Shown: piece after piece, positions 1-64,000 of the stretch | Layout of the letters: each line of letters opens with the position of its first letter | Numbering within the stretch: position 1 is the first letter of the stretch | Assembly (NCBI RefSeq): GCF_900100925.1 | Contig: NZ_FNKO01000002.1 | Coordinates: 1,426,001 to 1,490,000, forward strand | DNA from: Actinopolyspora saharensis | GTDB taxonomy: Bacteria > Actinomycetota > Actinomycetes > Mycobacteriales > Pseudonocardiaceae | DNA length: 64,000 nt | Reading direction: 5' to 3' | The notes under the pieces: generated by a model | Told to the model about the DNA's origin: nothing | Database searches by the model: none | The model's input: the letters and a program-made list of their open reading frames with translations, nothing else | Position numbers and translations under genes: made by a program

Positions 1-164
1 CACCCCATCCCGAGCACCGCGCGCTCGGTCCCCTCGGGGAAGGGACCCACGATGCTCCGCTCCGGGTGAACGACGTGACGTTCCGGTACTTCCAGCGGAG
101 CGGAGCGCCCCGGGAGGGCCTCAGCCGATTCGATCATTCGAGTCTTGTTGCCGAACAGCGCCAT
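1..164 (-). CDS. msrA: Peptide methionine-S-sulfoxide reductase, N-terminal part
   Basis: Only the first 54 codons are present; the gene runs off the left edge of the window. The translated start MALFGNKTRMIESAEALPGR and the following PERHVVHPERSIVGPFPEGT are typical of actinobacterial MsrA just before its catalytic GCFWG box, which would lie outside the window. MsrA reduces methionine-S-sulfoxide in oxidised proteins using thioredoxin. The ATG at 164 is preceded by GGAGG at 170-166, an unusually short spacing, so initiation may not depend on a normal Shine-Dalgarno distance. Divergence from neighbours cannot be judged because its downstream side is missing. Identification rests on remembered family sequence. 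Confidence 0.85.
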   Translation of the reverse strand, partial: MALFGNKTRMIESAEALPGRSAPLEVPERHVVHPERSIVGPFPEGTERAVLGMG

Positions 165-211
165 ACCTCCAGGCTACGCCGCGCCCCGGTAGGACCGGCC
201 GCGAAGCCGCG

Positions 212-1573
212 TCAGTCGCCCGCGGGCCGCCGGTCCCCCTCGGGAACGCGCGGCAGCGCGGGCGCTGTCCGCTCCGCCTCGCCCTCGACCGGAACCAGCG
301 GGGTGGTTCCCACGGGATCGGTGGGGTGGTCGTCCACGGAAGCCCCGGTGTCCGCGGGAGGAAGCGGGGCGCCCTGCTCGCGGAGGCGCGGCCCCGCCGC
401 AGGCCGCGGGGCCACCTCCCCCGCCCCGACCGGCACCTCCGAGCGCCGCGCGCCGGAACCAGCGGCGCGCGCGGCCCGGCCGGAGCGCTCGGGAACGATG
501 TAGTGGCGCAGGTTCATGGTCGGGTCCTCGATGAACCGCCACGACAGGGTTCCCATCACGTAGGCCAGCGGCACTGCGCACAGCATCAGGACCCACTGGT
601 TGCGCACCCCGGCGAACACCAGCAGCTGCTGGATGGGAAAGCCCCACACGTAGACGCCGTAGCTGCCGTTGACCCAGAGGTTGGGCACCCGCAGCCGCGC
701 GGGCCAGAAGTGACCGGCCACCACGACGGAGTAGCTGACCGCGAGGGTCATCCAGAACGAGGTCGCCGTGTTCATGGGCATCGCCGCCAGGGCGGCCAGC
801 CCGGCCAGGGCCGCCAGCGGCGAGAGCGGAATCCGGTAGAGGTTCAGCACCACCCCGATGGCGAAGGCCACGAGGAAGGCGACCAGCGGTTCCACCGGCA
901 CGCTGAGCAGCGACCCCGCGCTGTTGGCGCCCGGGTCCTGTTCCAACCTGCGGTCGACGACGGCCACCACCACCAGGGCCACCACCGCGAGCCAGCGGGT
1001 CCGGTGCCGTCCCGCCCCGAGCAGCAGCAGCACGAACAGCCCCGCGTAGGCGAGCAGCTCCATCGGCAGCGTCCAGAGCGCCCCGTTGACCGCCCCCTGC
1101 CAGGGGTTGCTCTCGAAGACCCCGGGAAGCTCGTGCCGCAGGGTCACCAGCCCGGTGTTGTCGACCACGTAGGCCCAGGTCCCGTGCGCGGTGAAGTACT
1201 CCCCCGCGGCCAGGTTCGTGACCAACGGCCCGATCAGCAGGGCGGAGGCCAACGATACGGTCAGCATGGGAGGCCACAGCCGCAGCACTCGTTTGACGGC
1301 GAACCGCGCCGGATGCGGATCGCGCATCCAGCTCTCGGTGATCTGGAAACCGCTCATGGCGAAAAACCCCATGAGCACGCCGTCATCGGGTTGCACCGGC
1401 CACTCGGGAGGGAAGAGATCGTTTCCACTGACCAGGGGGTAGCTGTGCCCGTAGATCACCAGGATCGCGCCGATCATCCGAATCCAGGCGAAGCCGTGGT
1501 TCGGGTTCGCGAAGCGCTCGGGACGCGCGTGATCGACGCGTGGCACGCGATCGCCCATCCCCTGTGACCTCAT
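212..1573 (-). CDS. Acyltransferase 3 family membrane protein
   Basis: The 453-residue protein has about ten hydrophobic segments and reads as an integral membrane O-acyltransferase (acyltransferase 3 / OafA-like family). These enzymes transfer acetyl or other acyl groups onto sugars, lipids or peptidoglycan-linked glycans. The N-terminal part has FAWIRMIGAILVIYGHSYPL, where the His in the first membrane helix is the conserved catalytic-type residue. A second conserved region is MGFFAMSGFQITESW. The last 90 residues are a Pro/Glu/Arg-rich cytoplasmic tail with no domain visible. I chose the ATG at 1573, with an alternative in-frame ATG at 1558; open frame continues far upstream but codes for nothing recognisable. 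Divergently transcribed from the gene at 1757. Substrate unknown; confidence is in the family only. Confidence 0.82.
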   Translation of the reverse strand: MRSQGMGDRVPRVDHARPERFANPNHGFAWIRMIGAILVIYGHSYPLVSGNDLFPPEWPVQPDDGVLMGFFAMSGFQITESWMRDPHPARFAVKRVLRLWPPMLTVSLASALLIGPLVTNLAAGEYFTAHGTWAYVVDNTGLVTLRHELPGVFESNPWQGAVNGALWTLPMELLAYAGLFVLLLLGAGRHRTRWLAVVALVVVAVVDRRLEQDPGANSAGSLLSVPVEPLVAFLVAFAIGVVLNLYRIPLSPLAALAGLAALAAMPMNTATSFWMTLAVSYSVVVAGHFWPARLRVPNLWVNGSYGVYVWGFPIQQLLVFAGVRNQWVLMLCAVPLAYVMGTLSWRFIEDPTMNLRHYIVPERSGRAARAAGSGARRSEVPVGAGEVAPRPAAGPRLREQGAPLPPADTGASVDDHPTDPVGTTPLVPVEGEAERTAPALPRVPEGDRRPAGD

Positions 1574-1756
1574 CCGACAACTCGACCAGTCGACAACAGC
1601 GCGACGTAGCCTAACTCCGATCGCGGGGTGGGTGGGGCCGCTCCCCACAGTTCGACGATCGTTATTCGAGCAGTGGGCCCGCGCGGTGGGGAAAAATGAG
1701 AAAATGAGGGGTGGTCGCATTGGGGTGCGGCCGGGAATCCGGAAAGGGCTCAAGCG

Positions 1757-3043
1757 GTGACCTGGGAAGACGAGCTGCAACAACTGGACGCGGAACTCGC
1801 GGCCGGACGCATATCCGCCGAGGAGTACCGGCAACGGCGCGACACCGTGCTCGGTCGTGCCCACGCGGAACAGGCGGAGCAGTCGGGCTCCCCCTCCGGG
1901 GGTTTTCCGGCTCAACAGCCCGCGTGGCCGCAGCAGCCCGGCGGGGCCGACCCGCAGTCGGGTGGTTTCGGGCAGCAACAGCAGCAGAATCCGTTCCCGC
2001 CTGCCTTCAGCTGGCAGCAGTACGGTGACCAGGGCCACTCCGGCCCGCAGGGTGTTCAACAACCGCCGCAGCAGGGCAGTGGGGACAGCACCCGGGTCGT
2101 CAACGTCAACCAGCCCCCCGCGGGGCCCCAGCAGCCCGGCTTCCCCCAGCAGGGCCAGCAGCCCGGCTTCCCCCCGGGAGGCTGGCCGAACTCCGGCCAG
2201 TTCCCGCAGCAGCCCGGCGGTGAGCAGGCCGCCTGGGGGCAGCAGCAGTGGCCCGCCGCGGACGCTCCCGGTACCCCGTGGGGCAACTCGGACCTGCCTC
2301 CGGAGCACGGGGACTCCAGCTGGATGCGGCAGGGCCCCGAGGTCTTCGAAACGGCGGGCAAGTCGGGCAGGGGCAAGGTCGCGGGACTCACCGTCGGCGG
2401 TGTGCTGCTGGTCGGCGTGATCGTGGCCGGCGTGTTCTTCTTCCTGTCCGGCGGAGGGGACGAGTCTCAGCCGCAGGCGGCGGGCCCGGAGACCTCGACG
2501 AGCGAGCAGCCCCCGACCTCGACCGAACCGCCGCTCCCGGAGCCTCCCGCCGCCAAGCCCGCTCCGCAGAACGCCGACAACGTGCTCATCGCCGCGCCGG
2601 GAGGCCCGGAGCACCCGTTCAACGGGGCCCTGAAGCCCGCCGCGCTGGAGGGAGCGAAATCCGGGGTGCTTCCCCCGCCGGTGCGCAAGTTCGCACTGGA
2701 CAACGGCACTTCCGACGGCTGGTTCAGGGGAACGGACCCGAAGCAGAACCCGATCGGCACGAGCATGATCGCGGTGCGGATGCCGGACGAGGCCACGGCC
2801 GAGGAGCTCACCGCGAAGTACCGGGACCAGCAGCAGACCCTCACCGTCCTCGACGACCTGTCCTACCAGGGCGTGCCCGTCTACTCCTCGGGCGAGATCC
2901 TGCGCGCCGCCTACACCACCCACGACTGGATGGTCGTGGTCGAGGTCAGGGCGATCGACAAGCCCGCGGGTCAGGCGCGCTCGCTGTTCGAGGACCTGCT
3001 GAGCAAGCAGCTGGCGAAGACGCCGCCGACCGTGCGCGAGTGA
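1757..3043 (+). CDS. Single-pass membrane protein with Gln/Pro-rich cytoplasmic part
   Basis: A 428-residue protein starting at GTG. Residues 1-35 (LQQLDAELAAGRISAEEYRQ and following) look like a SHOCT-type short helical motif. About 165 residues rich in Gln, Pro and Gly follow, then one membrane helix (VAGLTVGGVLLVGVIVAGVF, near 217-236). After a Thr/Pro linker comes a probable extracytoplasmic domain of about 160 residues with conserved-looking GTSDGWFRGTDP and IGTSMIAVRMPD. This layout is common for actinobacterial surface or secretion-associated proteins of unknown function, and I recognise no catalytic motif. The start is supported by the SHOCT-like beginning; the ribosome site is weak. 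It ends convergently with the glycosyltransferase gene. Confidence 0.8.
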   Translation: MTWEDELQQLDAELAAGRISAEEYRQRRDTVLGRAHAEQAEQSGSPSGGFPAQQPAWPQQPGGADPQSGGFGQQQQQNPFPPAFSWQQYGDQGHSGPQGVQQPPQQGSGDSTRVVNVNQPPAGPQQPGFPQQGQQPGFPPGGWPNSGQFPQQPGGEQAAWGQQQWPAADAPGTPWGNSDLPPEHGDSSWMRQGPEVFETAGKSGRGKVAGLTVGGVLLVGVIVAGVFFFLSGGGDESQPQAAGPETSTSEQPPTSTEPPLPEPPAAKPAPQNADNVLIAAPGGPEHPFNGALKPAALEGAKSGVLPPPVRKFALDNGTSDGWFRGTDPKQNPIGTSMIAVRMPDEATAEELTAKYRDQQQTLTVLDDLSYQGVPVYSSGEILRAAYTTHDWMVVVEVRAIDKPAGQARSLFEDLLSKQLAKTPPTVRE

Positions 3044-3102
3044 GCCCGCGGCGGGGCCCGAGGGGCCGGCGGCGGACCGTCCCGCCACCGGCCCGGCTCA
3101 GG

Positions 3103-3152
3103 GGCGGGAGGGAGCCCTCCCGCCGCGGTCCTCCGGCGGATCGTTCCGCCGG
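3103..3152. terminator. Tandem hairpins between convergent genes
   Basis: Two GC-rich hairpins lie between the convergent ends at 3043 and 3180. The first pairs GGCGGGAG (3103-3110) with CTCCCGCC (3117-3124). The second pairs CCGGCGGA (3133-3140) with TCCGCCGG (3145-3152) around TCGT. Neither has a U-tract, as is usual for actinobacterial terminators. A bidirectional terminator is the simplest reading. Confidence 0.5.
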
Positions 3153-3179
3153 GGGCTCTCTCCGCCCCCGACCGTGGAG

Positions 3180-6100
3180 TCAGCTGTTCACCAGGCGCTT
3201 CAGCTCCGCGAGGGCGGCCTCGGGGCCGAACTGGGCCCGCACCCCGCAACGTCCCGCCTCGGACAACCGGCGCCACTCCGCGTCGTCGGTGAGCAGCCGC
3301 ACGACCCCCGCGGCCAGGCCGGGCGCGTCGTCGGCCACCAGCACGTCCCGCGTCGGCTCCAGCCGGATGCCCTCCATGGCCAGTTCCGTGGCGACCACGG
3401 GCACCCCCGCCGCGAGGCTCTCGCCGACCTTGCCCTTGACGCCCGCTCCGAACCGCAGCGGGGCGAGGCTCACCCTCGCCGAGTCGTAGACGGCCGACAG
3501 GTCGTCGACCCAACCGTGGACCTCCACCCCGTCCCCCTGCAGCCGGGTGACCTCCGCGGTGGGATTGCTCCCGACGATGTGCAGCCGGGCCCCGGGGCAG
3601 CGCTCGCGGACCAGCGGCATGACCTCCTCGGCCGCCCAGCGGGCCGCGTCGATGTTCGGGGGGTGGTCGAAGCCGCCGACGAACAGCACGTCACGCCTGG
3701 ACTCCGGTCCTCCGACGCTCTCGCTGACGTCGTGCACATTGGACAGCAAACGCACGTCGGCGTCCTCGACCGTCTCGCGCAGCAGCCGCTGCTCCGCCTC
3801 CGACACGACGAAGGTGACGTCGCAGCTGCGCACCAGGCCGAGCTCCAGCTGCCGCGAGGCGAAGGCCTTCTGCCGCAGCGCCCCGGCCCGCTCGGGCTCC
3901 GCCTCGGACTCGGCCAGCTCCGCCTGCCGCTGCAGGCGCAGGAAGTGCATGTCCACGGTGTCGTAGGCGATCACGGCTTGCGGGGCGTTCAACCGGAGCT
4001 GCTCCAGCACGCTCCAGGCGACCTGCGGCCGGGACAGCAACGCCAGGGTGATCTCCGAACCGGCCTCGTCGAGGAAGGCCTGCTGCAACCGCTCGTCGGC
4101 CAGCACCGTGACGCCGAGGCGCTGCAGGTCGGTGGTGTAGGGCTCCAGCGCCGCGCGGTTGTTCGGGAAGAACACCACCCGCGCCCCGAGGGCGACGAGC
4201 TGCTCCAGCAGCCGCCACATCCGCACCGACCCGGAGTCGTAGTTCGGCCGGGGGACCTGGTGGTCCTTGACCAGCACCAGCGGACCGAAGTGCCCGTGAG
4301 TTCCCCGCTGGCGCGCCAGCCACAGGTTGCGGGCGCTCGACTCGGGCAGGTGCCGGGAGCGCAGCGTCTCCGCCCACTTCTCCACGAAGACCTGCCGGTT
4401 CAGCTCCTGGTGCCTCTTCAGCCCGGAGCCCACGTCCGTGCCGTTGGACACGCCCTCGTGGTGCACCACCTCGGCCCTCGGCTGCACGAGCACGCGGTAG
4501 CCCGCCTCGCGCACCGCGAACGCGAGGTCGGTGTCCTCGTAGTAGGCGGGCGAGTACCGCGTGTCGAAACCGCCCAGCGACTCGAACAGCTCGCCCCGCA
4601 CGAGGATCGCCGCCCCCGAGCAGTAGTCCACATCGCGGGCCACGTTGTGCTCGGCCGCGGCGGGATCACCCAGCCGCCCGAGGTTCCAGCCGCTGCCGTC
4701 CGACCAGACGACACTCCCGCACTCCTGCAGCCGCCCGTCCGGGTAGAGCAGCTTGGCCCCGACCAGGCCGATCCCCTCATCGGACTCGAGCGTGTCCAGC
4801 AGCTCGTCCAACCACGGCCCCGTCACCTCGGTGTCGTTGTTGAGGAACAGCAGGTGCCTGCCCCCGGCCCGCTCCGCCCCCAGGTTGCAGGCCCCCACGA
4901 AACCGAGGTTGCGCTCGGCGCGCACCAGGCGGACGCCGGGGCACCGCGCGAGGAGCTCGGCGCTGGCGTCCGGGGAGGCGTCGTCCACGACGATCACCTC
5001 GAGCGGGACCCGGGGCCGGTGCCCGGCGATGCTGAGCAGGCACCTCCTGGTGTAGTTCCACTTGCCGTGCACCGGGATGACGACGCTGACCACCGGCTCG
5101 TCGCTGTGCGGGACCGCGACCGGATCCCCGGGCTCCTCCTGCCGGGATCCCGACGTCCCCCTGCCCATGGCGAGCTCGTAGACGTCCCTGCGGGTGGTCC
5201 CGCGCGGGGCCACCCGCTCGACCGCGCGCCGGTACTTGGTAACCGCGCGCTGCACCAGCGCCGAGTTCTGCTCCTCCAGCTCGGCGGCCCGCCTGCGCAC
5301 CGAGTCCAGTTCGGACTCCAGTGAGGTGACGGTCTCCCGCAACCACTCGATCCTGGCCGAATCCCGCTTCCGCTCCAGCTCGGCCTCGTGCAGCCGGGCG
5401 AGCAGCCGATCGCGCTCCCGCTCCGCCTCGTCGGCCCTGCTCTCCGCGGAGACGCGGCTCGACTCCAGCTCGGTGATCTTGTTCTTGAGCTCGGCCGCCT
5501 CCGCGCGGTTGTCGCGGCAGAGCTCGTTCAATCTGGCCACATCGGCCACCGCCGCGTCACGCTGCTCGACCACCTCGTCGACCCCGGTGTCCCGGTCGCG
5601 GACCAGCCGCAGATCGGCGTCGAGCAGCACGGCCGCCGCCGGCAGCTGGGGGAGCTGCCGGTCCGAGGCGATCCCGAGCAGGTAGGTGTGCTCCACCCCC
5701 TGCCGCACCTGCCAGGCACCGGACTCCTGCTTTCGCAGGGTCTGCAGCCGGACCCCGTCGGCGGCTATGTCCGGATCCCCAGGATCGGAGGGGGTGACCA
5801 GCGAACCGACGGCGACGTTCTGCTTGAGCACCGCGGAGTGCCGGAAGGAGTCCTCGAGCAGCTCCTCGAACTGCGGAGCGGCCAGCTCCTTGACGTGGAA
5901 GGGGTTCTCGTGACCGCGCTCCTCGTGGTAAACGGAGGTGTCCGGAGTGCTGAGCAGCACGATCCCGCCGTGCGCCAGCCGCGCGCGCACCAGCCGCAGC
6001 ACCGCGTCGTGGTCGGCGACGTGCTCGATCGCCTCGAAACACACGATCAGGTCGAACGGCTTGGCCTCGGACAGCAGTTCCGGATCGGTCATCGAGCCGG

Positions 6101-6395
6101 TCCGGAAGGAGACGTCGGCGGACTCGTAGTTGAGCGCCGCGTGCCGCACCGTCTCCTCGTCGACGTCGACGCCGACCACTTCGGAGGCCTGCTCGGCCAG
6201 CAGGGCAGCTCCGAACCCCTCTCCGCAGGCCAGGTCGAGCACCCGCTTGCCGCGCGCCAACCGCGCGGCGAGCGCGTAGCGGTGGTAGTGCTCGTAGACG
6301 ACCTGGGCGTCGTCGGCCCACGGGACGCACCGCTCACCGGTCCACTCGATCAGTCGTTTCGGGTGCCGCGTCCCTCGAGCGCTTTCCTCAGCCAT
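3180..6395 (-). CDS. Methyltransferase - coiled coil - GT2 - GT4 multidomain glycosyltransferase
   Basis: A 1071-residue fusion. Residues 20-200 are a class I SAM methyltransferase (VLDLACGEGFGAALL at 52-66, acidic DVDEETV at 77-83, FDLIVCFEAIEHVADHD). Residues about 275-395 are a charged coiled coil. Residues 435-690 are a GT2 glycosyltransferase of GT-A fold (VVSVVIPVHG, DDAS at 471-474, NNDTE at 519-523, YEDTDLAFA near 619-627). Residues about 705-1071 resemble a GT-B, group 1 glycosyltransferase (DVLFVGGFDHPPN, GAGVKGKVGESLAAGVPVVAT). Such fusions act in cytoplasmic assembly of surface polysaccharide or methylated glycans; acceptor and sugar are unknown. The ATG at 6395 has a GGGGG tract just upstream. 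It is a lone gene here, without a surrounding polysaccharide cluster. Confidence 0.88.
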   Translation of the reverse strand: MAEESARGTRHPKRLIEWTGERCVPWADDAQVVYEHYHRYALAARLARGKRVLDLACGEGFGAALLAEQASEVVGVDVDEETVRHAALNYESADVSFRTGSMTDPELLSEAKPFDLIVCFEAIEHVADHDAVLRLVRARLAHGGIVLLSTPDTSVYHEERGHENPFHVKELAAPQFEELLEDSFRHSAVLKQNVAVGSLVTPSDPGDPDIAADGVRLQTLRKQESGAWQVRQGVEHTYLLGIASDRQLPQLPAAAVLLDADLRLVRDRDTGVDEVVEQRDAAVADVARLNELCRDNRAEAAELKNKITELESSRVSAESRADEAERERDRLLARLHEAELERKRDSARIEWLRETVTSLESELDSVRRRAAELEEQNSALVQRAVTKYRRAVERVAPRGTTRRDVYELAMGRGTSGSRQEEPGDPVAVPHSDEPVVSVVIPVHGKWNYTRRCLLSIAGHRPRVPLEVIVVDDASPDASAELLARCPGVRLVRAERNLGFVGACNLGAERAGGRHLLFLNNDTEVTGPWLDELLDTLESDEGIGLVGAKLLYPDGRLQECGSVVWSDGSGWNLGRLGDPAAAEHNVARDVDYCSGAAILVRGELFESLGGFDTRYSPAYYEDTDLAFAVREAGYRVLVQPRAEVVHHEGVSNGTDVGSGLKRHQELNRQVFVEKWAETLRSRHLPESSARNLWLARQRGTHGHFGPLVLVKDHQVPRPNYDSGSVRMWRLLEQLVALGARVVFFPNNRAALEPYTTDLQRLGVTVLADERLQQAFLDEAGSEITLALLSRPQVAWSVLEQLRLNAPQAVIAYDTVDMHFLRLQRQAELAESEAEPERAGALRQKAFASRQLELGLVRSCDVTFVVSEAEQRLLRETVEDADVRLLSNVHDVSESVGGPESRRDVLFVGGFDHPPNIDAARWAAEEVMPLVRERCPGARLHIVGSNPTAEVTRLQGDGVEVHGWVDDLSAVYDSARVSLAPLRFGAGVKGKVGESLAAGVPVVATELAMEGIRLEPTRDVLVADDAPGLAAGVVRLLTDDAEWRRLSEAGRCGVRAQFGPEAALAELKRLVNS

Positions 6396-6432
6396 GCTGC
6401 CCCCTTCGACTCGCCGAGCACCGGCCCACCAC

Positions 6433-6547
6433 GATTCTGCCCGGTATCGGTGTTCGCCCGGGCGGCGCGCCGTCAATTCTGCCCAAACCGAGGGACCCGA
6501 TCCCCGCGAGGGGATCCGCAGCTCCGGGAGGGGACACAATTTTGCCC
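6433..6547 (-). promoter_or_regulatory. Three near-identical 10-mers upstream of the glycosyltransferase gene
   Basis: The 195-bp gap between the fusion glycosyltransferase start and the end of rtcB contains GATTCTGCCC (6433-6442), AATTCTGCCC (6475-6484) and AATTTTGCCC (6538-6547), all in one orientation. On the transcribed strand they read GGGCAAAATT, GGGCAGAATT and GGGCAGAATC, about 40-150 bp upstream of the start codon. Repeated sites of this kind often bind a regulator, but no known operator is recognised. Confidence 0.3.
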
Positions 6548-6590
6548 ATAACTGCGAGTTGTCCGCGGGGACAGCTCGCGCGGCCGGGCG

Positions 6591-7787
6591 TCATCCCTTG
6601 ACGCAGACGATCTGCCGCAGCCGACCCCGCACCTCGACGAGCTCGGACTGCGCCTCGATGACCGCGTCGATGTCCTTGTACGCGCCCGGAATCTCGTCGA
6701 GCACCCCGGCGTCCTTGCGGCACTCCACACCCGAGGTCTGGGTGCGCAGGTCCTGCGCGTCGAAGGCCTTCCTGGCCCGGTTCCGGCTCATCCTGCGCCC
6801 CGCACCGTGGGCGGCCGAGAAGAAGGACTCCTCCGAACCGAGCCCGCGCACCACGTAGGAACCGGTTCCCATGGACCCCGGGATCAGCCCCTGGTCCCCG
6901 CTGCCCGCGCGGATGGCGCCCTTCCTGGTGACCAGCATCGACCGGCCGTCGATCGTCTCCTCGGAGACGTAGTTGTGGTGGCAGGAGATCGGATCCGCGA
7001 AACCGACCCTCCTGCCCCGGAAGGACTCGCGCAGCGTGTTCTTCACCAGCCCCAGCATGATCCAGCGGTTCAGCCGCGCGTACTCCTGCGCCCAGAAGAG
7101 GTCGTGCTGGTAGGCGGTCATCTGGGGAGTCCAGGAGAGGAACACCCCCAGGTCGGGATCGGGCAGGTCGCGGTTGTGCGGCAGCTCCCGCGCCCTGGCC
7201 ATGTGCCGCTCGGCCAGCTCCTTGCCGATGTTGCGCGAACCGCTGTGCAGCATGATCCAGACGGCGTCCTCGTCGTCCAGGCAGAGCTCGACGAAGTGGT
7301 TCCCGCCGCCGAGCGTGCCGAGCTGGCGCCCGGCCCTGGCCCTGCGGTCGTGCACCCCGGCGCAGAGCTCGTCGAAGCCCTCCCAGAGCCGTTGCCACCG
7401 CTCGGTGGGCACTTCCACGCGGGCCGGGTCCACCGGCTCCTCGTGCGCGTTGAACCCGACCGGAACGGCCCGTTCGATGCGGTTGCGAATTCCGCGCAGA
7501 TCACCCGGCAGGTCCGTGGAACGCAGCGTGGTCCGCACCCCGGTCATGCCGCAGCCGATGTCCACCCCCACCGCCGCGGGCGAGACCGCGTGGGGCATGG
7601 CGATGACGGAACCGACGGTGGCGCCCTTGCCCAGGTGCACGTCGGGCATGACCCGCACCCCGTGCACCCAGGGCAGCGCGGAGATGTTGCGCAACTGCTC
7701 CAGCGCGGCCGGTTCGATCTCGTCCTCGGGGGCCCACATGAGCGTGGAGGCCTCCGCCCCGGAAAGGGCGACCGGATAGTGTGCCAC
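6591..7787 (-). CDS. rtcB: RNA-splicing ligase RtcB
   Basis: A 398-residue RtcB-family ligase. It joins 2',3'-cyclic-phosphate or 3'-phosphate RNA ends to 5'-OH ends using GTP and Mn2+, in RNA repair. Signature motifs run in order: MPDVHLGKGATVGSVIA, VGVDIGCGM (metal-binding Asp and Cys), GGGNHFVEL, HSGSRNIG, CHHNYVSEE, GSMGTGSYVV and SAAHGAGRRMSR, whose His is the guanylylated residue. I chose the GTG at 7787 because GAGGAG lies six bases upstream and the length then matches the family; the frame is open to 7868 but that extension looks non-coding. It stands alone, without archease or an RtcA cyclase beside it. Confidence 0.93.
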   Translation of the reverse strand: MAHYPVALSGAEASTLMWAPEDEIEPAALEQLRNISALPWVHGVRVMPDVHLGKGATVGSVIAMPHAVSPAAVGVDIGCGMTGVRTTLRSTDLPGDLRGIRNRIERAVPVGFNAHEEPVDPARVEVPTERWQRLWEGFDELCAGVHDRRARAGRQLGTLGGGNHFVELCLDDEDAVWIMLHSGSRNIGKELAERHMARARELPHNRDLPDPDLGVFLSWTPQMTAYQHDLFWAQEYARLNRWIMLGLVKNTLRESFRGRRVGFADPISCHHNYVSEETIDGRSMLVTRKGAIRAGSGDQGLIPGSMGTGSYVVRGLGSEESFFSAAHGAGRRMSRNRARKAFDAQDLRTQTSGVECRKDAGVLDEIPGAYKDIDAVIEAQSELVEVRGRLRQIVCVKG

Positions 7788-8072
7788 GACCAACTCCTCG
7801 AAAACGCTGCCGCCGAAAATCCCGCGGACGAGGCGGATTCCCGCAGCGGGAACGGCGAAAACCCTCACCGAGCCGCTGGAAACTCACCTGAGCAGGGGAA
7901 ACGACATCCCGAACCAGTCAGCGAAAACCCGGGTGAATCTCGTGGAGATCGTACTGCCGCCGCGTTCGAACCGTCGAACGATTTCTCCCGCCGCCGAGCG
8001 GTTCACCGCAGTCGGCATCCTCGCGGGGAACCGCTCGCCGCGACCTCGGCGCCCCGGAGCGAGCAGCATCCG

Positions 8073-9872
8073 CTAACGGCCCACCGCGTAGCCCTGAGCT
8101 CCCCGGGCGTTGGCCGCACCGTGCAGCAGCCCGGTCTCGGGATCCCGCGCCACGGCGGACAACCTGCCCAGCGCCCACTCCCCGGCGTCGACCACCTCGT
8201 GCCCGCGCCGGCGCAGCTCGTCCAGCCGCTCGGCGCCGAACCGCGACTCGGCCATCACCCGGCGCGGCTGCCAACCGCGCGGGTAGAAGGAGGCGGGAAA
8301 GGCCGTGGTGTGCCAGGCGGGCGCGTCGATGGCCGCCTGGAGGTCGAGCCCGCCGTGCACGTGGGCCAGCCAGAAGCACAGCTGCCACTGGTCCTGCTGA
8401 TCGCCGCCCGGCGTTCCGAAGGCCAGCACCGGCTCGCCCCCGCGCGAGGCCAGCGAAGGGCTCAGCGTGCTGCGCGGCCGCTTGCCCGGGGCCAGCGAGT
8501 TGGGCAGCCCCTCCTCCAGCCAGAACATCTGCCCCCTGCTGCCGAGGCAGAAGCCCAGCTCCTCGATCGTCGGGCAGGACTGCAACCAGCCGCCCGAGGG
8601 AGTCGCCGAGATCATGTTGCCCCAGCGGTCCACCACGTCCACGTGCACGGTGTCCCCGCGGCTCTCCCCGCTGCGCGAGACCGTGGGCTCGCCCAGCCCG
8701 ACCCCGCTCGGATCGGGCGAGAGCCCGGAACCCCTGCCCCGGGCCACGTAGTCCGGCAGCCGGGGTTCGAAACCGCCCGGACGCCCCGGGCGCAGCCGCT
8801 CGGAGGCGGTCTCGCCGATCAGCGCGCGCCGGGCCGCCGCGTACTCGTCCGACAGCAGCTCCGGCAGCACCCCCTCGCGCGCGGAGTCGCCGTAGTGGGC
8901 CTCGCGGTCGGCGAAGGCCAACTTCGCCGCCTCCACGGCGTTGTGCACCGTGTCCGGCTCGGCCACACCGTCCCGGTACTCGACGGGCGTCCCCTCGAGC
9001 ATCCGCAGCTGCTGCAGCAGCACCGGGCCCTGGCACCAGGGGCCGAACTTCGACAGGCTCCAACCGCCCGGCAGCTCCACCGAAGCCGGATCCTCGTAGT
9101 GCGCGCTGAAGCGGGCCATGTCCTCTCCGGTGAGCACCCCCGCGTGCTCACCTCCCGTGCTGTCCCGCACGGGCGTGCGCACGAAGCGGTCCACCGCCTC
9201 GGCCACGAACCCCTGCGACCAGGCCCTGCGCGCCGCGTCGATGCGGGCCTCACGATCCCCTCCGGCGCGCTCGCCCTCGGCGACCAGCCGCTGCCACGTG
9301 TGGGCCAGCCTGGGGTTGCGCAGCACCGATCCGGTGCGCGGCGCTCGCCCCGAAGGCATCCACAGCCGGGCGGAGGACGGCCAGTGCGCGGTGAACAGCT
9401 CGCCGACGGTGGCTATGGTGCCGGCCAACCGCTCCACCACGGGAAAACCGTCCGCGGCGTAGCCGATGGCGAAGCGCAGCACCCTGCCGAGCTCCATGGT
9501 TCCGTGGTCCCGCAGCAACAGCAGCCAGCCGTCCCAGGCACCCGGGACCGTGGCGGGCAACAACCCGGTGCCGGGAACCAGGTCCAGGCCGAGCTCGCCC
9601 GCGAACCGCTCGATGGTGGCCCCCTCGGGGGCTGGGCCCTGTCCGGACAGGGCGCGGATCCCCCCGCCCGCAGGTGCGAACAGCGCGGGCAGCTCCCCCG
9701 CCGGGCCGTTCAGGTGGGGTTCGACCACCTGCAGGACGAACCCGGCCGCGGCGGCCGCGTCGAAGGCGTTGCCCCCTTCCTCCAGGACGGCCATGCCCGC
9801 CGAGGAGGCGAGCCAGTGGGTCGAGGCGATCATGCCGTGCGTGCCTGCCAGTTCCGGGCGAGTGGTGACCAT
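8073..9872 (-). CDS. ggt: Gamma-glutamyltransferase family protein
   Basis: A 599-residue Ntn-hydrolase of the gamma-glutamyltranspeptidase family. The proenzyme should cleave itself before Thr408 in GESRGDTVHVDVVDRWGNM, which aligns with the catalytic Thr of the E. coli enzyme. The N-terminal part has SSAGMAVLEEGGNAFDAA, a classic family opening, and the small subunit has FGTPGGDQQDQW and an AIDAPAWHT segment. Members hydrolyse or transfer gamma-glutamyl groups, or act as related amidases and acylases. No Sec signal peptide is seen, so it may be cytoplasmic and not a true glutathione-degrading enzyme. The start is the ATG at 9872. A copy of the dispersed hairpin repeat lies immediately upstream. 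Confidence 0.88.
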   Translation of the reverse strand: MVTTRPELAGTHGMIASTHWLASSAGMAVLEEGGNAFDAAAAAGFVLQVVEPHLNGPAGELPALFAPAGGGIRALSGQGPAPEGATIERFAGELGLDLVPGTGLLPATVPGAWDGWLLLLRDHGTMELGRVLRFAIGYAADGFPVVERLAGTIATVGELFTAHWPSSARLWMPSGRAPRTGSVLRNPRLAHTWQRLVAEGERAGGDREARIDAARRAWSQGFVAEAVDRFVRTPVRDSTGGEHAGVLTGEDMARFSAHYEDPASVELPGGWSLSKFGPWCQGPVLLQQLRMLEGTPVEYRDGVAEPDTVHNAVEAAKLAFADREAHYGDSAREGVLPELLSDEYAAARRALIGETASERLRPGRPGGFEPRLPDYVARGRGSGLSPDPSGVGLGEPTVSRSGESRGDTVHVDVVDRWGNMISATPSGGWLQSCPTIEELGFCLGSRGQMFWLEEGLPNSLAPGKRPRSTLSPSLASRGGEPVLAFGTPGGDQQDQWQLCFWLAHVHGGLDLQAAIDAPAWHTTAFPASFYPRGWQPRRVMAESRFGAERLDELRRRGHEVVDAGEWALGRLSAVARDPETGLLHGAANARGAQGYAVGR

Positions 9873-9913
9873 TCACGTCACTCTAAGGTCGAGTTGAGGC
9901 TCGGTTGTCGTAG

Positions 9914-10215
9914 GTGGTCGCTTGGCGGAACCTCTCGCGGGCTCTCGCTCCGGGAGGCCCGACATCGGGTAGCGGCCTACACAACGTCGGGCCTTCCTCG
10001 CGAGAGCACCACGAGAGAACCCGCGGCGGTGCCGACTGCTCAGGCTCAGAGCGCCCGCGTTGGTGTGGACTCCTTGAGCGGGAGTTACTGTTCGGGTTTT
10101 GCGTCGACTCGGCTGGCCCGCGGCGGTGCAGGCTGCGTAGGCTCACAGCGCTCTCGTTGGAGAGCACCCCTTGGCCGGGAGTGCCTGTCCGGGGGCTCTG
10201 CGCACTTCCGGGAGA
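9914..10215 (+). repeat. Dispersed structured repeat, copy A (head + two tails)
   Basis: This fills most of the 496-bp gap between two divergent genes. The head forms one long hairpin. The outer stem is CTCTCG 9932-9937 with CGAGAG 10012-10017, the middle stem GCTCTCGC 9941-9948 with GCGAGAGC 10000-10007, and the inner stem AGGCCCGAC 9955-9963 with GTCGGGCCT 9986-9994, around a 22-nt loop (9964-9985). Two tail units follow at about 10021-10118 and 10119-10200, each starting GCGGCGGTGC and containing a GGGAGT block. The tail junction is almost identical to copy D, 12 kb away, which suggests recent spread or gene conversion. No coding frame is conserved among copies. Confidence 0.85.
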
Positions 10216-10356
10216 AGGCTCCGTTCGACGCGAGCGCTTTGAGCCCACGCAGGACGAGAAGCTCCGGCGCGTGAGTCGGAGGCATTGCACGGCCGGGCCG
10301 CTCCACGACAGGACTCCTGAACAGCGCGGGAGAACGGCGACGTCCGCCCCCTCGAC

Positions 10357-10368
10357 TAGGCTTCGGCC
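10357..10368 (+). promoter_or_regulatory. Leaderless-type -10 element of the pentapeptide gene
   Basis: TAGGCT at 10357-10362 sits six bases before the ATG at 10369 and there is no Shine-Dalgarno sequence. Transcription would begin at or next to the start codon, a common actinobacterial arrangement. The same layout recurs in this window before 11237, 12033, 29018 and 43527. Confidence 0.45.
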
Positions 10369-11061
10369 ATGCCCACTCAGCGCAGCGACGACACCGGCAG
10401 CACGGGGAAGAGCGCGCGGCGCCCGGCGAGGTTGCCGGAACACCTCGAACCCGGCGGGGAACCGGTCACCGGAGACACCGAACTGGACGGAAGGCTGATC
10501 AACGAGTCCCCACCTGCCCCGGAGGACGAGCGGGTGGTGACCGATCTCGGGCTGACCGCGAGCCGGTGGAGCGGCGGCAGGCTCACCGGCCGACGGTTCC
10601 GGCGGCTGCGGTGCGTGGACGTCGTCTTCGTCAACTGCGATCTGTCCGGTGTGGTCCTCGAGGACAGCGGGCTGCGGAGAGTGGAGTTCCGCGAGTGCCG
10701 CATGAGCGGCGCGGTCCTGGCAGGCGCTCGGATGGAGGACGTGCTGCTCCTCCAGTGCAAACTCGACACCGCCAACCTGCGCATGATCGCGGGCAACCGG
10801 TTGGAGTTGCTGGACAGCGAGCTCGGGCGGGCCGACTTCCGCGAGGCGAAGCTGAACCGCACCGGCATCCACGACTGCGACCTGTCCGAGGCCGACTTCT
10901 CCGGAACCGACTCGCACGGCCTCCGGCTGCACGGTTCCCGAGTGCACGGGATCAAGGGGGCGGGCGACCTGCGCGGCGCGACCATCGGGCCGGACCAGCT
11001 GGTGGACGTGTCCACGGCGCTGTTCGCGGCCTCGGGCATAGCCGTCGAGGACCGGCGCTGA
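10369..11061 (+). CDS. Pentapeptide repeat protein
   Basis: A 230-residue protein. From about residue 62 to 205 it is made of A(D/N)LXX-like units (VDVVFVNCDLSGVVLEDSGL, CRMSGAVLAGARMEDVLLLQ, LGRADFREAKLNRTGIHDCD, LSEADFSGTDSHGLRLHGSR), which fold as a right-handed quadrilateral beta-helix. The N-terminal 60 residues are polar and probably disordered, and no membrane segment is seen. Some actinobacterial pentapeptide proteins (MfpA, Qnr type) mimic DNA and bind gyrase. This one sits in the same window as gyrA but 50 kb away, and its repeat tract is short, so that role is only a possibility. Function is otherwise unknown. Confidence 0.85.
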   Translation: MPTQRSDDTGSTGKSARRPARLPEHLEPGGEPVTGDTELDGRLINESPPAPEDERVVTDLGLTASRWSGGRLTGRRFRRLRCVDVVFVNCDLSGVVLEDSGLRRVEFRECRMSGAVLAGARMEDVLLLQCKLDTANLRMIAGNRLELLDSELGRADFREAKLNRTGIHDCDLSEADFSGTDSHGLRLHGSRVHGIKGAGDLRGATIGPDQLVDVSTALFAASGIAVEDRR

Positions 11062-11214
11062 TCACCGGTCCCGGAGCGGCCCTCCCGAAACTCGCTCCGA
11101 TCGCCGCCCACCGCTGCCCGAGGGCGACAGGTCACGCGTGAGTGACAGGCGCGCGAGCTCCGCGACACGACGTCGCCTGACAGCAGAGCTCCTCCCGGTA
11201 CCCGTTCGGATTTG

Positions 11215-11245
11215 ACTTGACAGGTATAGTTAAACCATGACAAGT
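11215..11245. promoter_or_regulatory. Promoter and putative operator of the toxin-antitoxin pair
   Basis: ACTTG at 11215-11219 is inverted as CAAGT at 11241-11245, with GGT/ACC as inner partial arms. The imperfect palindrome covers the -10 box TATAGT (11225-11230) and the antitoxin start codon at 11237. With six bases between -10 and ATG and no ribosome site, the transcript is probably leaderless. An antitoxin-bound operator at this place would block transcription and is typical for autoregulated toxin-antitoxin operons. Confidence 0.45.
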
Positions 11246-11509
11246 GCGAGCGTGAAGATGACACCGCAGGGACGCGTGTCCATCTTCGCCCAGTTCCGGA
11301 ACGAGCTCGGCTGGAGTCCGGAGACGGATCTCGTCGAGTACCGCGAGGGCTCCCGGGTCGTCATTGAACCTCGCGCCGAGATGGTGGAACGGATCCAGAA
11401 CATGGCGCTCGGCGCGCGCATCGGGTCGGGGTCAGTGGTCGACGAGCTGATCGCTTCCCGTCGGGCAGAGAACGAGACCGAACGCAACGAGACCGAGGGC
11501 GGGTACTGA
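11237..11509 (+). CDS. AbrB/MazE-fold antitoxin (VapB-like)
   Basis: A 90-residue protein whose first 50 residues (VKMTPQGRVSIFAQFRNELG and EYREGSRVVIEP) match the SpoVT/AbrB swapped-hairpin DNA-binding fold found in many VapB and MazE antitoxins. The acidic C-terminus (ENETERNETEGGY) would wrap the toxin. The stop codon overlaps the toxin start by one base (TGATG), so the two are translationally coupled. The gene has a lower-GC promoter than its neighbours, a hint of transfer. Other AbrB-type regulators share the fold, but the adjacent PIN-domain gene makes antitoxin the best call. Confidence 0.88.
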   Translation: MTSASVKMTPQGRVSIFAQFRNELGWSPETDLVEYREGSRVVIEPRAEMVERIQNMALGARIGSGSVVDELIASRRAENETERNETEGGY

Positions 11510-11910
11510 TGCCCGTGCTCGACGCCTCGGCGCTGCTGGCGCTGACTTATCGTGAGGACGGGCACGACCACGTCGCCGCGCAACTCGGCGACGACGCCGT
11601 CGTCTCGGCGGTCAACTGGTCCGAGATGCTGCAGAAGATCTCCGCCCACGGGGGAGATGCCGACCGGATCGGCGACATGCTGCGGGCCATGGGGCTGCGG
11701 ATCGAACCACTCGACGCCGAGGACGCGCGCAGGGCCGCACGACTGTACCCTCATACGCGGGAGGCCGTACTGAGCCTGGGCGACCGGGCTTGCCTGGCTC
11801 TGGCCGCACGGCTCGGCCGCGTGGCGATCACCGCCGACCGGGCGTGGAAGAACGTCGACGGCCTCGCCCTCGACGACGACGTGGTCCGGATCGACCTCAT
11901 CCGCGGTTGA
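11509..11910 (+). CDS. vapC: PIN-domain ribonuclease toxin (VapC-like)
   Basis: A 133-residue PIN-domain protein, the usual VapC length. The predicted metal-binding acidic residues are Asp4 in MPVLDASALLAL (first motif), Glu41 in NWSEMLQ, Asp92 in LSLGDRACLALA and Asp110 in VAITADRAW, in the canonical order. Such toxins cleave tRNA or rRNA when the antitoxin is lost. It starts at an ATG overlapping the antitoxin stop. All catalytic residues are present, so it should be active. Targets cannot be told from sequence. Confidence 0.9.
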   Translation: MPVLDASALLALTYREDGHDHVAAQLGDDAVVSAVNWSEMLQKISAHGGDADRIGDMLRAMGLRIEPLDAEDARRAARLYPHTREAVLSLGDRACLALAARLGRVAITADRAWKNVDGLALDDDVVRIDLIRG

Positions 11911-12032
11911 GTGCTGATCACCGGCCCTGGAGCGGCCCCACGGCCGCGTCCACTGCCCCACTTCCACACTTTCCGTGGGTAACGCCGCCGAATCCGTGAC
12001 GGGCGCGGCCCTGCCGACTACGCTCGGTCGAC

Positions 12033-12995
12033 GTGGAACAGCGACGTCTGGGGAAGTCCGGTCTCGTGGTCAGCGCGGTCGGGCTCGGCTGCAACAACCT
12101 GGGCAGACCGGGAACGGCGACCGAATCGCCCCGAGGGGCGCAGGCCGTGGTGGACCGCGCGCTGGAATCGGGGATCACGTTCTTCGACGTGGCCGATGTG
12201 TACGGCGCCCCGCGCGGCCGCAGCGAGGAACTGCTCGGCCAGGCGCTCAACGGGCGTCGCGAGCACGCCGTGATCGCGACGAAGTTCGGCATGGACATGC
12301 AGGGGGCCAACGGCCCCGACTTCTCCGCGCGCGGATCGCGCCGCTACGTGCGGAAGGCGGTGGAGTCCTCGCTGCGCAGGCTCGGCACCGAGTGGATCGA
12401 CCTGTACCAGCTGCACCGCCCCGACCCGTTCACCCCGCTCGAGGAAACGCTGTCCGTACTGGACGACCTGGTCCGGGAGGGCAAGATCCGCTACGTCGGG
12501 CACTGCAACCTGGCCGGGTGGCAGACGGTCGACGCGGCCTGGACCGCCTCCAGCGCGGGACTCGTCGGGCCGATCTCGGCGCAGACCCACTACTCGCTGC
12601 TGGAGCGCGAGGCCGAACGCGAGGTCGTACCGGCCTGCGCGAAGTTCGGGATCGGGCTGATCCCGTACTTCCCGCTGGCGAACGGGCTGCTGACCGGCAA
12701 GTACCGCCAAGGACAGGAACCACCGGAGGGCAGCAGGCTCTCCGGCAGGCAACGGCTGCTGGCCGACGCGCCGTGGGAGCGGATAGAACGTCTCCGCGCC
12801 TTCGCCGAGCAGCGCGGCATCTCCATGATCGCGACGGCCCTCGGCTGGCTGGCCTCCCAGCCCACCGTGGGCTCGGTTATCAGCGGAGCCACCTCGCCGG
12901 AGCAGGTCGAGTCCAACGCCGTGGCCGGGCAGTGGTCCCCCACCAGGGAGGACCTCGACGAGCTCGACTCGATCAGCCCGCCCGCGCTGACCTGA
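12033..12995 (+). CDS. Aldo/keto reductase
   Basis: A 320-residue NADPH-dependent aldo/keto reductase with a TIM barrel. Visible motifs are TFFDVADVYGAPRGRSEELLG (catalytic Asp and Tyr), VIATKFGM (catalytic Lys), YLSPEQ-like LYQLHRPDPFTPLEETL with the His of the tetrad, and C-terminal SQPTVGSVISGATSPEQVESN for the cofactor. Substrates are probably aldehydes or ketones and cannot be predicted. The GTG start at 12033 lacks a ribosome site; TACGCT at 12019-12024 suggests a nearly leaderless transcript. It stands alone between the toxin-antitoxin pair and the SDR gene and is followed by a strong hairpin. Confidence 0.9.
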   Translation: MEQRRLGKSGLVVSAVGLGCNNLGRPGTATESPRGAQAVVDRALESGITFFDVADVYGAPRGRSEELLGQALNGRREHAVIATKFGMDMQGANGPDFSARGSRRYVRKAVESSLRRLGTEWIDLYQLHRPDPFTPLEETLSVLDDLVREGKIRYVGHCNLAGWQTVDAAWTASSAGLVGPISAQTHYSLLEREAEREVVPACAKFGIGLIPYFPLANGLLTGKYRQGQEPPEGSRLSGRQRLLADAPWERIERLRAFAEQRGISMIATALGWLASQPTVGSVISGATSPEQVESNAVAGQWSPTREDLDELDSISPPALT

Positions 12996-13005
12996 CCGCG
13001 CTGAC

Positions 13006-13029
13006 CCCGGCCGGACTGATCCGGCCGGG
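13006..13029 (+). terminator. Hairpin terminator after the aldo/keto reductase
   Basis: CCCGGCCGGA (13006-13015) pairs perfectly with TCCGGCCGGG (13020-13029) around CTGA, ten bases after the stop codon. A partly decayed direct copy of the same unit follows at 13031-13055. There is no U-tract. Confidence 0.6.
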
Positions 13030-13211
13030 CTGACCCCGGCCGGAGTGATCCGACCAGGCCGCGCGCCGCCCGGAAACCACCTCGGAGCCGGGCTCGCACG
13101 GAAGCGAGGCCCACCCGCACACCCCGCGAATCCGCTCGCGCGGAACCCTCCCGAACCGACCGAACGGACAGTAGGCTTCGCGTTGGTTCACAACGAGGAC
13201 GAGGAGAACAC

Positions 13212-13970
13212 ATGCTGCTCGCGGAGACAGCCGCGATCGTGACCGGCGGAGCCTCCGGACTGGGAGCCGCCACCGCACGCACCCTGGCCGCGCGGGGCGC
13301 GCGCGTGTTCGCCGTGGACCTGCCGGACGCGGTGGCGGCCGCGACCGAGGTCGAGGGAGTCACCCACACCTCGGCCGACGTCACCGACGCCGAGCAGGTG
13401 CAAGCGGCCGTGGACCGGGCCAGCTCCGCGGACGTGCCGCTGCGCGCGGTCGTGAACTGCGCCGGCATCGGCCCCTCTGCGCGGATAGCCGGCCGCAAGG
13501 GACCGCACGACCTGGACGCGTTCCGCAAGGTCGTCGAGGTCAACCTGGTCGGAACGTTCAACGTGCTGCGCCTGGCCGCCGCAGCCATCGGCAACACCCA
13601 ACCCGACGAGCAGGGCCAGCGCGGGGTCGTCGTCAACACCGCCTCGATCGCCGCCTACGACGGCCAGATCGGGCAGGCCGCCTACGCCGCCTCCAAGGGC
13701 GGCGTCGCCAGCCTCACCCTCCCGGCCGCGCGGGACCTGGCCTCCTCCGGCATCCGGGTGATGACGATCGCCCCCGGCATCGTGGACACCCCGATGCTGG
13801 CCACGGTCGACGAGAAGATCCGGGAGGGCCTGGCCGCGGGCGTTCCGTTCCCCAAGCGGCTCGGCACCCCGGACGACTACGCGCGGCTCGCCCTGAACAT
13901 CATCGAGCACGACTACCTGAACGGGGAGGTCGTCCGGTTGGACGGGGCGCTGCGGATGGCCCCCAAGTGA
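13212..13970 (+). CDS. Short-chain dehydrogenase/reductase, 3-hydroxyacyl-CoA dehydrogenase type
   Basis: A 252-residue classical SDR. Motifs: TGGASGLGAATARTLAARG (NAD-binding TGxxxGxG), NCAGIGPS, NTASIAAYDGQIGQAAYAAS with catalytic Ser and Tyr, and SKGG with Lys. The overall pattern (VDLPDAVAA, GQAAYAASKGGVASLTLPAA, IAPGIVDTPML, FPKRLGTPDDYA, NGEVVRLDGALRMAPK) matches the HSD17B10-like 3-hydroxyacyl-CoA dehydrogenase branch. It probably oxidises short-chain or branched 3-hydroxyacyl-CoA in fatty-acid or isoleucine breakdown. ATG with GAGGAG six bases upstream. No beta-oxidation partners lie beside it. Confidence 0.9.
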   Translation: MLLAETAAIVTGGASGLGAATARTLAARGARVFAVDLPDAVAAATEVEGVTHTSADVTDAEQVQAAVDRASSADVPLRAVVNCAGIGPSARIAGRKGPHDLDAFRKVVEVNLVGTFNVLRLAAAAIGNTQPDEQGQRGVVVNTASIAAYDGQIGQAAYAASKGGVASLTLPAARDLASSGIRVMTIAPGIVDTPMLATVDEKIREGLAAGVPFPKRLGTPDDYARLALNIIEHDYLNGEVVRLDGALRMAPK

Positions 13971-13989
13971 CTTCCTGGGGTCGGCGGGT

Positions 13990-14389
13990 CCTCTTGCTTG
14001 GTGGGTTGCTTGGCGGAACCTCTCGCGGGCTCTCGCTCCGGGTGCCCCGACATCGGGTAGCGACACGGAGAGTCGGCAGCTCCCGCTGCTTGACGGAGCA
14101 CTTGGCGGAACCTCAGTCGGCGCCCGGCTGCGGGTGCCCCGACATCGGGTAGCGACCTACACAACGTCGGGGCCGTCCTCGCCGGGCACTCGACTGAGAA
14201 CCCGCGGCGGTGCGAGTTGCTCGGGCTCGTAAGCGCTCGCGTTGGTGTGACGCCCTGGTTGGGAGTTCCTGTTCGGGTTTCGTGACGGCTCGGGGTGCTT
14301 GCGGCGGTGCCGACTGCGTAGGCTCACAGCGCTTGGGCTGGCGTGATGCCCTGGTCGGGAGTTCCCGTCCGGGAACCCGGCGGCTCGGG
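13990..14389 (+). repeat. Dispersed structured repeat, copy B (half head + full head + two tails)
   Basis: The 510-bp gap between the SDR and alcohol dehydrogenase genes is nearly all repeat. A 5' half head (about 14011-14064, CTCTCG type) breaks off inside the loop. A complete head follows: CTCAGTCG 14112-14119 with CGACTGAG 14191-14198, GCCCGGC 14122-14128 with GCCGGGC 14181-14187, GCCCCGAC 14136-14143 with GTCGGGGC 14166-14173, and the 22-nt loop 14144-14165. Tails are at about 14201-14300 and 14301-14389. The stem bases differ from copy A on both sides, so pairing is kept by compensatory change. Confidence 0.85.
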
Positions 14390-14480
14390 GGCTCGGGGGT
14401 GCCCGGCGGGAACGAACGCTGCGCCCCGCCCGTTCCTGTTGCAGGATGCCCTCCGACCCCGAGAACGTGCGAGGTGCGCG

Positions 14481-15527
14481 ATGACGTCGACGATGAAGGC
14501 CGTGCAGTACCGCCGGGTGGGCAGCAGCCCGGAAGTGGTCGACGTGGACATCCCGGAACCCGGCCCGGGAGAAATCCTGCTCAAAGTGGACGCGGCCGGG
14601 ATGTGCCACTCGGACCTGGCCGTGATGGGCTGGCCCGCGGAGCAGTTCCCGTACCGGTTGCCGTTGACGCTGGGCCACGAGGGCGTCGGCACCATCAGCG
14701 CGTTCGGCCCCGGTCGACACCGGTACTCCGAGGGCGACCGGGTCGCGGTGTACGGGCCGTGGGGCTGCGGGCTGTGCCGCATGTGCTCCTACGGCAAGGA
14801 GAACTACTGCCGCTACGCGGGCCGGATGGGCATCAACCCTCCCGGGCTGGGTGCCCCCGGCGCCATGGCCGAGTACCTGCTCGTGGACGACGAGCGCCAC
14901 CTGGTCCCGCTGGGCGATCTCGACCCGGTGGAAGCGGCCCCGCTGACCGATGCGGGCCTGACCCCCTACCACGCGATCAAGAAATCGCTCCCGAAGCTGG
15001 TCCCCGGCAGCACCGCCGCGGTGATCGGGGCGGGCGGCCTCGGTCACGTGGGCATCCAGCTGCTGCGCGCGCTCACCTCCGCTCAGGTCGTGGCCATGGA
15101 CATCAACGACCAGAAGATGGAGCTGGCCGAGCGGGTCGGCGCGCACCGCACGATCCGCTCCGACGACTCAGCACCGGAAGCGGTCTCCGAGCTCACCGAC
15201 GGGAAGGGCGCGGAGGCGGTGTTCGACTTCGTCGGCAACGCGGCCACCACCCGCATCGCCTCCCGCTGCGTCACCACCGAAGGGGAGATCGCGATAGTGG
15301 GAGTCGGCGAGGGCACGATCCCGGTCGGTTTCGGCACGCTGCCCTTCGAGGCCGCGGTCTCGGCGCCCTACTGGGGAACCAGGGGCGAGCTGATGGAACT
15401 GCTCGAACTGGCCGGGCACGGTTCGGTCCGGGTGCACGTGGACTCGTTCCCGCTGGAGGAGACCCCGCAGGTCTACGAACGGTTCCACCACGGAGAGATC
15501 GCCGGTCGGGCCGTGATCGTGCCGTGA
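14481..15527 (+). CDS. Zinc-dependent alcohol dehydrogenase
   Basis: A 348-residue medium-chain dehydrogenase. It has the catalytic zinc site (AAGMCHSDL and GHEGVG), the structural zinc cysteines in CGLCRMCSYGKENYC, and the Rossmann motif VIGAGGLGHVGIQLL. This is an NAD(P)-dependent primary alcohol/aldehyde dehydrogenase of the AdhP/AdhT type; the substrate is undetermined. I chose ATG 14481 because GAGG lies just upstream and the family begins with MKAVQY four residues later. Repeat copies flank the gene on both sides, B upstream and C downstream, so the gene sits in a repeat-bounded 1.5-kb block. Confidence 0.92.
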   Translation: MTSTMKAVQYRRVGSSPEVVDVDIPEPGPGEILLKVDAAGMCHSDLAVMGWPAEQFPYRLPLTLGHEGVGTISAFGPGRHRYSEGDRVAVYGPWGCGLCRMCSYGKENYCRYAGRMGINPPGLGAPGAMAEYLLVDDERHLVPLGDLDPVEAAPLTDAGLTPYHAIKKSLPKLVPGSTAAVIGAGGLGHVGIQLLRALTSAQVVAMDINDQKMELAERVGAHRTIRSDDSAPEAVSELTDGKGAEAVFDFVGNAATTRIASRCVTTEGEIAIVGVGEGTIPVGFGTLPFEAAVSAPYWGTRGELMELLELAGHGSVRVHVDSFPLEETPQVYERFHHGEIAGRAVIVP

Positions 15528-15649
15528 AGCTCGGAGTTCCGGACTCCCCTCGGCGACGGCAAACCCCCGGTTGTAGTGCCCGCGCGGGTAGGAGGAGCGC
15601 TCACTCGGTCGGGTCGCTTTCCCCCACCCGGGCGAACCGAACCGCCGAA

Positions 15650-15845
15650 ACCCCGGACAGGAACCTCCAGCAGAAGGGCACCGTCCGACGCGGGCGCTCT
15701 GAGCCTACGCAGTCGGCACCGCCGGGGTTCTCAGTCTCGGGTCTCGCGAGGACAGCCTCGACGTTGTGTAGGTGCCTACCCGATGTCGAGGATCCCGCAG
15801 CGAGATCCCGACTGAGGTTCCCCGCAGAACCACCCAAGCAGACCA
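15650..15845 (-). repeat. Dispersed structured repeat, copy C (head + one tail), inverted
   Basis: The copy lies between convergent genes, in the opposite orientation to A, B and D. Stems: CTCAGTC 15730-15736 with GACTGAG 15810-15816, GTCTCGC 15741-15747 with GCGAGAT 15800-15806 (one G-U pair), CCTCGAC 15756-15762 with GTCGAGG 15785-15791, and the 22-nt loop 15763-15784. One tail unit is recognisable at about 15665-15720. The 15528-15649 stretch between the stop codon and the tail shows nothing I recognise. Confidence 0.83.
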
Positions 15846-15871
15846 AGCCGCGTACTCTCAGTCAGGTACAG

Positions 15872-17626
15872 CTACAGGTCCTCGACGTAGGGGACGTCCA
15901 GCACCGCCCCCGAGCTCATCCACCGCCGGATGGCCAGCGTGGCCCGGACGTCGTCCTCGTTGTACTCCAACAGCCGTTCCCGCTGGGCGACGTCCGGCTC
16001 ACCGCCGTCGAACCCGACCGCGTCCCGATACCAGCGCATCGAGTTCTCCCCGCCCGCTTCGGAGTCGCGCCAGGAGAAGCCCGCGTTGGGCGCGATCATC
16101 TTCAGCCCCTTGCCGTTGGGGCAGATGAACTGGTCCCGCACCACCGCGAACACGTCCACCCAGTCCGTGGAGCTCACGAACTCGCGCACCTCCTCCACGG
16201 GAGGAATGCCCGGTTTTCCCGCGAAGCGCTCCGCCGAGCTCAGCATCCAGCGGTTCTCGGCGAGCTCGTTGTAGCAGTAGGCCCGGAACACGAGCCCGCG
16301 CTCGTGCGTGGCCCGGCGCAGCGCGGAGAACCAGGCCCAGAACTCGGCGAAGGACCGCGCCTCGTCGTCCGAGGGCAGCGGATCCCAGGTCACGAAGCCC
16401 CGGTAGCCGGGCTCCACACCCAGCGCCTCGGCCGTGCCCCGCGAACCGGGGCCCTCCTCCTCGGGGTAGGTGAGCAGCGCGCCCCAGAGGTAGGCGCCCG
16501 AGTCCGAGTAGCTCTCCATGTCCACGTCGACTTCCACGTCTCCCCTGGAGATGTCCACCTCCGGGACGCGGCGCACCAGGGAGAGCCCGCGCAGCCACGC
16601 GCGCGCCAGCAGCACCGACTCGCCCAGGCGCTTGGCCGGGAGCGGCGGCTCCGCGAACTCCGCGACGTTCAACGCGGCCAGCTCGTCCACCTTCGTCACG
16701 CCCACCCGGCGCAGCCGCACCGCGTCGTCCCCGCGCACCACGAGGCTCACGTCGTGCGCAGAGCGGAGCTGGCTCTCGCAGACCGGCCACCAGGGGCAGC
16801 CCTTGCACTCCGTGATCCGCGTCGGCTGGGCCAGCGCCTCCCCGCCCGTGGCTGCCGCCTCGGCCACGGCCAGCCGGTCCGCGAACCGCTCGTCGTACTC
16901 CTCCAGCACGCTGCGCTCGCCGGACCAGGTGCGGGACTCGAGGTCGTGCCAGACCACGACCTCGCCGTCGGAACCGATCGTGCCGCCCAGCAAACGTCCA
17001 CCCGGCTGCATCCCGCAGGCCTGCAGCAGCCGCACGGCGTGGGCCAGCCGGAGCTGGTCCCGCGAGTGCGGCCGCGGTTTGCGCTTCGGGTCGTGGCCCG
17101 CCGACTCGGGCCTGGGCTCGGTGATCGGGGAGGTGCGTGCGCCCTTGCCCGAATCCGCGACCTTGTGCCGCACCACGAGCACGGGGACGTAGCCCGCGCC
17201 GCTGCGCACCAGCAGCTCCACGGCGCCCTGCCTGCCGCCCCGGCCGTCCCGGGGGAGCCGGGCACCGGAGATGTAGGCCGTCCCCGCGCGCATCGCCGCG
17301 AGGGTCGCCTCCTCCTTGGACCGCTCGTCCGCCTCGCGGGGGATCTCCGTCCACTCGGATCCGAGCGCGCGCCCGAGCCGGCACGCCAGCTGCCTGCGGT
17401 ACTCGGTGGCATCGGCGATGCGCTGCTCCACTCCCGGATCGGGAGGAGCCTGCTCGGTGTCGATCATGCTCGGGTCGTTGTCGAGATGCACTCGGCGGCG
17501 ACAGCGCGTCACCACGCCGCCGTCCAGCAGCACCTCTGAATCCACGCTTGCAGGGTATGTCCTCATCCCCCCGCGCGACCCCCTCACCCCGGTGAGAGAT
17601 ACGCCAACAACTCCCTCTTCGCTCAC
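15872..17626 (-). CDS. TM0106-family RecB-like nuclease
   Basis: A protein of 584 residues from the GTG at 17626, or 564 from the ATG at 17566. The N-terminal half resembles a Cas4/RecB-type PD-(D/E)XK nuclease region (GVVTRCRRRVHLDNDPS; PVLVVRHKVA) with the cysteine cluster ITECKGCPWWPVCESQL, a probable Fe-S site. The C-terminal half is RNase H-like (VDVDMESYSDSGAYLWGALL, then LEYNEDDVRATLAIRRW with the acidic triad). This two-part architecture is typical of the actinobacterial TM0106 family, thought to act in DNA repair or processing. The GTG is preferred because AGAGG lies seven bases upstream. Family assignment is firm; role is inferred. Confidence 0.82.
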   Translation of the reverse strand: MSEEGVVGVSLTGVRGSRGGMRTYPASVDSEVLLDGGVVTRCRRRVHLDNDPSMIDTEQAPPDPGVEQRIADATEYRRQLACRLGRALGSEWTEIPREADERSKEEATLAAMRAGTAYISGARLPRDGRGGRQGAVELLVRSGAGYVPVLVVRHKVADSGKGARTSPITEPRPESAGHDPKRKPRPHSRDQLRLAHAVRLLQACGMQPGGRLLGGTIGSDGEVVVWHDLESRTWSGERSVLEEYDERFADRLAVAEAAATGGEALAQPTRITECKGCPWWPVCESQLRSAHDVSLVVRGDDAVRLRRVGVTKVDELAALNVAEFAEPPLPAKRLGESVLLARAWLRGLSLVRRVPEVDISRGDVEVDVDMESYSDSGAYLWGALLTYPEEEGPGSRGTAEALGVEPGYRGFVTWDPLPSDDEARSFAEFWAWFSALRRATHERGLVFRAYCYNELAENRWMLSSAERFAGKPGIPPVEEVREFVSSTDWVDVFAVVRDQFICPNGKGLKMIAPNAGFSWRDSEAGGENSMRWYRDAVGFDGGEPDVAQRERLLEYNEDDVRATLAIRRWMSSGAVLDVPYVEDL

Positions 17627-17875
17627 ACGAACGCCTCTGCCCTGCGATTTTTCTCACGAGCGACGTGCGGGGGAGCACACGCTGCCACCCGAAAGCGCCA
17701 GAACCACGTCGCCTGCTCCGCGCACGCGGCCCCGGCGGTCCGACAGCCGGTGATCTCCGCGAAGCACGCGAAGTGCTCGCCCCGTCGTGTCGCTGCGGCC
17801 GATCGGGGCGCGGTGCTGCCTAGACTGACCGGCACAGCAGCCGTACGCCCATCCGGGCCGGAGGTGTTCGCCGTC

Positions 17876-18460
17876 ATGGCAGGTCTTAAGCGAACGCGAC
17901 GAGCGTCGGCCCGGACGCGCCGCAAGCCGGGGAAGATCGCGGACGAGGCCAAGCAGCAGCGTCGGGCGGAGCGGACGGCGCGCAAGGCGGACAAGAGGGC
18001 GGTCAAGGCCGCGCAGAAGGGCGAGCACGGGCGCATCACCCCGGGCAACGCCAAGAAGGTCGTGGGTGTGGCCAAGATCGTCGGCCCGGTGCTCGCCCCC
18101 TACGCCGCGCAGGCCGCCACCGGCGCCAGGGAGACCTACGAGCGCTTCCGGGCCCGCAGGCTCGGAGTGGCCGTGGAGGACGTCTCCCGCTTCTCCGGCC
18201 GCGGGGCGGCCCTGCACGCCCGCATCGCAGGCGACGCCAAAGCCCTGGAGGAGCTGCGGCACCGCGGGGACGGCGCGGACGAGTCCGTGACCCGCTTCGT
18301 GGACTCGGCCCAGCGCAGGCTCGAGGAGATGTCCAGCGCGGTGCGCGCGGCCGAGCGGATGCCCGCGAGCAGGAGGCGGTCGGCCCACCGGGCGGTGGAC
18401 GGGGAGCTGGGGCGCATCGAGGACGACCTGCTGCGCCGCTTCGGCGCGCGCGCCGATTGA
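17876..18460 (+). CDS. DUF6474-like basic protein
   Basis: A 194-residue protein with a strongly basic start (MAGLKRTRRASARTRRKPGK, then Lys/Arg/Ala-rich helix to about residue 50). A mildly hydrophobic stretch follows (VVGVAKIVGPVLAPYAAQAA, 62-81), then a helical tail. It resembles the uncharacterised actinobacterial family I know as DUF6474. GGAGG lies 11 bases before the chosen ATG, and TAGACT (17821-17826) could be its -10 box. The frame is open upstream to 17750, but that part does not look coding. No function can be assigned. Confidence 0.72.
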   Translation: MAGLKRTRRASARTRRKPGKIADEAKQQRRAERTARKADKRAVKAAQKGEHGRITPGNAKKVVGVAKIVGPVLAPYAAQAATGARETYERFRARRLGVAVEDVSRFSGRGAALHARIAGDAKALEELRHRGDGADESVTRFVDSAQRRLEEMSSAVRAAERMPASRRRSAHRAVDGELGRIEDDLLRRFGARAD

Positions 18461-19041
18461 GCTGCTCGAGGGTGTTGACCCGGTCGGCTCCGGTGGTCAC
18501 CCGGTGGAGCTACGCAGGTGGGTCGTCACCGGCGAAAACCCACCCCTTTCCCACTCTCCGGAACAACCGGAAAGTCGATGTAACACTTTCCATCCCTCGA
18601 ACGATCGAACCAACGGGAAGTGTGCCGGGACCGTGGCCTTCTGGATCTCCACTGACCCCCACGGCCCGGTTCGCTCCTGCGCCCCCTCGGCGCAAGTGGC
18701 GCGGTCGTGTTCGCCCCGCCCCGCGGAGCGGGCGCGCCGGAGCGGACTTCGCCCGCGCCGAAGTCCCCGCCCAGGAACGACGCAAAGTTCCACGATTCGA
18801 AAAACCGACCGTCTCGTTGAACGGTCGGTTCACGTCGGTGAGCCGCACGAGTTCGGCTCGGCCGATCAGCCCTCGAATCACGCGCCGCACCTGGTCAACT
18901 CCACTGCGGAACCGGAACTCGGCCCGCGGACGCGCCGGAGCTCGCGCGCTCCGCGACGGACGTCCGGAAGCGGATCGCCCACCCGGCAGGCCAACGGCGC
19001 GAAGGACCCGGCCGAAAACGGCCCCGGGGAGCGCGGCCGGA
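18461..19041. other. Gene-free stretch
   Basis: I see no credible gene in these 581 bases: open frames have no ribosome site and no coding bias. The only clear structure is the terminator at 18798-18830. Confidence 0.6.
18798..18830 (-). terminator. Rho-independent terminator of the APH-XRE unit
   Basis: On the minus strand AACCGACCGT (18830-18821) pairs with ACGGTCGGTT (18812-18803) and runs into five U residues (18804-18800). This is the clearest intrinsic terminator in the window. It lies about 210 bases after the phosphotransferase stop. Confidence 0.75.
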
Positions 19042-19968
19042 TCAGCGGTACGGCGACCACCGCACGGTGAAGTCGCGCTCGCGCATGGAGCGCAGCCTCC
19101 TGTGGAACTCGTCAGCGACCGACGGGTTGCTGCTCAGGTTCGGCAGCACGCTCATCGTGATCTTGAGTTCGCGCAGGTCGCGCAGCACCGGGAACCCCTC
19201 CCAGGCGACGACGTCGAAGCCGTGCGCGGCCACCAGCTGCCGGTAGGCCTCGGGAGAGCGCCCGAGCCGCAGATAACCCACCGCCATGGGAGTAAGGTCC
19301 CACTCCGGCGGGCCGACGCACAGCGAGTCGAAGTCGCACAGCACCGGCCCCTGCGGCCCCATGATGACGTTGCCCAGGTGGGCGTCCCCGTGCACGATGC
19401 TGCGGGGCAGGGCGAACTCCAGCTGTTCGACGCGCTGTTCGACGGCGTCGCAGTGCCGCTTGAGGAAGTCCCGATCCGCGCGCTCGAGCTCGTGCTCCCC
19501 CTCCGCGAGACGCCGCCTGGCGTCCGCGACCGGGCGCCACTCCCCCATCGAGGGGGGAATCTCCACGGAGTGCAGCGACCGAAGCAGCTCACCCAGCTCA
19601 TAGCCGGTCGGCTCGACACCGGAGTCGGGGATCTCCTCCCAGAGCGTCGCCACGTGCTCGCCCACCCGAACGGGCTGACGCACGCCGGGAAGCAGCCGAA
19701 CCGAGGGCATCCCCCGATCGGCGAGCCAGCGCGCGGCCTCGACCACGTTGTCGGCCCGATAGGCCAACGAGGGCGTGAGTACGATGCGCACGACCACAGG
19801 AGCCGTGCGCAGCAGGAACACTCCGTTGTTCACGAAGCGCAGCAGTCGCGCCCCACGGTGGTCCAACCCCGCGGCTGCGCAGACCTCGGCCAGCGCGGAT
19901 TCCAGTTCCGGCGGGATGTCGGACTCCCGTGCGGAGTTCGGCGGAAAAGTCATGTTTGCCGATGTCAT
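19042..19968 (-). CDS. Aminoglycoside phosphotransferase-fold kinase (APH family)
   Basis: A 308-residue protein with the APH/choline-kinase fold. The Brenner motif SIVHGDAHLGNVIMG carries the catalytic Asp and Asn, and VLCDFDSLCVGPPEWDLTPMA carries the metal-binding Asp. The N-lobe has NNGVFLLRTAPVVVRIVL (ATP-binding Lys not obvious, Arg instead). Family members phosphorylate aminoglycosides, small alcohols or unknown substrates; a resistance role is not implied. The ATG at 19968 follows GGAAG by seven bases. It lies 60 bases downstream of the XRE/TPR regulator, in the same direction, probably co-transcribed and ending at the 18800 terminator. Confidence 0.85.
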   Translation of the reverse strand: MTSANMTFPPNSARESDIPPELESALAEVCAAAGLDHRGARLLRFVNNGVFLLRTAPVVVRIVLTPSLAYRADNVVEAARWLADRGMPSVRLLPGVRQPVRVGEHVATLWEEIPDSGVEPTGYELGELLRSLHSVEIPPSMGEWRPVADARRRLAEGEHELERADRDFLKRHCDAVEQRVEQLEFALPRSIVHGDAHLGNVIMGPQGPVLCDFDSLCVGPPEWDLTPMAVGYLRLGRSPEAYRQLVAAHGFDVVAWEGFPVLRDLRELKITMSVLPNLSSNPSVADEFHRRLRSMRERDFTVRWSPYR

Positions 19969-20028
19969 GCTATGTCTTCCCGGGTAATCGCGCCGACGGC
20001 GCCCACAGGACACTCCCGCACGAGCCGC

Positions 20029-21411
20029 TCAAACCGAACGGTTCTCCCTGAACTTGCGGACCTGCTCGGAGAAGTCGAGGGCGTCCGAGTTCGTGGTGTG
20101 CTTGGCCGCTTCCAACTGCAGCGGCCGCAACCTGTCCGGCACCCGCGCCGACTTGACCTGGGCCCCGATGTCGAGGGCCTGCCTGCCGACCTTGATCCCC
20201 TGATCGACGTCACCGGCCCTTATGTGGTTCGTGGCCTGCATGCCCAGCCCGAAAACGTGGCTGCGCTGCATGTCCACGTCATAGGACTCGTTGCACTTGA
20301 TCGTCTCGGCGACGGCCAGCGGCGCGTAGTGGTCCGGGTCGAACTCGGCCAGCGCATCGTGCACCGACCCCGTCACCGCGTGCAGGTCGTTCTCATTGAA
20401 GAACCGCACCCAGTCCGGAGCCTCGTTCAACCTGGCCCGCGCGAACTCGTCCTGGGTCCTGCCCAGCATCTTCGAGACCTGGTCCGGGCGGTTGAGCATC
20501 CCGTAGGCCCAGCCCTCGTTGGCGCACATGACCGCGACCGTGAGCGAGGAACCGGAGTCCTGGGCCGCTATCTGCCCGAGCTGGAACAGCTTCAAGGCCT
20601 CGTTCGGCTGGTGGTAGTGCAGGTAAACCCGCCCCATCCTGTACAGCACGTTCGCGACCAGACTGTCGTCGTTGGCCTGCTTGGCGAACTGGAGCGCCTG
20701 CCCGAAGTGGCTCCGGGCCGGATCCATCAGCCCCATGTCGAACGAGGTCCAACCCGCCAGGCTGTGCATGTCGGCGAGCGACGTGAACAACCGCTGTTGA
20801 ACCTGGTCCGTGCAACTGGCGTGCAGCAGCTGCTTCGCCCAGTGCAACTGGGCCACGACGGCGTCACGACAAGTCCCCCCGCCGTAACGATAGTCCAGGT
20901 CGCGCAACGCTTTGGTCGCCGCCTGAATCTGCTGAACGTCGGCCATGCCGATTCGCGACGGCGCGGGCGTCTGGGCACTGGCAGCGGCCCAACCGCTCTC
21001 CTCCGCGCCGAAGACGGAAGCCCCCATAGCAACCGCCGCGGCATGGGACAGAAACTTCCGACGCTTCACCGTCTCGTCCTCCTCAGCCGGGGAGTCGCCG
21101 CTGTCCGAATCGGCGACTCTCACTGCCGTCGCCCCGTCATAGGCGAGGCCCATATACCCCCTCGGGACGCCGAGACCATCAGCGATGCGGGCCAGCACGT
21201 CGTAGGCGATGACCTGCCTGCCCTTGAGGATCTCCGAAACCTCGGATTGCGACTGTCCGGTGGCGGCCGCGATCTGACGCTGCGAAACACCGTGCTTGCG
21301 CAACAACTTGTAGATGTCGCTGATGTTCCGGCTGGCCAGAGCTTCCCGCATCTCCCGTCCGTCCCAGACCTCTGGTGCAACGAGAGAACCGCTCGAACCG
21401 ATGGTGTTCAT
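20029..21411 (-). CDS. XRE-family regulator with TPR-like C-terminal domain
   Basis: A 460-residue regulator. Residues 30-85 are an XRE helix-turn-helix (YKLLRKHGVSQRQIAAATGQ, SQSEVSEILKGR, IADGLGVPRGYMGLAYD). Residues 115-137 (RRKFLSHAAAVAMGASVFG) look like a twin-arginine-type stretch, unusual after a DNA-binding domain and common in this actinobacterial family. Residues about 165-440 are helical TPR-like repeats. It is related in layout to regulators such as NsdA of Streptomyces. The ATG at 21411 faces the divergent small-protein genes from 21632, so the 220-bp region between is a probable regulated promoter. Confidence 0.87.
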   Translation of the reverse strand: MNTIGSSGSLVAPEVWDGREMREALASRNISDIYKLLRKHGVSQRQIAAATGQSQSEVSEILKGRQVIAYDVLARIADGLGVPRGYMGLAYDGATAVRVADSDSGDSPAEEDETVKRRKFLSHAAAVAMGASVFGAEESGWAAASAQTPAPSRIGMADVQQIQAATKALRDLDYRYGGGTCRDAVVAQLHWAKQLLHASCTDQVQQRLFTSLADMHSLAGWTSFDMGLMDPARSHFGQALQFAKQANDDSLVANVLYRMGRVYLHYHQPNEALKLFQLGQIAAQDSGSSLTVAVMCANEGWAYGMLNRPDQVSKMLGRTQDEFARARLNEAPDWVRFFNENDLHAVTGSVHDALAEFDPDHYAPLAVAETIKCNESYDVDMQRSHVFGLGMQATNHIRAGDVDQGIKVGRQALDIGAQVKSARVPDRLRPLQLEAAKHTTNSDALDFSEQVRKFRENRSV

Positions 21412-21631
21412 TTGAAGACCCCTCTACGCTTCTCGGGCGTCGGTCGCAGATTAAGGCTCCGCACAAAAGACGGTGAAGCAACCGCAAGAAGCGGTGATCG
21501 GCAGGGCCGAACACCCGCTGACCGCTCATCGCGCGGTATGTCCGGTCGTCGCCCATCATCTAGCCAGCCGGCCGCAACACGTTCCAATCTAGTCATCGCA
21601 AGCAACGCAGCACCGAGAGGACATCCACCAA

Positions 21632-21907
21632 GTGGCTTCCTTCGAACACTCCGGATCCGCGGATTCGGCGGACTCCGCCCCCCGATCGGAAAGCCGCCGG
21701 AACGACTCCGGGGAGATCGTCGGACGGAACCACGGACAGGTGCGGTGCCTCGACGTGAACCACACGCCGAGGGCCCTCGAGGTGCTCGTCAACCGGGACA
21801 GGGTGGTTCTCGCCGGACCGCCCGGTGCAACCGCGGCGCTGTCGGCCGAAAGGGTCGGCCAGTTGAGCTCCGCGCTGCGGTTCGCCGCTGATCAGGCGAG
21901 AAAGTGA
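21632..21907 (+). CDS. Small uncharacterised protein divergent from the XRE gene
   Basis: A 91-residue protein with a polar Ser/Arg-rich start and a structured C-terminal half (GQVRCLDVNHTPRALEVLVN, VVLAGPPGATAALSAERVGQ, LSSALRFAADQARK). In position and style it resembles the small partners (DUF397-like) often paired with XRE regulators in Pseudonocardiaceae, but I do not see a definite DUF397 signature. GTG start; AGAGG lies 11 bases upstream. It is probably co-transcribed with the next gene, 12 bases downstream. Confidence 0.6.
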   Translation: MASFEHSGSADSADSAPRSESRRNDSGEIVGRNHGQVRCLDVNHTPRALEVLVNRDRVVLAGPPGATAALSAERVGQLSSALRFAADQARK

Positions 21908-21919
21908 CGGTGACGTACG

Positions 21920-22258
21920 GTGGACGCGATTCTGGGACAGGTTCTGCGCAACGCGGTCTGGGAACGGCTCGATGTGCTTTCCGAGCTGACTAACCGCGCG
22001 GATGCGTCGTCCCTGCTGTCCGTGGCGCGTTCCGAGCTCCCGCGGTTGACCGCGGGCTGGCGGACGCTGCTGACCGCACACGAACCGGACGAGCGAGGCA
22101 ACTGCCCCGAGTGCTCGACCTGGCTGCGCCCGCGCAAAGCACCCTGCGCGGTGTGGCGCTCCGCCTACGAGCACCTCGTCGCCGGCGGCCTCGCCCCCCG
22201 TCCCGCACGGCACCTGCGACCGGCGCAGGAACTGCGCCGAGCAGCGCCGGTGCCGTAA
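21920..22258 (+). CDS. Small uncharacterised actinobacterial protein with a CxxC segment
   Basis: A 112-residue protein (ILGQVLRNAVWERLDVLSEL and SVARSELPRLTAGWRTLLTA, then CPECSTWLRPRKAPCAVWRS and AYEHLV). The pattern of a helical half followed by a CxxC...C segment is familiar from small proteins found next to XRE/TPR regulators in Pseudonocardiaceae. No function is known. GTG start with a weak ribosome site. The last 20 residues (RPARHLRPAQELRRAAPVP) look less conserved. Confidence 0.65.
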   Translation: MDAILGQVLRNAVWERLDVLSELTNRADASSLLSVARSELPRLTAGWRTLLTAHEPDERGNCPECSTWLRPRKAPCAVWRSAYEHLVAGGLAPRPARHLRPAQELRRAAPVP

Positions 22259-22329
22259 AACCCGGCGGGCCCGGTTTCCGAACAACCACACCCCCGAACC
22301 GGTTTTCGGAGCCGATGCCCCGCCTGAGA

Positions 22330-22381
22330 ACCGGTGATCGGCATGACGTGCCCCCCGACCACGGCTATGCCGATCACCGGT
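22330..22381. repeat. 15-bp perfect inverted repeat
   Basis: ACCGGTGATCGGCAT (22330-22344) is exactly inverted as ATGCCGATCACCGGT (22367-22381) with a 22-base loop. It is the first of three large hairpins in the gene-free stretch 22259-22736. Confidence 0.75.
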
Positions 22382-22607
22382 CTCCCCGTCCACCCCGCTG
22401 GTGCGCCCGCGGGAACGAACGGCACCGTGCCAGAACTACACGATGTCGTCGCCAACTCAACAATGCCGCACGACCACGCGCCGTGGGAATCACGAACCGG
22501 TGGACGGGTGCCGAATTCCCGTCGACCGGGTGATTTCAAAGATTTCCGCGAGCCGGTACCGACGTTACTCCCCTCCCCCGAACCGGTACCGGCTTGCGGA
22601 TTCCACC

Positions 22608-22656
22608 ACTCCACCACCGGTGAACCGTCTGCCCGACACCCCGTTGGTGGTGGAGT
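22608..22656. repeat. 11-bp perfect inverted repeat
   Basis: ACTCCACCACC (22608-22618) pairs with GGTGGTGGAGT (22646-22656), loop 27 bases. It ends four bases before the next, stronger hairpin. Confidence 0.65.
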
Positions 22657-22660
22657 AGTA

Positions 22661-22708
22661 CCGGGATTCCGGCACTCGTTTCCCCCCTGGCGAGTGCCGG
22701 AATCCCGG
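22661..22708. terminator. 18-bp perfect hairpin, probable terminator
   Basis: CCGGGATTCCGGCACTCG (22661-22678) pairs over its full length with CGAGTGCCGGAATCCCGG (22691-22708) around a 12-base loop. It is followed by CATTCTTCGTTT, mildly U-rich. The genes on both sides converge here, so a bidirectional terminator is plausible. A stem this long could also be a protein-binding or recombination site. Confidence 0.6.
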
Positions 22709-22736
22709 CATTCTTCGTTTGGGGCGGGTGGGTCCT

Positions 22737-23035
22737 GTTGCTCAGGTGGTTGCGTGGCGGAACCTCTCGCGGGCTCTCGCTCCGGCGAGGCCCGACATCG
22801 GGTAGCCACCTACACAACGTCGGGCCTTCCTCGCGAGAGCACCACGAGAGAACCCGCGGTCGGTCGGGTTGCCTGGGCTCACAGCGTCTGCGTTGGGGTG
22901 TCGCCTTGGTTGGGAGTTCCTGTTCGGGTTTTGCGTCGACTCGGCTGGCCCGCGGCGGTGCCGGCTGCTCGGGCTCACAGCGCTTGCGTTGGGGTGACGC
23001 CCTGGTCGGGAGTTCCTGCTGAGGGGGCGGAGGCT
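22737..23035 (+). repeat. Dispersed structured repeat, copy D (head + two tails)
   Basis: The head is CTCTCG 22764-22769 with CGAGAG 22845-22850, AGGCCCGAC 22788-22796 with GTCGGGCCT 22819-22827, and the 22-nt loop 22797-22818. The middle stem GCTCTCGC/GCGAGAGC is also kept. Tails lie at about 22853-22950 and 22951-23030. The stretch from GTTCGGGTTTTGCGTCGACT through GCGGCGGTGC is identical to copy A. It ends 20-25 bases from the stop codon of the isocyanide-synthase fusion gene. Confidence 0.85.
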
Positions 23036-23057
23036 GTTGGGCCCGACCATCCCGCCG

Positions 23058-26000
23058 TCACTTGCGGCGCAACCGGGCTCTGGAGCGCAGCTCCCCGTCC
23101 AGCCGCGTACCCTCCGAACGCGTTCCGCGCAGCGGCAGCTCGGTGTACTGCGCTGGCACCATCATCAACGGTTGCCTCCTGCCGAGCAGCGCGGAGTACG
23201 CGGGAACGAACCCCTGGTCGAGCAGCGAGACCGCGAAGTCGACGGCGATGTAGCCCCGAGCGTCCAGCACACCCGTTCCCTGCCAGGGCAGCAGCCCGGA
23301 CCCGCCGAGATAGGTGAACCCGCAGCGTCCCTTCGTCACGGCGCTGACCGTCAAGCGGACCCGCGGGCTGAACAACTCCTCGTAGCCCAGCTCCTCGTCC
23401 ACCCGCATGGTGGACAGGTAGCGGATCGCGTTGTGCCAGGCCCTGCGCAACACGGCCACGCGCGCCTGGCGCACCTCGGGGGAGATGTGCGTGTCGGTCA
23501 GGTTGTACACGTCCGCGTAGACCGTGCGGGCCCAGTCGAGCCGGTCCACACCGGACGGAACCGGCACCGGGACGGAGTAGACCATCGACATGACCATCTC
23601 GCGGAACAGCTGCAGCGAACGCGCGGTCACCCCCTCCGCTCCGTCCCACTTCTCCGCGCGCTCCTGCACCTGGTCCAGCGTTCGCAGCGGGTTGTCGGTG
23701 ATGTCGAAATCGGCCACCACCCGCTCCAGACAACCGCGGAAGTCGTGGAACATCTCCGGGCGGCGGGACACGACCCGCGGTCCCAACCGCTCCGCGGCCA
23801 CGGTGTCGAGCTCCCTGATCGAGACGTACCCGTCGACGCCGGCCATGCTCGCGTACTCGTGGAGCTTGCGGGTGTAGGCGCGGATCATCGAGGACGGCCG
23901 CGGACGGAAGTGCCTGCCGTCGGTGAGCACGTTGATGCGCAGCCCCGGCGGATACACGCGCCGCACGGCCTGCTGCAGCTCACGCAGGCGGACGAGCCCC
24001 CCGAGCTCGGCGATGTCCGGCAGCGGGCCGTAGGCCTTCAACCGGTTCAGGGACTGCTTGACGGGGAAACCGAGCAGCACCACCTCGACGGGTTCGCCCC
24101 GGGCCACGCAGTCGCCCACGTCGCGCTGCATGTCGGCGACGACGTAGTTGGAGCGGGACCCCTTGAGGAACTGCTTGCGGGTGAACACGTGGTGCAGGGC
24201 ACCGACGACCGCCCCCACGCGCTCCCGGTCGTCCCACCTGTTCCCGGTCTGCCCGCTGCCGGGGAACTTGGCCAGAGCGCCACAGGCCGTCCGCTCCGCG
24301 GCCCGGTCCGCGTCGTCGATCACGTTGGCCACGATGGACTCGGTCTCGGAGCCGCTGAGGCGCACCGCCCAGCGCTGGGCCGAGCGGTTCTCGCGCAGCG
24401 CGGCCACGTGCAGCTCCTCCAGCGAGTGCGTGTTGGAAAGCACCGGGCTGCGGCGCCCCAACCGCTTCCGCGGGGAGGTTTCGAAGCTGTCGATCACCGA
24501 TGCCGCCGCGGCACCGGTGCGCTGTTCCGCGGTCCCGTTCACCGAACCACCGTCGCGCTGGCGGGGCATCACCTCACCCGCGGAGAGCGCGACCACGAAG
24601 GTCCCGTGCGCGTCGACGGGCCTGCCGAGGTCCCGGGCCATCTTGTCGTCGAAGACCGCAACGACCTCCGCCTGCCCGAGTTCGCGCAGGCGGCGCACCG
24701 TCCACTCGGCGACCGACTCGGTGCTCTCCTCCGGGACGTGGATCAGGTCCGCCTCCGGAACTCCGGTCTCGTCCAGCGCCTTTCGCACGTACTCGCCGTC
24801 CCGGTCGCCGGAGAAGCAGAAAACCACCCGTCCTCCCGCGTCCCTGACGTCCCACACGAACCGGGGAAGTCCACTGTGCACCGACCCCGCCCACAACGGG
24901 GCCCCGGTTCGCCACTGAGCCGCTCCCCCGTCGACCGCGCACCCCTTGAACTCCCCCGGGCGGACGCGGGAGGGGATTCCCCCACCCGCCCGCCCGGGGC
25001 GGTCCTCCGATTCCGCGGAGAGATGCCCTCCACGGCACAGCGGCGCGAACGGGTCCCGGGCCTCCGGATCACCGAAGCGCTCGGTCCGCTTCCCCCCGGA
25101 GGTGACGAGGCCGCACGAATCGAGATCGACCACCACCATCGGCTGCGGAACCCGCCGGTCCCAACGCCGTTTCCTGGTGCGTTCCTGCACGGTGTGCAGC
25201 ACCCGCCGCAGCAGCGCGTCCTGCTCGGCGGGGACCGTGTGCACGAAGCCCCGCAACGGGTGCTGCCCGGAGAGCACGTCGGCGCTGTCGGCTTCCAGGT
25301 CCCGCAGCTCGGCCGCGATCACGTGCTGCACGGCCGAGCGGGTCCGCCGCGAACGAGCTCCGCGCTCGCCGAACTCGAAGCTCTCGAACCCCCCGGCCAG
25401 CGTGTCCAGCGTGCGCGCCAGCGCACGCACCCCCTCGCGCACGTCGGCCGAGGTGACCCTGCTCGCGTCGCACACCCCGGCGGCCGAGGTGATCACCACC
25501 CTGCCGGTCGCCTGCAGCTCCGGGGACAGCTCCACGGCCAGGGCTCCCACGCGCGGGGTCAGCAGCAGGGCCCCGGAGTTCTCCAGCACCAGCCGGAAGG
25601 CGCGCAGCGGCGGGCGGATGAAGTACTCCAGGAAGTAGTGCAACGCGCTCTCGTCGCGTTCGAAGCGGTTGGCCACGACCTCGCCGAGCAGGGTGCGGGG
25701 AAGTGCGGAGCAGGGACCGAGCAGCGCGGGCACGGTGACCGGGATCGTCCCCCCGGGGAACTCGGGGTGGGCGGGCAGGGGCTCGTTCGGCATCGCCGTG
25801 CGCTCCGCGTCCGAGCCCGGTCTCGCCCCGGAGGTCGCGCAGTGCATCCGCAGCATCGGATCGCCGTCGACCATCTCGACCAGATTCCACCAGTCGTCGT
25901 CGGAACGACGCTGCCGCTCCAGCGGGGCGTACGGGTCCAGGGCTCCGGTGAGCAGCGCCAACCAGTCCGGGTCGCGGCGCTTGCGGGTGCTGCGCAGCCG

Positions 26001-26228
26001 GATCAGCACCCGGTAGAGCCGTGTCCAGGTGGGAGCGGGGCCCAGCGGTATGCCGCTGCCCGCGCGTTCGCCCACCAACCAGGCCAGATGGTCGCGCCAC
26101 ACCACGCGCAGACCGTAATCGCCACCGGCCAGTATGGAGTTGGCTTCTTCCGCTTCGAGTGGCCACGTCCCGAAGGGCCGTACGATAGCCGTGCTCTTCT
26201 CGGGGCCAAGCCGGGGCCGACCGTTCAA
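23058..26228 (-). CDS. Fusion protein: NIS-synthetase-like region + HAD-like region + PvcA/Dit1 isocyanide synthase
   Basis: One open frame of 1056 residues. Residues about 675-1025 match the pyoverdine/dityrosine (PvcA, Dit1, isonitrile synthase) family: VEVVLLGFPVKQSLNRL (714-730), YGPLPDIAE (733-741), INVLTDGRHF (765-774), AYTRKLHEYASM. These enzymes turn an amino acid, usually Tyr or Trp, into an isonitrile with ribulose-5-phosphate. Residues 364-550 look HAD-like: VVVDLDSCGL (motif I, 366-375), FCFSGDRDG (470-478) and VVAVFDD (522-528). Residues about 110-250 distantly recall the C-terminal lobe of IucA/IucC siderophore synthetases; this is weak. The TTG at 26228 is chosen for its AAGGAG seven bases upstream; an ATG at 26366 would add 46 non-conserved-looking residues. 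No PvcB-type oxygenase lies nearby. Confidence 0.75.
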   Translation of the reverse strand: MNGRPRLGPEKSTAIVRPFGTWPLEAEEANSILAGGDYGLRVVWRDHLAWLVGERAGSGIPLGPAPTWTRLYRVLIRLRSTRKRRDPDWLALLTGALDPYAPLERQRRSDDDWWNLVEMVDGDPMLRMHCATSGARPGSDAERTAMPNEPLPAHPEFPGGTIPVTVPALLGPCSALPRTLLGEVVANRFERDESALHYFLEYFIRPPLRAFRLVLENSGALLLTPRVGALAVELSPELQATGRVVITSAAGVCDASRVTSADVREGVRALARTLDTLAGGFESFEFGERGARSRRTRSAVQHVIAAELRDLEADSADVLSGQHPLRGFVHTVPAEQDALLRRVLHTVQERTRKRRWDRRVPQPMVVVDLDSCGLVTSGGKRTERFGDPEARDPFAPLCRGGHLSAESEDRPGRAGGGIPSRVRPGEFKGCAVDGGAAQWRTGAPLWAGSVHSGLPRFVWDVRDAGGRVVFCFSGDRDGEYVRKALDETGVPEADLIHVPEESTESVAEWTVRRLRELGQAEVVAVFDDKMARDLGRPVDAHGTFVVALSAGEVMPRQRDGGSVNGTAEQRTGAAAASVIDSFETSPRKRLGRRSPVLSNTHSLEELHVAALRENRSAQRWAVRLSGSETESIVANVIDDADRAAERTACGALAKFPGSGQTGNRWDDRERVGAVVGALHHVFTRKQFLKGSRSNYVVADMQRDVGDCVARGEPVEVVLLGFPVKQSLNRLKAYGPLPDIAELGGLVRLRELQQAVRRVYPPGLRINVLTDGRHFRPRPSSMIRAYTRKLHEYASMAGVDGYVSIRELDTVAAERLGPRVVSRRPEMFHDFRGCLERVVADFDITDNPLRTLDQVQERAEKWDGAEGVTARSLQLFREMVMSMVYSVPVPVPSGVDRLDWARTVYADVYNLTDTHISPEVRQARVAVLRRAWHNAIRYLSTMRVDEELGYEELFSPRVRLTVSAVTKGRCGFTYLGGSGLLPWQGTGVLDARGYIAVDFAVSLLDQGFVPAYSALLGRRQPLMMVPAQYTELPLRGTRSEGTRLDGELRSRARLRRK

Positions 26229-27123
26229 CGGGTATCTCCTTGTTCTTCCTCGGACAGAGCGCGGAGACTCACGAGCTCCGCGGGTGAACCGCCCGGAGCG
26301 GGGACCACCGGGCGAGGAAGCGCGTTCACGAACCGATCGTGGGAATGTCGCGTGCGATGAGTACATCGCTTTCGTCCCGGTCGCACGGACACACGCCGGT
26401 CCGCGGGGGACGTGCCGGGAATTCGAACAGCGATGTCCACGGCCGGATCGAGGTTTTCTGTTCAGGTTGGCTCAGCTGTCCGCTCGGCGGAACCTCCCGC
26501 TCTCCACTCAGTGGACTTTCCGAGGCCGACCAGCCGTCCACACCACGTCGAACCGTCCTCGGGAGAGCACAACGCCGGAGTCCTCGCGGCGATACGAGCC
26601 GTTCGGGGGGTGGTTCCGGCACCGCCACGCCGAGAGCACCACACCGAGCGCGGGCACGACGGGAAATCAGCGCCGAGGACGCTGCGCGAGCCCCCGGGAC
26701 TACGAGTCCGAACCGGTGAGCGATCGTGCTCCGCGTGTCCGACCATGATCACGCGCACTCCGATCACGCTAATGAGCGATCTTTTCCGGCGGCAATGTGA
26801 GGGAGTGCATAATCGCGAGTCACGCGCTCCGCACCACGCGGAGCCGGGGACACGAAGACGGGGACGCGAAGCCGGGACGCGCAGACGGGGCGAGGCACCG
26901 GGGTGAAGTTCCGACCACGCGGACAGTCCCACTTTCCGGGGAACAGCCAGCCTCGACTCACCCTATCGACTGACACTCTGAAGGGCCGCTCAGAAGGCAT
27001 GATCGCCGCAGGAACGCGAGACTGGGTGGGCCGTAGCGTTCGCCGGGGCAGCAGGTTCCCGGCGACGCGTCTCGGATCAAGTCCGGAGAACGCCCAGAGC
27101 TCGTACAAGACCGAGGAGAAACC
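26229..27123. other. Gene-free divergent intergenic region
   Basis: 895 bases between the fusion gene and the TetR gene. It holds a decayed dispersed repeat (26482-26592), a short tandem array at 26845-26890 of about 14-base units (CGGGGACACGAAGA, CGGGGACGCGAAGC, then a 13-base version) and a small palindrome CGATG-AGTA-CATCG near 26355. No open frame here has both coding bias and a ribosome site. Confidence 0.55.
26482..26592 (+). repeat. Decayed copy E of the dispersed repeat
   Basis: It retains GGCGGAACCTC at the left, CCACACCACGTCGA in the loop/inner stem, TCCTCGGGAGAGCAC on the right arm and a tail-like GCGGCGATAC. The stems are largely broken, so this looks like an old copy. Confidence 0.5.
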
Positions 27124-27771
27124 TTGCCCACCGAAGTAGCCCCGTTGCGCCGCAAACCAGTCCAGCAGCGCAGCGCCCAGCGCGTGGAACGGATGTTGGA
27201 GGCCTGCGCCCAGCTCATCGACGAGGTGGGCTACGACGGCCTGACCACCACGTTGATCGCCGAGCGGGCCGGAGTGGCGGTCGGCTCGCTGTACCAGTTC
27301 TTCCCGGACAAGCGCGCGGTGGTGCAGGAGCTCACCCTGCGCAACCTGGAGAGGTTCGTCCAAACCGTCTCCGAGCGGCTGGACCGGATGGAACTCGCCC
27401 ACTGGTGGGACGCCGTGGACACCGTCTTCGACGTGTACCTGGGCATGCACCGGGAGATCCCCGCGTTCAGCAAGCTCCACTTCGGGGACGTGGTGGACCT
27501 GCGGCTGCTGCACGAGAACAAGGACAACAACGCGGTGATCGCGGAGAAGCTGACCAGCCTCATCTCGGAGCGGTTCGGGATGAGCCCCGCCGAGCTGGAG
27601 CTGCCGCTGTCCGTGGCCGTCGAAGCGGCCGACGCGGTGCTGCACCTGGCCTTCCGGCGCGCTTCCACGGGGGACCCGACGCTGGTGAACGAGGCGCGGG
27701 AACTGGTCCGCGGCTACCTGTCCAGTCGCATCTCGGAGGATCAGCCGAAGGACCTGCCCGCCCCCCGGTAG
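27124..27771 (+). CDS. TetR-family transcriptional regulator
   Basis: A 215-residue TetR-type regulator. The N-terminal helix-turn-helix is RMLEACAQLIDEVGYDGLTT, TLIAERAGVAVGSLYQFFPD and KRAVVQELTLRN, with the canonical YQFF motif; the C-terminal part is a ligand-binding helical domain. Start TTG at 27124 with GAGGAG five bases upstream. Its 3' end overlaps the convergent racemase/aldolase gene by 31 bases. Target genes are unknown: the divergent isocyanide-synthase fusion, 895 bases away, and its own promoter are the obvious candidates. Confidence 0.9.
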   Translation: MPTEVAPLRRKPVQQRSAQRVERMLEACAQLIDEVGYDGLTTTLIAERAGVAVGSLYQFFPDKRAVVQELTLRNLERFVQTVSERLDRMELAHWWDAVDTVFDVYLGMHREIPAFSKLHFGDVVDLRLLHENKDNNAVIAEKLTSLISERFGMSPAELELPLSVAVEAADAVLHLAFRRASTGDPTLVNEARELVRGYLSSRISEDQPKDLPAPR

Positions 27772-29018
27772 GTCCGCGCGGACCCGACCCTTCGGCAACG
27801 AGTCGCATCCTGCCACTCGATCAGGTGGTATTCGTCGAGCCTCTCGGCGAGTTCCCCCGCCTTGGCGTGCCGGAACCACACCCGATCACCGGGACGAAGC
27901 GCACCGGCTCCCCTGCCCACCACCGGGGTCTGCACCTCGCCCACTGCCTCGGTGCCGGTCAGGCGCAGTCCGCTCGGCAGATACGGGCTGGGCAGCCGGT
28001 CCCGGCCCGCCGCGCCCGAAGCCGGATACCCTCCGGCGAACAGGGTCGCGCACCGTCGTCCGGGCCGGCGAACCACCGGCAGGGCGAACAGCACGGAGGG
28101 AAGCGGCCTGAAGTCGTGGTACGCGTCGAACAGGGTGGGACCGATCAGTCCCGAGCCCGCCGTCACCTCGGTGACGACCCGCTCCGTCGCGGTGGTTTCC
28201 AGACTTCCGGTGCCTCCCCCGTTGACGAATTCCAGCTCGGCCACTCCGCCGACCGCCTCGACCACGGCAGCGCGGCGGCGGGACAGTTCCGCGGCCGAAC
28301 GGTGCCGCACCCAGCGCACGGCAGCCGCGCGCAGCGGCTGCCCGGGCGGGGCGTCCCCCACCCCGGCGATCTGTCCTTCGTAGACCATCAGGCCGACCAG
28401 CCGGAAGGCCCTCCGCCGCTCCACCTCCCGCGCCAGCTCGCGGGCCTGCCCGGGGGAACGCACCGGGGAACGCCGCGGCCCGATGTGGACGAGCCCGGCC
28501 AGTCCGCTCCCCAGCCACGGGATCCGGCCCAGCGCGGAGTCCTCCAGGGGGCGCCAGGCCGCGTCGACCTCCAGGCACACCCGGAGCCGCTCCGCGAAGC
28601 GGCCGCCGAACCGCTCGACCAGGTCCAGCTGCTCGGCGGAGTCGACGGTGATGGTCACGGCCGAGGCCGCGCCCGGGTCGGAGGCCAGTTCGGCCAGTGA
28701 GCGGCGGTCCGCCGTCGGGTAGGCGAGGAGCAGGTCGTCGCTCACCCCTGTCCGGTACAGCCACAGCGCCTCCGCGAGGCTGTAGCACATCAGCCCGGAG
28801 AAGCCGGGGGTCCGCGCGGCCCGGTCGATCAGCTCGGGGCAGCGCACGGACTTGGTGGCCACCCGTATCGGTTTGCCCCCGGCGCGGTCCACGAGCCCGG
28901 ACGCGTTGCGGTCGAAGGCGTCCAGATCGGCCACCCCGAAGGGCGGGTCGAGCTCGGACGTGGCCGCGTCCAGCCGGGCCGCCGAAACGGCCGGGTGCGG
29001 TGCTGCGGAGGAGTTCAC
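27741..29018 (-). CDS. PLP-dependent amino acid racemase/aldolase (alanine racemase N-terminal fold)
   Basis: A 425-residue protein of the D-threonine aldolase/alanine racemase-like group, often annotated amino acid deaminase/aldolase. The PLP lysine lies in PIRVATKSVRCPELI. Other marks are FSGLMCYSLAEALWL, LEVDAAWRP, GLMVYEGQIAGVGD, LEFVNGGGTGSL and the C-terminal metal-site-like region GDRVWFRHAKAGELAERLDE. I prefer GTG 29018, preceded by TACCTT six bases upstream (leaderless), over GTG 29039. It is divergent from the lactone oxidase gene, a pairing I recall from other actinobacteria. Confidence 0.85.
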   Translation of the reverse strand: MNSSAAPHPAVSAARLDAATSELDPPFGVADLDAFDRNASGLVDRAGGKPIRVATKSVRCPELIDRAARTPGFSGLMCYSLAEALWLYRTGVSDDLLLAYPTADRRSLAELASDPGAASAVTITVDSAEQLDLVERFGGRFAERLRVCLEVDAAWRPLEDSALGRIPWLGSGLAGLVHIGPRRSPVRSPGQARELAREVERRRAFRLVGLMVYEGQIAGVGDAPPGQPLRAAAVRWVRHRSAAELSRRRAAVVEAVGGVAELEFVNGGGTGSLETTATERVVTEVTAGSGLIGPTLFDAYHDFRPLPSVLFALPVVRRPGRRCATLFAGGYPASGAAGRDRLPSPYLPSGLRLTGTEAVGEVQTPVVGRGAGALRPGDRVWFRHAKAGELAERLDEYHLIEWQDATRCRRVGSARTYRGAGRSFG

Positions 29019-29237
29019 GCCATCAAGGTAAGCCCGCACCTCTTGTTACGCGAGTTGCTTTCACATACTTTCCGCCAATCGGAGTCACGACCCCACCCGA
29101 TGCGCGAAGTACTGTCACGCCCCCGGGGGGTCCCGCGCGGGCCGGTCGCGGGAACCCGTCCGACCGCGCCGAACGTCCGACCGTTCGCGACCACCCGGGC
29201 AAGCCAATCCGCTCGACCTTTCGAGGAAGTCCCGACC

Positions 29238-30566
29238 ATGGCACTCGACACCTGGACCAACTGGGCGGCGACGAGCACCGCCACCGGTCAGCGCACGCAG
29301 CGGCCGCGCGACCCGCACGAGATCGCCCGCGCCATCACCGACGCCCGACAGCAGGGGCACAGCGTGCGGCCGCTCGGCTCGGGACACTCGTTCAGCGACA
29401 TCGCCGCCCCGCGACCGCCGCGCGAGCGGACCGGCGCGGTCGCGCTGGATCTGTCCGCGTGGACGGGAATCACCGATGTGGACCGCGGCAGCGGACTCGT
29501 CACCGCACGAGGCGGCACACCGCTGCACCAGCTCAACGCCGAGCTGGACGAGCTGGGGCTGGCCCTGCCGAACCTGGGCGACATCGACGGGCAGACGATC
29601 GCCGGTGCCGTGTCCACCGGAACCCACGGAACCGGAGCGCGACTGGGCGGACTGGCCACACTGGTGCGGGCGCTGGAGCTCGTCCGCGCCGACGGCTCGG
29701 TCCTGCGCTGCTCCCCCGAGCAGCACCCCGATGTGTTCGCCGCGGCCAGGGTCGGCCTCGGCGCGCTCGGGCTGATCAGCACTGTGACCCTGCGCTGCGT
29801 CCCGGCGTTCTCGCTGGCCGCCGAGGAGCACCCCCTCCCGCTGGACGAGGTCCTGCGGAACTTCGACGACCACGCCGCGGACAACGACCACTTCGAGTTC
29901 TACTGGTTCCCCCACACCGCGCGCACCCTGGTCAAGCGCAACAACAGGCTGCCGGAGGCAGCCCCCACTCGACCGCTGCACCCGGTGCGTTCCTGGTTCG
30001 AGTACCGGGTGCTGGAGAACGAGCTGTTCGGCGCGGTCTGCAGGCTGGGCCGCCGCAGGCCCGGACTGGTACCGGCGTTGAACCGGCTCTGCGCGACGAG
30101 CTGGTCCGGGCGGTCGTACAGCGACAGGGCCCACCGGGTGTTCGTCACGGGACGGGACGTGCGCTTCGTCGAGAGCGAGTACGCCGTCCCGCGCGAGCAC
30201 CTCCCCGCGGTGCTGAACGAGCTGCGCGCCGCCGTGCGGCGACTCCACCACCCGGTGATGTTCCCGGTCGAGGTGCGCGTGGCCGCCGCCGACGACATCT
30301 GGCTGTCCACCGCGCACGAGCGTCCGACCGCCTACGTCGCGGTCCACCAGTTCAGCGGAATGCCCCACCGCGAATGGTTCGACACCTTCGAGCGGATCGC
30401 CCGCGCGGCGGATGGAAGGCCGCACTGGGGGAAGATGCACGGCCTGTCCGCCGCACAGCTGCGCGAGAGCTACCCGCGCTTCGACGACTTCCTGCGGGTC
30501 CGCCGCCGACTCGACCCGGAACGGGTGTTCGGCAACCCCCATCTGGAGCGGGTGCTGGGCGAGTGA
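29238..30566 (+). CDS. D-arabinono-1,4-lactone oxidase family FAD oxidoreductase
   Basis: A 442-residue FAD-linked aldonolactone oxidase. The PCMH-type FAD domain has VRPLGSGHSFSDIA and DGQTIAGAVSTGTHGTGARLG, and the ALO domain follows with SDRAHRVFV, FPVEVRVAAADDIWLS, HWGKMH and RFDDFLRVRRRLDPERVF. It oxidises a sugar lactone (gulono- or arabinono-lactone) with oxygen as acceptor. ATG 29238 has GAGGAAG upstream; the frame is open to 28995 but that part runs into the divergent gene. Cytoplasmic, no signal peptide. Confidence 0.92.
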   Translation: MALDTWTNWAATSTATGQRTQRPRDPHEIARAITDARQQGHSVRPLGSGHSFSDIAAPRPPRERTGAVALDLSAWTGITDVDRGSGLVTARGGTPLHQLNAELDELGLALPNLGDIDGQTIAGAVSTGTHGTGARLGGLATLVRALELVRADGSVLRCSPEQHPDVFAAARVGLGALGLISTVTLRCVPAFSLAAEEHPLPLDEVLRNFDDHAADNDHFEFYWFPHTARTLVKRNNRLPEAAPTRPLHPVRSWFEYRVLENELFGAVCRLGRRRPGLVPALNRLCATSWSGRSYSDRAHRVFVTGRDVRFVESEYAVPREHLPAVLNELRAAVRRLHHPVMFPVEVRVAAADDIWLSTAHERPTAYVAVHQFSGMPHREWFDTFERIARAADGRPHWGKMHGLSAAQLRESYPRFDDFLRVRRRLDPERVFGNPHLERVLGE

Positions 30567-30678
30567 CGGAACCTCGCCCCCGCACGGGAGGGGCGCGCCA
30601 CGGGGCCTTCCCGGCGCACCCGAACGGCGGAGACCGAGCGCTCGCCCGGGCCGAACCCGACGTTGAACCGACGCCGAC

Positions 30679-31320
30679 TCACCCCCAGGAGGGCGCCGGT
30701 GCCTCGCTGGCCAGCAACTGGTCGTAGACCACCTCGTTGACCCAGCGGGAAACCGCGGTCTGCTCCGTGGACGGGGCGTCCTCGAAGGCCCTGCCCTCCA
30801 GCTCGGTCCGGATCCCGTGCTCGTCCGTGCTGAGCACGGCCACACCGAACTGGCGAGCCCGGATGAGGCAGGTGGACACGAAGCCCTCGCGGTCACTGAC
30901 GTGCCGGGGCACCAGGATCGCGGCGCTGGTGAACCTCGCGAACGGCACGGCCGCGGTCAACGCGGTCCGCCAGTGGCGGGCCGGGGCCAGCACCCCCGAC
31001 ACCCGCGCCGCTGCCGGGGGAACCCGGTCGGTCATCTCGGGCCAGACCCAGGTGGCTATCTCCGTGCGGTCCAGCACGGGCTCGCTCCCGACGCAGACGC
31101 GCTCGGCGTGCGCGTCCGGAACCAGCTCTGCGACCGGAACGATCCGACGGCCCAGCAGGCGCATCGGGGAAAGCACGCTTCCGGTCCACTCCAGTGCTTC
31201 GACTGCCGACTCGGCCAGCTCGTCCACGGGAGCGGGCAGTCCGTGCGCCCCCGTCGGACAGACGCTGATCCTGCCGTTGCTGCGATCGTCTCTTGCGGCA
31301 TATCCCGGTGTCGCGGTCAA
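30679..31320 (-). CDS. Uncharacterised protein
   Basis: A 213-residue soluble protein I do not recognise. It is Ala/Val/Arg-rich with segments MRLLGRRIVPVAELVPD, RTEIATWVWPEMTDRVP and FTSAAILVPRHVSDREGFVS. The last motif, with a His-Val-Ser-Asp-Arg cluster and a nearby Cys, might be structural. Codon bias supports a real gene. The start is TTG 31320, eight bases after GGAGG; an in-frame TTG at 31335 is an alternative. Convergent with the oxidase gene and separated from iclR by 255 gene-free bases. Confidence 0.7.
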   Translation of the reverse strand: MTATPGYAARDDRSNGRISVCPTGAHGLPAPVDELAESAVEALEWTGSVLSPMRLLGRRIVPVAELVPDAHAERVCVGSEPVLDRTEIATWVWPEMTDRVPPAAARVSGVLAPARHWRTALTAAVPFARFTSAAILVPRHVSDREGFVSTCLIRARQFGVAVLSTDEHGIRTELEGRAFEDAPSTEQTAVSRWVNEVVYDQLLASEAPAPSWG

Positions 31321-31575
31321 CTTTCCCGCCTCCAAGGGTGCTTGCGCGAAATGGGGCCGAACCGAGCAACGCCGCCGAGAAGAGCGGACTCGGCGCTGAG
31401 GACTGTTCGGCGAATCTGCACGTGCACCCGACTAGAACAGCTGTGGGCGATTTGTTCGCGGTTCCTCCGAGTTCGCTGCGACCGACGGCCAACAAACGTC
31501 GGTGACCGGTCGATGAGCGGTAACTGAGGTTCGGTCGGGCTTGACCGCCATTCGGGTGAGCACGCGACGGCCGTG

Positions 31576-32355
31576 TCAGTCCGCCTCGGAGCGGAACACG
31601 GTGGAGCCGTCCAACTGCCTGCCGACCGCCTCGGCCGCGGGAACCAGCGCCCGGACCAACTTGGCCACTTCGGCCTGGGAGGTCTGCACCACCAGGCCCA
31701 GCGCGGCCACGACCTCGCCTTCCTCGCGCACCGGAACGGCCACGGAGCAGCTGCCGAACGTCATCTCCTCCGCGGTGCGGGCGAAGTCGCGCTGCCGGAC
31801 GCCGGCGAGCTCCCGCACGAGCCTGCCCGGTTCGGCGACCGTGTAAGGCGTGTACCGCGCCAGCCCCCGCGCGCAGTAGTCCTGCACAACCTCGCGCGGG
31901 GCGTGCGCCAGCAGCACCTTTCCCACCCCTGTGGGGTGCAGCGGGAGGCGACCGCCGCTGCGCGAGAGGATCGGGATCGAGCGGCGCCCGCTGAGCTTTT
32001 CCACGTAGACCGCTTCCGGCCCGTCCCGCACGGCGAGCTGCACGTTGGCGCCGGTCTGCTCGTGGAGCTGCTGCATGTAGGGCATGGCCGCGTTGCGCAG
32101 CCCGGTGTGCACCGGGGCGAGCAGCCCGAGTTCCCACAGCCGCAGACCGATCGCGTACCTGCCGTCGCTCTCGCGCCGCAGCGCGCCCCAGGCCTCCAGC
32201 TCGCCGACGAGCCGGTGCGCCGTCGCCAGCGGGACGTCGGCGCGCTGGGAGATCTCGGTCAGGGACAGCCGCGGCGACTCGGCGTCGAAGGCGCCGAGCA
32301 CGCTGAACGCGCGACCGGTCACCGTGCGACCGGACTCCCTGCTGTTGCCAGCCAT
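31576..32355 (-). CDS. IclR-family transcriptional regulator
   Basis: A 259-residue IclR regulator. The N-terminal winged helix is FSVLGAFDAESPRLSLTEIS and QRADVPLATAHRLVGELEAW. The effector domain has RLWELGLLAPVHTGLRNAAM, EAVYVEKLSGRRS, PLHPTGVGKVLLAHAP and CSVAVPVREEGEVVAALGLV, all typical. ATG 32355 with AGAGG upstream; the open frame extends further but the family start fits here. IclR proteins usually regulate an adjacent catabolic operon and themselves; no such operon is adjacent, so the target is unknown. Confidence 0.9.
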   Translation of the reverse strand: MAGNSRESGRTVTGRAFSVLGAFDAESPRLSLTEISQRADVPLATAHRLVGELEAWGALRRESDGRYAIGLRLWELGLLAPVHTGLRNAAMPYMQQLHEQTGANVQLAVRDGPEAVYVEKLSGRRSIPILSRSGGRLPLHPTGVGKVLLAHAPREVVQDYCARGLARYTPYTVAEPGRLVRELAGVRQRDFARTAEEMTFGSCSVAVPVREEGEVVAALGLVVQTSQAEVAKLVRALVPAAEAVGRQLDGSTVFRSEAD

Positions 32356-32857
32356 CGCCGCCGGACCTCTTCTCGCCGAACGAACTCTCGCGGAGAGCAA
32401 GATACCTCCTCCGGGGGCAGCATCGTCCCCGTTCGGAGCAACCGATCGCGTGGTCCGGACGAGCGTCCTCCTCACCGAAGCGCTCCCCGTCGGAACGCTC
32501 GTCTCCCGGACGCCCCGCACGCGGGGCTCCCGCGATGTGGTGACGAACGGTCCGTTCCGCTCACGGCGAAACTTCGCGCTCCGGGCCCGCTGGACTCCGC
32601 GGAGCGAAAGCTCCGGGGCGCACCCGCCACGAGCCGAGGTGTGAGAGGTGTTACTCCATGCCGATCAAAGCCGATCGATGCCGACCACATCCGGCGCGGG
32701 GACGCCCCGGCGCCGAGGCCGCACCGGCCCCGGCACGGCGGTGAAACCGGTGGGAAACACGAGAAGGGCCCCACCGGAGTGGGGCCCTTCTCGTTCTGCC
32801 TGTTCTCGATCCGCGACCGTGTCCCTCCGGAGAGGACGAACACTCGTCGGCTCGTTG
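32356..32857. other. Gene-free stretch with one terminator
   Basis: 502 bases between iclR and tRNA-Leu. A threefold imperfect 10-base repeat lies at 32658-32687 (ATGCCGATCA, AAGCCGATCG, ATGCCGACCA). Nothing else is recognised apart from the hairpin at 32760-32793. Confidence 0.5.
32760..32793 (-). terminator. Terminator of tRNA-Leu
   Basis: A perfect 15-bp stem, CGAGAAGGGCCCCAC (32760-32774) with GTGGGGCCCTTCTCG (32779-32793) around a tetraloop, about 65 bases downstream of the tRNA 3' end. Confidence 0.75.
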
Positions 32858-32941
32858 TGGGCGAGGGGGGATTTGAACCCCCACGTCCTTTCGGACACAC
32901 GGACCTGAACCGTGCGCGTCTACCTGTTCCGCCACCCGCCC
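32858..32941 (-). tRNA. tRNA-Leu (CAG anticodon)
   Basis: 84 nt. The acceptor GGGCGGG pairs with CTCGCCC (one G-U), discriminator A. The anticodon stem CACGG/CCGTG encloses TTCAGGT, giving anticodon CAG. A long variable arm (GTCC-GAAA-GGAC) confirms the class II Leu type, and the T arm is GGGGGTTCAAATCCCCC. CCA is not encoded. A -10-like TACAGT lies at 32962-32957, about 15 bases upstream. In M. tuberculosis a tRNA-Leu gene also sits next to fhaA. Confidence 0.95.
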
Positions 32942-33200
32942 GTGGGTGCTTGTTTTACTGTACAACACTCCGAACTCGGCCCCGAAACCGGGGGGTCTTT
33001 TCGCCCGAAGGAACAACCTCGCCGAAGCGAGCCCGTACAATCGAGCTGGAACCTCGTGCCGTGATCGGCTCGATCAGAGTAACACGGCATGATCGGGGGG
33101 AGCCGAACAGGGGTCTCCCCGAATGAGAACTAGTAGCTGTAACGACTCATCGCCCCGTATACGATGGGTCGCAGGAGTCGAGAGTGTGGAGGGATTGCCG

Positions 33201-34673
33201 TTGGGCCTCGTGCAGCGCTTCGAGCGCAGGCTCGAAGGCATCGTCGGCAATAGCTTCGCGCGCGTGTTCGGCGGCAAGGTCGTTCCGCAGGAGGTGGCCC
33301 AGAGCCTCCAGCGGGAGGCCGAGCTACAGGTCCGCGAACTCGCGGGCGGAAGGCTGCTCGCGTGCAACCACTACACGGTGCAGCTGAGCCCTACCGACCA
33401 CGAACGACTCATGGAGGACGAGAATCGGGTCACCGATCTTCTCGCCGACTGCGTTCAGGAGCATCTCACCGAGCAGCGGTGGGACACATATGGTGACGTC
33501 GTAGTCTCCCTGGAGCGCTCTGAGACGCTGCACACGGGACAGTTTCGAATCAGTTCGTCCGTCGACCCCGACGTAAGCCGACGGCCGGCAACACCTCGTA
33601 CCGCAGGAGACCGACCCATGAGCCAGCCACCAGGCCAATATCCCCAGGGGGATCCGTACGGCCAACAGGGGCAGTACGGCTACGACCAGGGCCAATACGG
33701 GCAAGACCCGAATTACGGCTACGGTCAGCCCGGCTACGACCAGGGCTACGGCCAGCCCGGTGGCGCGTACCCGCAGTCCGGTGGCTTCCCCGACCAGGGC
33801 TACGGCCAGCCCGGCTATCCACCGCCGCCTCCCCCGGCCTACGGTCAGCCCGGTTACGACCAGGGCTACGGCCAACCCGGCGGCGGATACCCGCCGCAGC
33901 CCGGTGGTGGGTACCCGCAGTCCGGTGGGTTCCCCGACCAGGGCTACGGGCAACAACCCCCCGGATACGGCCAGCAACCCCCCGGCTACGACCAGGGCTA
34001 CGGCCAGCCCGGCTACCCGCCGCCGCCTCCCCCGGCCTACGGTCAGCCCGGTTACGACCAGGGCTACGGCCAGCCCGGCGGCGGATACCCGCAGTCCGGT
34101 GGGTTCCCCGACCAGGGCTACGGGCAGCAGCCGCCCGCCTACGGCCAACCGCCGGGGTACGAGCAGACCTACGCACAACCGCCCGGCTACGGCCAGCCCG
34201 GCGGCGGATACCCGCCGCAGCCCGGTGGTGGGTACCCGCAGTCCGGTGGGTTCCCCGACCAGGGCTACGGGCAACAACCCCCCGGATACGGCCAGCAACC
34301 CCCCGGCTACGACCAGGGCTACGGCCAGCCCGGCTACCCGCCGCCGCCCGGTCCCGGTGGTTACCCCGACGCCGCACCGAGGCAGTTGACCGCCACTCTG
34401 CAGCTCGACGACGGCTCGAACCGCTCGTACACCCTGCAGCAGGGCAGCAACGTGATCGGACGCGGTCAGGAGGGCCAGTTCCGGCTGCCGGACACCGGTG
34501 TCTCGCGCAAGCACATCGAGATCCAGTGGGACGGTCAGGCCGCTATGCTGGCCGACCTCGGTTCCACCAACGGAACCACGGTCAACGGCACCCCGGTGCA
34601 GACCTGGCAACTGGCGGATGGCGACGTCATCCGTGTCGGCCACTCGTCTCTGGTGTTCCGGGCGCAAGGCTGA
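33201..34673 (+). CDS. fhaA: FHA-domain protein FhaA
   Basis: A 490-residue protein. Residues 1-125 are the DUF3662 domain ([39 protein letters not shown]), 140-392 a Gln/Gly/Tyr/Pro repeat tract, and 393-490 an FHA domain ([39 protein letters not shown]) with the phosphothreonine-binding Arg, Ser, Asn. In mycobacteria FhaA binds the phosphorylated MviN pseudokinase domain and is a PknB substrate that tunes peptidoglycan synthesis. Start TTG 33201 has GGAGG eight bases upstream. It heads the operon, with TACGAT at 33159-33164 as a possible -10. The linker is much longer than in mycobacteria. Confidence 0.93.
33876..34348 (+). repeat. Exact 152-bp direct repeat inside fhaA
   Basis: 33876-34027 and 34197-34348 are identical base for base, 321 bases apart, within a tract of shorter Gly-Tyr-Gly-Gln-Pro-Gly units. 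Synonymous positions are also identical, so the duplication is recent or is kept uniform by recombination. Copy number is likely to vary between strains. Confidence 0.88.
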
Positions 34674-34727
34674 CCCGGGGCGCGTGATCACGAGAGCCGA
34701 CCGACGAGGTAGGAGCGTCACCGACAA

Positions 34728-35225
34728 GTGTCCGAGCTGGTGATTCAGCTGACCAGAGTAGGGTTTCTCGCCCTGCTCTGGTTGTTCGTACTGGCAGCGT
34801 TGCGCGTGGTTCGTTCCGACCTGCGGTCGGCCTCCGGATTGAAGATGCCCGTACCGGGCTCGAGCAGGAGCTCGGGCAAGGGCTCGGACAAGAAGGCGAA
34901 GGCCTCCGGCAAACAGTCCCGCCCCAAGTCGAAATCACCACGCCAGCTGGTGGTCACCGAGGGGGCGTTGGCGGGAACCCGCATAACACTGGAAGGTCGC
35001 CCCATAATGATCGGCCGCGCCGACGACTCCACGCTCGTCCTCGACGACGACTACGCCTCGACACGACACGCGAGACTGTCGCAGCGGGGCCAGGACTGGT
35101 ACCTGGAAGACCTTGGCTCCACCAACGGAACGTACCTTGATCGAGCGAAGGTCTCGGGGCCGACCAAGGTTCCGATCGGAGCTCCGATCCGAATCGGCAA
35201 AACGGTGATCGAGCTGCGCTCATGA
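34728..35225 (+). CDS. fhaB: FHA-domain membrane protein FhaB (FipA)
   Basis: A 165-residue protein. One membrane helix near 7-26 (QLTRVGFLALLWLFVLAALR), a basic Lys/Ser-rich linker, then an FHA domain from 72 ([40 protein letters not shown]). In mycobacteria FhaB/FipA links PknA/PknB signalling to FtsZ and FtsQ and is a kinase substrate. GTG start with AGGAG upstream. It overlaps pstP by four bases, which fixes translational coupling. Length matches the family. Confidence 0.95.
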   Translation: MSELVIQLTRVGFLALLWLFVLAALRVVRSDLRSASGLKMPVPGSSRSSGKGSDKKAKASGKQSRPKSKSPRQLVVTEGALAGTRITLEGRPIMIGRADDSTLVLDDDYASTRHARLSQRGQDWYLEDLGSTNGTYLDRAKVSGPTKVPIGAPIRIGKTVIELRS

Positions 35226-36748
35226 CCCTCGTCCTTCACTACGCAGCCCGCAGCGACCGCGGCCTGGTCCGCTCGAACAACCAGGACTCGGTCTACGCCG
35301 GCCCACGACTTCTCGCCCTCGCGGACGGCATGGGCGGCCATGCCGCAGGCGAGGTGGCAAGCAAGGTCGTCATAGCGGCGCTCGCGCCGCTCGACGACGA
35401 CGAGCCGGGTGACGACCTGCTCGGACACCTGCACGACGCGATGCTGTCCGGCAACAACGCCATCTCGGAACTCGTCGCCAGCGACCCGGACCTCGACGGC
35501 ATGGGCACGACGCTGACCGCGATGCTGTTCGCGGGCAGCAAGCTCGGGCTCATCCACATCGGGGACTCCAGGGCCTACCAGGTCAGAAACGACGAGCTCT
35601 CCCAGATCACCCACGACGACACGTTCGTGCAGTCGCTGATCGACGAGGGGCGGATCACCGAGGAGGAGGCGGCCAACCACCCGCAGCGCTCGCTGCTGCT
35701 GCGGGCGCTCACCGGGCACGAGGTCGAACCCAGCCTCGCAGTGCGGGAGGCCCGCGCCGGGGACCGCTACCTGCTGTGCTCCGACGGCCTCTCCAGCGTG
35801 GTCAGCGAGGAGACCATCACCGAGGCCCTGCGGATCAACGATCCGCAGCAGTCGGCCGACCGGTTGATCGAACTGGCCCTCAAGGGCGGCGGCCCGGACA
35901 ACGTCACCGTGATCGTCGCCGATGTGGTCGACGTCGACTTCGGCGACGACGCGCCGATCGTCGCGGGAGCGGCCGGTTTCGCCGAGCAGGAGACCCAGCC
36001 GCAGCCGGACTCGGCAGCGGCGCGCGCCTCCGCCGCCACCCGCCCGCAACCGAGTGAGCAGCGGCAGACCAACGTCGCCGAGGTCGCCGAGTCACCACCG
36101 GACCCTCCGCGGCGCAGACGTTGGTTACGCGGACTGCTGGTCAGCTGCGGCGTGCTCGCGCTGCTGGCCGGCATGGTCTTCGCCGGAAGGTGGTGGGTGT
36201 TCAACCAGTTCTACGTCAGCGCCGACGACTCCGAGAACGTGGCGATCTTTCAGGGAGTGCAGGGCAGCGTGCTCGGGATCAGCCTGCACCGCAGGCTCGA
36301 GGGCTCCTGCCCGCCCGGCGCCGCCGAGGAGTGCGACTCCATCGGGGTGAAGGATCTCAAGGAGGCCCAGCGCACCAACGTCGTCGACGGGATCACCCAG
36401 CTCGAAAGCCTGGAGGACGCCCGCGAGACCGTCCACCGGCTGCGGCTCACCGCCCTGCTCCCGCCCTGCGAACAGAGCGACGGCCAGCAGAACGACGGCG
36501 GCTCGAACGACGGGGGCGGCAGCGAGCGCGCCGGTGGCGACAACGGCTCCGGCGGTGACGGGAGCAACGGCGGCGCCCCCACCTCGTCGGAGACCCCAAC
36601 GACCTCCGAACAGCAGTCCGGAGACCCCAACAACCCCCAGCAGGGATCGAACGAGCCCTCGGAGGCGTCGAACAACTCGCAAACCGACGGCACACCGCTG
36701 CAGTCCGAGGAGCAGAAGCCGGGCGTCAACTGCCGGACGGTGAGTTGA
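35222..36748 (+). CDS. pstP: PP2C-family Ser/Thr phosphatase PstP
   Basis: A 508-residue membrane phosphatase. The PPM domain occupies residues 1-240, with metal ligands in RSNNQDSVYAG and LALADGMGGHAAGE, then GTTLTAMLF, HIGDSRAYQ, LCSDGLSS and GGGPDNVTVIV. One membrane helix follows an acidic/Pro linker (LRGLLVSCGVLALLAGMVFA), then an extracytoplasmic region ending in a long Asn/Gly/Ser/Gln tail. It dephosphorylates PknA, PknB and their substrates, including PbpA and FhaA. Overlaps fhaB (ATGA) and rodA (TGATG). The extracellular tail is longer than in mycobacteria. Confidence 0.95.
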   Translation: MTLVLHYAARSDRGLVRSNNQDSVYAGPRLLALADGMGGHAAGEVASKVVIAALAPLDDDEPGDDLLGHLHDAMLSGNNAISELVASDPDLDGMGTTLTAMLFAGSKLGLIHIGDSRAYQVRNDELSQITHDDTFVQSLIDEGRITEEEAANHPQRSLLLRALTGHEVEPSLAVREARAGDRYLLCSDGLSSVVSEETITEALRINDPQQSADRLIELALKGGGPDNVTVIVADVVDVDFGDDAPIVAGAAGFAEQETQPQPDSAAARASAATRPQPSEQRQTNVAEVAESPPDPPRRRRWLRGLLVSCGVLALLAGMVFAGRWWVFNQFYVSADDSENVAIFQGVQGSVLGISLHRRLEGSCPPGAAEECDSIGVKDLKEAQRTNVVDGITQLESLEDARETVHRLRLTALLPPCEQSDGQQNDGGSNDGGGSERAGGDNGSGGDGSNGGAPTSSETPTTSEQQSGDPNNPQQGSNEPSEASNNSQTDGTPLQSEEQKPGVNCRTVS

Positions 36749-38202
36749 TGGCTCCCACCGACACCGACCCCGGAACCCCGAGCGCCTCGGGTTCGGGCGC
36801 CCAGGAGGCGACGAACCCGCCCAGAACACCGAACCGGCGCGGCATCGAGCTCGTCATGCTCGGCTTCTCCGCCGTGATAGTGACCTCGGCGCTGGCCCTG
36901 ATCAGCATCAACCAGGAGTCCCAGCCCGGCACGCAGGTCCTCTACTACGGCCTCGCCTTCCTCGCCCTGTTCGGCCTGGCCCACCTGGCCGTTCGACGTT
37001 GGGCCCCCTACGGCGACCCGCTGCTGCTCCCGCTGGTGGCCTTCCTCAACGGGTTCGGGCTGGTGCTGATCCACCGCGTCGACATCGGCAACGCCACCGA
37101 ACCCGAGGGGCCCGCCGCCTCCGCGCCCTCGCAGGTGGCCTACACGGCCATCGGACTGGTGCTGTTCGTCCTTGTGCTCAAGGTCGTCTCGGACCACCGC
37201 ACCCTGGCCAAGTACGCCTACACCTGCGGGCTGGTCGGGCTGGTCGCGCTGGCCCTGCCCGCTGTGCTGCCCAGTTTCATCGCGCCCCCCATCAACGGCG
37301 CGAAGCTGTGGATCCGCATCGGCTCGCTGTCCTTCCAGCCGGCCGAGTTCGCCAAGATACTGCTGCTGGTCTTCTTCGCCGCGTTCCTCGTCTCCAAGCG
37401 GGAGCTGTTCACCACGGCGGGCCGGCGGTTCCTCGGCATCGACTTCCCCAGAGCGCGGGACCTCGCCCCGGTGCTGGTCGCCTGGGCCGCCTCGATCGGG
37501 ATCGTGGTCCTGGAACGCGACCTGGGCACCTCGCTGCTGTTCTTCGGCATCGTGCTGGTGATGATCTACATCGCCACCGAGCGCGCGGTGTGGATAGCGA
37601 TCGGTCTTTCGCTGTTCGCCCTGGGCTGCGTGGTGGCCTACCCGCTGTTCGGGCACCTGCAGGAGCGCGTGGACGCATGGTTGAACCCGCTGACCAGCGG
37701 TGACAGCGGTTACCAGCTGCGCAAGGCGCTGTACGGCATGGCCGAAGGCGGGATCGGCGGCTCCGGGCTCGGTGGTGGGAGACCGGCCATCGTCCCGTAC
37801 GCCAAGAGCGACTTCATCCTCTCCACAGCCGCCGAGGAGCTCGGGCTGCTGGGTCTGGCGGTCTTCCTGCTGGTGTACCTGCTGCTGACCGCGCGCGGCC
37901 TGCGGGTGGCGCTGGCGGCGCGGGACTCGTTCGGCAAGCTGCTGGCCGGGGGGCTGTCCTTCACGATCTCCTTCCAGGTCTTCGTGGTGGCCGGTGGCGT
38001 CACCGGGCTGATCCCGCTGACCGGGTTGACCACGCCGTTCCTCGCCGCGGGCGGTTCCTCGCTCGTCGGCAACTACGTGCTGGTGGCCCTGCTGCTGCGG
38101 ATCTCCGATTCGTCGCGGCGACCCCAGCAGCCGAGCAAACCGCAACCGAAGCAACCCCCGATCGCCGAGGCACATACCGAGTTGGTGGAGCGTCCACGAT
38201 GA
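36748..38202 (+). CDS. rodA: SEDS-family peptidoglycan glycosyltransferase RodA
   Basis: A 484-residue multi-pass SEDS protein (FtsW/RodA/SpoVE). Marks: NGAKLWIRIGSLSFQPAEFA near the conserved extracellular loop, ERDLGTSLLFFG with the catalytic-type Asp, SGDSGYQLRKALYGMAEGGI, GGRPAIVPYAKSDFILSTAAEELG and GLTTPFLAAGGSSLVGNYVL. It polymerises lipid II for cell-wall growth together with its class B PBP. ATG 36748 overlaps the pstP stop by one base, and its stop overlaps pbpA by four bases, as expected for a SEDS/PBP pair. Confidence 0.95.
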   Translation: MAPTDTDPGTPSASGSGAQEATNPPRTPNRRGIELVMLGFSAVIVTSALALISINQESQPGTQVLYYGLAFLALFGLAHLAVRRWAPYGDPLLLPLVAFLNGFGLVLIHRVDIGNATEPEGPAASAPSQVAYTAIGLVLFVLVLKVVSDHRTLAKYAYTCGLVGLVALALPAVLPSFIAPPINGAKLWIRIGSLSFQPAEFAKILLLVFFAAFLVSKRELFTTAGRRFLGIDFPRARDLAPVLVAWAASIGIVVLERDLGTSLLFFGIVLVMIYIATERAVWIAIGLSLFALGCVVAYPLFGHLQERVDAWLNPLTSGDSGYQLRKALYGMAEGGIGGSGLGGGRPAIVPYAKSDFILSTAAEELGLLGLAVFLLVYLLLTARGLRVALAARDSFGKLLAGGLSFTISFQVFVVAGGVTGLIPLTGLTTPFLAAGGSSLVGNYVLVALLLRISDSSRRPQQPSKPQPKQPPIAEAHTELVERPR

Positions 38203-39662
38203 ACAAGCCACTGCGTCGGGTGGCGATGGCCATGATGGCGATGATCGTGCTGCTGCTGGCCAACGCCACCTATGTGCAGGTCATCCGCGCCGACGAACTC
38301 CGTTCGCAGTCCGACAACCAGCGCAGGCTGTACCAGGAGTACTCCACACCGCGCGGACAGCTGATCGCGGACGGCAAGCTGCTGGCCAGCTCCGAACCCA
38401 CCGGTGAGGAACGGTTCCAGTACGAGCGCAAGTACGCCAACGGCCCGGCCTTCGCCCCGGCCACCGGCTTCTACTCCTTCATCTACGGATCCAAGGGGGT
38501 CGAGCGGGCCGAGAACGAGGTGCTCAACGGCAACGCCGACTCGCTGGCGTTCAACAGGCTGCAGGGCATGCTCACCGGCCAGGAGAAGAAGGGCGGCAAC
38601 GTCGAGCTGACCCTGAACCCCGAGATGCAGCGCACCGCCTACCAGCAGCTCGCGGGCGACGGGGTGCGCGGTTCGGTGGTGGCCCTGAACCCGCAGGACG
38701 GGTCGATACTGGCGATGGCCAACGCGCCGTCCTACGACCCGAACAAGTTCGCGGGCCAGTCGCGCGACAAGCAGGTGGAGGCCTGGAACGAGCTCGAGAA
38801 CGCCCCCGGGGACCCGATGGTCAACCGGGCCACCTCGACGCTGTACCCGCCGGGGTCCACCTTCAAGCTGATCACGGCGGCCGCCGCGCTGGAGTCCGGC
38901 AAGTACGACTACGACACCCAGGTGACGGCCGCGCCCTCGATCGACCTGCCCAAGAGCAACGCGACGCTGCCCAACTACGGCAACAGCACCTGCGGGACGA
39001 TGCCGACCGCCCCGCTGTGGGAGGCCATGGCGCGTTCCTGCAACACCGCCTTCGCCGAGGTGGCCGGTGACGTCGGCGAGGAGAAGCTGCGCGAGACCGC
39101 CCGGAGCTTCGGCTTCGGCGAGGACCTGAACGTCCCGATGAACGTGGCCAACTCCTCGCTCGGCGAGATCAACGGCCCCGCGCCGCTGTACCAGACCGGG
39201 ATCGGCCAGCGCGACGTGCGCATGACCCCGATGCAGAACGCGATGGTGGCCGCGGCGATCGCCAACGACGGCAAGATGATGAAGCCGCACCTGGTGGACA
39301 AGACGCTGGCCCCGGACATGTCCGTGCTCGACCGCACCGAGCCCGAGCAGATGAGCCAGGCCGTTCCCGGCGACGTCGCGCACACCATCAGGGACATGAT
39401 GGTCAAGGCCGAGCAGCACGCCGGCGACGAGGGCAAGATCAGCGGGGTGCAGATCGCGTCCAAGACCGGGACCGCGCAGCACGGCTCGGGCAAGGACCCC
39501 CACGGGTGGTACGTGGCCTTCGCCCCCGCGGAGAACCCGCAGATCGCGGTGGCCGCCGTCGTGGAGGACGGCGGCAACGTCGGGGCGAACGCGACCGGGA
39601 GCAAGATCGCAGCACCGGTGGCGCGCGCCGTGATCCGCGCCGGCCTGCAGGGGGGTGGCTGA
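38199..39662 (+). CDS. pbpA: Class B penicillin-binding protein PbpA
   Basis: A 487-residue peptidoglycan transpeptidase with an N-terminal membrane anchor (8-28). Active-site motifs: S220-T-F-K223 in YPPGSTFKLIT, S280-C-N282, and K422-T-G in ASKTGTAQHG. It lacks a PASTA domain and cross-links peptidoglycan in the periplasmic space. In mycobacteria PbpA is phosphorylated by PknB and acts in septation and elongation. Overlaps rodA by four bases (ATGA). All catalytic residues are intact. Confidence 0.95.
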   Translation: MNKPLRRVAMAMMAMIVLLLANATYVQVIRADELRSQSDNQRRLYQEYSTPRGQLIADGKLLASSEPTGEERFQYERKYANGPAFAPATGFYSFIYGSKGVERAENEVLNGNADSLAFNRLQGMLTGQEKKGGNVELTLNPEMQRTAYQQLAGDGVRGSVVALNPQDGSILAMANAPSYDPNKFAGQSRDKQVEAWNELENAPGDPMVNRATSTLYPPGSTFKLITAAAALESGKYDYDTQVTAAPSIDLPKSNATLPNYGNSTCGTMPTAPLWEAMARSCNTAFAEVAGDVGEEKLRETARSFGFGEDLNVPMNVANSSLGEINGPAPLYQTGIGQRDVRMTPMQNAMVAAAIANDGKMMKPHLVDKTLAPDMSVLDRTEPEQMSQAVPGDVAHTIRDMMVKAEQHAGDEGKISGVQIASKTGTAQHGSGKDPHGWYVAFAPAENPQIAVAAVVEDGGNVGANATGSKIAAPVARAVIRAGLQGGG

Positions 39663-39665
39663 CGG

Positions 39666-41438
39666 GTGCCGAACTCCGGTCAAACGCTCGCCGAGCGCTA
39701 TCGGCTCGCCCAGCGCATCGCGGTCGGCGGCATGGGCGAAGTCTGGCAGGCCGTCGACGTGCGGCTGGACCGGACGGTGGCCGTCAAGATACTCAAGCCG
39801 GAACTGTGCGGCGACGCCGAGTTCCTGCACCGGTTCCGCACCGAGGCCCGCACCACCGCCTCGCTGAACCACCCGGGCATCGCGGCGGTGCACGACTACG
39901 GCGAGACCGCGGCCGTCCCGGACGGCCCGGAGGACACCGCCTACCTGGTCATGGAGCACGTCGAGGGCGAGCCGCTCGCCGCGATCCTGGCCAAGGAGGG
40001 GCGCATCACCGCCGAGCACACCCTGGAGATGCTGGAGCAGGCAGGCAACGCCCTGCACGCCGCGCATCGGCGCGGGCTGGTGCACCGCGATGTGAAGCCG
40101 GGAAACATCCTGGTCACCCCGGACGGGACCGTCAAGTTGACGGACTTCGGCATCGCCAAGGCCGCCGATGCGGCCCCCGTCACCCGCTCGGGGATGGTCA
40201 TGGGAACCGCGCACTACATCTCCCCGGAGCAGGCGCTGGGCAGCGAGGCCACCCCCTCCAGCGACGTCTACTCGCTGGCCGTGGTCGGTTACGAGTGCCT
40301 GCGGGGGCACCGCCCGTTCCTGTCCGACAACGCGGTGACCGTGGCGATGATGCACATCCGCGACATGGCACCACCGCTGCCGCCCGACGTGCCTCCGGGC
40401 ACGCGTGCGCTGATCGAGGCCACCCTGGTCAAGGACCCGCGCATGCGCTACGGCGAGGGCGGGGAGTTCGCCAACGCCGTGGCCAGCGTGCGCGCGGGCA
40501 GACCGCTGCCCGCACCGCTGGCGCTGAGCTCGCAGCCTCCTCCCGCGCCGGGACCAGCCGGCTCGGGGCAGCCCGCGCCTCCCCAGCAGGTCACGCCCCA
40601 GCAGGTCACGCCGCAGCAAGTGCCTCCCCAGCAGCACGGGCAGCCGCAGCAGCCCATGGCGACGCCGCCCCCGCAGCACGGCGGCCACCCCCGGACGGGG
40701 ACGCAGCACCCGACCATCAACCAGCAGCAGGCCGTCGGGCACCAGCAGACCGGCAGGCACGCGTTCCCGAACCCCCCGGGGAGCACACCGCCCCCCGGGG
40801 GTGCACCCTCCGGGCCACCGCACCCCACGGGGGCGCAGCCCTCGGGCACGGTTCCTCCCGGGGTCATCCCGCCGCAGGCGGCACCGGGAAGCCCTCCGGC
40901 GGGGGGAAACCAGTACGTACCGCCCGCGAAGAAACACCGACCGGGGCGCGGAACGACTCTCTGGGTGGTGATTGTCGTAGTGGTGCTGGTGCTCGCCTGC
41001 GGCGCCGCGGCCACGCTGGCCTACAACCACTACCTCTCACTGCCCGCGCACGGAACCGACGACGAGACCACGGGAACAGTGACACTTTCGGAGAGTGTTC
41101 GACAGAACACCACGGGTCGTGTGAGATTGGCCGATTTCGCTTCGACGGGGGAGTTCAACACGAGCTCGTTACGGCATCCTGAGGGGTGGCTCTCGCACGC
41201 TCCCACCTCGGCGATCAGCTCGTGGAGCTCCGCTGCGCGCCGGAAGCAGCCGATCTCGTCGACCACCACGCACACCACGCCGGGCACAGCCGCACGGGGT
41301 GAGATACGGGAAGCCGGTACGTATGGAGTCGGGGGGACCGCGCACCGCACCCAGACCTGGACCATATCGGCCGTCACAGGCTTTTGGGGCAATTTGATGG
41401 GACGCTCGTGGACACAGATCGGGACGACGCAGCGATGA
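39666..41438 (+). CDS. pknA: Ser/Thr protein kinase PknA
   Basis: A 590-residue membrane kinase. Kinase domain 12-280: GGMGEV, catalytic Lys41 (VAVKIL), H140-R-D142, D160-F-G and SPEQ. A Gln/Pro-rich juxtamembrane tract (290-425, with [13 protein letters not shown]) precedes one membrane helix (431-454). The remaining 136 extracytoplasmic residues are Ser/Thr-rich without PASTA repeats and use more A/T at third positions than the rest; typical PknA ends soon after the helix. The end is nevertheless supported by the ATGA overlap with pknB. It phosphorylates division and envelope proteins such as Wag31 and FhaB in mycobacteria. GTG start three bases after pbpA. Confidence 0.93.
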
Positions 41439-43408
41439 GCTCACCGCGACTTCTCTCCAACCGTTACGAGATCGAGGACCCCCTCGGTTACGGCGGCATG
41501 TCCGAGGTGCACCGTGGCCGGGACGTTCGGCTCGGCCGGGATGTCGCCGTGAAGGTGCTGCGCGCGGACCTCGCCAGGGACCCCACCTTTCAGCTGCGTT
41601 TCCGCCGAGAGGCCCAGAACGCCGCCGCGCTGAACCATCCGGCGATCGTGGCCGTGTACGACACGGGCGAGACCGACTCGGAGAACGGTCCGCTGCCGTA
41701 CATCGTCATGGAGTACGTCAGCGGCAGGACGCTGCGTGACGTGGTCAAGAGCGAGGGTCCGCTGGCCCCGCGCCGCGCGATGGAAGTCATGGCGGACGCC
41801 TCCGCCGCGCTCGACTTCAGCCACCGGAACGGCATCGTGCACCGGGACGTGAAACCGGCCAACATCATGATCACCGACTCCGGCGCGGTGAAGGTGATGG
41901 ACTTCGGGATCGCGCGGGCGGTGGCGGACGGCCAGGCCGCGGTGACCCAGACCGCGGCGGTCATCGGCACGGCCCAGTACCTCTCCCCCGAGCAAGCCCG
42001 CGGGGAGACCGTCGACGCGCGCAGCGACGTCTACGCCTCCGGTTGCGTGCTGTTCGAACTGCTCTGCGGGGACCCGCCGTTCACGGGCGACTCGCCGGTG
42101 GCCGTGGCCTACCAGCACGTCAGGGAGCAGCCGAGCAAGCCCTCCGAGTCCAACAGCCAGGTCCCGGACGCGCTGGACGCGGTGGTGCTGAAGGCGCTCA
42201 GCAAGAACCCGGAGAACCGCTACCAGTCGGCGGCGGACATGCGCACGGACCTGGTCCGGGTGCTGTCCGGGCAGCGGCCGAAGGCGCCGCTGCTGACGGC
42301 GGCGCCCGAGGACGAGGACACCGAGCGGATGGGCGAGCCGGAGCCCACGCGGGTCAACCACGAGCAGGCTCCCCCGACGGAGACCGCTGCCGCGCTCCCC
42401 CCTGAGGACGACGGCTACGAGGAGCAGGACCGCAAGCGGCGCAGGCGCTGGACGATCGGGCTGGTCACCTTCGCGTGCGTGGCCGCCTTCGCCGTGGTCG
42501 CCGGACTGGCCGCGACGATGCTCGGCGGTGGCCCCCAGCAGCCCGAGAAGATCCAGCTCGGCTCCTACCAGGGACAGCGCCTCGAAGTGGCGAAGGACGC
42601 GGTCAAGAAAGCCGGTTTCCAGAACGTACGTGTCCAGGACGAGCACTCCTCCTCCAGCGAGGAGGGCACCGTGATCAACCAGCAGCCCGCCAAGGGCAGG
42701 TACGCACCGGACCGGACGATAACCCTGATCCACGGGATCGGTCCCGAACAGGTGAAGGTGCCCGACCTGAGCGGGATGAACGTCTCCGAGGCCCAACGAG
42801 CGCTCCAGGAGGCGGGGTTGAAGCTGGACCCGCAGCGCCAGACGAAGCCGGTCGAGGACCGGAGCAAGGTCGACAAGGTCGTGGACCAGAGCGAAACGGG
42901 CGAGGTCATGAAGGGCACGATGGTCCGGGTCACCATCGGTGAGGCCGTCCAGAAGCAGCCGGTCCCGGACGTCACCAACTTCCAGCTCGCCCAGGCCAAG
43001 CAGACGCTGACCTCCTCCAGCTTCGAGATCTCCACCGAGCGGGTGGACTCGAGCGAGAAGGCGGGCACCGTGGTCAAGCAGAGCCCCTCGGGAGGTTCGA
43101 AGGCCGAACCCGGTTCCACGATCACGCTGTCGGTGTCGAACGGTTCGCAGATGCAGATGCCCGACCTGAGCGGACTGGAAGCCTCCGAGGCCAAGAAGGT
43201 GCTGCGCCAGAAGGGCTTCGAGGGAAACGTCTCCACGGCGGACAAGCCAGTTTCGGACTCCTCCAAGGAGGACACCGTGGTGTCCACCTCCCCCTCGGCG
43301 GGATCCGAGATCGACAAGAACCAGAAGGTCACCCTCTACATCGGCACGGAGCAGGAAACGCCGAGCTCCAGCAGTTCCAGCGAGCCCAGCGACGGCCTGT
43401 TCCCGTGA
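41435..43408 (+). CDS. pknB: Ser/Thr protein kinase PknB with four PASTA domains
   Basis: A 657-residue receptor kinase. Kinase domain 10-275: [11 protein letters not shown], Lys40 in VAVKVL, H136-R-D138, D156-F-G, and the activation loop [17 protein letters not shown] with regulatory Thr residues. Membrane helix about 340-362. Four PASTA repeats follow (about 372-440, 441-508, 510-575, 577-640), which bind muropeptide or lipid II, then a poly-Ser tail. It controls growth and cell-wall synthesis through FhaA/MviN, PbpA and others. ATG 41435 overlaps the pknA stop and gives the conserved [12 protein letters not shown] start. Last gene of the operon. Confidence 0.96.
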
Positions 43409-43526
43409 CCTCCCCCGCCCCGCCCCCGGCCGCGAGCGCGGCGGTCCGGTGGGCGGGGCTCGCGGGGCTTCTCGTCCCCGCTCAGCCACGCGAATCGAGC
43501 CGACGGAGCCCTATTAGAGTCGCGGT

Positions 43527-43937
43527 ATGACTTCGGGGGAAGTGACTCATCAGGTTTCGGAGACCGTCGAGCGCTACGTGCGGCTGCTCGACGCCGGTGA
43601 CGTCCCCGGTGTGCTGGGGCTCTTCGCCGAGGAGGGCGTGGTCTCCTCCCCCATGCAGGGCAAGATCCCGGCGCGGGAGTTCTACCCCGAACTCGCGGCG
43701 ACGCTGCAGCGTGCGGAGATAACCGCCCAGGAGATCTTCGTCTCCACCACCGACCCGCACCGCGCCGCCGTACGCTTCCGCTACGACTGGACCGCCGCGG
43801 CCGAGAACCCGCCGAACTTCGACTGCATCGACGTGATCACCCTCGACGCGGACGGGTTGATCGCGGAGCTCAGGTTCGTCTACGACACCCACCCGCTGCG
43901 GGTGGCCTGGCAGGACGCGCTGGACAGGTTGCGCTGA
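43527..43937 (+). CDS. SnoaL-like / NTF2-superfamily protein
   Basis: A 136-residue protein with the cone-shaped NTF2 fold pattern: YVRLLDAGDVPGVLGLFAEEG, VVSSPMQGKIPAREFYPELA, RAAVRFRYDWTA and FDCIDVITLDADGLIAELRF. Members include steroid delta-isomerases and polyketide cyclases as well as many unknowns; Asp or Tyr at catalytic positions cannot be placed with certainty. TAGAGT at 43515-43520 lies six bases before the ATG, so the mRNA is probably leaderless. A lone gene between pknB and the convergent trpG. Confidence 0.82.
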   Translation: MTSGEVTHQVSETVERYVRLLDAGDVPGVLGLFAEEGVVSSPMQGKIPAREFYPELAATLQRAEITAQEIFVSTTDPHRAAVRFRYDWTAAAENPPNFDCIDVITLDADGLIAELRFVYDTHPLRVAWQDALDRLR

Positions 43938-44004
43938 GCGCACTCGCGGCGAAGTTCACCGCAGTCCAACCGACCGGGCGGCAGAAAAGCGCCTGCACCG
44001 GCTC

Positions 44005-44646
44005 TCAGCGCAGCGCGTTCGCGGCCACCTCGCGCATGTCGCGCTCCAGCCGCTCCACCGTGGCCTCCTCCGCGGGGTGCCCGGCGGTTTCCATCCAGTT
44101 GGCCAGCATCCGGTGCCCGCCCTCGGTCAGCACCGACTCGGGGTGGAACTGGACGCCCTCCAGCGGGAGCTCGCGGTGCCGCATGCCCATGACCACACCG
44201 CCTGCCGTGCGGGCGGTGACTTCGAACTCCTCCGGAACGCTGTCCGGGCGGACGGTCAGCGAGTGGTAGCGGGTCGCGACCACCGGCCGCGGCAGCCCGG
44301 CGAAAACGCCGACGCCCTCGTGCTCGATCTCGCTGGTCTTGCCGTGCAGCAGCTCCGGGGCCCGCTCGACGGTCCCACCTCGCGCCGCGCCGACGGCCTG
44401 GTGCCCCAGGCACACACCCAGCAGGGCCTTGCCCGCGGCGGCGCACTCCGAGACCAGCTCCATCGACCGCCCGGCGCGCTGCGGCGTGCCCGGACCCGGG
44501 CTGAGCAGCACACCGTCCGCCCGCTCGACGTCGGCGTCGGTGACCGCGTCGTTGCGGCGGACCACGCACTCCGCCCCGAGCTGCGCCAGGTACTGCACCA
44601 GGTTGTAGACGAAGCTGTCGTAGTTGTCGACCACCAGAACCCGCAC
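44005..44646 (-). CDS. trpG: Glutamine amidotransferase, anthranilate/aminodeoxychorismate synthase component II
   Basis: A 213-residue class I glutamine amidotransferase. Start MRVLVVDNYDSFVYNLVQYL, oxyanion region LSPGPGTPQRAG, nucleophile Cys in LGVCLGHQAVG, and His-Glu in GVQFHPESVLTEGGHRMLAN complete the triad. It supplies ammonia to the chorismate-binding subunit for tryptophan or folate synthesis, and often serves both. The gene occupies the same place as M. tuberculosis Rv0013 (trpG) near pknB. No partner subunit lies in the window, so pabA is an equally valid name. Divergent from the K+ transporter genes. Confidence 0.92.
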   Translation of the reverse strand: MRVLVVDNYDSFVYNLVQYLAQLGAECVVRRNDAVTDADVERADGVLLSPGPGTPQRAGRSMELVSECAAAGKALLGVCLGHQAVGAARGGTVERAPELLHGKTSEIEHEGVGVFAGLPRPVVATRYHSLTVRPDSVPEEFEVTARTAGGVVMGMRHRELPLEGVQFHPESVLTEGGHRMLANWMETAGHPAEEATVERLERDMREVAANALR

Positions 44647-44817
44647 GACCCCAGCCTACGGGTAGCGCACCGCGCGAAGCGACCCCGCAAGGCTCCCGCA
44701 GCGGCCCCGCCTGCGACCCCGCCAACGCGGCCGAAACATCCGAATCACCCGTTGTGCTGCGACAACACCCCGGGCCACCCGGCCGAGAGGCCCGAAGTGC
44801 GATAGCCTACGCATTTC

Positions 44818-44865
44818 GTGGACACAAGTCGGTCGCCAGCTTCGAACGCGGTGGCAGCGCCGTGA
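44818..44865 (+). CDS. Possible 15-codon upstream ORF coupled to trkH
   Basis: GTG at 44818 opens a 15-residue frame (VDTSRSPASNAVAAP) whose TGA overlaps the GTG start of the TrkH gene in the string GTGA. A -10-like TAGCCT at 44803-44808 would put the transcript start near 44815-44818, so this peptide could be translated leaderless and then hand ribosomes to trkH, whose own ribosome site is weak (GGTGG). No strong amino-acid bias suggests attenuation. This is a reading of signals only. Confidence 0.3.
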   Translation: MDTSRSPASNAVAAP

Positions 44866-46259
44866 GCCCCACGGGCAACGCACCGCGCGCAGGCGCTCTC
44901 CCGGGGCGCGTCGTGCGACCGCTGCGCAAGCTGTCCCGGGCCAGCCACCCGGCCAGGATGGTGGTCATCGGCTTCGCGCTCGCGGTGCTGGTCGGGACCG
45001 TGCTGCTGATGCTCCCGATCTCGGCCCAGCACGGCACCACCAACTGGGTGACCGCCCTGTTCACCTCCACCTCGGCGGTGTGCGTGACCGGGCTGGTCGT
45101 GGTCGACACCGCCGGGCACTGGTCCACCTTCGGTGAGCTGGTCATCCTCGGGCTCATCCAGGTGGGCGGGCTCGGCATCATGACCCTGGCCTCGCTGCTG
45201 GGAATGCTCGTGGTCCGCAGGCTCGGGCTGCGGATGCGCCGCAACGCGCAGACCGAGACCAAGAGCCTCGGGCTCGGCGACATCCGCTCGGTGATCGCCG
45301 GGGTCATCGCACTCAGCCTCACCATCGAGCTGGTCATATCCTGCGCGCTCACCGCCCGGTTCGTGCACGGATACGGGCAACCGCTGGGGCACGCCGCCTA
45401 CTTCGGGGTCTTCCACGCCGTCTCCGCGTTCAACAACGCCGGGTTCTCCCTGTACCCGGACAGCCTCCAGCGCTACGCCACCGACCCGCTGGTCTGCCTG
45501 CCGGTGCTGTTCGCGGTGATCATCGGCGGGCTGGGTTTCCCCGTGCTGTTCGAGATCGGCAGGAAGCTGCGCGGGAGGCGGCGGCACTGGACGCTGCACG
45601 CGAAAGTCACCCTCAACACCTACGCGGCGCTGCTGGTCGTAGGCGTGTGCACCTTCCTGGCCTTCGAGTGGAACAACCCGTCCACCCTCGGACCGTTCGG
45701 AACCGGTGGCAAGCTGATGGCCGGGGTCTTCCACGGGATCACCCCGCGAACAGCCGGGTTCACGACGGTCGACGTGGGCGGGATGAACTCGACCACGATG
45801 CTGGTCAACGACGTGCTGATGTTCATCGGCGGCGGCAGCGCGGGCACCTCGGGCGGCATCAAGGTCACCACCTTCGCGCTGCTGGCCTTCGTCATCCTCA
45901 CCGAGGTCCGCGGTGAGTACCAGGTGCACGTGCTGCACCGCAAACTCCCCAGCAACGTGCAGCGGCAGGCGCTGACCGTGGTGCTGGTGGCCGTGGGCAT
46001 GGTCTTCACGGCCACCCTGGCACTGCTGATGCTCACGCCCTTCGGGCTGGACGCCGTGCTGTTCGAATCCGTCTCGGCCTTCGGTACCGTCGGCCTCTCC
46101 ACCGGGATCACGGACCACCTCCCCCAGCCGGGGGAGCTGGTGCTCACAGCCCTGATGTTCACGGGCAGGCTGGGACCGATCACCATGGCCTCGGCGCTCG
46201 CGCTGCGGGAGCGCGGACGCCGCTACGACTTGCCGGAGGAGCGACCGATCGTTGGGTAA
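44862..46259 (+). CDS. TrkH/KtrB-family potassium uptake channel subunit
   Basis: A 465-residue membrane protein with the four-fold M1-P-M2 layout. Selectivity-filter-like loops: TSTSAVCVTGLVVVDTAGHW, HAVSAFNNAGFSLYPDS, HGITPRTAGFTTVDVGGMNS and ESVSAFGTVGLSTGITDHLP, each with the conserved Gly. The loop GGSAGTSGGIKVTTFALL is the gating-loop region. It imports K+ (or Na+-coupled K+) under control of the cytoplasmic RCK subunit encoded next. I chose GTG 44862 because hydrophobic sequence starts soon after. Overlaps the next gene by eight bases. Confidence 0.93.
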   Translation: MSPTGNAPRAGALPGRVVRPLRKLSRASHPARMVVIGFALAVLVGTVLLMLPISAQHGTTNWVTALFTSTSAVCVTGLVVVDTAGHWSTFGELVILGLIQVGGLGIMTLASLLGMLVVRRLGLRMRRNAQTETKSLGLGDIRSVIAGVIALSLTIELVISCALTARFVHGYGQPLGHAAYFGVFHAVSAFNNAGFSLYPDSLQRYATDPLVCLPVLFAVIIGGLGFPVLFEIGRKLRGRRRHWTLHAKVTLNTYAALLVVGVCTFLAFEWNNPSTLGPFGTGGKLMAGVFHGITPRTAGFTTVDVGGMNSTTMLVNDVLMFIGGGSAGTSGGIKVTTFALLAFVILTEVRGEYQVHVLHRKLPSNVQRQALTVVLVAVGMVFTATLALLMLTPFGLDAVLFESVSAFGTVGLSTGITDHLPQPGELVLTALMFTGRLGPITMASALALRERGRRYDLPEERPIVG

Positions 46260-46926
46260 GGACACTCAGAAAGCACGCCCGTCACGCGTGGTCGTGATCG
46301 GACTGGGCCGCTTCGGCGGATCACTCGCCGTGGAGCTGGTGGAACGCGGTTCCGAAGTCCTCGCCCTGGACAACCGGCCGCACCTGGTTCAGCAGTTCTC
46401 CGACGCCGTCACCCACGCGGCCGTGGCCGACACCACCGACCCGGAAGTGCTGCGCCAGCTCGACGTGCCCGACTTCCGGAGGGCGGTCGTGGCCATCGGC
46501 GACGACCTGGAGGCGAGCATCCTGACCACCTCGCTGCTGGCCGACTTCGAGATCCCCCACATCTGGGCGAAAGCGGTCAGTCGCCAGCACGGCCGCATCC
46601 TGGAACGGGTCGGCGCGCACCGCGTGGTGCTTCCCGAGCACGACATGGGCGAGCGAGTCGCCCACCTGGTCACCGGCAGGATGCTCGACTACATCCAGTT
46701 CGAGGACGACTACGCGATCGTCAAGACCAGGGCCCCGGCCGCCGCGGTGGAACGCCCCCTGTCCGAAACCAGGGTGCGCAGCAAGTACGGGGTGACCGTC
46801 GTCGGCATCAAGCGCCTCGGCGAAGGCTTCACCTACGCCACCCAGGAAACCGTGCTGCACCACGGGGACATTCTCATCGTGTCCGGGAGGTCGCGGGACG
46901 TGGAGCGCTTCGCCGACCTGACTTGA
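46252..46926 (+). CDS. TrkA/KtrA-family RCK regulatory subunit
   Basis: A 224-residue single-RCK protein. The Rossmann motif VVVIGLGRFGGSLAVEL with acidic residue in VLALDNRP binds nucleotide (NAD(H) or ATP/ADP), followed by the TrkA-C domain (about 140-224: TRAPAAAVERPLSETRVRSK, VVGIKRLGEGFTYATQETVL, HHGDILIVSGRSRDVERF). It gates the TrkH-type channel encoded just upstream. TTG start at 46252 inside the end of the transporter gene. Short single-RCK length is like KtrA rather than E. coli TrkA. Confidence 0.93.
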   Translation: MGKDTQKARPSRVVVIGLGRFGGSLAVELVERGSEVLALDNRPHLVQQFSDAVTHAAVADTTDPEVLRQLDVPDFRRAVVAIGDDLEASILTTSLLADFEIPHIWAKAVSRQHGRILERVGAHRVVLPEHDMGERVAHLVTGRMLDYIQFEDDYAIVKTRAPAAAVERPLSETRVRSKYGVTVVGIKRLGEGFTYATQETVLHHGDILIVSGRSRDVERFADLT

Positions 46927-46945
46927 GGGGGAGGGTCGGCGGGTC

Positions 46946-47025
46946 CTTTCGCTTGGGTGGTTGCGTGGCGGAACCTCTCGCGGGCTCTCGCTCCGGCGAG
47001 GCCCGACATCGGGTAGCGACCTACT
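46946..47025 (+). repeat. Dispersed structured repeat, truncated copy F
   Basis: Only the left half of a CTCTCG-type head is present: GGCGGAACCTCTCGCGGGCT, GCGAGGCCCGAC, then the loop to GGGTAGCGACCTAC, where it stops. The breakpoint is inside the loop. The CTA of the loop's CCTAC supplies, on the minus strand, the TAG stop codon of the PH-domain gene. Confidence 0.8.
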
Positions 47026-47485
47026 CTGGGGGCAGCTGACGGCGCAGTCGTTCGAGCTGCTCGGCGACCTCGGTCGGCTCCGTGCCCAGGTCGAACCGGC
47101 CGAGCACGAGAAGTCCGCCGAGCACGTCCCCCTCGGGCACGTCCAGCTCGAGCACGGGCGTGTCACGTCCGAGACGTCTCGTCCTGCTGATCCGGAGGGA
47201 AACCCGCTCCCAGGACCAGCTGTGCTGCCCGCCCAGCGTGCGCACCGTGATCCCCGCGGAGTCGGCCCGCAGCCGCGGACGCAGGTAGCTCAGGCAGCCG
47301 GAGGCGCTCGCGACCAGCAGCGCCCCCGCGGCGACGAAAGTCGTGTCCACCGCGTTGCCGGTCAGCAACAGGGTCAGGCCGAGCGCGCAGGCCAGCACCC
47401 AACCGATCCCGATGAGGGCCGGTGAGGTGCTCCAGCGCAGGCCTCCACCGGTTCCCGCGCCTCCCGCTTCGTCAGCCTGCTGCAC
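47021..47485 (-). CDS. PH-domain membrane protein (Rv0010c-like)
   Basis: A 154-residue protein. Two hydrophobic helices (PALIGIGWVLACALGLTLLL and TTFVAAGALLVASASGCLSY) are followed by a bacterial PH-like domain (LRADSAGITVRTLGGQHSWS, WERVSLRI, PVLELDVPEGDVLGGLLVLG). This gene type sits beside crgA in M. tuberculosis (Rv0010c). Its function is unknown, but the location suggests envelope or division work. GTG start at 47485. Its stop codon lies within a truncated repeat copy, so the natural C-terminus may have been altered. Two DnaA-box-like sequences lie just upstream. Confidence 0.82.
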   Translation of the reverse strand: MQQADEAGGAGTGGGLRWSTSPALIGIGWVLACALGLTLLLTGNAVDTTFVAAGALLVASASGCLSYLRPRLRADSAGITVRTLGGQHSWSWERVSLRISRTRRLGRDTPVLELDVPEGDVLGGLLVLGRFDLGTEPTEVAEQLERLRRQLPPE

Positions 47486-47502
47486 GACAGCCCCGCACGG
47501 AG

Positions 47503-47524
47503 TTGTCCACAGGAGTTGTCCACA
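47503..47524. promoter_or_regulatory. Two DnaA-box-like sites
   Basis: TTGTCCACA occurs at 47503-47511 and again at 47516-47524, same orientation, four bases apart. This equals the actinobacterial DnaA box (TTGTCCACA form). The pair lies 18-40 bases upstream of the PH-domain gene start, so DnaA binding there could affect its transcription. The window shows no cluster large enough to be an origin. Confidence 0.6.
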
Positions 47525-47575
47525 TGGGGATAGGTTACATCCGTGTGATTCGCCGGAGCCCGCTTCGCGGCGCGC

Positions 47576-47842
47576 TCACCGCCATTTCATGGTCATCAGC
47601 AGTCCGATGATCATGAAACCGAAGCCGACGGCGAAGTTCCACGGCCCCAGCTCGGCCATGAAGGGGATCTTCGGGCCCGCCAGGTAGTTGACGACCAACC
47701 ACAGCAGGCCCAGCAGCATCATGCCGAGCATCACGCCGACATAGATCGGGTGCGAGGGCCCTGCCGACTTCGCCTTCACCGGTGTTCGGCGGTCGACCGG
47801 CGGGGGTGTGGAGGTCTTCTTGCGGACCTTTGACTTGGGCAT
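47576..47842 (-). CDS. crgA: Cell division protein CrgA
   Basis: An 88-residue protein with a basic cytoplasmic start ([20 protein letters not shown]) and two membrane helices ([20 protein letters not shown] and [18 protein letters not shown]) joined by the conserved loop [17 protein letters not shown]. CrgA helps recruit or stabilise FtsZ, FtsI and FtsQ partners in actinobacteria. Typical size and position, divergent from the sortase gene. The ATG at 47842 is fixed by the conserved MPKSK beginning. Confidence 0.96.
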
Positions 47843-48102
47843 GGTGTCCTCGCCAGGTGGTTCGGCCGATCCCCGCCGCCCTGCGGCCGAGCTCGGCCTC
47901 CTCGACACGTTCCGTGCGCCGCGCGGCGAGGTGACCCGGAAGTCCCCGGAAGGGCCGACCTCGTCCCGCCCGACCGGGTTCGCACCGAATCGCCCCACGG
48001 CGACCCATCTACACTCACACGTTAACGCAATCTCGGGATTTTCCGAACAACCCGTATGCTTCCCGCGAGATCCCTCGAACGAATTCGGGGAGGAGCTGCA
48101 CG

Positions 48103-48939
48103 GTGACAATCCCGCGGGCCGCCCCACAGGCGCCACCACCGGATCCGAGGCCGAACCGTTCGCGTTCCGTGCTGCGCGGACTCGGAGAACTGCTGATCAC
48201 GCTCGGGCTGGTCGTGCTGCTGTTCGTCTTCTACGAGATCCAGGTGACCAGCTGGTTCTCCGCGCGCAAGCAGGAAGCGGCCACCGACGAGCTGCGCCAA
48301 CGCTGGGATCGTCCCTCGGGCGGCGAGCAGCGGCAGCGGCTCGAGCCCATGCCCGGCAACGGCTTCGCCAGGCTCTACGTACCGGAGCTGGGACCGGAGT
48401 TCCCGTTCACCGTGCTGGAGGGGACCGATCGGGAAAGCCTGGCCGCGGGTCCGGGGCACTACGCGGACACCGCCCTGCCGGGGCAGCGGGGCAACTTCGC
48501 CGTGGCGGGCCACCGCTCGGGGCGCATGGCCCCGTTCGCCGAGCTCGACGAGCTGCGGTCCTGCGCTGCGCTGGTGGTCGAGACCAGGGCCGAGTGGTTC
48601 GTCTACCGGGTGCTGCCCATGCGCGGGGAGGCCGCGGGGTGGAACAGCTCGGAGCGGGGGCCGAAGTGCTCGGGGGTGGCTCCGATCGGAGGGCCCTACC
48701 AGGGGGTGCGCGGCAGGACCGTGGTCGAGCCCGCCCGGCGCGAGGTGATCAACCCGGTTCCGGGGCGAGCTCCCGGAACGGTGCCGGAGGAGTGGCGGAG
48801 CAGGCTGATCACGCTGACCACCTGCCACCCCGAGTACTCGGCGGACGAGCGCATGATCGTGCACGGTGTGCTGACCAAGCGCTACCCGAAGGTGGGCGAT
48901 CGGCCCGAGCTGCGTCCTCCCGAGCTCGCGGAGGGGTGA
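48103..48939 (+). CDS. Class E sortase
   Basis: A 278-residue membrane-anchored transpeptidase: Pro-rich cytoplasmic start, membrane helix near 28-46 ([19 protein letters not shown]), then the sortase beta barrel. Catalytic His is in VAGHRSGRM, Cys in [15 protein letters not shown] and Arg in ERMIVHG, all present. Class E sortases attach LAXTG-type surface proteins to peptidoglycan in high-GC actinobacteria. No substrate gene is visible in the window. GTG start. It is followed within 51 bases by a small membrane protein, as in other actinobacteria. Confidence 0.92.
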
Positions 48940-48989
48940 GGCCCGTGGGAACGGGTGCGACCAGCAGCGACCGGACGGAGGTGGTGTGA

Positions 48990-49145
48990 GTGTACGCGTG
49001 GATCTGGCGGCACCTGCCCGGGCCGTTGCCGATCAGGGTGCTCCAGGCGCTGGTGCTGATCGCGGCGGTCGTGGCGCTGCTGCTGTTCGTGGTCTTCCCG
49101 TGGGTCGAGCCGCGACTGCCCTTCGGCGACCCCACGCTGGAGTGA
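48990..49145 (+). CDS. 51-residue single-span membrane protein downstream of sortase
   Basis: GTG 48990 with GGAGG eight bases upstream encodes VYAWIWRHLPGPLPIRVLQA, a membrane helix (LVLIAAVVALLLFVVFPWVE) and the end PRLPFGDPTLE. The pattern W-x-x-LPG, one helix, FPW(V/L)EP and PFGD is one I recognise from very short proteins encoded beside class E sortase and trpG in actinobacteria. Function is unknown; a partner of the sortase or a divisome peptide is possible. It is too short to be found by simple length filters. Confidence 0.85.
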   Translation: MYAWIWRHLPGPLPIRVLQALVLIAAVVALLLFVVFPWVEPRLPFGDPTLE

Positions 49146-49159
49146 CCACCACTTCCGGG

Positions 49160-49480
49160 GCGCCGAGCGGCTCACCAGGAATTCCCGACCGGAACTCCCA
49201 ATCGAGGGGTCCACACCAACGCAAGCGCTTTGAGCCCGATCCACCGACACCGCCGCGAGCAAACCGAGTCGACGCAAAACCCGAACAGGAACTCCCAACC
49301 AAGGCGTCACACCAACGCAGACGCTTTGAGCCTGAGCAATCGGCACCGCCGCGGGTTCTCAGTCTCGGGTCTCGCGAGGACAGCCTCGACGTTGTGTAGG
49401 TGCCTACCCGATGTCGAGGATCCCGCAGCGAGACCCCGACTGAGGTTCCGCCACGGAACCACCCCGAGCAACCGGCACCG
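49160..49480 (-). repeat. Dispersed structured repeat, copy G (head + two tails), inverted
   Basis: Head on the minus strand. Stems are CTCAGTC 49358-49364 with GACTGAG 49438-49444, GTCTCGC 49369-49375 with GCGAGAC 49428-49434, and CCTCGAC 49384-49390 with GTCGAGG 49413-49419, around the 22-nt loop 49391-49412. Tails are at about 49253-49350 and 49165-49252. It fills the gap between the 51-residue protein and the rhomboid gene. Its head is nearly the same as copy C, but the middle stem pairs perfectly here. Confidence 0.85.
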
Positions 49481-49486
49481 CCGAAC

Positions 49487-50407
49487 TCAGAGGGAATAGC
49501 ACCTGTACTCACCACGCACCATCCCGCAAACCGTCTGCCCCAGCGCAACGTCCCGCGTGAACATCGCCGCGAGCAGCACCAGCAGCAGCGCCACCAGCGC
49601 TCCGGACTGCCACACGAGGCGCCGGTTCGCCGGTGCGTAGATCAGCGCGGCCGTGGCCGCCGTGCCCAGCACCAGGCCGCCGAGGTGGCCGAGCAGCGAT
49701 ATGCCGGGGATGCTCAGGGTCAGCACCACGTTGAGGCCGATCACCAGCAGGATCGGCCGCATGTTCAGCTTCAGTCGCCACGCCGCGACGGCGATCCCGC
49801 CGAACAGGCCGTACAGCGCGGTGGAGGCGCCCACCACGGGCTGGAGCACCGAGCCGAACAGGAACACGAACATGCTGCCGCCGAGCAGCCCGAGCAGGTA
49901 GACCGCGCTGAAGCGGATGCGGCCGAGCACCATCTCCAGGTCGCGGCCGACGATCCACAGGGCGATCATGTTGACCAGCAGGTGGATCATTCCCTGGTGC
50001 AGGAAACCGGAGGTGACCACGCGCCACCACTCGCCTGCCGCGACCTGTATGGGGACCATCTCCCACCGGAGGAAGAGCTCCGATCCGGAGTTCCCCGCAA
50101 CGGATCCGGCCTGAACGGCGCTGAGCACGAACAGCAGCACGTTCACCGCGATCAGCACCGGAACCACGATCGGTTTGCCGCCGAGCCTGGCTCCGGCGAT
50201 CGTCACCGGTTCGCGGGTGTTGCGCTGCTGCTGGCGGACGCAGTCCACGCAGTGGTAGCCGACGCTGGCCTCGCGCAGGCAGTCCGGGCAGGCCGGACGC
50301 TCGCAACGAGTGCAGCGCAGGCCGGTGGGTCGATCCGGGTGACGGGTGCAGCCGGGCATGGGCTGCGCCCCGTGCTGCTCGTCGGGCTGTTCGGGCGGAA
50401 CGTTCAC
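49487..50407 (-). CDS. Rhomboid-family intramembrane serine protease
   Basis: A 306-residue protein. The first 60 residues form a zinc-binding B-box-like domain (CTRHPDRPTGLRCTRCERPA, CPDCLREASVGYHCVDC), usual in actinobacterial rhomboids. The membrane part has WWRVVTSGFLHQGMIHLLVN (the HxxxN-type helix), catalytic Ser in VVGASTALYGLFGG and His in LLGHLGGLVLG. It cleaves membrane-anchored substrates within the bilayer; the substrate is unknown. I chose GTG 50407, six bases after GTGGGG; GTG 50419 is possible. The C-terminal end lies seven bases from repeat copy G. Confidence 0.92.
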   Translation of the reverse strand: MNVPPEQPDEQHGAQPMPGCTRHPDRPTGLRCTRCERPACPDCLREASVGYHCVDCVRQQQRNTREPVTIAGARLGGKPIVVPVLIAVNVLLFVLSAVQAGSVAGNSGSELFLRWEMVPIQVAAGEWWRVVTSGFLHQGMIHLLVNMIALWIVGRDLEMVLGRIRFSAVYLLGLLGGSMFVFLFGSVLQPVVGASTALYGLFGGIAVAAWRLKLNMRPILLVIGLNVVLTLSIPGISLLGHLGGLVLGTAATAALIYAPANRRLVWQSGALVALLLVLLAAMFTRDVALGQTVCGMVRGEYRCYSL

Positions 50408-50469
50408 GTCAGGCCCCACTACACACGTGGCCCGTCGGCTCGACGCTCACGCGTCTGCTCGAAAAGGGC

Positions 50470-51033
50470 CTAGGCGGATTCACCACGTTCGATGGTGACC
50501 TTCTCGATGACGATGTCGTTGACCGGGCGGTCGCCCTGGCCGGTCGCGGTGTGCGCGATCGCGTCGACCACGTCACGCGACTCCTGGTCGGCCACCTCGC
50601 CGAAGATGGTGTGCTTGTAGTTCAACCACGTCGTCGGCGCCACCGAGATGAAGAACTGCGACCCGTTGGTGTTCGGCCCCGCATTGGCCATGGCCAGCAG
50701 GTACGGACGGTTGAACTGCAGCTCCGGGTGGAACTCGTCGGCGAACTCGTAGCCGGGACCGCCACGACCCGTGCCGGTCGGGTCACCGGTCTGGATCATG
50801 AACCCGTCGATGACCCGGTGGAAGATCACACCGTCGTAGAAAGGACCGGACCGTTCTCCCCGGGCGTTCGGCTCGGTGTACTCCGCGGTTCCCTCGGCGA
50901 GCTCCACGAAATTGGTCACCGTCTTGGGAGCCTGGTTCGGGAAGAGGACCACCCTGATCGCACCCTGCGTCGTGTGCAAGGTCGCGGTGACCGACTTCCC
51001 CACAAGCGATCCATTGTCTTCTGCCACCGTCAC
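50470..51033 (-). CDS. ppiA: Peptidyl-prolyl cis-trans isomerase, cyclophilin type
   Basis: A 187-residue cyclophilin. FYDGVIFHRVIDGFMIQTGD with the catalytic Arg, GTGRGGPGYEFADEF, LAMANAGPNTNGSQFFIS and WLNYKHTIFGEV are the family core. It speeds proline isomerisation in protein folding in the cytoplasm. GTG start; no signal peptide. Same relative place as M. tuberculosis Rv0009, and divergent from the cwsA-like gene exactly as there. Confidence 0.95.
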   Translation of the reverse strand: MTVAEDNGSLVGKSVTATLHTTQGAIRVVLFPNQAPKTVTNFVELAEGTAEYTEPNARGERSGPFYDGVIFHRVIDGFMIQTGDPTGTGRGGPGYEFADEFHPELQFNRPYLLAMANAGPNTNGSQFFISVAPTTWLNYKHTIFGEVADQESRDVVDAIAHTATGQGDRPVNDIVIEKVTIERGESA

Positions 51034-51238
51034 ATTGTCCCATCGCCGAGCACACCCGCCGCCGCAGGGTTGCAGTATGGGGTTTGATCGTCATCGACAT
51101 CGCGGTACCCGGGATGGAGACGCCACGAGTTTCCGCGCCCCGACGTCCGTCGATCGCCGCGGTCGCCGTGGCGGGACGAACGATCAGGTGCCACCGGACC
51201 ACGGGCTCGTGAGGAGCCCACCACTAGGAGGCGAGAGC

Positions 51239-51799
51239 ATGGACGAGGTCAAGGCGATGTCCCGCGCGGGGGAGAACGTGGGCAGGGCCATGGGCACCGG
51301 AGTCCGCACCGCCCGGACGGGCGCGGCCAGGGCGAGCCGCGTCGGTTCGGACGTGACCAGGCAGGCGGTGGCACTGGCCGAGCAGGAACTGGCCGAGCGC
51401 GGAATCTCCACCGACGACCTGCAGGAGCGGATCGCCCAGCGCGCCACCGGAATGTCGCGCAAGGAGCTGGCCAAGCGCGGCAAGAAGGCCCGCAAGGAGT
51501 GGGACAAGCGCACCGCGAAGCAGCGCAAGCAGCTCGCCAAGGGCGCGAAGGTCGCGCGCAAGGAGTTGGCCGGTCGCATCGACCCGGCCAAGCCCAAGCG
51601 GCGCAAGTGGCCCTGGATCGTGCTGCTGCTGGCCGGGCTCGCCGGCGCCGCGGCGGCAGTGCTGTCGCGCAGGCCGGAGGAGCTCCCGATCGACGACGGC
51701 GGCCAGTTCAAACCGAGCGGGACGGACGAGCAGCCCTCCTCCACCGAGAACGGGCAGGTTTCCGGTGTCCGGTCCCAGCAGAGCTCGGAGAACCGCTGA
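51239..51799 (+). CDS. cwsA: CwsA-like cell-wall synthesis protein
   Basis: A 186-residue protein. A long charged helix-rich N-terminal region (residues 1-118, with VALAEQELAERGISTDDLQE and Lys/Arg-rich turns), one membrane helix (WPWIVLLLAGLAGAAAAVLS, about 122-141) and a short polar exterior tail. Sequence similarity to mycobacterial CwsA is low, but architecture and location (divergent from ppiA, between ppiA and tRNA-Ala) agree with Rv0008c, which interacts with CrgA and Wag31. AGGAGG lies seven bases before the ATG. The symbol rests mainly on synteny. Confidence 0.7.
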   Translation: MDEVKAMSRAGENVGRAMGTGVRTARTGAARASRVGSDVTRQAVALAEQELAERGISTDDLQERIAQRATGMSRKELAKRGKKARKEWDKRTAKQRKQLAKGAKVARKELAGRIDPAKPKRRKWPWIVLLLAGLAGAAAAVLSRRPEELPIDDGGQFKPSGTDEQPSSTENGQVSGVRSQQSSENR

Positions 51800-52510
51800 G
51801 CAAGTTCTCCGTCCTCCTGACGTGAGGACTCGGCCGGGGGAACTTCCCGCGCTCCGGTGAGCGCGTGTTCCGAACTCGCCCCGGCCATCTTTCCAGGAGG
51901 CACGCGGGCGGGCCGATGAGCTCTCCGCCCGCCCGCGTGCCGGCCCCGGCCCCGCGGGGCACGCGAGGCGCGCCTCGTCTCGCTCGTCTTCCCCTCGCGT
52001 GTCGAGCCCCGCACCACCTCCGGTGCGAACTTCCTGCGGGCCTCCACGCCGCCCCCCGGCGAGCAGTCGACCGGCGAGCACTCGACCGGCGGGCAGCCGA
52101 CCAGCGGGCAGTCGAACAACGGGCGCTCGCCCGTCCTTCCTTTGGGTTCGAAACTTCCTCCACGAAAGAAACCAACTCTTTTCGTGAAACCGCGTCATGC
52201 CCGAGCAACCCGCCCGTCCCGTCCACAGCGGGTGACTCCGGGGGGATCACCCGCCCCGGATGTCGCATTCGGGGCCCGGCTCGCCGGCTCGTGGGAGGGC
52301 GAGCGGGGCGGGCGGGGGAGGAGTCCGTGAACGGGGAGACGGACTCCTCCCCACGTCCCACGGCCGAGGGAACGCGAAGGGGAACCGCCGAGGGAGCACC
52401 GACCACCCGAGCGATTTCGGCGCACACGCCGAGACCACCTGCCCGGGACCGGCCGGTCAGCGGGCCAGAATCGACGGTGTCGAGGTTTTCGACCGATTTG
52501 GGAGGAGAAG
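51800..52510. other. Gene-free stretch with tandem repeat and hairpin
   Basis: 711 bases with no credible gene. It contains a fivefold 15-base tandem repeat (52057-52131) and a 14-bp hairpin at 52315-52352, GGGGAGGAGTCCGT with ACGGACTCCTCCCC around ten bases. An AT-richer patch lies near 52140-52190. Confidence 0.55.
52057..52131. repeat. 15-base tandem repeat, five units
   Basis: Units CGGCGAGCAGTCGAC, CGGCGAGCACTCGAC, CGGCGGGCAGCCGAC, CAGCGGGCAGTCGAA and CAACGGGCGCTCGCC follow without gaps, each diverging a little more. The period is a multiple of three, but no flanking frame looks coding. Confidence 0.75.
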
Positions 52511-52780
52511 ATGAGCAACAACGCCACGGACGAGACGAACAACCCGATCTTCGCCGAACTCACCCGCGAGCTGGCGGACCCGACCGAGTCCGATCTGCGC
52601 GTGTCTTCCCCACCGGAATTCGCCGAGCTGCTCGTCAACGACGCGCTCAGCGGTAGGCACCGCGACAACGAGGACGAGGTCACCCCGCTGTCCCCGGTCC
52701 CGGACGAACCCGCCGAGGGAACCGATCAGGACTCCGGAAGCGGTTCGGGACGGCACGCGCAACCGGGCACGGACCAGTAG
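52511..52780 (+). CDS. Small acidic uncharacterised protein
   Basis: An 89-residue, strongly acidic protein (MSNNATDETNNPIFAELTRE, LADPTESDLRVSSPPEFAEL, LVNDALSGRHRDNEDEVTPL, then Pro/Glu/Gly/Ser). GGAGG lies five bases before the ATG, and codon use fits a real gene. No motif or membrane span is recognised; the C-terminal half is probably disordered. It stands alone between long gene-free stretches. Confidence 0.6.
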   Translation: MSNNATDETNNPIFAELTRELADPTESDLRVSSPPEFAELLVNDALSGRHRDNEDEVTPLSPVPDEPAEGTDQDSGSGSGRHAQPGTDQ

Positions 52781-53319
52781 GGCGCACCGGCCCGGTCCGC
52801 ACGGGTGGTCACTCGGCGGAGACTTCCGCCGGTTCCCGGGAGCGGGTGCCCGACATCGAGCGGGCACGATCGCCGCCGCTCCCCTCAACACTTCCCGGAC
52901 GGGCGAAGGACCCGGCTGCCACCCAGCAGCGTGCCCGCCCTTTCGCACCGGCAGGAACGATGTCGCCCCGCTGAACACCTCCGGAACGTGGCCCGGCACA
53001 CGCCCCCGCGAAGCGTTCGCGTGGTGCCGAACCGACCGAGCCGACCGGGCCGAGGCACTTCCGCCGCGGAGCCCGCCCGAGCAACGACCCGCGAACACCA
53101 CCCCTCCCCCGCACGGAAGAACCACCGCACAGCGCGCGCCGAACACCTCGCCGCCCGTACCGTGGTCGGCAGCACTCCGTCGACAGCGGAACCGCGGGAT
53201 GAGCGGACGACGCCCCTCCGAGCGGACCACCGCCGCTCACCGCGGCCGCACCCGGCAACCCGAATCGAAGAGCCCCGTGAACGCCGCGCAGAGTCGTTCC
53301 GCGAGCGGAAAGGGAGAAC
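52781..53319. other. Gene-free leader region of mgtE
   Basis: 539 bases before the Mg2+ transporter gene. At 52809-52866 a decayed half head of the dispersed repeat can be seen (ACTCGGCGGAGACTTCCGCC, then GGTGCCCGACATCGAG). I looked for an M-box (ykoK) riboswitch and do not recognise one, but a long leader before mgtE could hold an unknown Mg2+ sensor. Confidence 0.4.
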
Positions 53320-56215
<2,896 letters not shown>

Positions 56216-56657
56216 CACCCCGCCACAGGACTGTTCGAAGGAACGCGGAACGGGTTTCGCCCCCGGCCACGGCCCCGGCGAAACCCTCCCGTCCACCGGC
56301 CGCTGCTGGAGAGCGCGGCTCGGTTCGCTCGGCTGGTTCCGATGAGCCGCCCCCGGTCGAGGTCTCGCCTCGGGCGCCCCGCGACGTCGGGCGGCGCCCG
56401 TCCGGGAGCGGTCCGCCGCTGTCGCCCAGCCCCACGAACGCCCCGCGGCGCGCGGCATGCGCACCCCCCATCTGTGGGTATGTATGGTGGCCCGAAGTCT
56501 CACGGGAAAGCGGTAACGACCGTGGGCCTCTCCTCCGAGGCTGCCGGAGGGGCTACGCCGCCGCCCCGAGGAGGCGCTCGGCCTCTTCCGCGGACGAGCT
56601 CGCCCCGGGCGGAACCGCGACCTCCCACGACCACTCCGCCACGTTGGGGGAACCGAC
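56216..56657. other. Gene-free promoter region of the GGDEF/EAL gene
   Basis: 442 bases. TATGTATGGT near 56477-56486 could hold a -10 box for the downstream gene. No hairpin or gene stands out. Confidence 0.4.
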
Positions 56658-58772
56658 ATGGAGCAGCAGGAGTCCGGGACGTTCGACGAGTCCGCCGAAA
56701 ACCCGACGGCCCAAACTGACCCTGTCAAGGTCCTCGCAGCCGAGGACATGCGCGAGTACGCGATCTTCTCGCTCGACACGACCGGACACGTGGCAAGCTG
56801 GAACGCCAGCGCGGCCCGGCTGAAGGGCTACAGCAGCGAGGAGGTCATCGGCCGGCACTTCTCCCTGTTCTACCTCGAGGGAGCGGCCGCATCCGGATAC
56901 CCGCGGTGGGAGCTGGAGCAGGCCACCGCGCACGGCTTCTTCATCGACCGGGGCTGGCGGGTGCGCAAGGACGGCAGCCGGTTCTGGGCCCACGTGGTGA
57001 TCACCGCGCAGCGCTCCCCCGCGGGCAAGCTGGACGGGTTCATCAAGATCACCCGCGACGAGAGCGAGGTCGGGGCGCGCCAGCAGCGCTCGATGCGCCG
57101 CTTCACCGACCTGTTCGAACTCGCCCCGGTCGGGATAGCGCTGTTCGACCAGGCCGGGCACCTGCTCGACGCCAACGGCGCTCTGGGGGAGCTGCTCGGC
57201 TACCAGCTGCAGGACTTCTTCACCATGGCCGAGCACGACTTCCTGCACCCCAGCGACGAGGGCGGGGGACTGTTCCCCAGCCCGAACAGCCCCGGCGGGC
57301 GGAACGTGGGCGAACCCGTGCCGCACCGGGTGCTGGCCCGCTCCGACGGAGAGCCGGTGCTGTGCCAGCTGCGCAGCACCGCATCGGTGCGCGACGACGG
57401 GAGCCGGTCGTGGCTGCTGGCCTTTCACGACGTGACCGCCCAGGTGCGCCACACCGAGGCCTTGCGCTACCAGGCCACCCACGACGCCACGACCGGACTG
57501 CTCAACCGCAGGGGCTCCGAGGAGCTGCTGTCCGATCTGCTGTCCCACAGCATCGCCGAGAAGGTCGCGGTGCTGTTCTGCGACCTGAACAACTTCAAGC
57601 GCGTGAACGACTCGCTGGGCCACGCGGCCGGTGACGAGCTGCTCGCGGCCGTGGCCGAGCGCTTGACCACAGAACTGCCGCCGAAGTGCACCCCGGCCCG
57701 CTTCTACGGGGACGAGTTCGTGGTCTTCTGCTCCGACATCGACGTCTTCGGCAGCCTGGAGGAGTTCACCCGCCGCGTGAGCGAGCTCTTCCGTATGGAC
57801 GTGCGGTTGCACGAGCGAATGGTGCACGTCTCGGCCTCGGTCGGATCCACGGTGATCGGGTCCCCCGAGACGAACCTGACGGAGCTCATGCAGTCCGCCG
57901 AGGCGGCGATGTTCCAGGACCGGGTGCGCGGCCAGGGCCAGACGAACATAGCCCTCGGCCGTGTGCTGCCCAGCCGGGCGGGAATCGACCAGCTCGCCAT
58001 GGAGGAACAGCTGCGGGAGGCACTCAGCAACGACCGGCTGGGGGTGCACTACCAGCCCGTCCTCGCCAACGACGGCTCCGTGGTCCTGGCCGAGGCACTG
58101 CTGCGGTGGAGCCATCCCGAGCACGGACCGCTCAGCCCGGACGTCGTGCTCACCGTGGCCGAACACGGCGGACTGCTGGCCGAGCTGGACCGAAGCGTGC
58201 TGCGCACCGCGCTGCGCGAGTCGGTCGGTTGGCGGTGCCCGGACGGCCGTCCGGTGGGTGTCGCGGTGAACCTGGCCGGGCTGCGCCCCGGACAACCGGG
58301 CTTCACCGAGGAGGTCTCCGCGGCGATCAGCGAGGCGGGAACCTCGCCCGAGAACCTGGTGCTGGAGATGGTCGAGACGGTCATCGCTGAGCTGGAGGAA
58401 CAACCTCTCCAGGCCATGCGCGAGCTCACCGAGACCGGGGTGCGGTTCGCCATGGACGACTTCGGCAGCGGCTACTCCTCGCTGGCCAGGCTCAAGGACC
58501 TGCCCACGCAGATCATCAAGCTCGACCGGAAGTTCGTCTCCGGGCTCGGAACCGAGATCACCGACCTTGGGATCGCCCGGGCCGTGGCCGAACTCGCCCG
58601 CACCATGGGGCTGACCTGCATCGCCGAGGGCGTGGAGAACGCAACTCAGCACCACCTGCTCCGCACCATCGGAATCGATGCGTACCAGGGCTACCTGTTC
58701 TCCGCACCGCTGCCCGCCGACCGGTTCCGCGAGTACCTCGCCACCACCCCCGCACCGAGCCCCGGATTGTGA
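56658..58772 (+). CDS. PAS-PAS-GGDEF-EAL cyclic-di-GMP protein
   Basis: A 704-residue soluble protein. PAS domain about 33-140 (SWNASAARLKGYSSEEVIGR), second PAS 150-265 (GIALFDQAGHLLDANGALGE), GGDEF domain 270-435 and EAL domain 445-695. The GGDEF site reads Y350-G-D-E-F354, so the first Gly is replaced by Tyr; with DLNNFKRVND otherwise intact it may be weakly active or regulatory. The EAL site is complete: E479-A-L, then NLAG, EMVET, MDDFGSG, IIKLDRKFV, AEGVEN and YQGYLF, so c-di-GMP hydrolysis is expected. ATG 56658. The insertion of this gene between the cwsA-like gene and tRNA-Ala is not seen in mycobacteria. Confidence 0.93.
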   Translation: MEQQESGTFDESAENPTAQTDPVKVLAAEDMREYAIFSLDTTGHVASWNASAARLKGYSSEEVIGRHFSLFYLEGAAASGYPRWELEQATAHGFFIDRGWRVRKDGSRFWAHVVITAQRSPAGKLDGFIKITRDESEVGARQQRSMRRFTDLFELAPVGIALFDQAGHLLDANGALGELLGYQLQDFFTMAEHDFLHPSDEGGGLFPSPNSPGGRNVGEPVPHRVLARSDGEPVLCQLRSTASVRDDGSRSWLLAFHDVTAQVRHTEALRYQATHDATTGLLNRRGSEELLSDLLSHSIAEKVAVLFCDLNNFKRVNDSLGHAAGDELLAAVAERLTTELPPKCTPARFYGDEFVVFCSDIDVFGSLEEFTRRVSELFRMDVRLHERMVHVSASVGSTVIGSPETNLTELMQSAEAAMFQDRVRGQGQTNIALGRVLPSRAGIDQLAMEEQLREALSNDRLGVHYQPVLANDGSVVLAEALLRWSHPEHGPLSPDVVLTVAEHGGLLAELDRSVLRTALRESVGWRCPDGRPVGVAVNLAGLRPGQPGFTEEVSAAISEAGTSPENLVLEMVETVIAELEEQPLQAMRELTETGVRFAMDDFGSGYSSLARLKDLPTQIIKLDRKFVSGLGTEITDLGIARAVAELARTMGLTCIAEGVENATQHHLLRTIGIDAYQGYLFSAPLPADRFREYLATTPAPSPGL

Positions 58773-58879
58773 CCACGCTCACATAATTGCTCCCGCGGTG
58801 TCGACTCGCATGCCGACTGCTCGGCCCGCTCGGCGGAGCTCCGCCACGAGCCCTCCGGGGCGCCCCCACGGGGGACACG

Positions 58880-58916
58880 AAAAAGGCCCGGGGACGCAGT
58901 CGCGTCCACCGGGCCT
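58880..58916 (-). terminator. Rho-independent terminator after tRNA-Ala
   Basis: On the minus strand AGGCCCGG (58916-58909), with an inner GGACGC/GCGTCC stem, pairs with CCGGGCCT (58891-58884) and runs into five U residues. It closes the tRNA-Ile - DLW-39 - tRNA-Ala transcript. Confidence 0.8.
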
Positions 58917-58921
58917 CGATG

Positions 58922-58994
58922 TGGAGACGAGGGGAATCGAACCCCTAACCCCCGCCTTGCAAAAGCGGTGCTCTGCCGATTGAGCTACGTCCCC
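58922..58994 (-). tRNA. tRNA-Ala (TGC anticodon)
   Basis: 73 nt. The acceptor GGGGACG pairs with CGTCTCC (one G-U), discriminator A. D arm is GCTC-AATCGGCA-GAGC. The anticodon loop TTTGCAA sits in stem CCGCT/GGCGG, giving TGC. T arm is AGGGG-TTCGATT-CCCCT. CCA is not encoded. Third in the conserved order gyrA, tRNA-Ile, tRNA-Ala. Confidence 0.96.
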
Positions 58995-59105
58995 GTCCGC
59001 CACGTCGAATCCTCACCGGCCGACGTGCGACAACGGCGCCCGAATCGGTGACCATCCGAAGGATCAGCTCCGAAGCAGGGGCGAACCATGGACCGGTCGG
59101 CCTGC

Positions 59106-59222
59106 TCAGGCCTCGGCCGTGGCCTCGCGCCACAGGTCGGCCTCCGCCTTGGCCGCACTCTTGCGCCGAACGACGAACAGGACCGCACCTGCAACAGCAG
59201 CAAGGATGAGCAGCTTCTTCAC
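59106..59222 (-). CDS. DLW-39 family small protein
   Basis: GTG 59222 encodes 38 residues: VKKLLILAAVAGAVLFVVRR, then KSAAKAEADLWREATAEA. The DLW motif, the short N-terminal hydrophobic helix and the place between the tRNA-Ile and tRNA-Ala genes identify the actinobacterial DLW-39 family (about 39 residues). GGAGG lies eight bases upstream. The function is unknown; a single membrane anchor is likely. It is easily missed because of its size. Confidence 0.88.
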   Translation of the reverse strand: MKKLLILAAVAGAVLFVVRRKSAAKAEADLWREATAEA

Positions 59223-59288
59223 TTCGGATGCCTCCTACTACGAACGTATGCCGCCGCCGCGATACTCGCAGCGGCGGCACGTGCCACG

Positions 59289-59362
59289 TGGGCCTAGGAG
59301 GACTTGAACCTCCGACCTCTTCGTTATCAGCAAAGCGCTCTAACCGACTGAGCTATAGGCCC
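59289..59362 (-). tRNA. tRNA-Ile (GAT anticodon)
   Basis: 74 nt. Acceptor GGGCCTA/TAGGCCC with discriminator A, D arm GCTC...GAGC, anticodon loop CTGATAA in stem CTTTG/CGAAG (GAT), and T arm GGAGG-TTCAAGT-CCTCC. CCA is not encoded. Confidence 0.97.
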
Positions 59363-59502
59363 TGCGTGCACTGCACACATTACACGAGCTCACGATCGCG
59401 TTCAAAGGGGGGTGCCCAGTGCGCGTCCCGACTCCCAACTGCAGCACAACAAGGCCGCTGAGCTGGGAAATTCTCGCGAACGAACATCCGGGCACCCACC
59501 CG

Positions 59503-60363
59503 TCACTCGCGTTCGGACAGTGTCAGCTCGACACCGCCCACGAAATCGGCCGCCACGTTGTAGATGAACCCGGCGACCGTGGCCAACGCGGTGATCAGCA
59601 CGATGTTCACCGCACCGATGATCATGGCCACGCCGAAGATCCGTCCGGGGCTGATCAGGGGTTCGGCCAACGAGTTCTCCGGCTGGGTCAGATCGCTGAA
59701 CGTGCCGTTGAGCTGTTCCCACACGCCCATGCCGCCGAGCACCCCGTAGAGCACCGCGACCGCGATCATCCACACGAAGAACAGGGTGACGCTCAACACG
59801 AGGGCCAGCTTGAGCACCGACCACGGATCCACCCGGCGCACCTGGAGACTGGCGCGCCGTGGACCGCGGTTCGGCCTCCTGGAGCTGCTCCCCTGGGCGG
59901 ACGTGCCCGAACCGCGCACGCCCCCCATGGCGGAGAACGAGACGCTCGAACGCGCCGACTCCGCCGCAGCGGCCCCCTCCTCCGGCTCGGAACTCCCCCG
60001 CAGCGGATGCGGGATCTTGTGGGTGTCCTCGGAGTCCGACCCCGTGTCCGCGGGGGCTTCGGACGACTCGGGCGCGCCCCGCGTCGTGGCTTCCTGCCCA
60101 CTCCCACCGCTCGGGGCAGCGGACGAGCCCGACGAACTCGTCGAGCTCGTCACGCGCTGCCACGGCGGCGCAGGCTCGGAACCGTCGACCTCGCTGTCGG
60201 AGTCGCCGCGACCGCCCGCGTCCACACCGCTGTCGGCAGTGTCCGCGGACATCCCCCCGGAAACCGAGGTTGCCGTCGCCTCCGTCGTGGTCGTGGTCGA
60301 GGTCGTGTCCTGCTCACCAGTGGAACGAGACTCCGATTCCTGCGGCTTGTCCGAAGATGTCAC
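59503..60363 (-). CDS. DUF3566 membrane protein downstream of gyrA
   Basis: A 286-residue protein. A long disordered Ser/Thr/Glu/Pro-rich N-terminal part (1-170) precedes the DUF3566 domain: RRASLQVRRVDPWSVLKLAL, two membrane helices (VLSVTLFFVWMIAVAVLYGV and IFGVAMIIGAVNIVLITALA) and a conserved end YNVAADFVGGVELTLSE. It is the Rv0007 counterpart and probably shares the gyrA transcript (53-base gap). Role unknown. GTG start at 60363. Confidence 0.92.
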   Translation of the reverse strand: MTSSDKPQESESRSTGEQDTTSTTTTTEATATSVSGGMSADTADSGVDAGGRGDSDSEVDGSEPAPPWQRVTSSTSSSGSSAAPSGGSGQEATTRGAPESSEAPADTGSDSEDTHKIPHPLRGSSEPEEGAAAAESARSSVSFSAMGGVRGSGTSAQGSSSRRPNRGPRRASLQVRRVDPWSVLKLALVLSVTLFFVWMIAVAVLYGVLGGMGVWEQLNGTFSDLTQPENSLAEPLISPGRIFGVAMIIGAVNIVLITALATVAGFIYNVAADFVGGVELTLSERE

Positions 60364-60416
60364 GAGCGATCCTTCACTGATCGTCGACTGTCTGCCACCC
60401 GGGCCCTCCGCGTGGC

Positions 60417-63400
60417 TTACTTCCGTTGCTCCGGCCCGGCGGCATCCGGATCGACGGCCTCGTCCGCGTTACGAGCGATGGCCACCAGCGAGTTGCCCTC
60501 ACCGAGATCCATCAAGCGGACCCCCTTCGTCTGCCTGCCGGCTTTCCGCACCTCCTTGGCAGCGGTGCGAATGACCCCGCCCGTGGAGGTGATCGCGTAG
60601 AGCTCGTCGTCGAGTTCGGCGATGAGCGCTGCCACAAGCCTGCCACGTTTTTCGTCGTGCTGAATGGTCAACACACCCTTACCTCCGCGACCCTGCACGG
60701 GGTACTCGTCGATCGGGGTGCGCTTGGCGTAGCCGCCCTGGGTGGCGACCAGCACGTACCGGTTCTCGCGGACCACGCCCATGGCCAGCAGTTCGTCGCC
60801 CGCGTTGAACCGCATGCCGAGCACGCCCGAGGTCGCCCGCCCCATGGGGCGCAGCACCTCGTCGCTGGCGTTGAACCGGATGGACTGCCCCTCGGCCGAG
60901 ACCAGCAGCAGGTCGTCCTCCGGCGAGCAGAGCACCGCTCCGACCAGCTCGTCACCGTCCTTGAGGTTGACCCCGATCAGCCCGCCGGAGCGGTTGGAGT
61001 CGAAGTCGGTGAGCTTGGACTTCTTGACCAGCCCCTTCTTGGTGGCCAGCACCAGGTACGGCGAGACCGTGTAGTCCTTGATCTGCATCACCTGGGCGAT
61101 GTGCTCGTCCGGCTGGAAGGCGAGCAGGTTCGCCACGTGCTGACCGCGCGCGGTGCGGTTCGCCTCCGGCAGCTCGTAGGCCTTCGCGCGGTAGACCCGC
61201 CCCTTGTTGGTGAAGAAGAGGATCCAGTCGTGCGTGGAGCAGACGAAGAAGTGCGAGACGATGTCGTCCTGCTTCAGCGCGGCGCCCTGCACACCCTTGC
61301 CGCCGCGCTTCTGCGCCCGGTACAGATCCGTGCGGGTGCGCTTGGCGTATCCCGTGCGAGTGATGGTCACCACCACGTCCTCATCGGCGATGAGGTCCTC
61401 CATGGAGACCTCGCCCTCGTACGGGACGATCCTGGTGCGCCGCTCCGTGCCGTGCTTGTCCACGATCTCCATCAGCTCGGCGCGGACGATAGCGCGCTGC
61501 CGCTCCGGCTTGGCCAGGATGTCGTTGAGATCGGCGATCCTCGTCTCGATCTCGGCGAGCTCGTCGACGATCTTCTGCCGCTCCATGGCGGCCAGCTTGC
61601 GCAGCTGCATCTCCAGGATCGCCGTGGCCTGGTCCTCGTCGATCCCGAGCAGCTCGATCAGACCGGTGCGCGCCTCGTCCACGGTCGGCGAGCTCCGGAT
61701 CAGGTTGATCACCTCGTCCAGCTGGTCCAGCGCCACGGCGAGCCCGCGCAGGATGTGCGCGCGCTGCTCGGCCTTGCGCAGCCGGAACTTCGTCCGCCGG
61801 ACGATCACGTCGATCTGGTGCCGCACGTAGTGGCGGATCACCTGGTCCAGGCGCAGCGTGCGCGGGACACCGTCGACCAGGGCGAGCATGTTCACGCCGA
61901 AGGTCGTCTGCAGCTGGGTGTGCTTGTACAGGTTGTTGAGCACGACCTTCGGGATCGCGTCCCGCTTGAGCGTGATCACGATGCGCATGCCGCGGCGGTT
62001 GTTCGACTCGTCCGCGATGTCGCTGATGCCCGAGAGCTTGCCGTCGCGGTGCATCGTGGCGATGTTCTCGATCAGGTTGTCCGGGTTCACCTGATAGGGA
62101 AGCTCGGTGATCACCAGGGCGGCACGCCCCTTGGCGTCCTCCTCGATGTCGACCACGGCACGCATCCTGATCGAACCGCGACCGGTGCGGTAGGCCTCGG
62201 CGATCGCGTTGGTGCCCATGATCAGCCCGTCGGTGGGGAAGTCAGGGCCCTTGATCCGCTCGATCAGCGCCTCGAGCAGCTCGTCGTCCTCGGCCTCCGG
62301 GTTGTCCAGCGCCCAGACCACCCCGTCGGCGACCTCGCGCAGGTTGTGCGGCGGAATGTTGGTCGCCATCCCGACCGCGATACCGCCACCGCCGTTGACC
62401 AGCAGGTTGGGGATGCGCGACGGCAGCACGTCCGGTTCCTGGGTGCGGCCGTCGTAGTTGTCCGAGAACTCGACCGTGTCCTCTTCGATCTCGGACAGCA
62501 TGCTCATCGCCAGCGGCGCCAGCCGGGATTCGGTGTTGTGGCTGATGAACCCGTTGGTGACGAAAGCGTGATCGTCACTGTCCACCCGGAGGCTGTAGAC
62601 CGGTTGCACCCCCGCCTCGGTCACCGAATCGACCTCGGCGTAGTAGAACCTTCCGTCCACGAGTGGTTCGACGACGTCGAGGACCTCGCGGTTGGTTATA
62701 CGGCTCGTGATCTCCTCACGATTCGTTTCCCACCGTTCGACTCGGTCGACGTTGTGCCGCCGCAGCCAGTCCCTTTCCGTCCAACGGTCAGCACCGTTCT
62801 CCCGGATGTAGTCCGCGACGAACGGAACGTAGTCGTGGCTCTTGGCCCTGCTCGACAGCGGAATCTCGTCGAGGATCTCGGCAAGCTTCCGCTGCTTGAC
62901 GCTGTCGAATCCGACACGGGAAGCGAACAACCGCGCATCTCTGCGATTGCTGATCACGACCTTGTACTCCCCGCGGGCGTACTCGGAGATCGCGGACACT
63001 ATGCCGAACTCGAGCAGCAGCTGCTGTACCTCGCTCGCCAACTCAGCACTGTAGGTGGAGTACGAGATCTGAATGCTGTTGCGCGGCAGCCCGGAGCACG
63101 AACCGTCACCGGTGAACAGCCCGACCAGGAAAGCTTGCTTGGTGTTCCGATCCCCGTGCCACACGAACTCGGGAACCGTCTTCTCCGCGCTCTGTTGACC
63201 GATCAGGTCCGCGAGCACGCTCCGACGAAGCTTCGACAGATCATGAACATCGAGCTCGTGGATGATGCTGCCGGAATCGATCTTCCGGGAGGAGACGTAC
63301 CTCGGCCCACCGACCACAGCGTCGTAGAGGTTTACGACATAGCGGAAGAAGCTCTCGTCCAGGTTGTTGAAACCGGCACGGTTCTGCGAAACGAACCCTT

Positions 63401-64000
63401 CGCTGACGAAGGCTCCCGCCAGCAAAGCCCGGTCCCAGTCCCGCTCGTCCACGAGCGCATCGTCCTGCGGAGGCTCGGTCCGCTGCATGGCGATGTACTC
63501 ACCGGGCTGGATCTCCTCGAGGAGCTTCCACACCAGCGTCGGGACTCCGAGCACCTTCGTCAGGCACAGCACGGGGTGGTTGTGCGTGCCGGTCAGCTCG
63601 TAGCCACCCTTGGTGCTCAACTTGAGTGTCGGGTGGCTCCCGGAATGGAAAAACTTCTCGGCCAGAACCGGATCACCGGAACGGCCCTGCACCTTGAGGT
63701 CGATCTCGTTGTCGCTGTTCGGTTCGGCCCCGCGGACGACGTCCGCGATTCGAACCGAGGCACCGTGCGCCAGTTTCACCCTGGTGTCACCTGCGACGCA
63801 GTAGCGCATGGCGGCGGCCGGATCGTTACCGGGGGAGCCGAAGTTGCCCTGGCCGTCGATGAGCACGTTGCGCATCGACCACGGCTGGGCCAGTCGGACC
63901 AGGGTGTCGTAGATCGCCGAGTCACCGTGCGGGTGGTAGTTGCCCATCACGTCGCCGACCACGCGCGAGCACTTCACGTAGGAGCGATCGGGCCGGTGTC
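60417..64000 (-). CDS. gyrA: DNA gyrase subunit A, 5' end missing, interrupted by an intein
   Basis: The gene enters from the right edge of the window, so the N-terminal part including the active-site Tyr lies partly outside. Visible: [58 protein letters not shown], then the 422-residue intein, then [20 protein letters not shown]. The tower and coiled-coil regions follow, and finally the C-terminal beta-pinwheel with the GyrA box-type region ([17 protein letters not shown]) and ends at GPEQRK. The enzyme introduces negative supercoils with GyrB. Function of the host protein depends on splicing of the intein. It is followed closely by DUF3566. Confidence 0.97.
62535..63800 (-). mobile_element. 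GyrA intein with LAGLIDADG homing endonuclease domain
   Basis: 422 residues inserted between Tyr of AAMRY and Thr of TESRL, the known GyrA intein site. Splicing residues are present: Cys1 (CVAGDTRV), block [12 protein letters not shown], block [21 protein letters not shown], penultimate His and terminal Asn (ISHN), with Thr at +1. [18 protein letters not shown] and [16 protein letters not shown] closely resemble the short M. xenopi GyrA intein. Residues about 120-370 add an endonuclease with two dodecapeptides, [10 protein letters not shown] and [10 protein letters not shown], each ending in an acidic residue, so cleavage activity is plausible. Boundary positions are exact from the reading frame. 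Confidence 0.96.

Follow-up and report, generated by a model that had tools for sequence, protein, structure and literature searches.

A conserved three-domain protein with a PvcA/DIT1-type, isonitrile-synthase-like domain in Actinopolyspora and other actinomycetes

Two architectures are common among bacterial isonitrile synthases (ICSs), the stand-alone protein and the dioxygenase fusion, and a third, which carries NRPS domains, occurs only in fungi, according to the available portion of Lim et al. (2018, PMC5974471). A role in gene clusters has been demonstrated for only a few isocyanide synthases, and work on bacterial ICSs is called for, in excerpts of a 2023 survey of fungi (PMC10153163). 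Their Pfam family, PF05141, includes yeast Dit1, which the accessible text of one report describes as no isonitrile synthase, with formyl tyrosine as the most likely product (PMC7345447); an isocyanide precursor was proposed for Dit1 instead in the same portion of Lim et al. (PMC5974471). The protein considered here resembles PvcA/IsnA in the predicted fold and in most shared conserved residues of its C-terminal domain, but it differs in make-up: it has 1056 residues in three domains, a replaced SIHP motif and a genome without a PF02668 oxygenase. Like the ICS-DOX fusions and the fungal ICS-NRPS protein CrmA, it joins an ICS to other biosynthetic domains, but its partners are a predicted NIS-like fold and a HAD-like region, a combination that is not among the architectures named in the portion of PMC5974471 available. 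No description of such a NIS-like/HAD/ICS fusion was found among the top literature matches in a search that left most subscription journals outside. We take the fusion as a new architectural variant of DIT1/PvcA enzymes.

The window is a 64,000-nucleotide stretch of the Actinopolyspora saharensis genome (4.68 Mb in two contigs); among named relatives, Actinopolyspora biskrensis comes closest (93%). The fusion frame (Table 1) has no internal stop in 10/10 Actinopolyspora genomes, the source genome among them; five of these genomes give the match as two or three pieces in one frame. Across 7/7 aligned Actinopolyspora sequences (the window and six loci), the TTG start (26226-26228) and the preceding AAGGAG do not vary, and dN/dS is below 1 for each of the three domains (8 pairs computed), with the strongest constraint on the ICS domain. 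The open frame is real and at the coordinates given in the earlier note, on the minus strand, and the same fusion, sought in other genomes, is present throughout the genus sample and in other actinomycetes. The three-domain architecture is real and conserved.

Table 1. Features of the fusion gene and its surroundings (window positions, except the last row, which gives positions in the loci named; counts are out of 44 loci, 43 plus the window)
Feature	Positions	Strand	Remarks
NIS-like / HAD-like / isonitrile-synthase-like fusion gene	23058..26228	-	1056 aa, TTG start
Probable ribosome-binding site AAGGAG	26236..26241	-	7 nt upstream of the fusion gene's TTG
N-terminal domain with predicted NIS-synthetase fold	25239..26183	-	residues about 16-330; shortened, without HGEN
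HAD-like domain	24471..25148	-	residues about 361-586; motifs decayed in Actinopolyspora
PvcA/DIT1-type isonitrile-synthase domain	23151..24233	-	residues about 666-1026
APH-type phosphotransferase	19042..20013	-	syntenic with fusion; relatives at 31 loci, also in genomes without PF05141
NsdA-family HTH-TPR regulator	20029..21411	-	syntenic with fusion; relatives at 31 loci; NCBIfam NF053720 326.6 bits, cut-off 75
Small 112-aa ORF	21920-22258	+	relatives at 27 loci
Perfect 18-bp hairpin, 12-nt loop	22661-22708		downstream of fusion gene; possible terminator
70-nt direct repeat in two copies with 81% identity and 96-nt spacing	22853-23018		just downstream of fusion gene
Divergent TetR-family regulator	27124..27771	+	relatives at 29 loci and common in the order
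Alanine-racemase-fold gene and D-arabinono-1,4-lactone oxidase	27741-30566		relatives at 22 and 26 loci
Second fusion copy	about 15300-19300		L008, L010-L013, L015, L016, L018, L021-L024, L028, L029

At least 75 relatives were recovered in a protein search (best 7992 candidates scored), and a scan of genome contigs gave 43 loci, mostly from Saccharopolyspora, Actinopolyspora and Kutzneria, with others from Micromonosporaceae, Streptosporangiaceae, Nocardia and Streptomyces. PF05141 occurs in 41/397 genomes of the order. Twenty-two of these are fusion-like, taking as proxy a match in a frame of at least 760 aa with no strong stand-alone hit there; 13 have a strong stand-alone hit (E <1e-60), one genome is in both classes and 7 are in neither. 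Among 396 genomes of the phylum, a full match at E 1e-10 was found only in the source genome, and two others matched in the ICS part only. Saccharopolyspora often has two copies: at 14/19 loci a second, more divergent one lies about 7-10 kb downstream (three of the 14 are cut by the locus end), and none was seen in the DNA covered at the other five. Relatives made up solely of the ICS domain were observed at L042:7899-9389 and L044:8064-9440, where the NsdA-like and APH genes are also linked but differently arranged.

The C-terminal third had been read as a PvcA/Dit1-type isonitrile synthase, and this domain reading proved right by profile score and predicted fold. PF05141 matches the fusion protein at 64.4 bits (cut-off 26.4), over profile positions 2-148 of 273 only; a PvcA fold spans the whole domain in the predicted structure, and structural alignment to PvcA/IsnA structures (3e59, 9dh4, 9dhm) gives about 18% identity. 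Against the NCBIfam PvcA equivalog NF045653 (L-tyrosine isonitrile synthase), the protein scores 31.8 bits, below the cut-off of 600. Stand-alone PF05141 proteins were compared at 12 of 18 loci tried (L061, L066, L067, L071, L077 and L079 were excluded as wrong frames or other types), and most of the residues that they have in common are kept in the 51 of 75 database relatives that were aligned. In 51/51 rows, Ser, Asn, Thr or Lys stands where the SIHP motif has its His. The outcomes that the earlier note had named as refuting did not arise: both the HAD and the NIS-like fold turn up in structure prediction and, this His apart, most of the shared residues are kept. Because of the His replacement, the chemistry or substrate of the domain may differ. 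Outside the 51-row alignment, some otherwise (near-)invariant residues are changed in second Saccharopolyspora copies and in L043 (PW to PS in L043, DG to DP in L010b), and L044 has D in place of an ICS-domain Glu. The stand-alone proteins of L066, L067 and L071 (about 375-417 aa) look unlike both the canonical set and the fusion family. A PvcB-type partner oxygenase is absent, as had been noted for the neighbourhood: PF02668 has 0 matches in the source genome, with a positive control in E. coli. A non-catalytic protein that uses the ICS fold in a regulatory or binding role would fit the inactive appearance of two of the three domains in Actinopolyspora, but in the 51-row alignment most positions in common with stand-alone PF05141 proteins do not vary, and this is the most constrained of the three domains, which makes such a role improbable.

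The weak resemblance of the N-terminal part to IucA/IucC that had been suggested before finds its counterpart in structure prediction: the N-domain of the window protein, the one N-domain that was folded, shows a NIS-synthetase fold when searched alone. It is alike in fold to IucA, IucC, SbnC, AcsD and DesD over residues about 84-330, the part covered by most structure matches (some rows start at 16), but it is shortened, has no HGEN motif and gives no significant sequence match to NIS synthetases. In the Pfam scan PF04183 did not match the fusion protein (E up to 1), and a TssG match to the N-domain (E 0.072) was below the cut-off. No NIS synthetase was among the best 50 Foldseek matches listed for the whole model; with the N-domain alone no match reached E 0.001. 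Because the N-domain attained a probability of only 2.6% in HHalign against 8 NIS genes, its NIS kinship rests on the predicted fold. An N-terminal part is present in 51/51 long rows and is shorter, at 170-254 residues, in L039 and the second Saccharopolyspora copies. The His-containing HGEN/HxQN motif of NIS synthetases occurs in 0/47 N-domain rows (47 of 50 reference sequences aligned) and HGEN in 8/8 genuine NIS genes, a narrow control of seven genes from the same genus and one from the order, taken as the longest frame per locus. With the family's His-containing motif lost, the N-domain is probably not an ATP-dependent ligase but a binding, docking or structural module.

A HAD fold appears in the predicted structure of the middle region, in agreement with its first description as HAD-like, with low model confidence for residues 376-445. 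No HAD Pfam family matched the window protein (E up to 1), L041 or P0066, and a PDB profile search of the region reached at best E 0.02, to acid phosphatases. Compared with class B/C acid phosphatases and LNS2-type HAD proteins, the motifs are decayed in Actinopolyspora and the domain is deleted in some relatives. In the window protein, DxD and DD are kept, motif II is altered and the motif III Lys is not in place. The motifs look complete in many fusion relatives, including the 11 second Saccharopolyspora copies not cut by the locus end. In several lineages the HAD is decayed or deleted and the rest of the protein kept, judging by motif states assigned by hand (L013_a and L028_a counted as intact though without the motif III Lys; L031, cut by its contig, left out) and by a quick tree with long-branch warnings. 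The domain appears dispensable in the family and, since it was lost or decayed several times, also in Actinopolyspora, it is probably not required for the core reaction. In the ancestral form the HAD probably functioned as a phosphatase, whose target may have been a phosphorylated substrate or by-product. An enzyme with all three domains active, with ligation by the NIS-like part, dephosphorylation by the HAD and synthesis of a metallophore isonitrile by the ICS, would accord with the presence of both folds and with the complete-looking HAD motifs of many relatives, but the lack of HGEN in all 47 N-domains and the repeated HAD loss with the remainder kept render it very improbable. The earlier suggestion that a single polypeptide might both make and modify an isonitrile metallophore is not supported in a form that needs active NIS and HAD parts, given the missing HGEN and the decay of the HAD motifs in the genus.

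The TetR gene of the window does face away from the fusion gene, as described before. TetR relatives occur in 67/200 genomes of the order and APH relatives in 50/200, and both occur in 20/20 listed genomes without a PF05141 match (336 more such genomes lie outside the list). On these counts TetR as a dedicated regulator and APH as a partner enzyme are rejected, and neither is a specific partner. The hairpin and repeats said to bound the gene exist; both lie downstream of it, and nothing links them to its function. NsdA of Streptomyces influences both sporulation and the production of antibiotics.

The NsdA/APH pair is missing at 13 of the 44 loci. AMP-ligase matches were found at 5 of these 13 loci and at 0 of the 31 others, the window included, in a tblastn count with five queries drawn from the five matching loci themselves; the window and the 38 remaining loci gave no match. 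Pfam was applied to chosen neighbour ORFs of L030, L033, L034, L039-L041 and, in part, L043. A divergent AMP-binding gene is present in both Catellatospora (L033) and Longispora (L039), together with a PCP-thioesterase (assigned by Pfam in L033; the L039 gene is 64% identical) and an ATP-grasp gene with Pfam scores below the cut-off. The L033 AMP-binding gene exceeds the NCBIfam amino-acid adenylation cut-off, and an MFS transporter is encoded at this locus as well. The Streptosporangium locus (L041) contains genes for A-PCP, condensation-domain, ATP-grasp and ABC-transporter proteins. Several frames near the relatives, among them L033:10399-11601, L041:2853-4088 and L041:4110-5600, were apparently spurious, and codon-position analysis supplied the genes used in their stead. 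In Micromonospora (L040) there are a fatty-acyl-AMP-ligase-like gene, two genes for acyl-CoA dehydrogenases and an alpha/beta hydrolase that is 42% identical to one beside the fusion gene in Nocardia panacis (L030); an AMP ligase and a P450 are found at the Streptomyces locus (L043). The set at L040:1436-7660, divergent from the fusion gene, includes a 92-aa ORF that is carrier-protein-like by eye; it is a possible isonitrile-lipid cluster, which we take to resemble the isonitrile-lipopeptide clusters that use ScoE and treat as a lead only.

These neighbourhoods bear on whether the product is an isonitrile at all. A Dit1-like enzyme might instead make an N-formyl amino acid, for example for a spore or cell-wall constituent, as could be argued from the Pfam family shared with Dit1 and the formyl tyrosine reported for it (PMC7345447, in the text accessible), from the syntenic NsdA-family regulator, from the presence of the gene in every Actinopolyspora genome sampled and from the changed canonical His motif. 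However, the fusion stands near biosynthetic activating enzymes in five relatives, with exporters too in two of them; no P450 is among the five window neighbours scanned, and L043 alone has one among the loci with neighbours scanned; and an isocyanide product has been proposed for Dit1 as well (Lim et al., PMC5974471, in the portion available). We regard the N-formyl alternative as rather unlikely, and an isonitrile product is the likelier of the two.

With moderate confidence, we favour the reading that this large protein is an enzyme from the DIT1/PvcA superfamily in which the ICS domain most likely gives an isonitrile, the NIS-like part is probably not a ligase and the HAD is decayed. Domains, predicted folds, conservation, HAD states and neighbourhoods are direct results; for substrate, product and every mechanistic step, we infer the following. 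The C-terminal domain would most likely take a C1 unit from ribulose-5-phosphate, or from a similar sugar phosphate, and attach it to an amino acid at the amino group, a transfer that would yield the isonitrile. In some relatives, the product is probably passed to adenylation, ATP-grasp and carrier proteins; the Actinopolyspora fusion gene stands without such neighbours. A bolder scheme, which we hold to be doubtful, is that the domains cooperate in one synthase: a NIS fold turned to a new, ATP-independent use would hold or present the substrate, either an amino acid or a metal-binding compound, and the HAD phosphatase in the same chain would process the sugar-phosphate donor. If so, isonitrile peptides or lipids of unknown class would be expected from clusters that combine the fusion with adenylation, ATP-grasp or acyl-activating enzymes, and the copies in Actinopolyspora and Saccharopolyspora would produce a metabolite conserved in these genera.

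Isonitriles are metal-binding compounds, and a further bacterial ICS architecture would mark unexplored products. The fusion is kept genus-wide and in other actinomycetes, in places within apparent biosynthetic clusters. It would show that siderophore-synthetase and phosphatase folds have been recruited to isonitrile (or formyl) chemistry, and HAD-complete and HAD-less members are directly comparable within one family.
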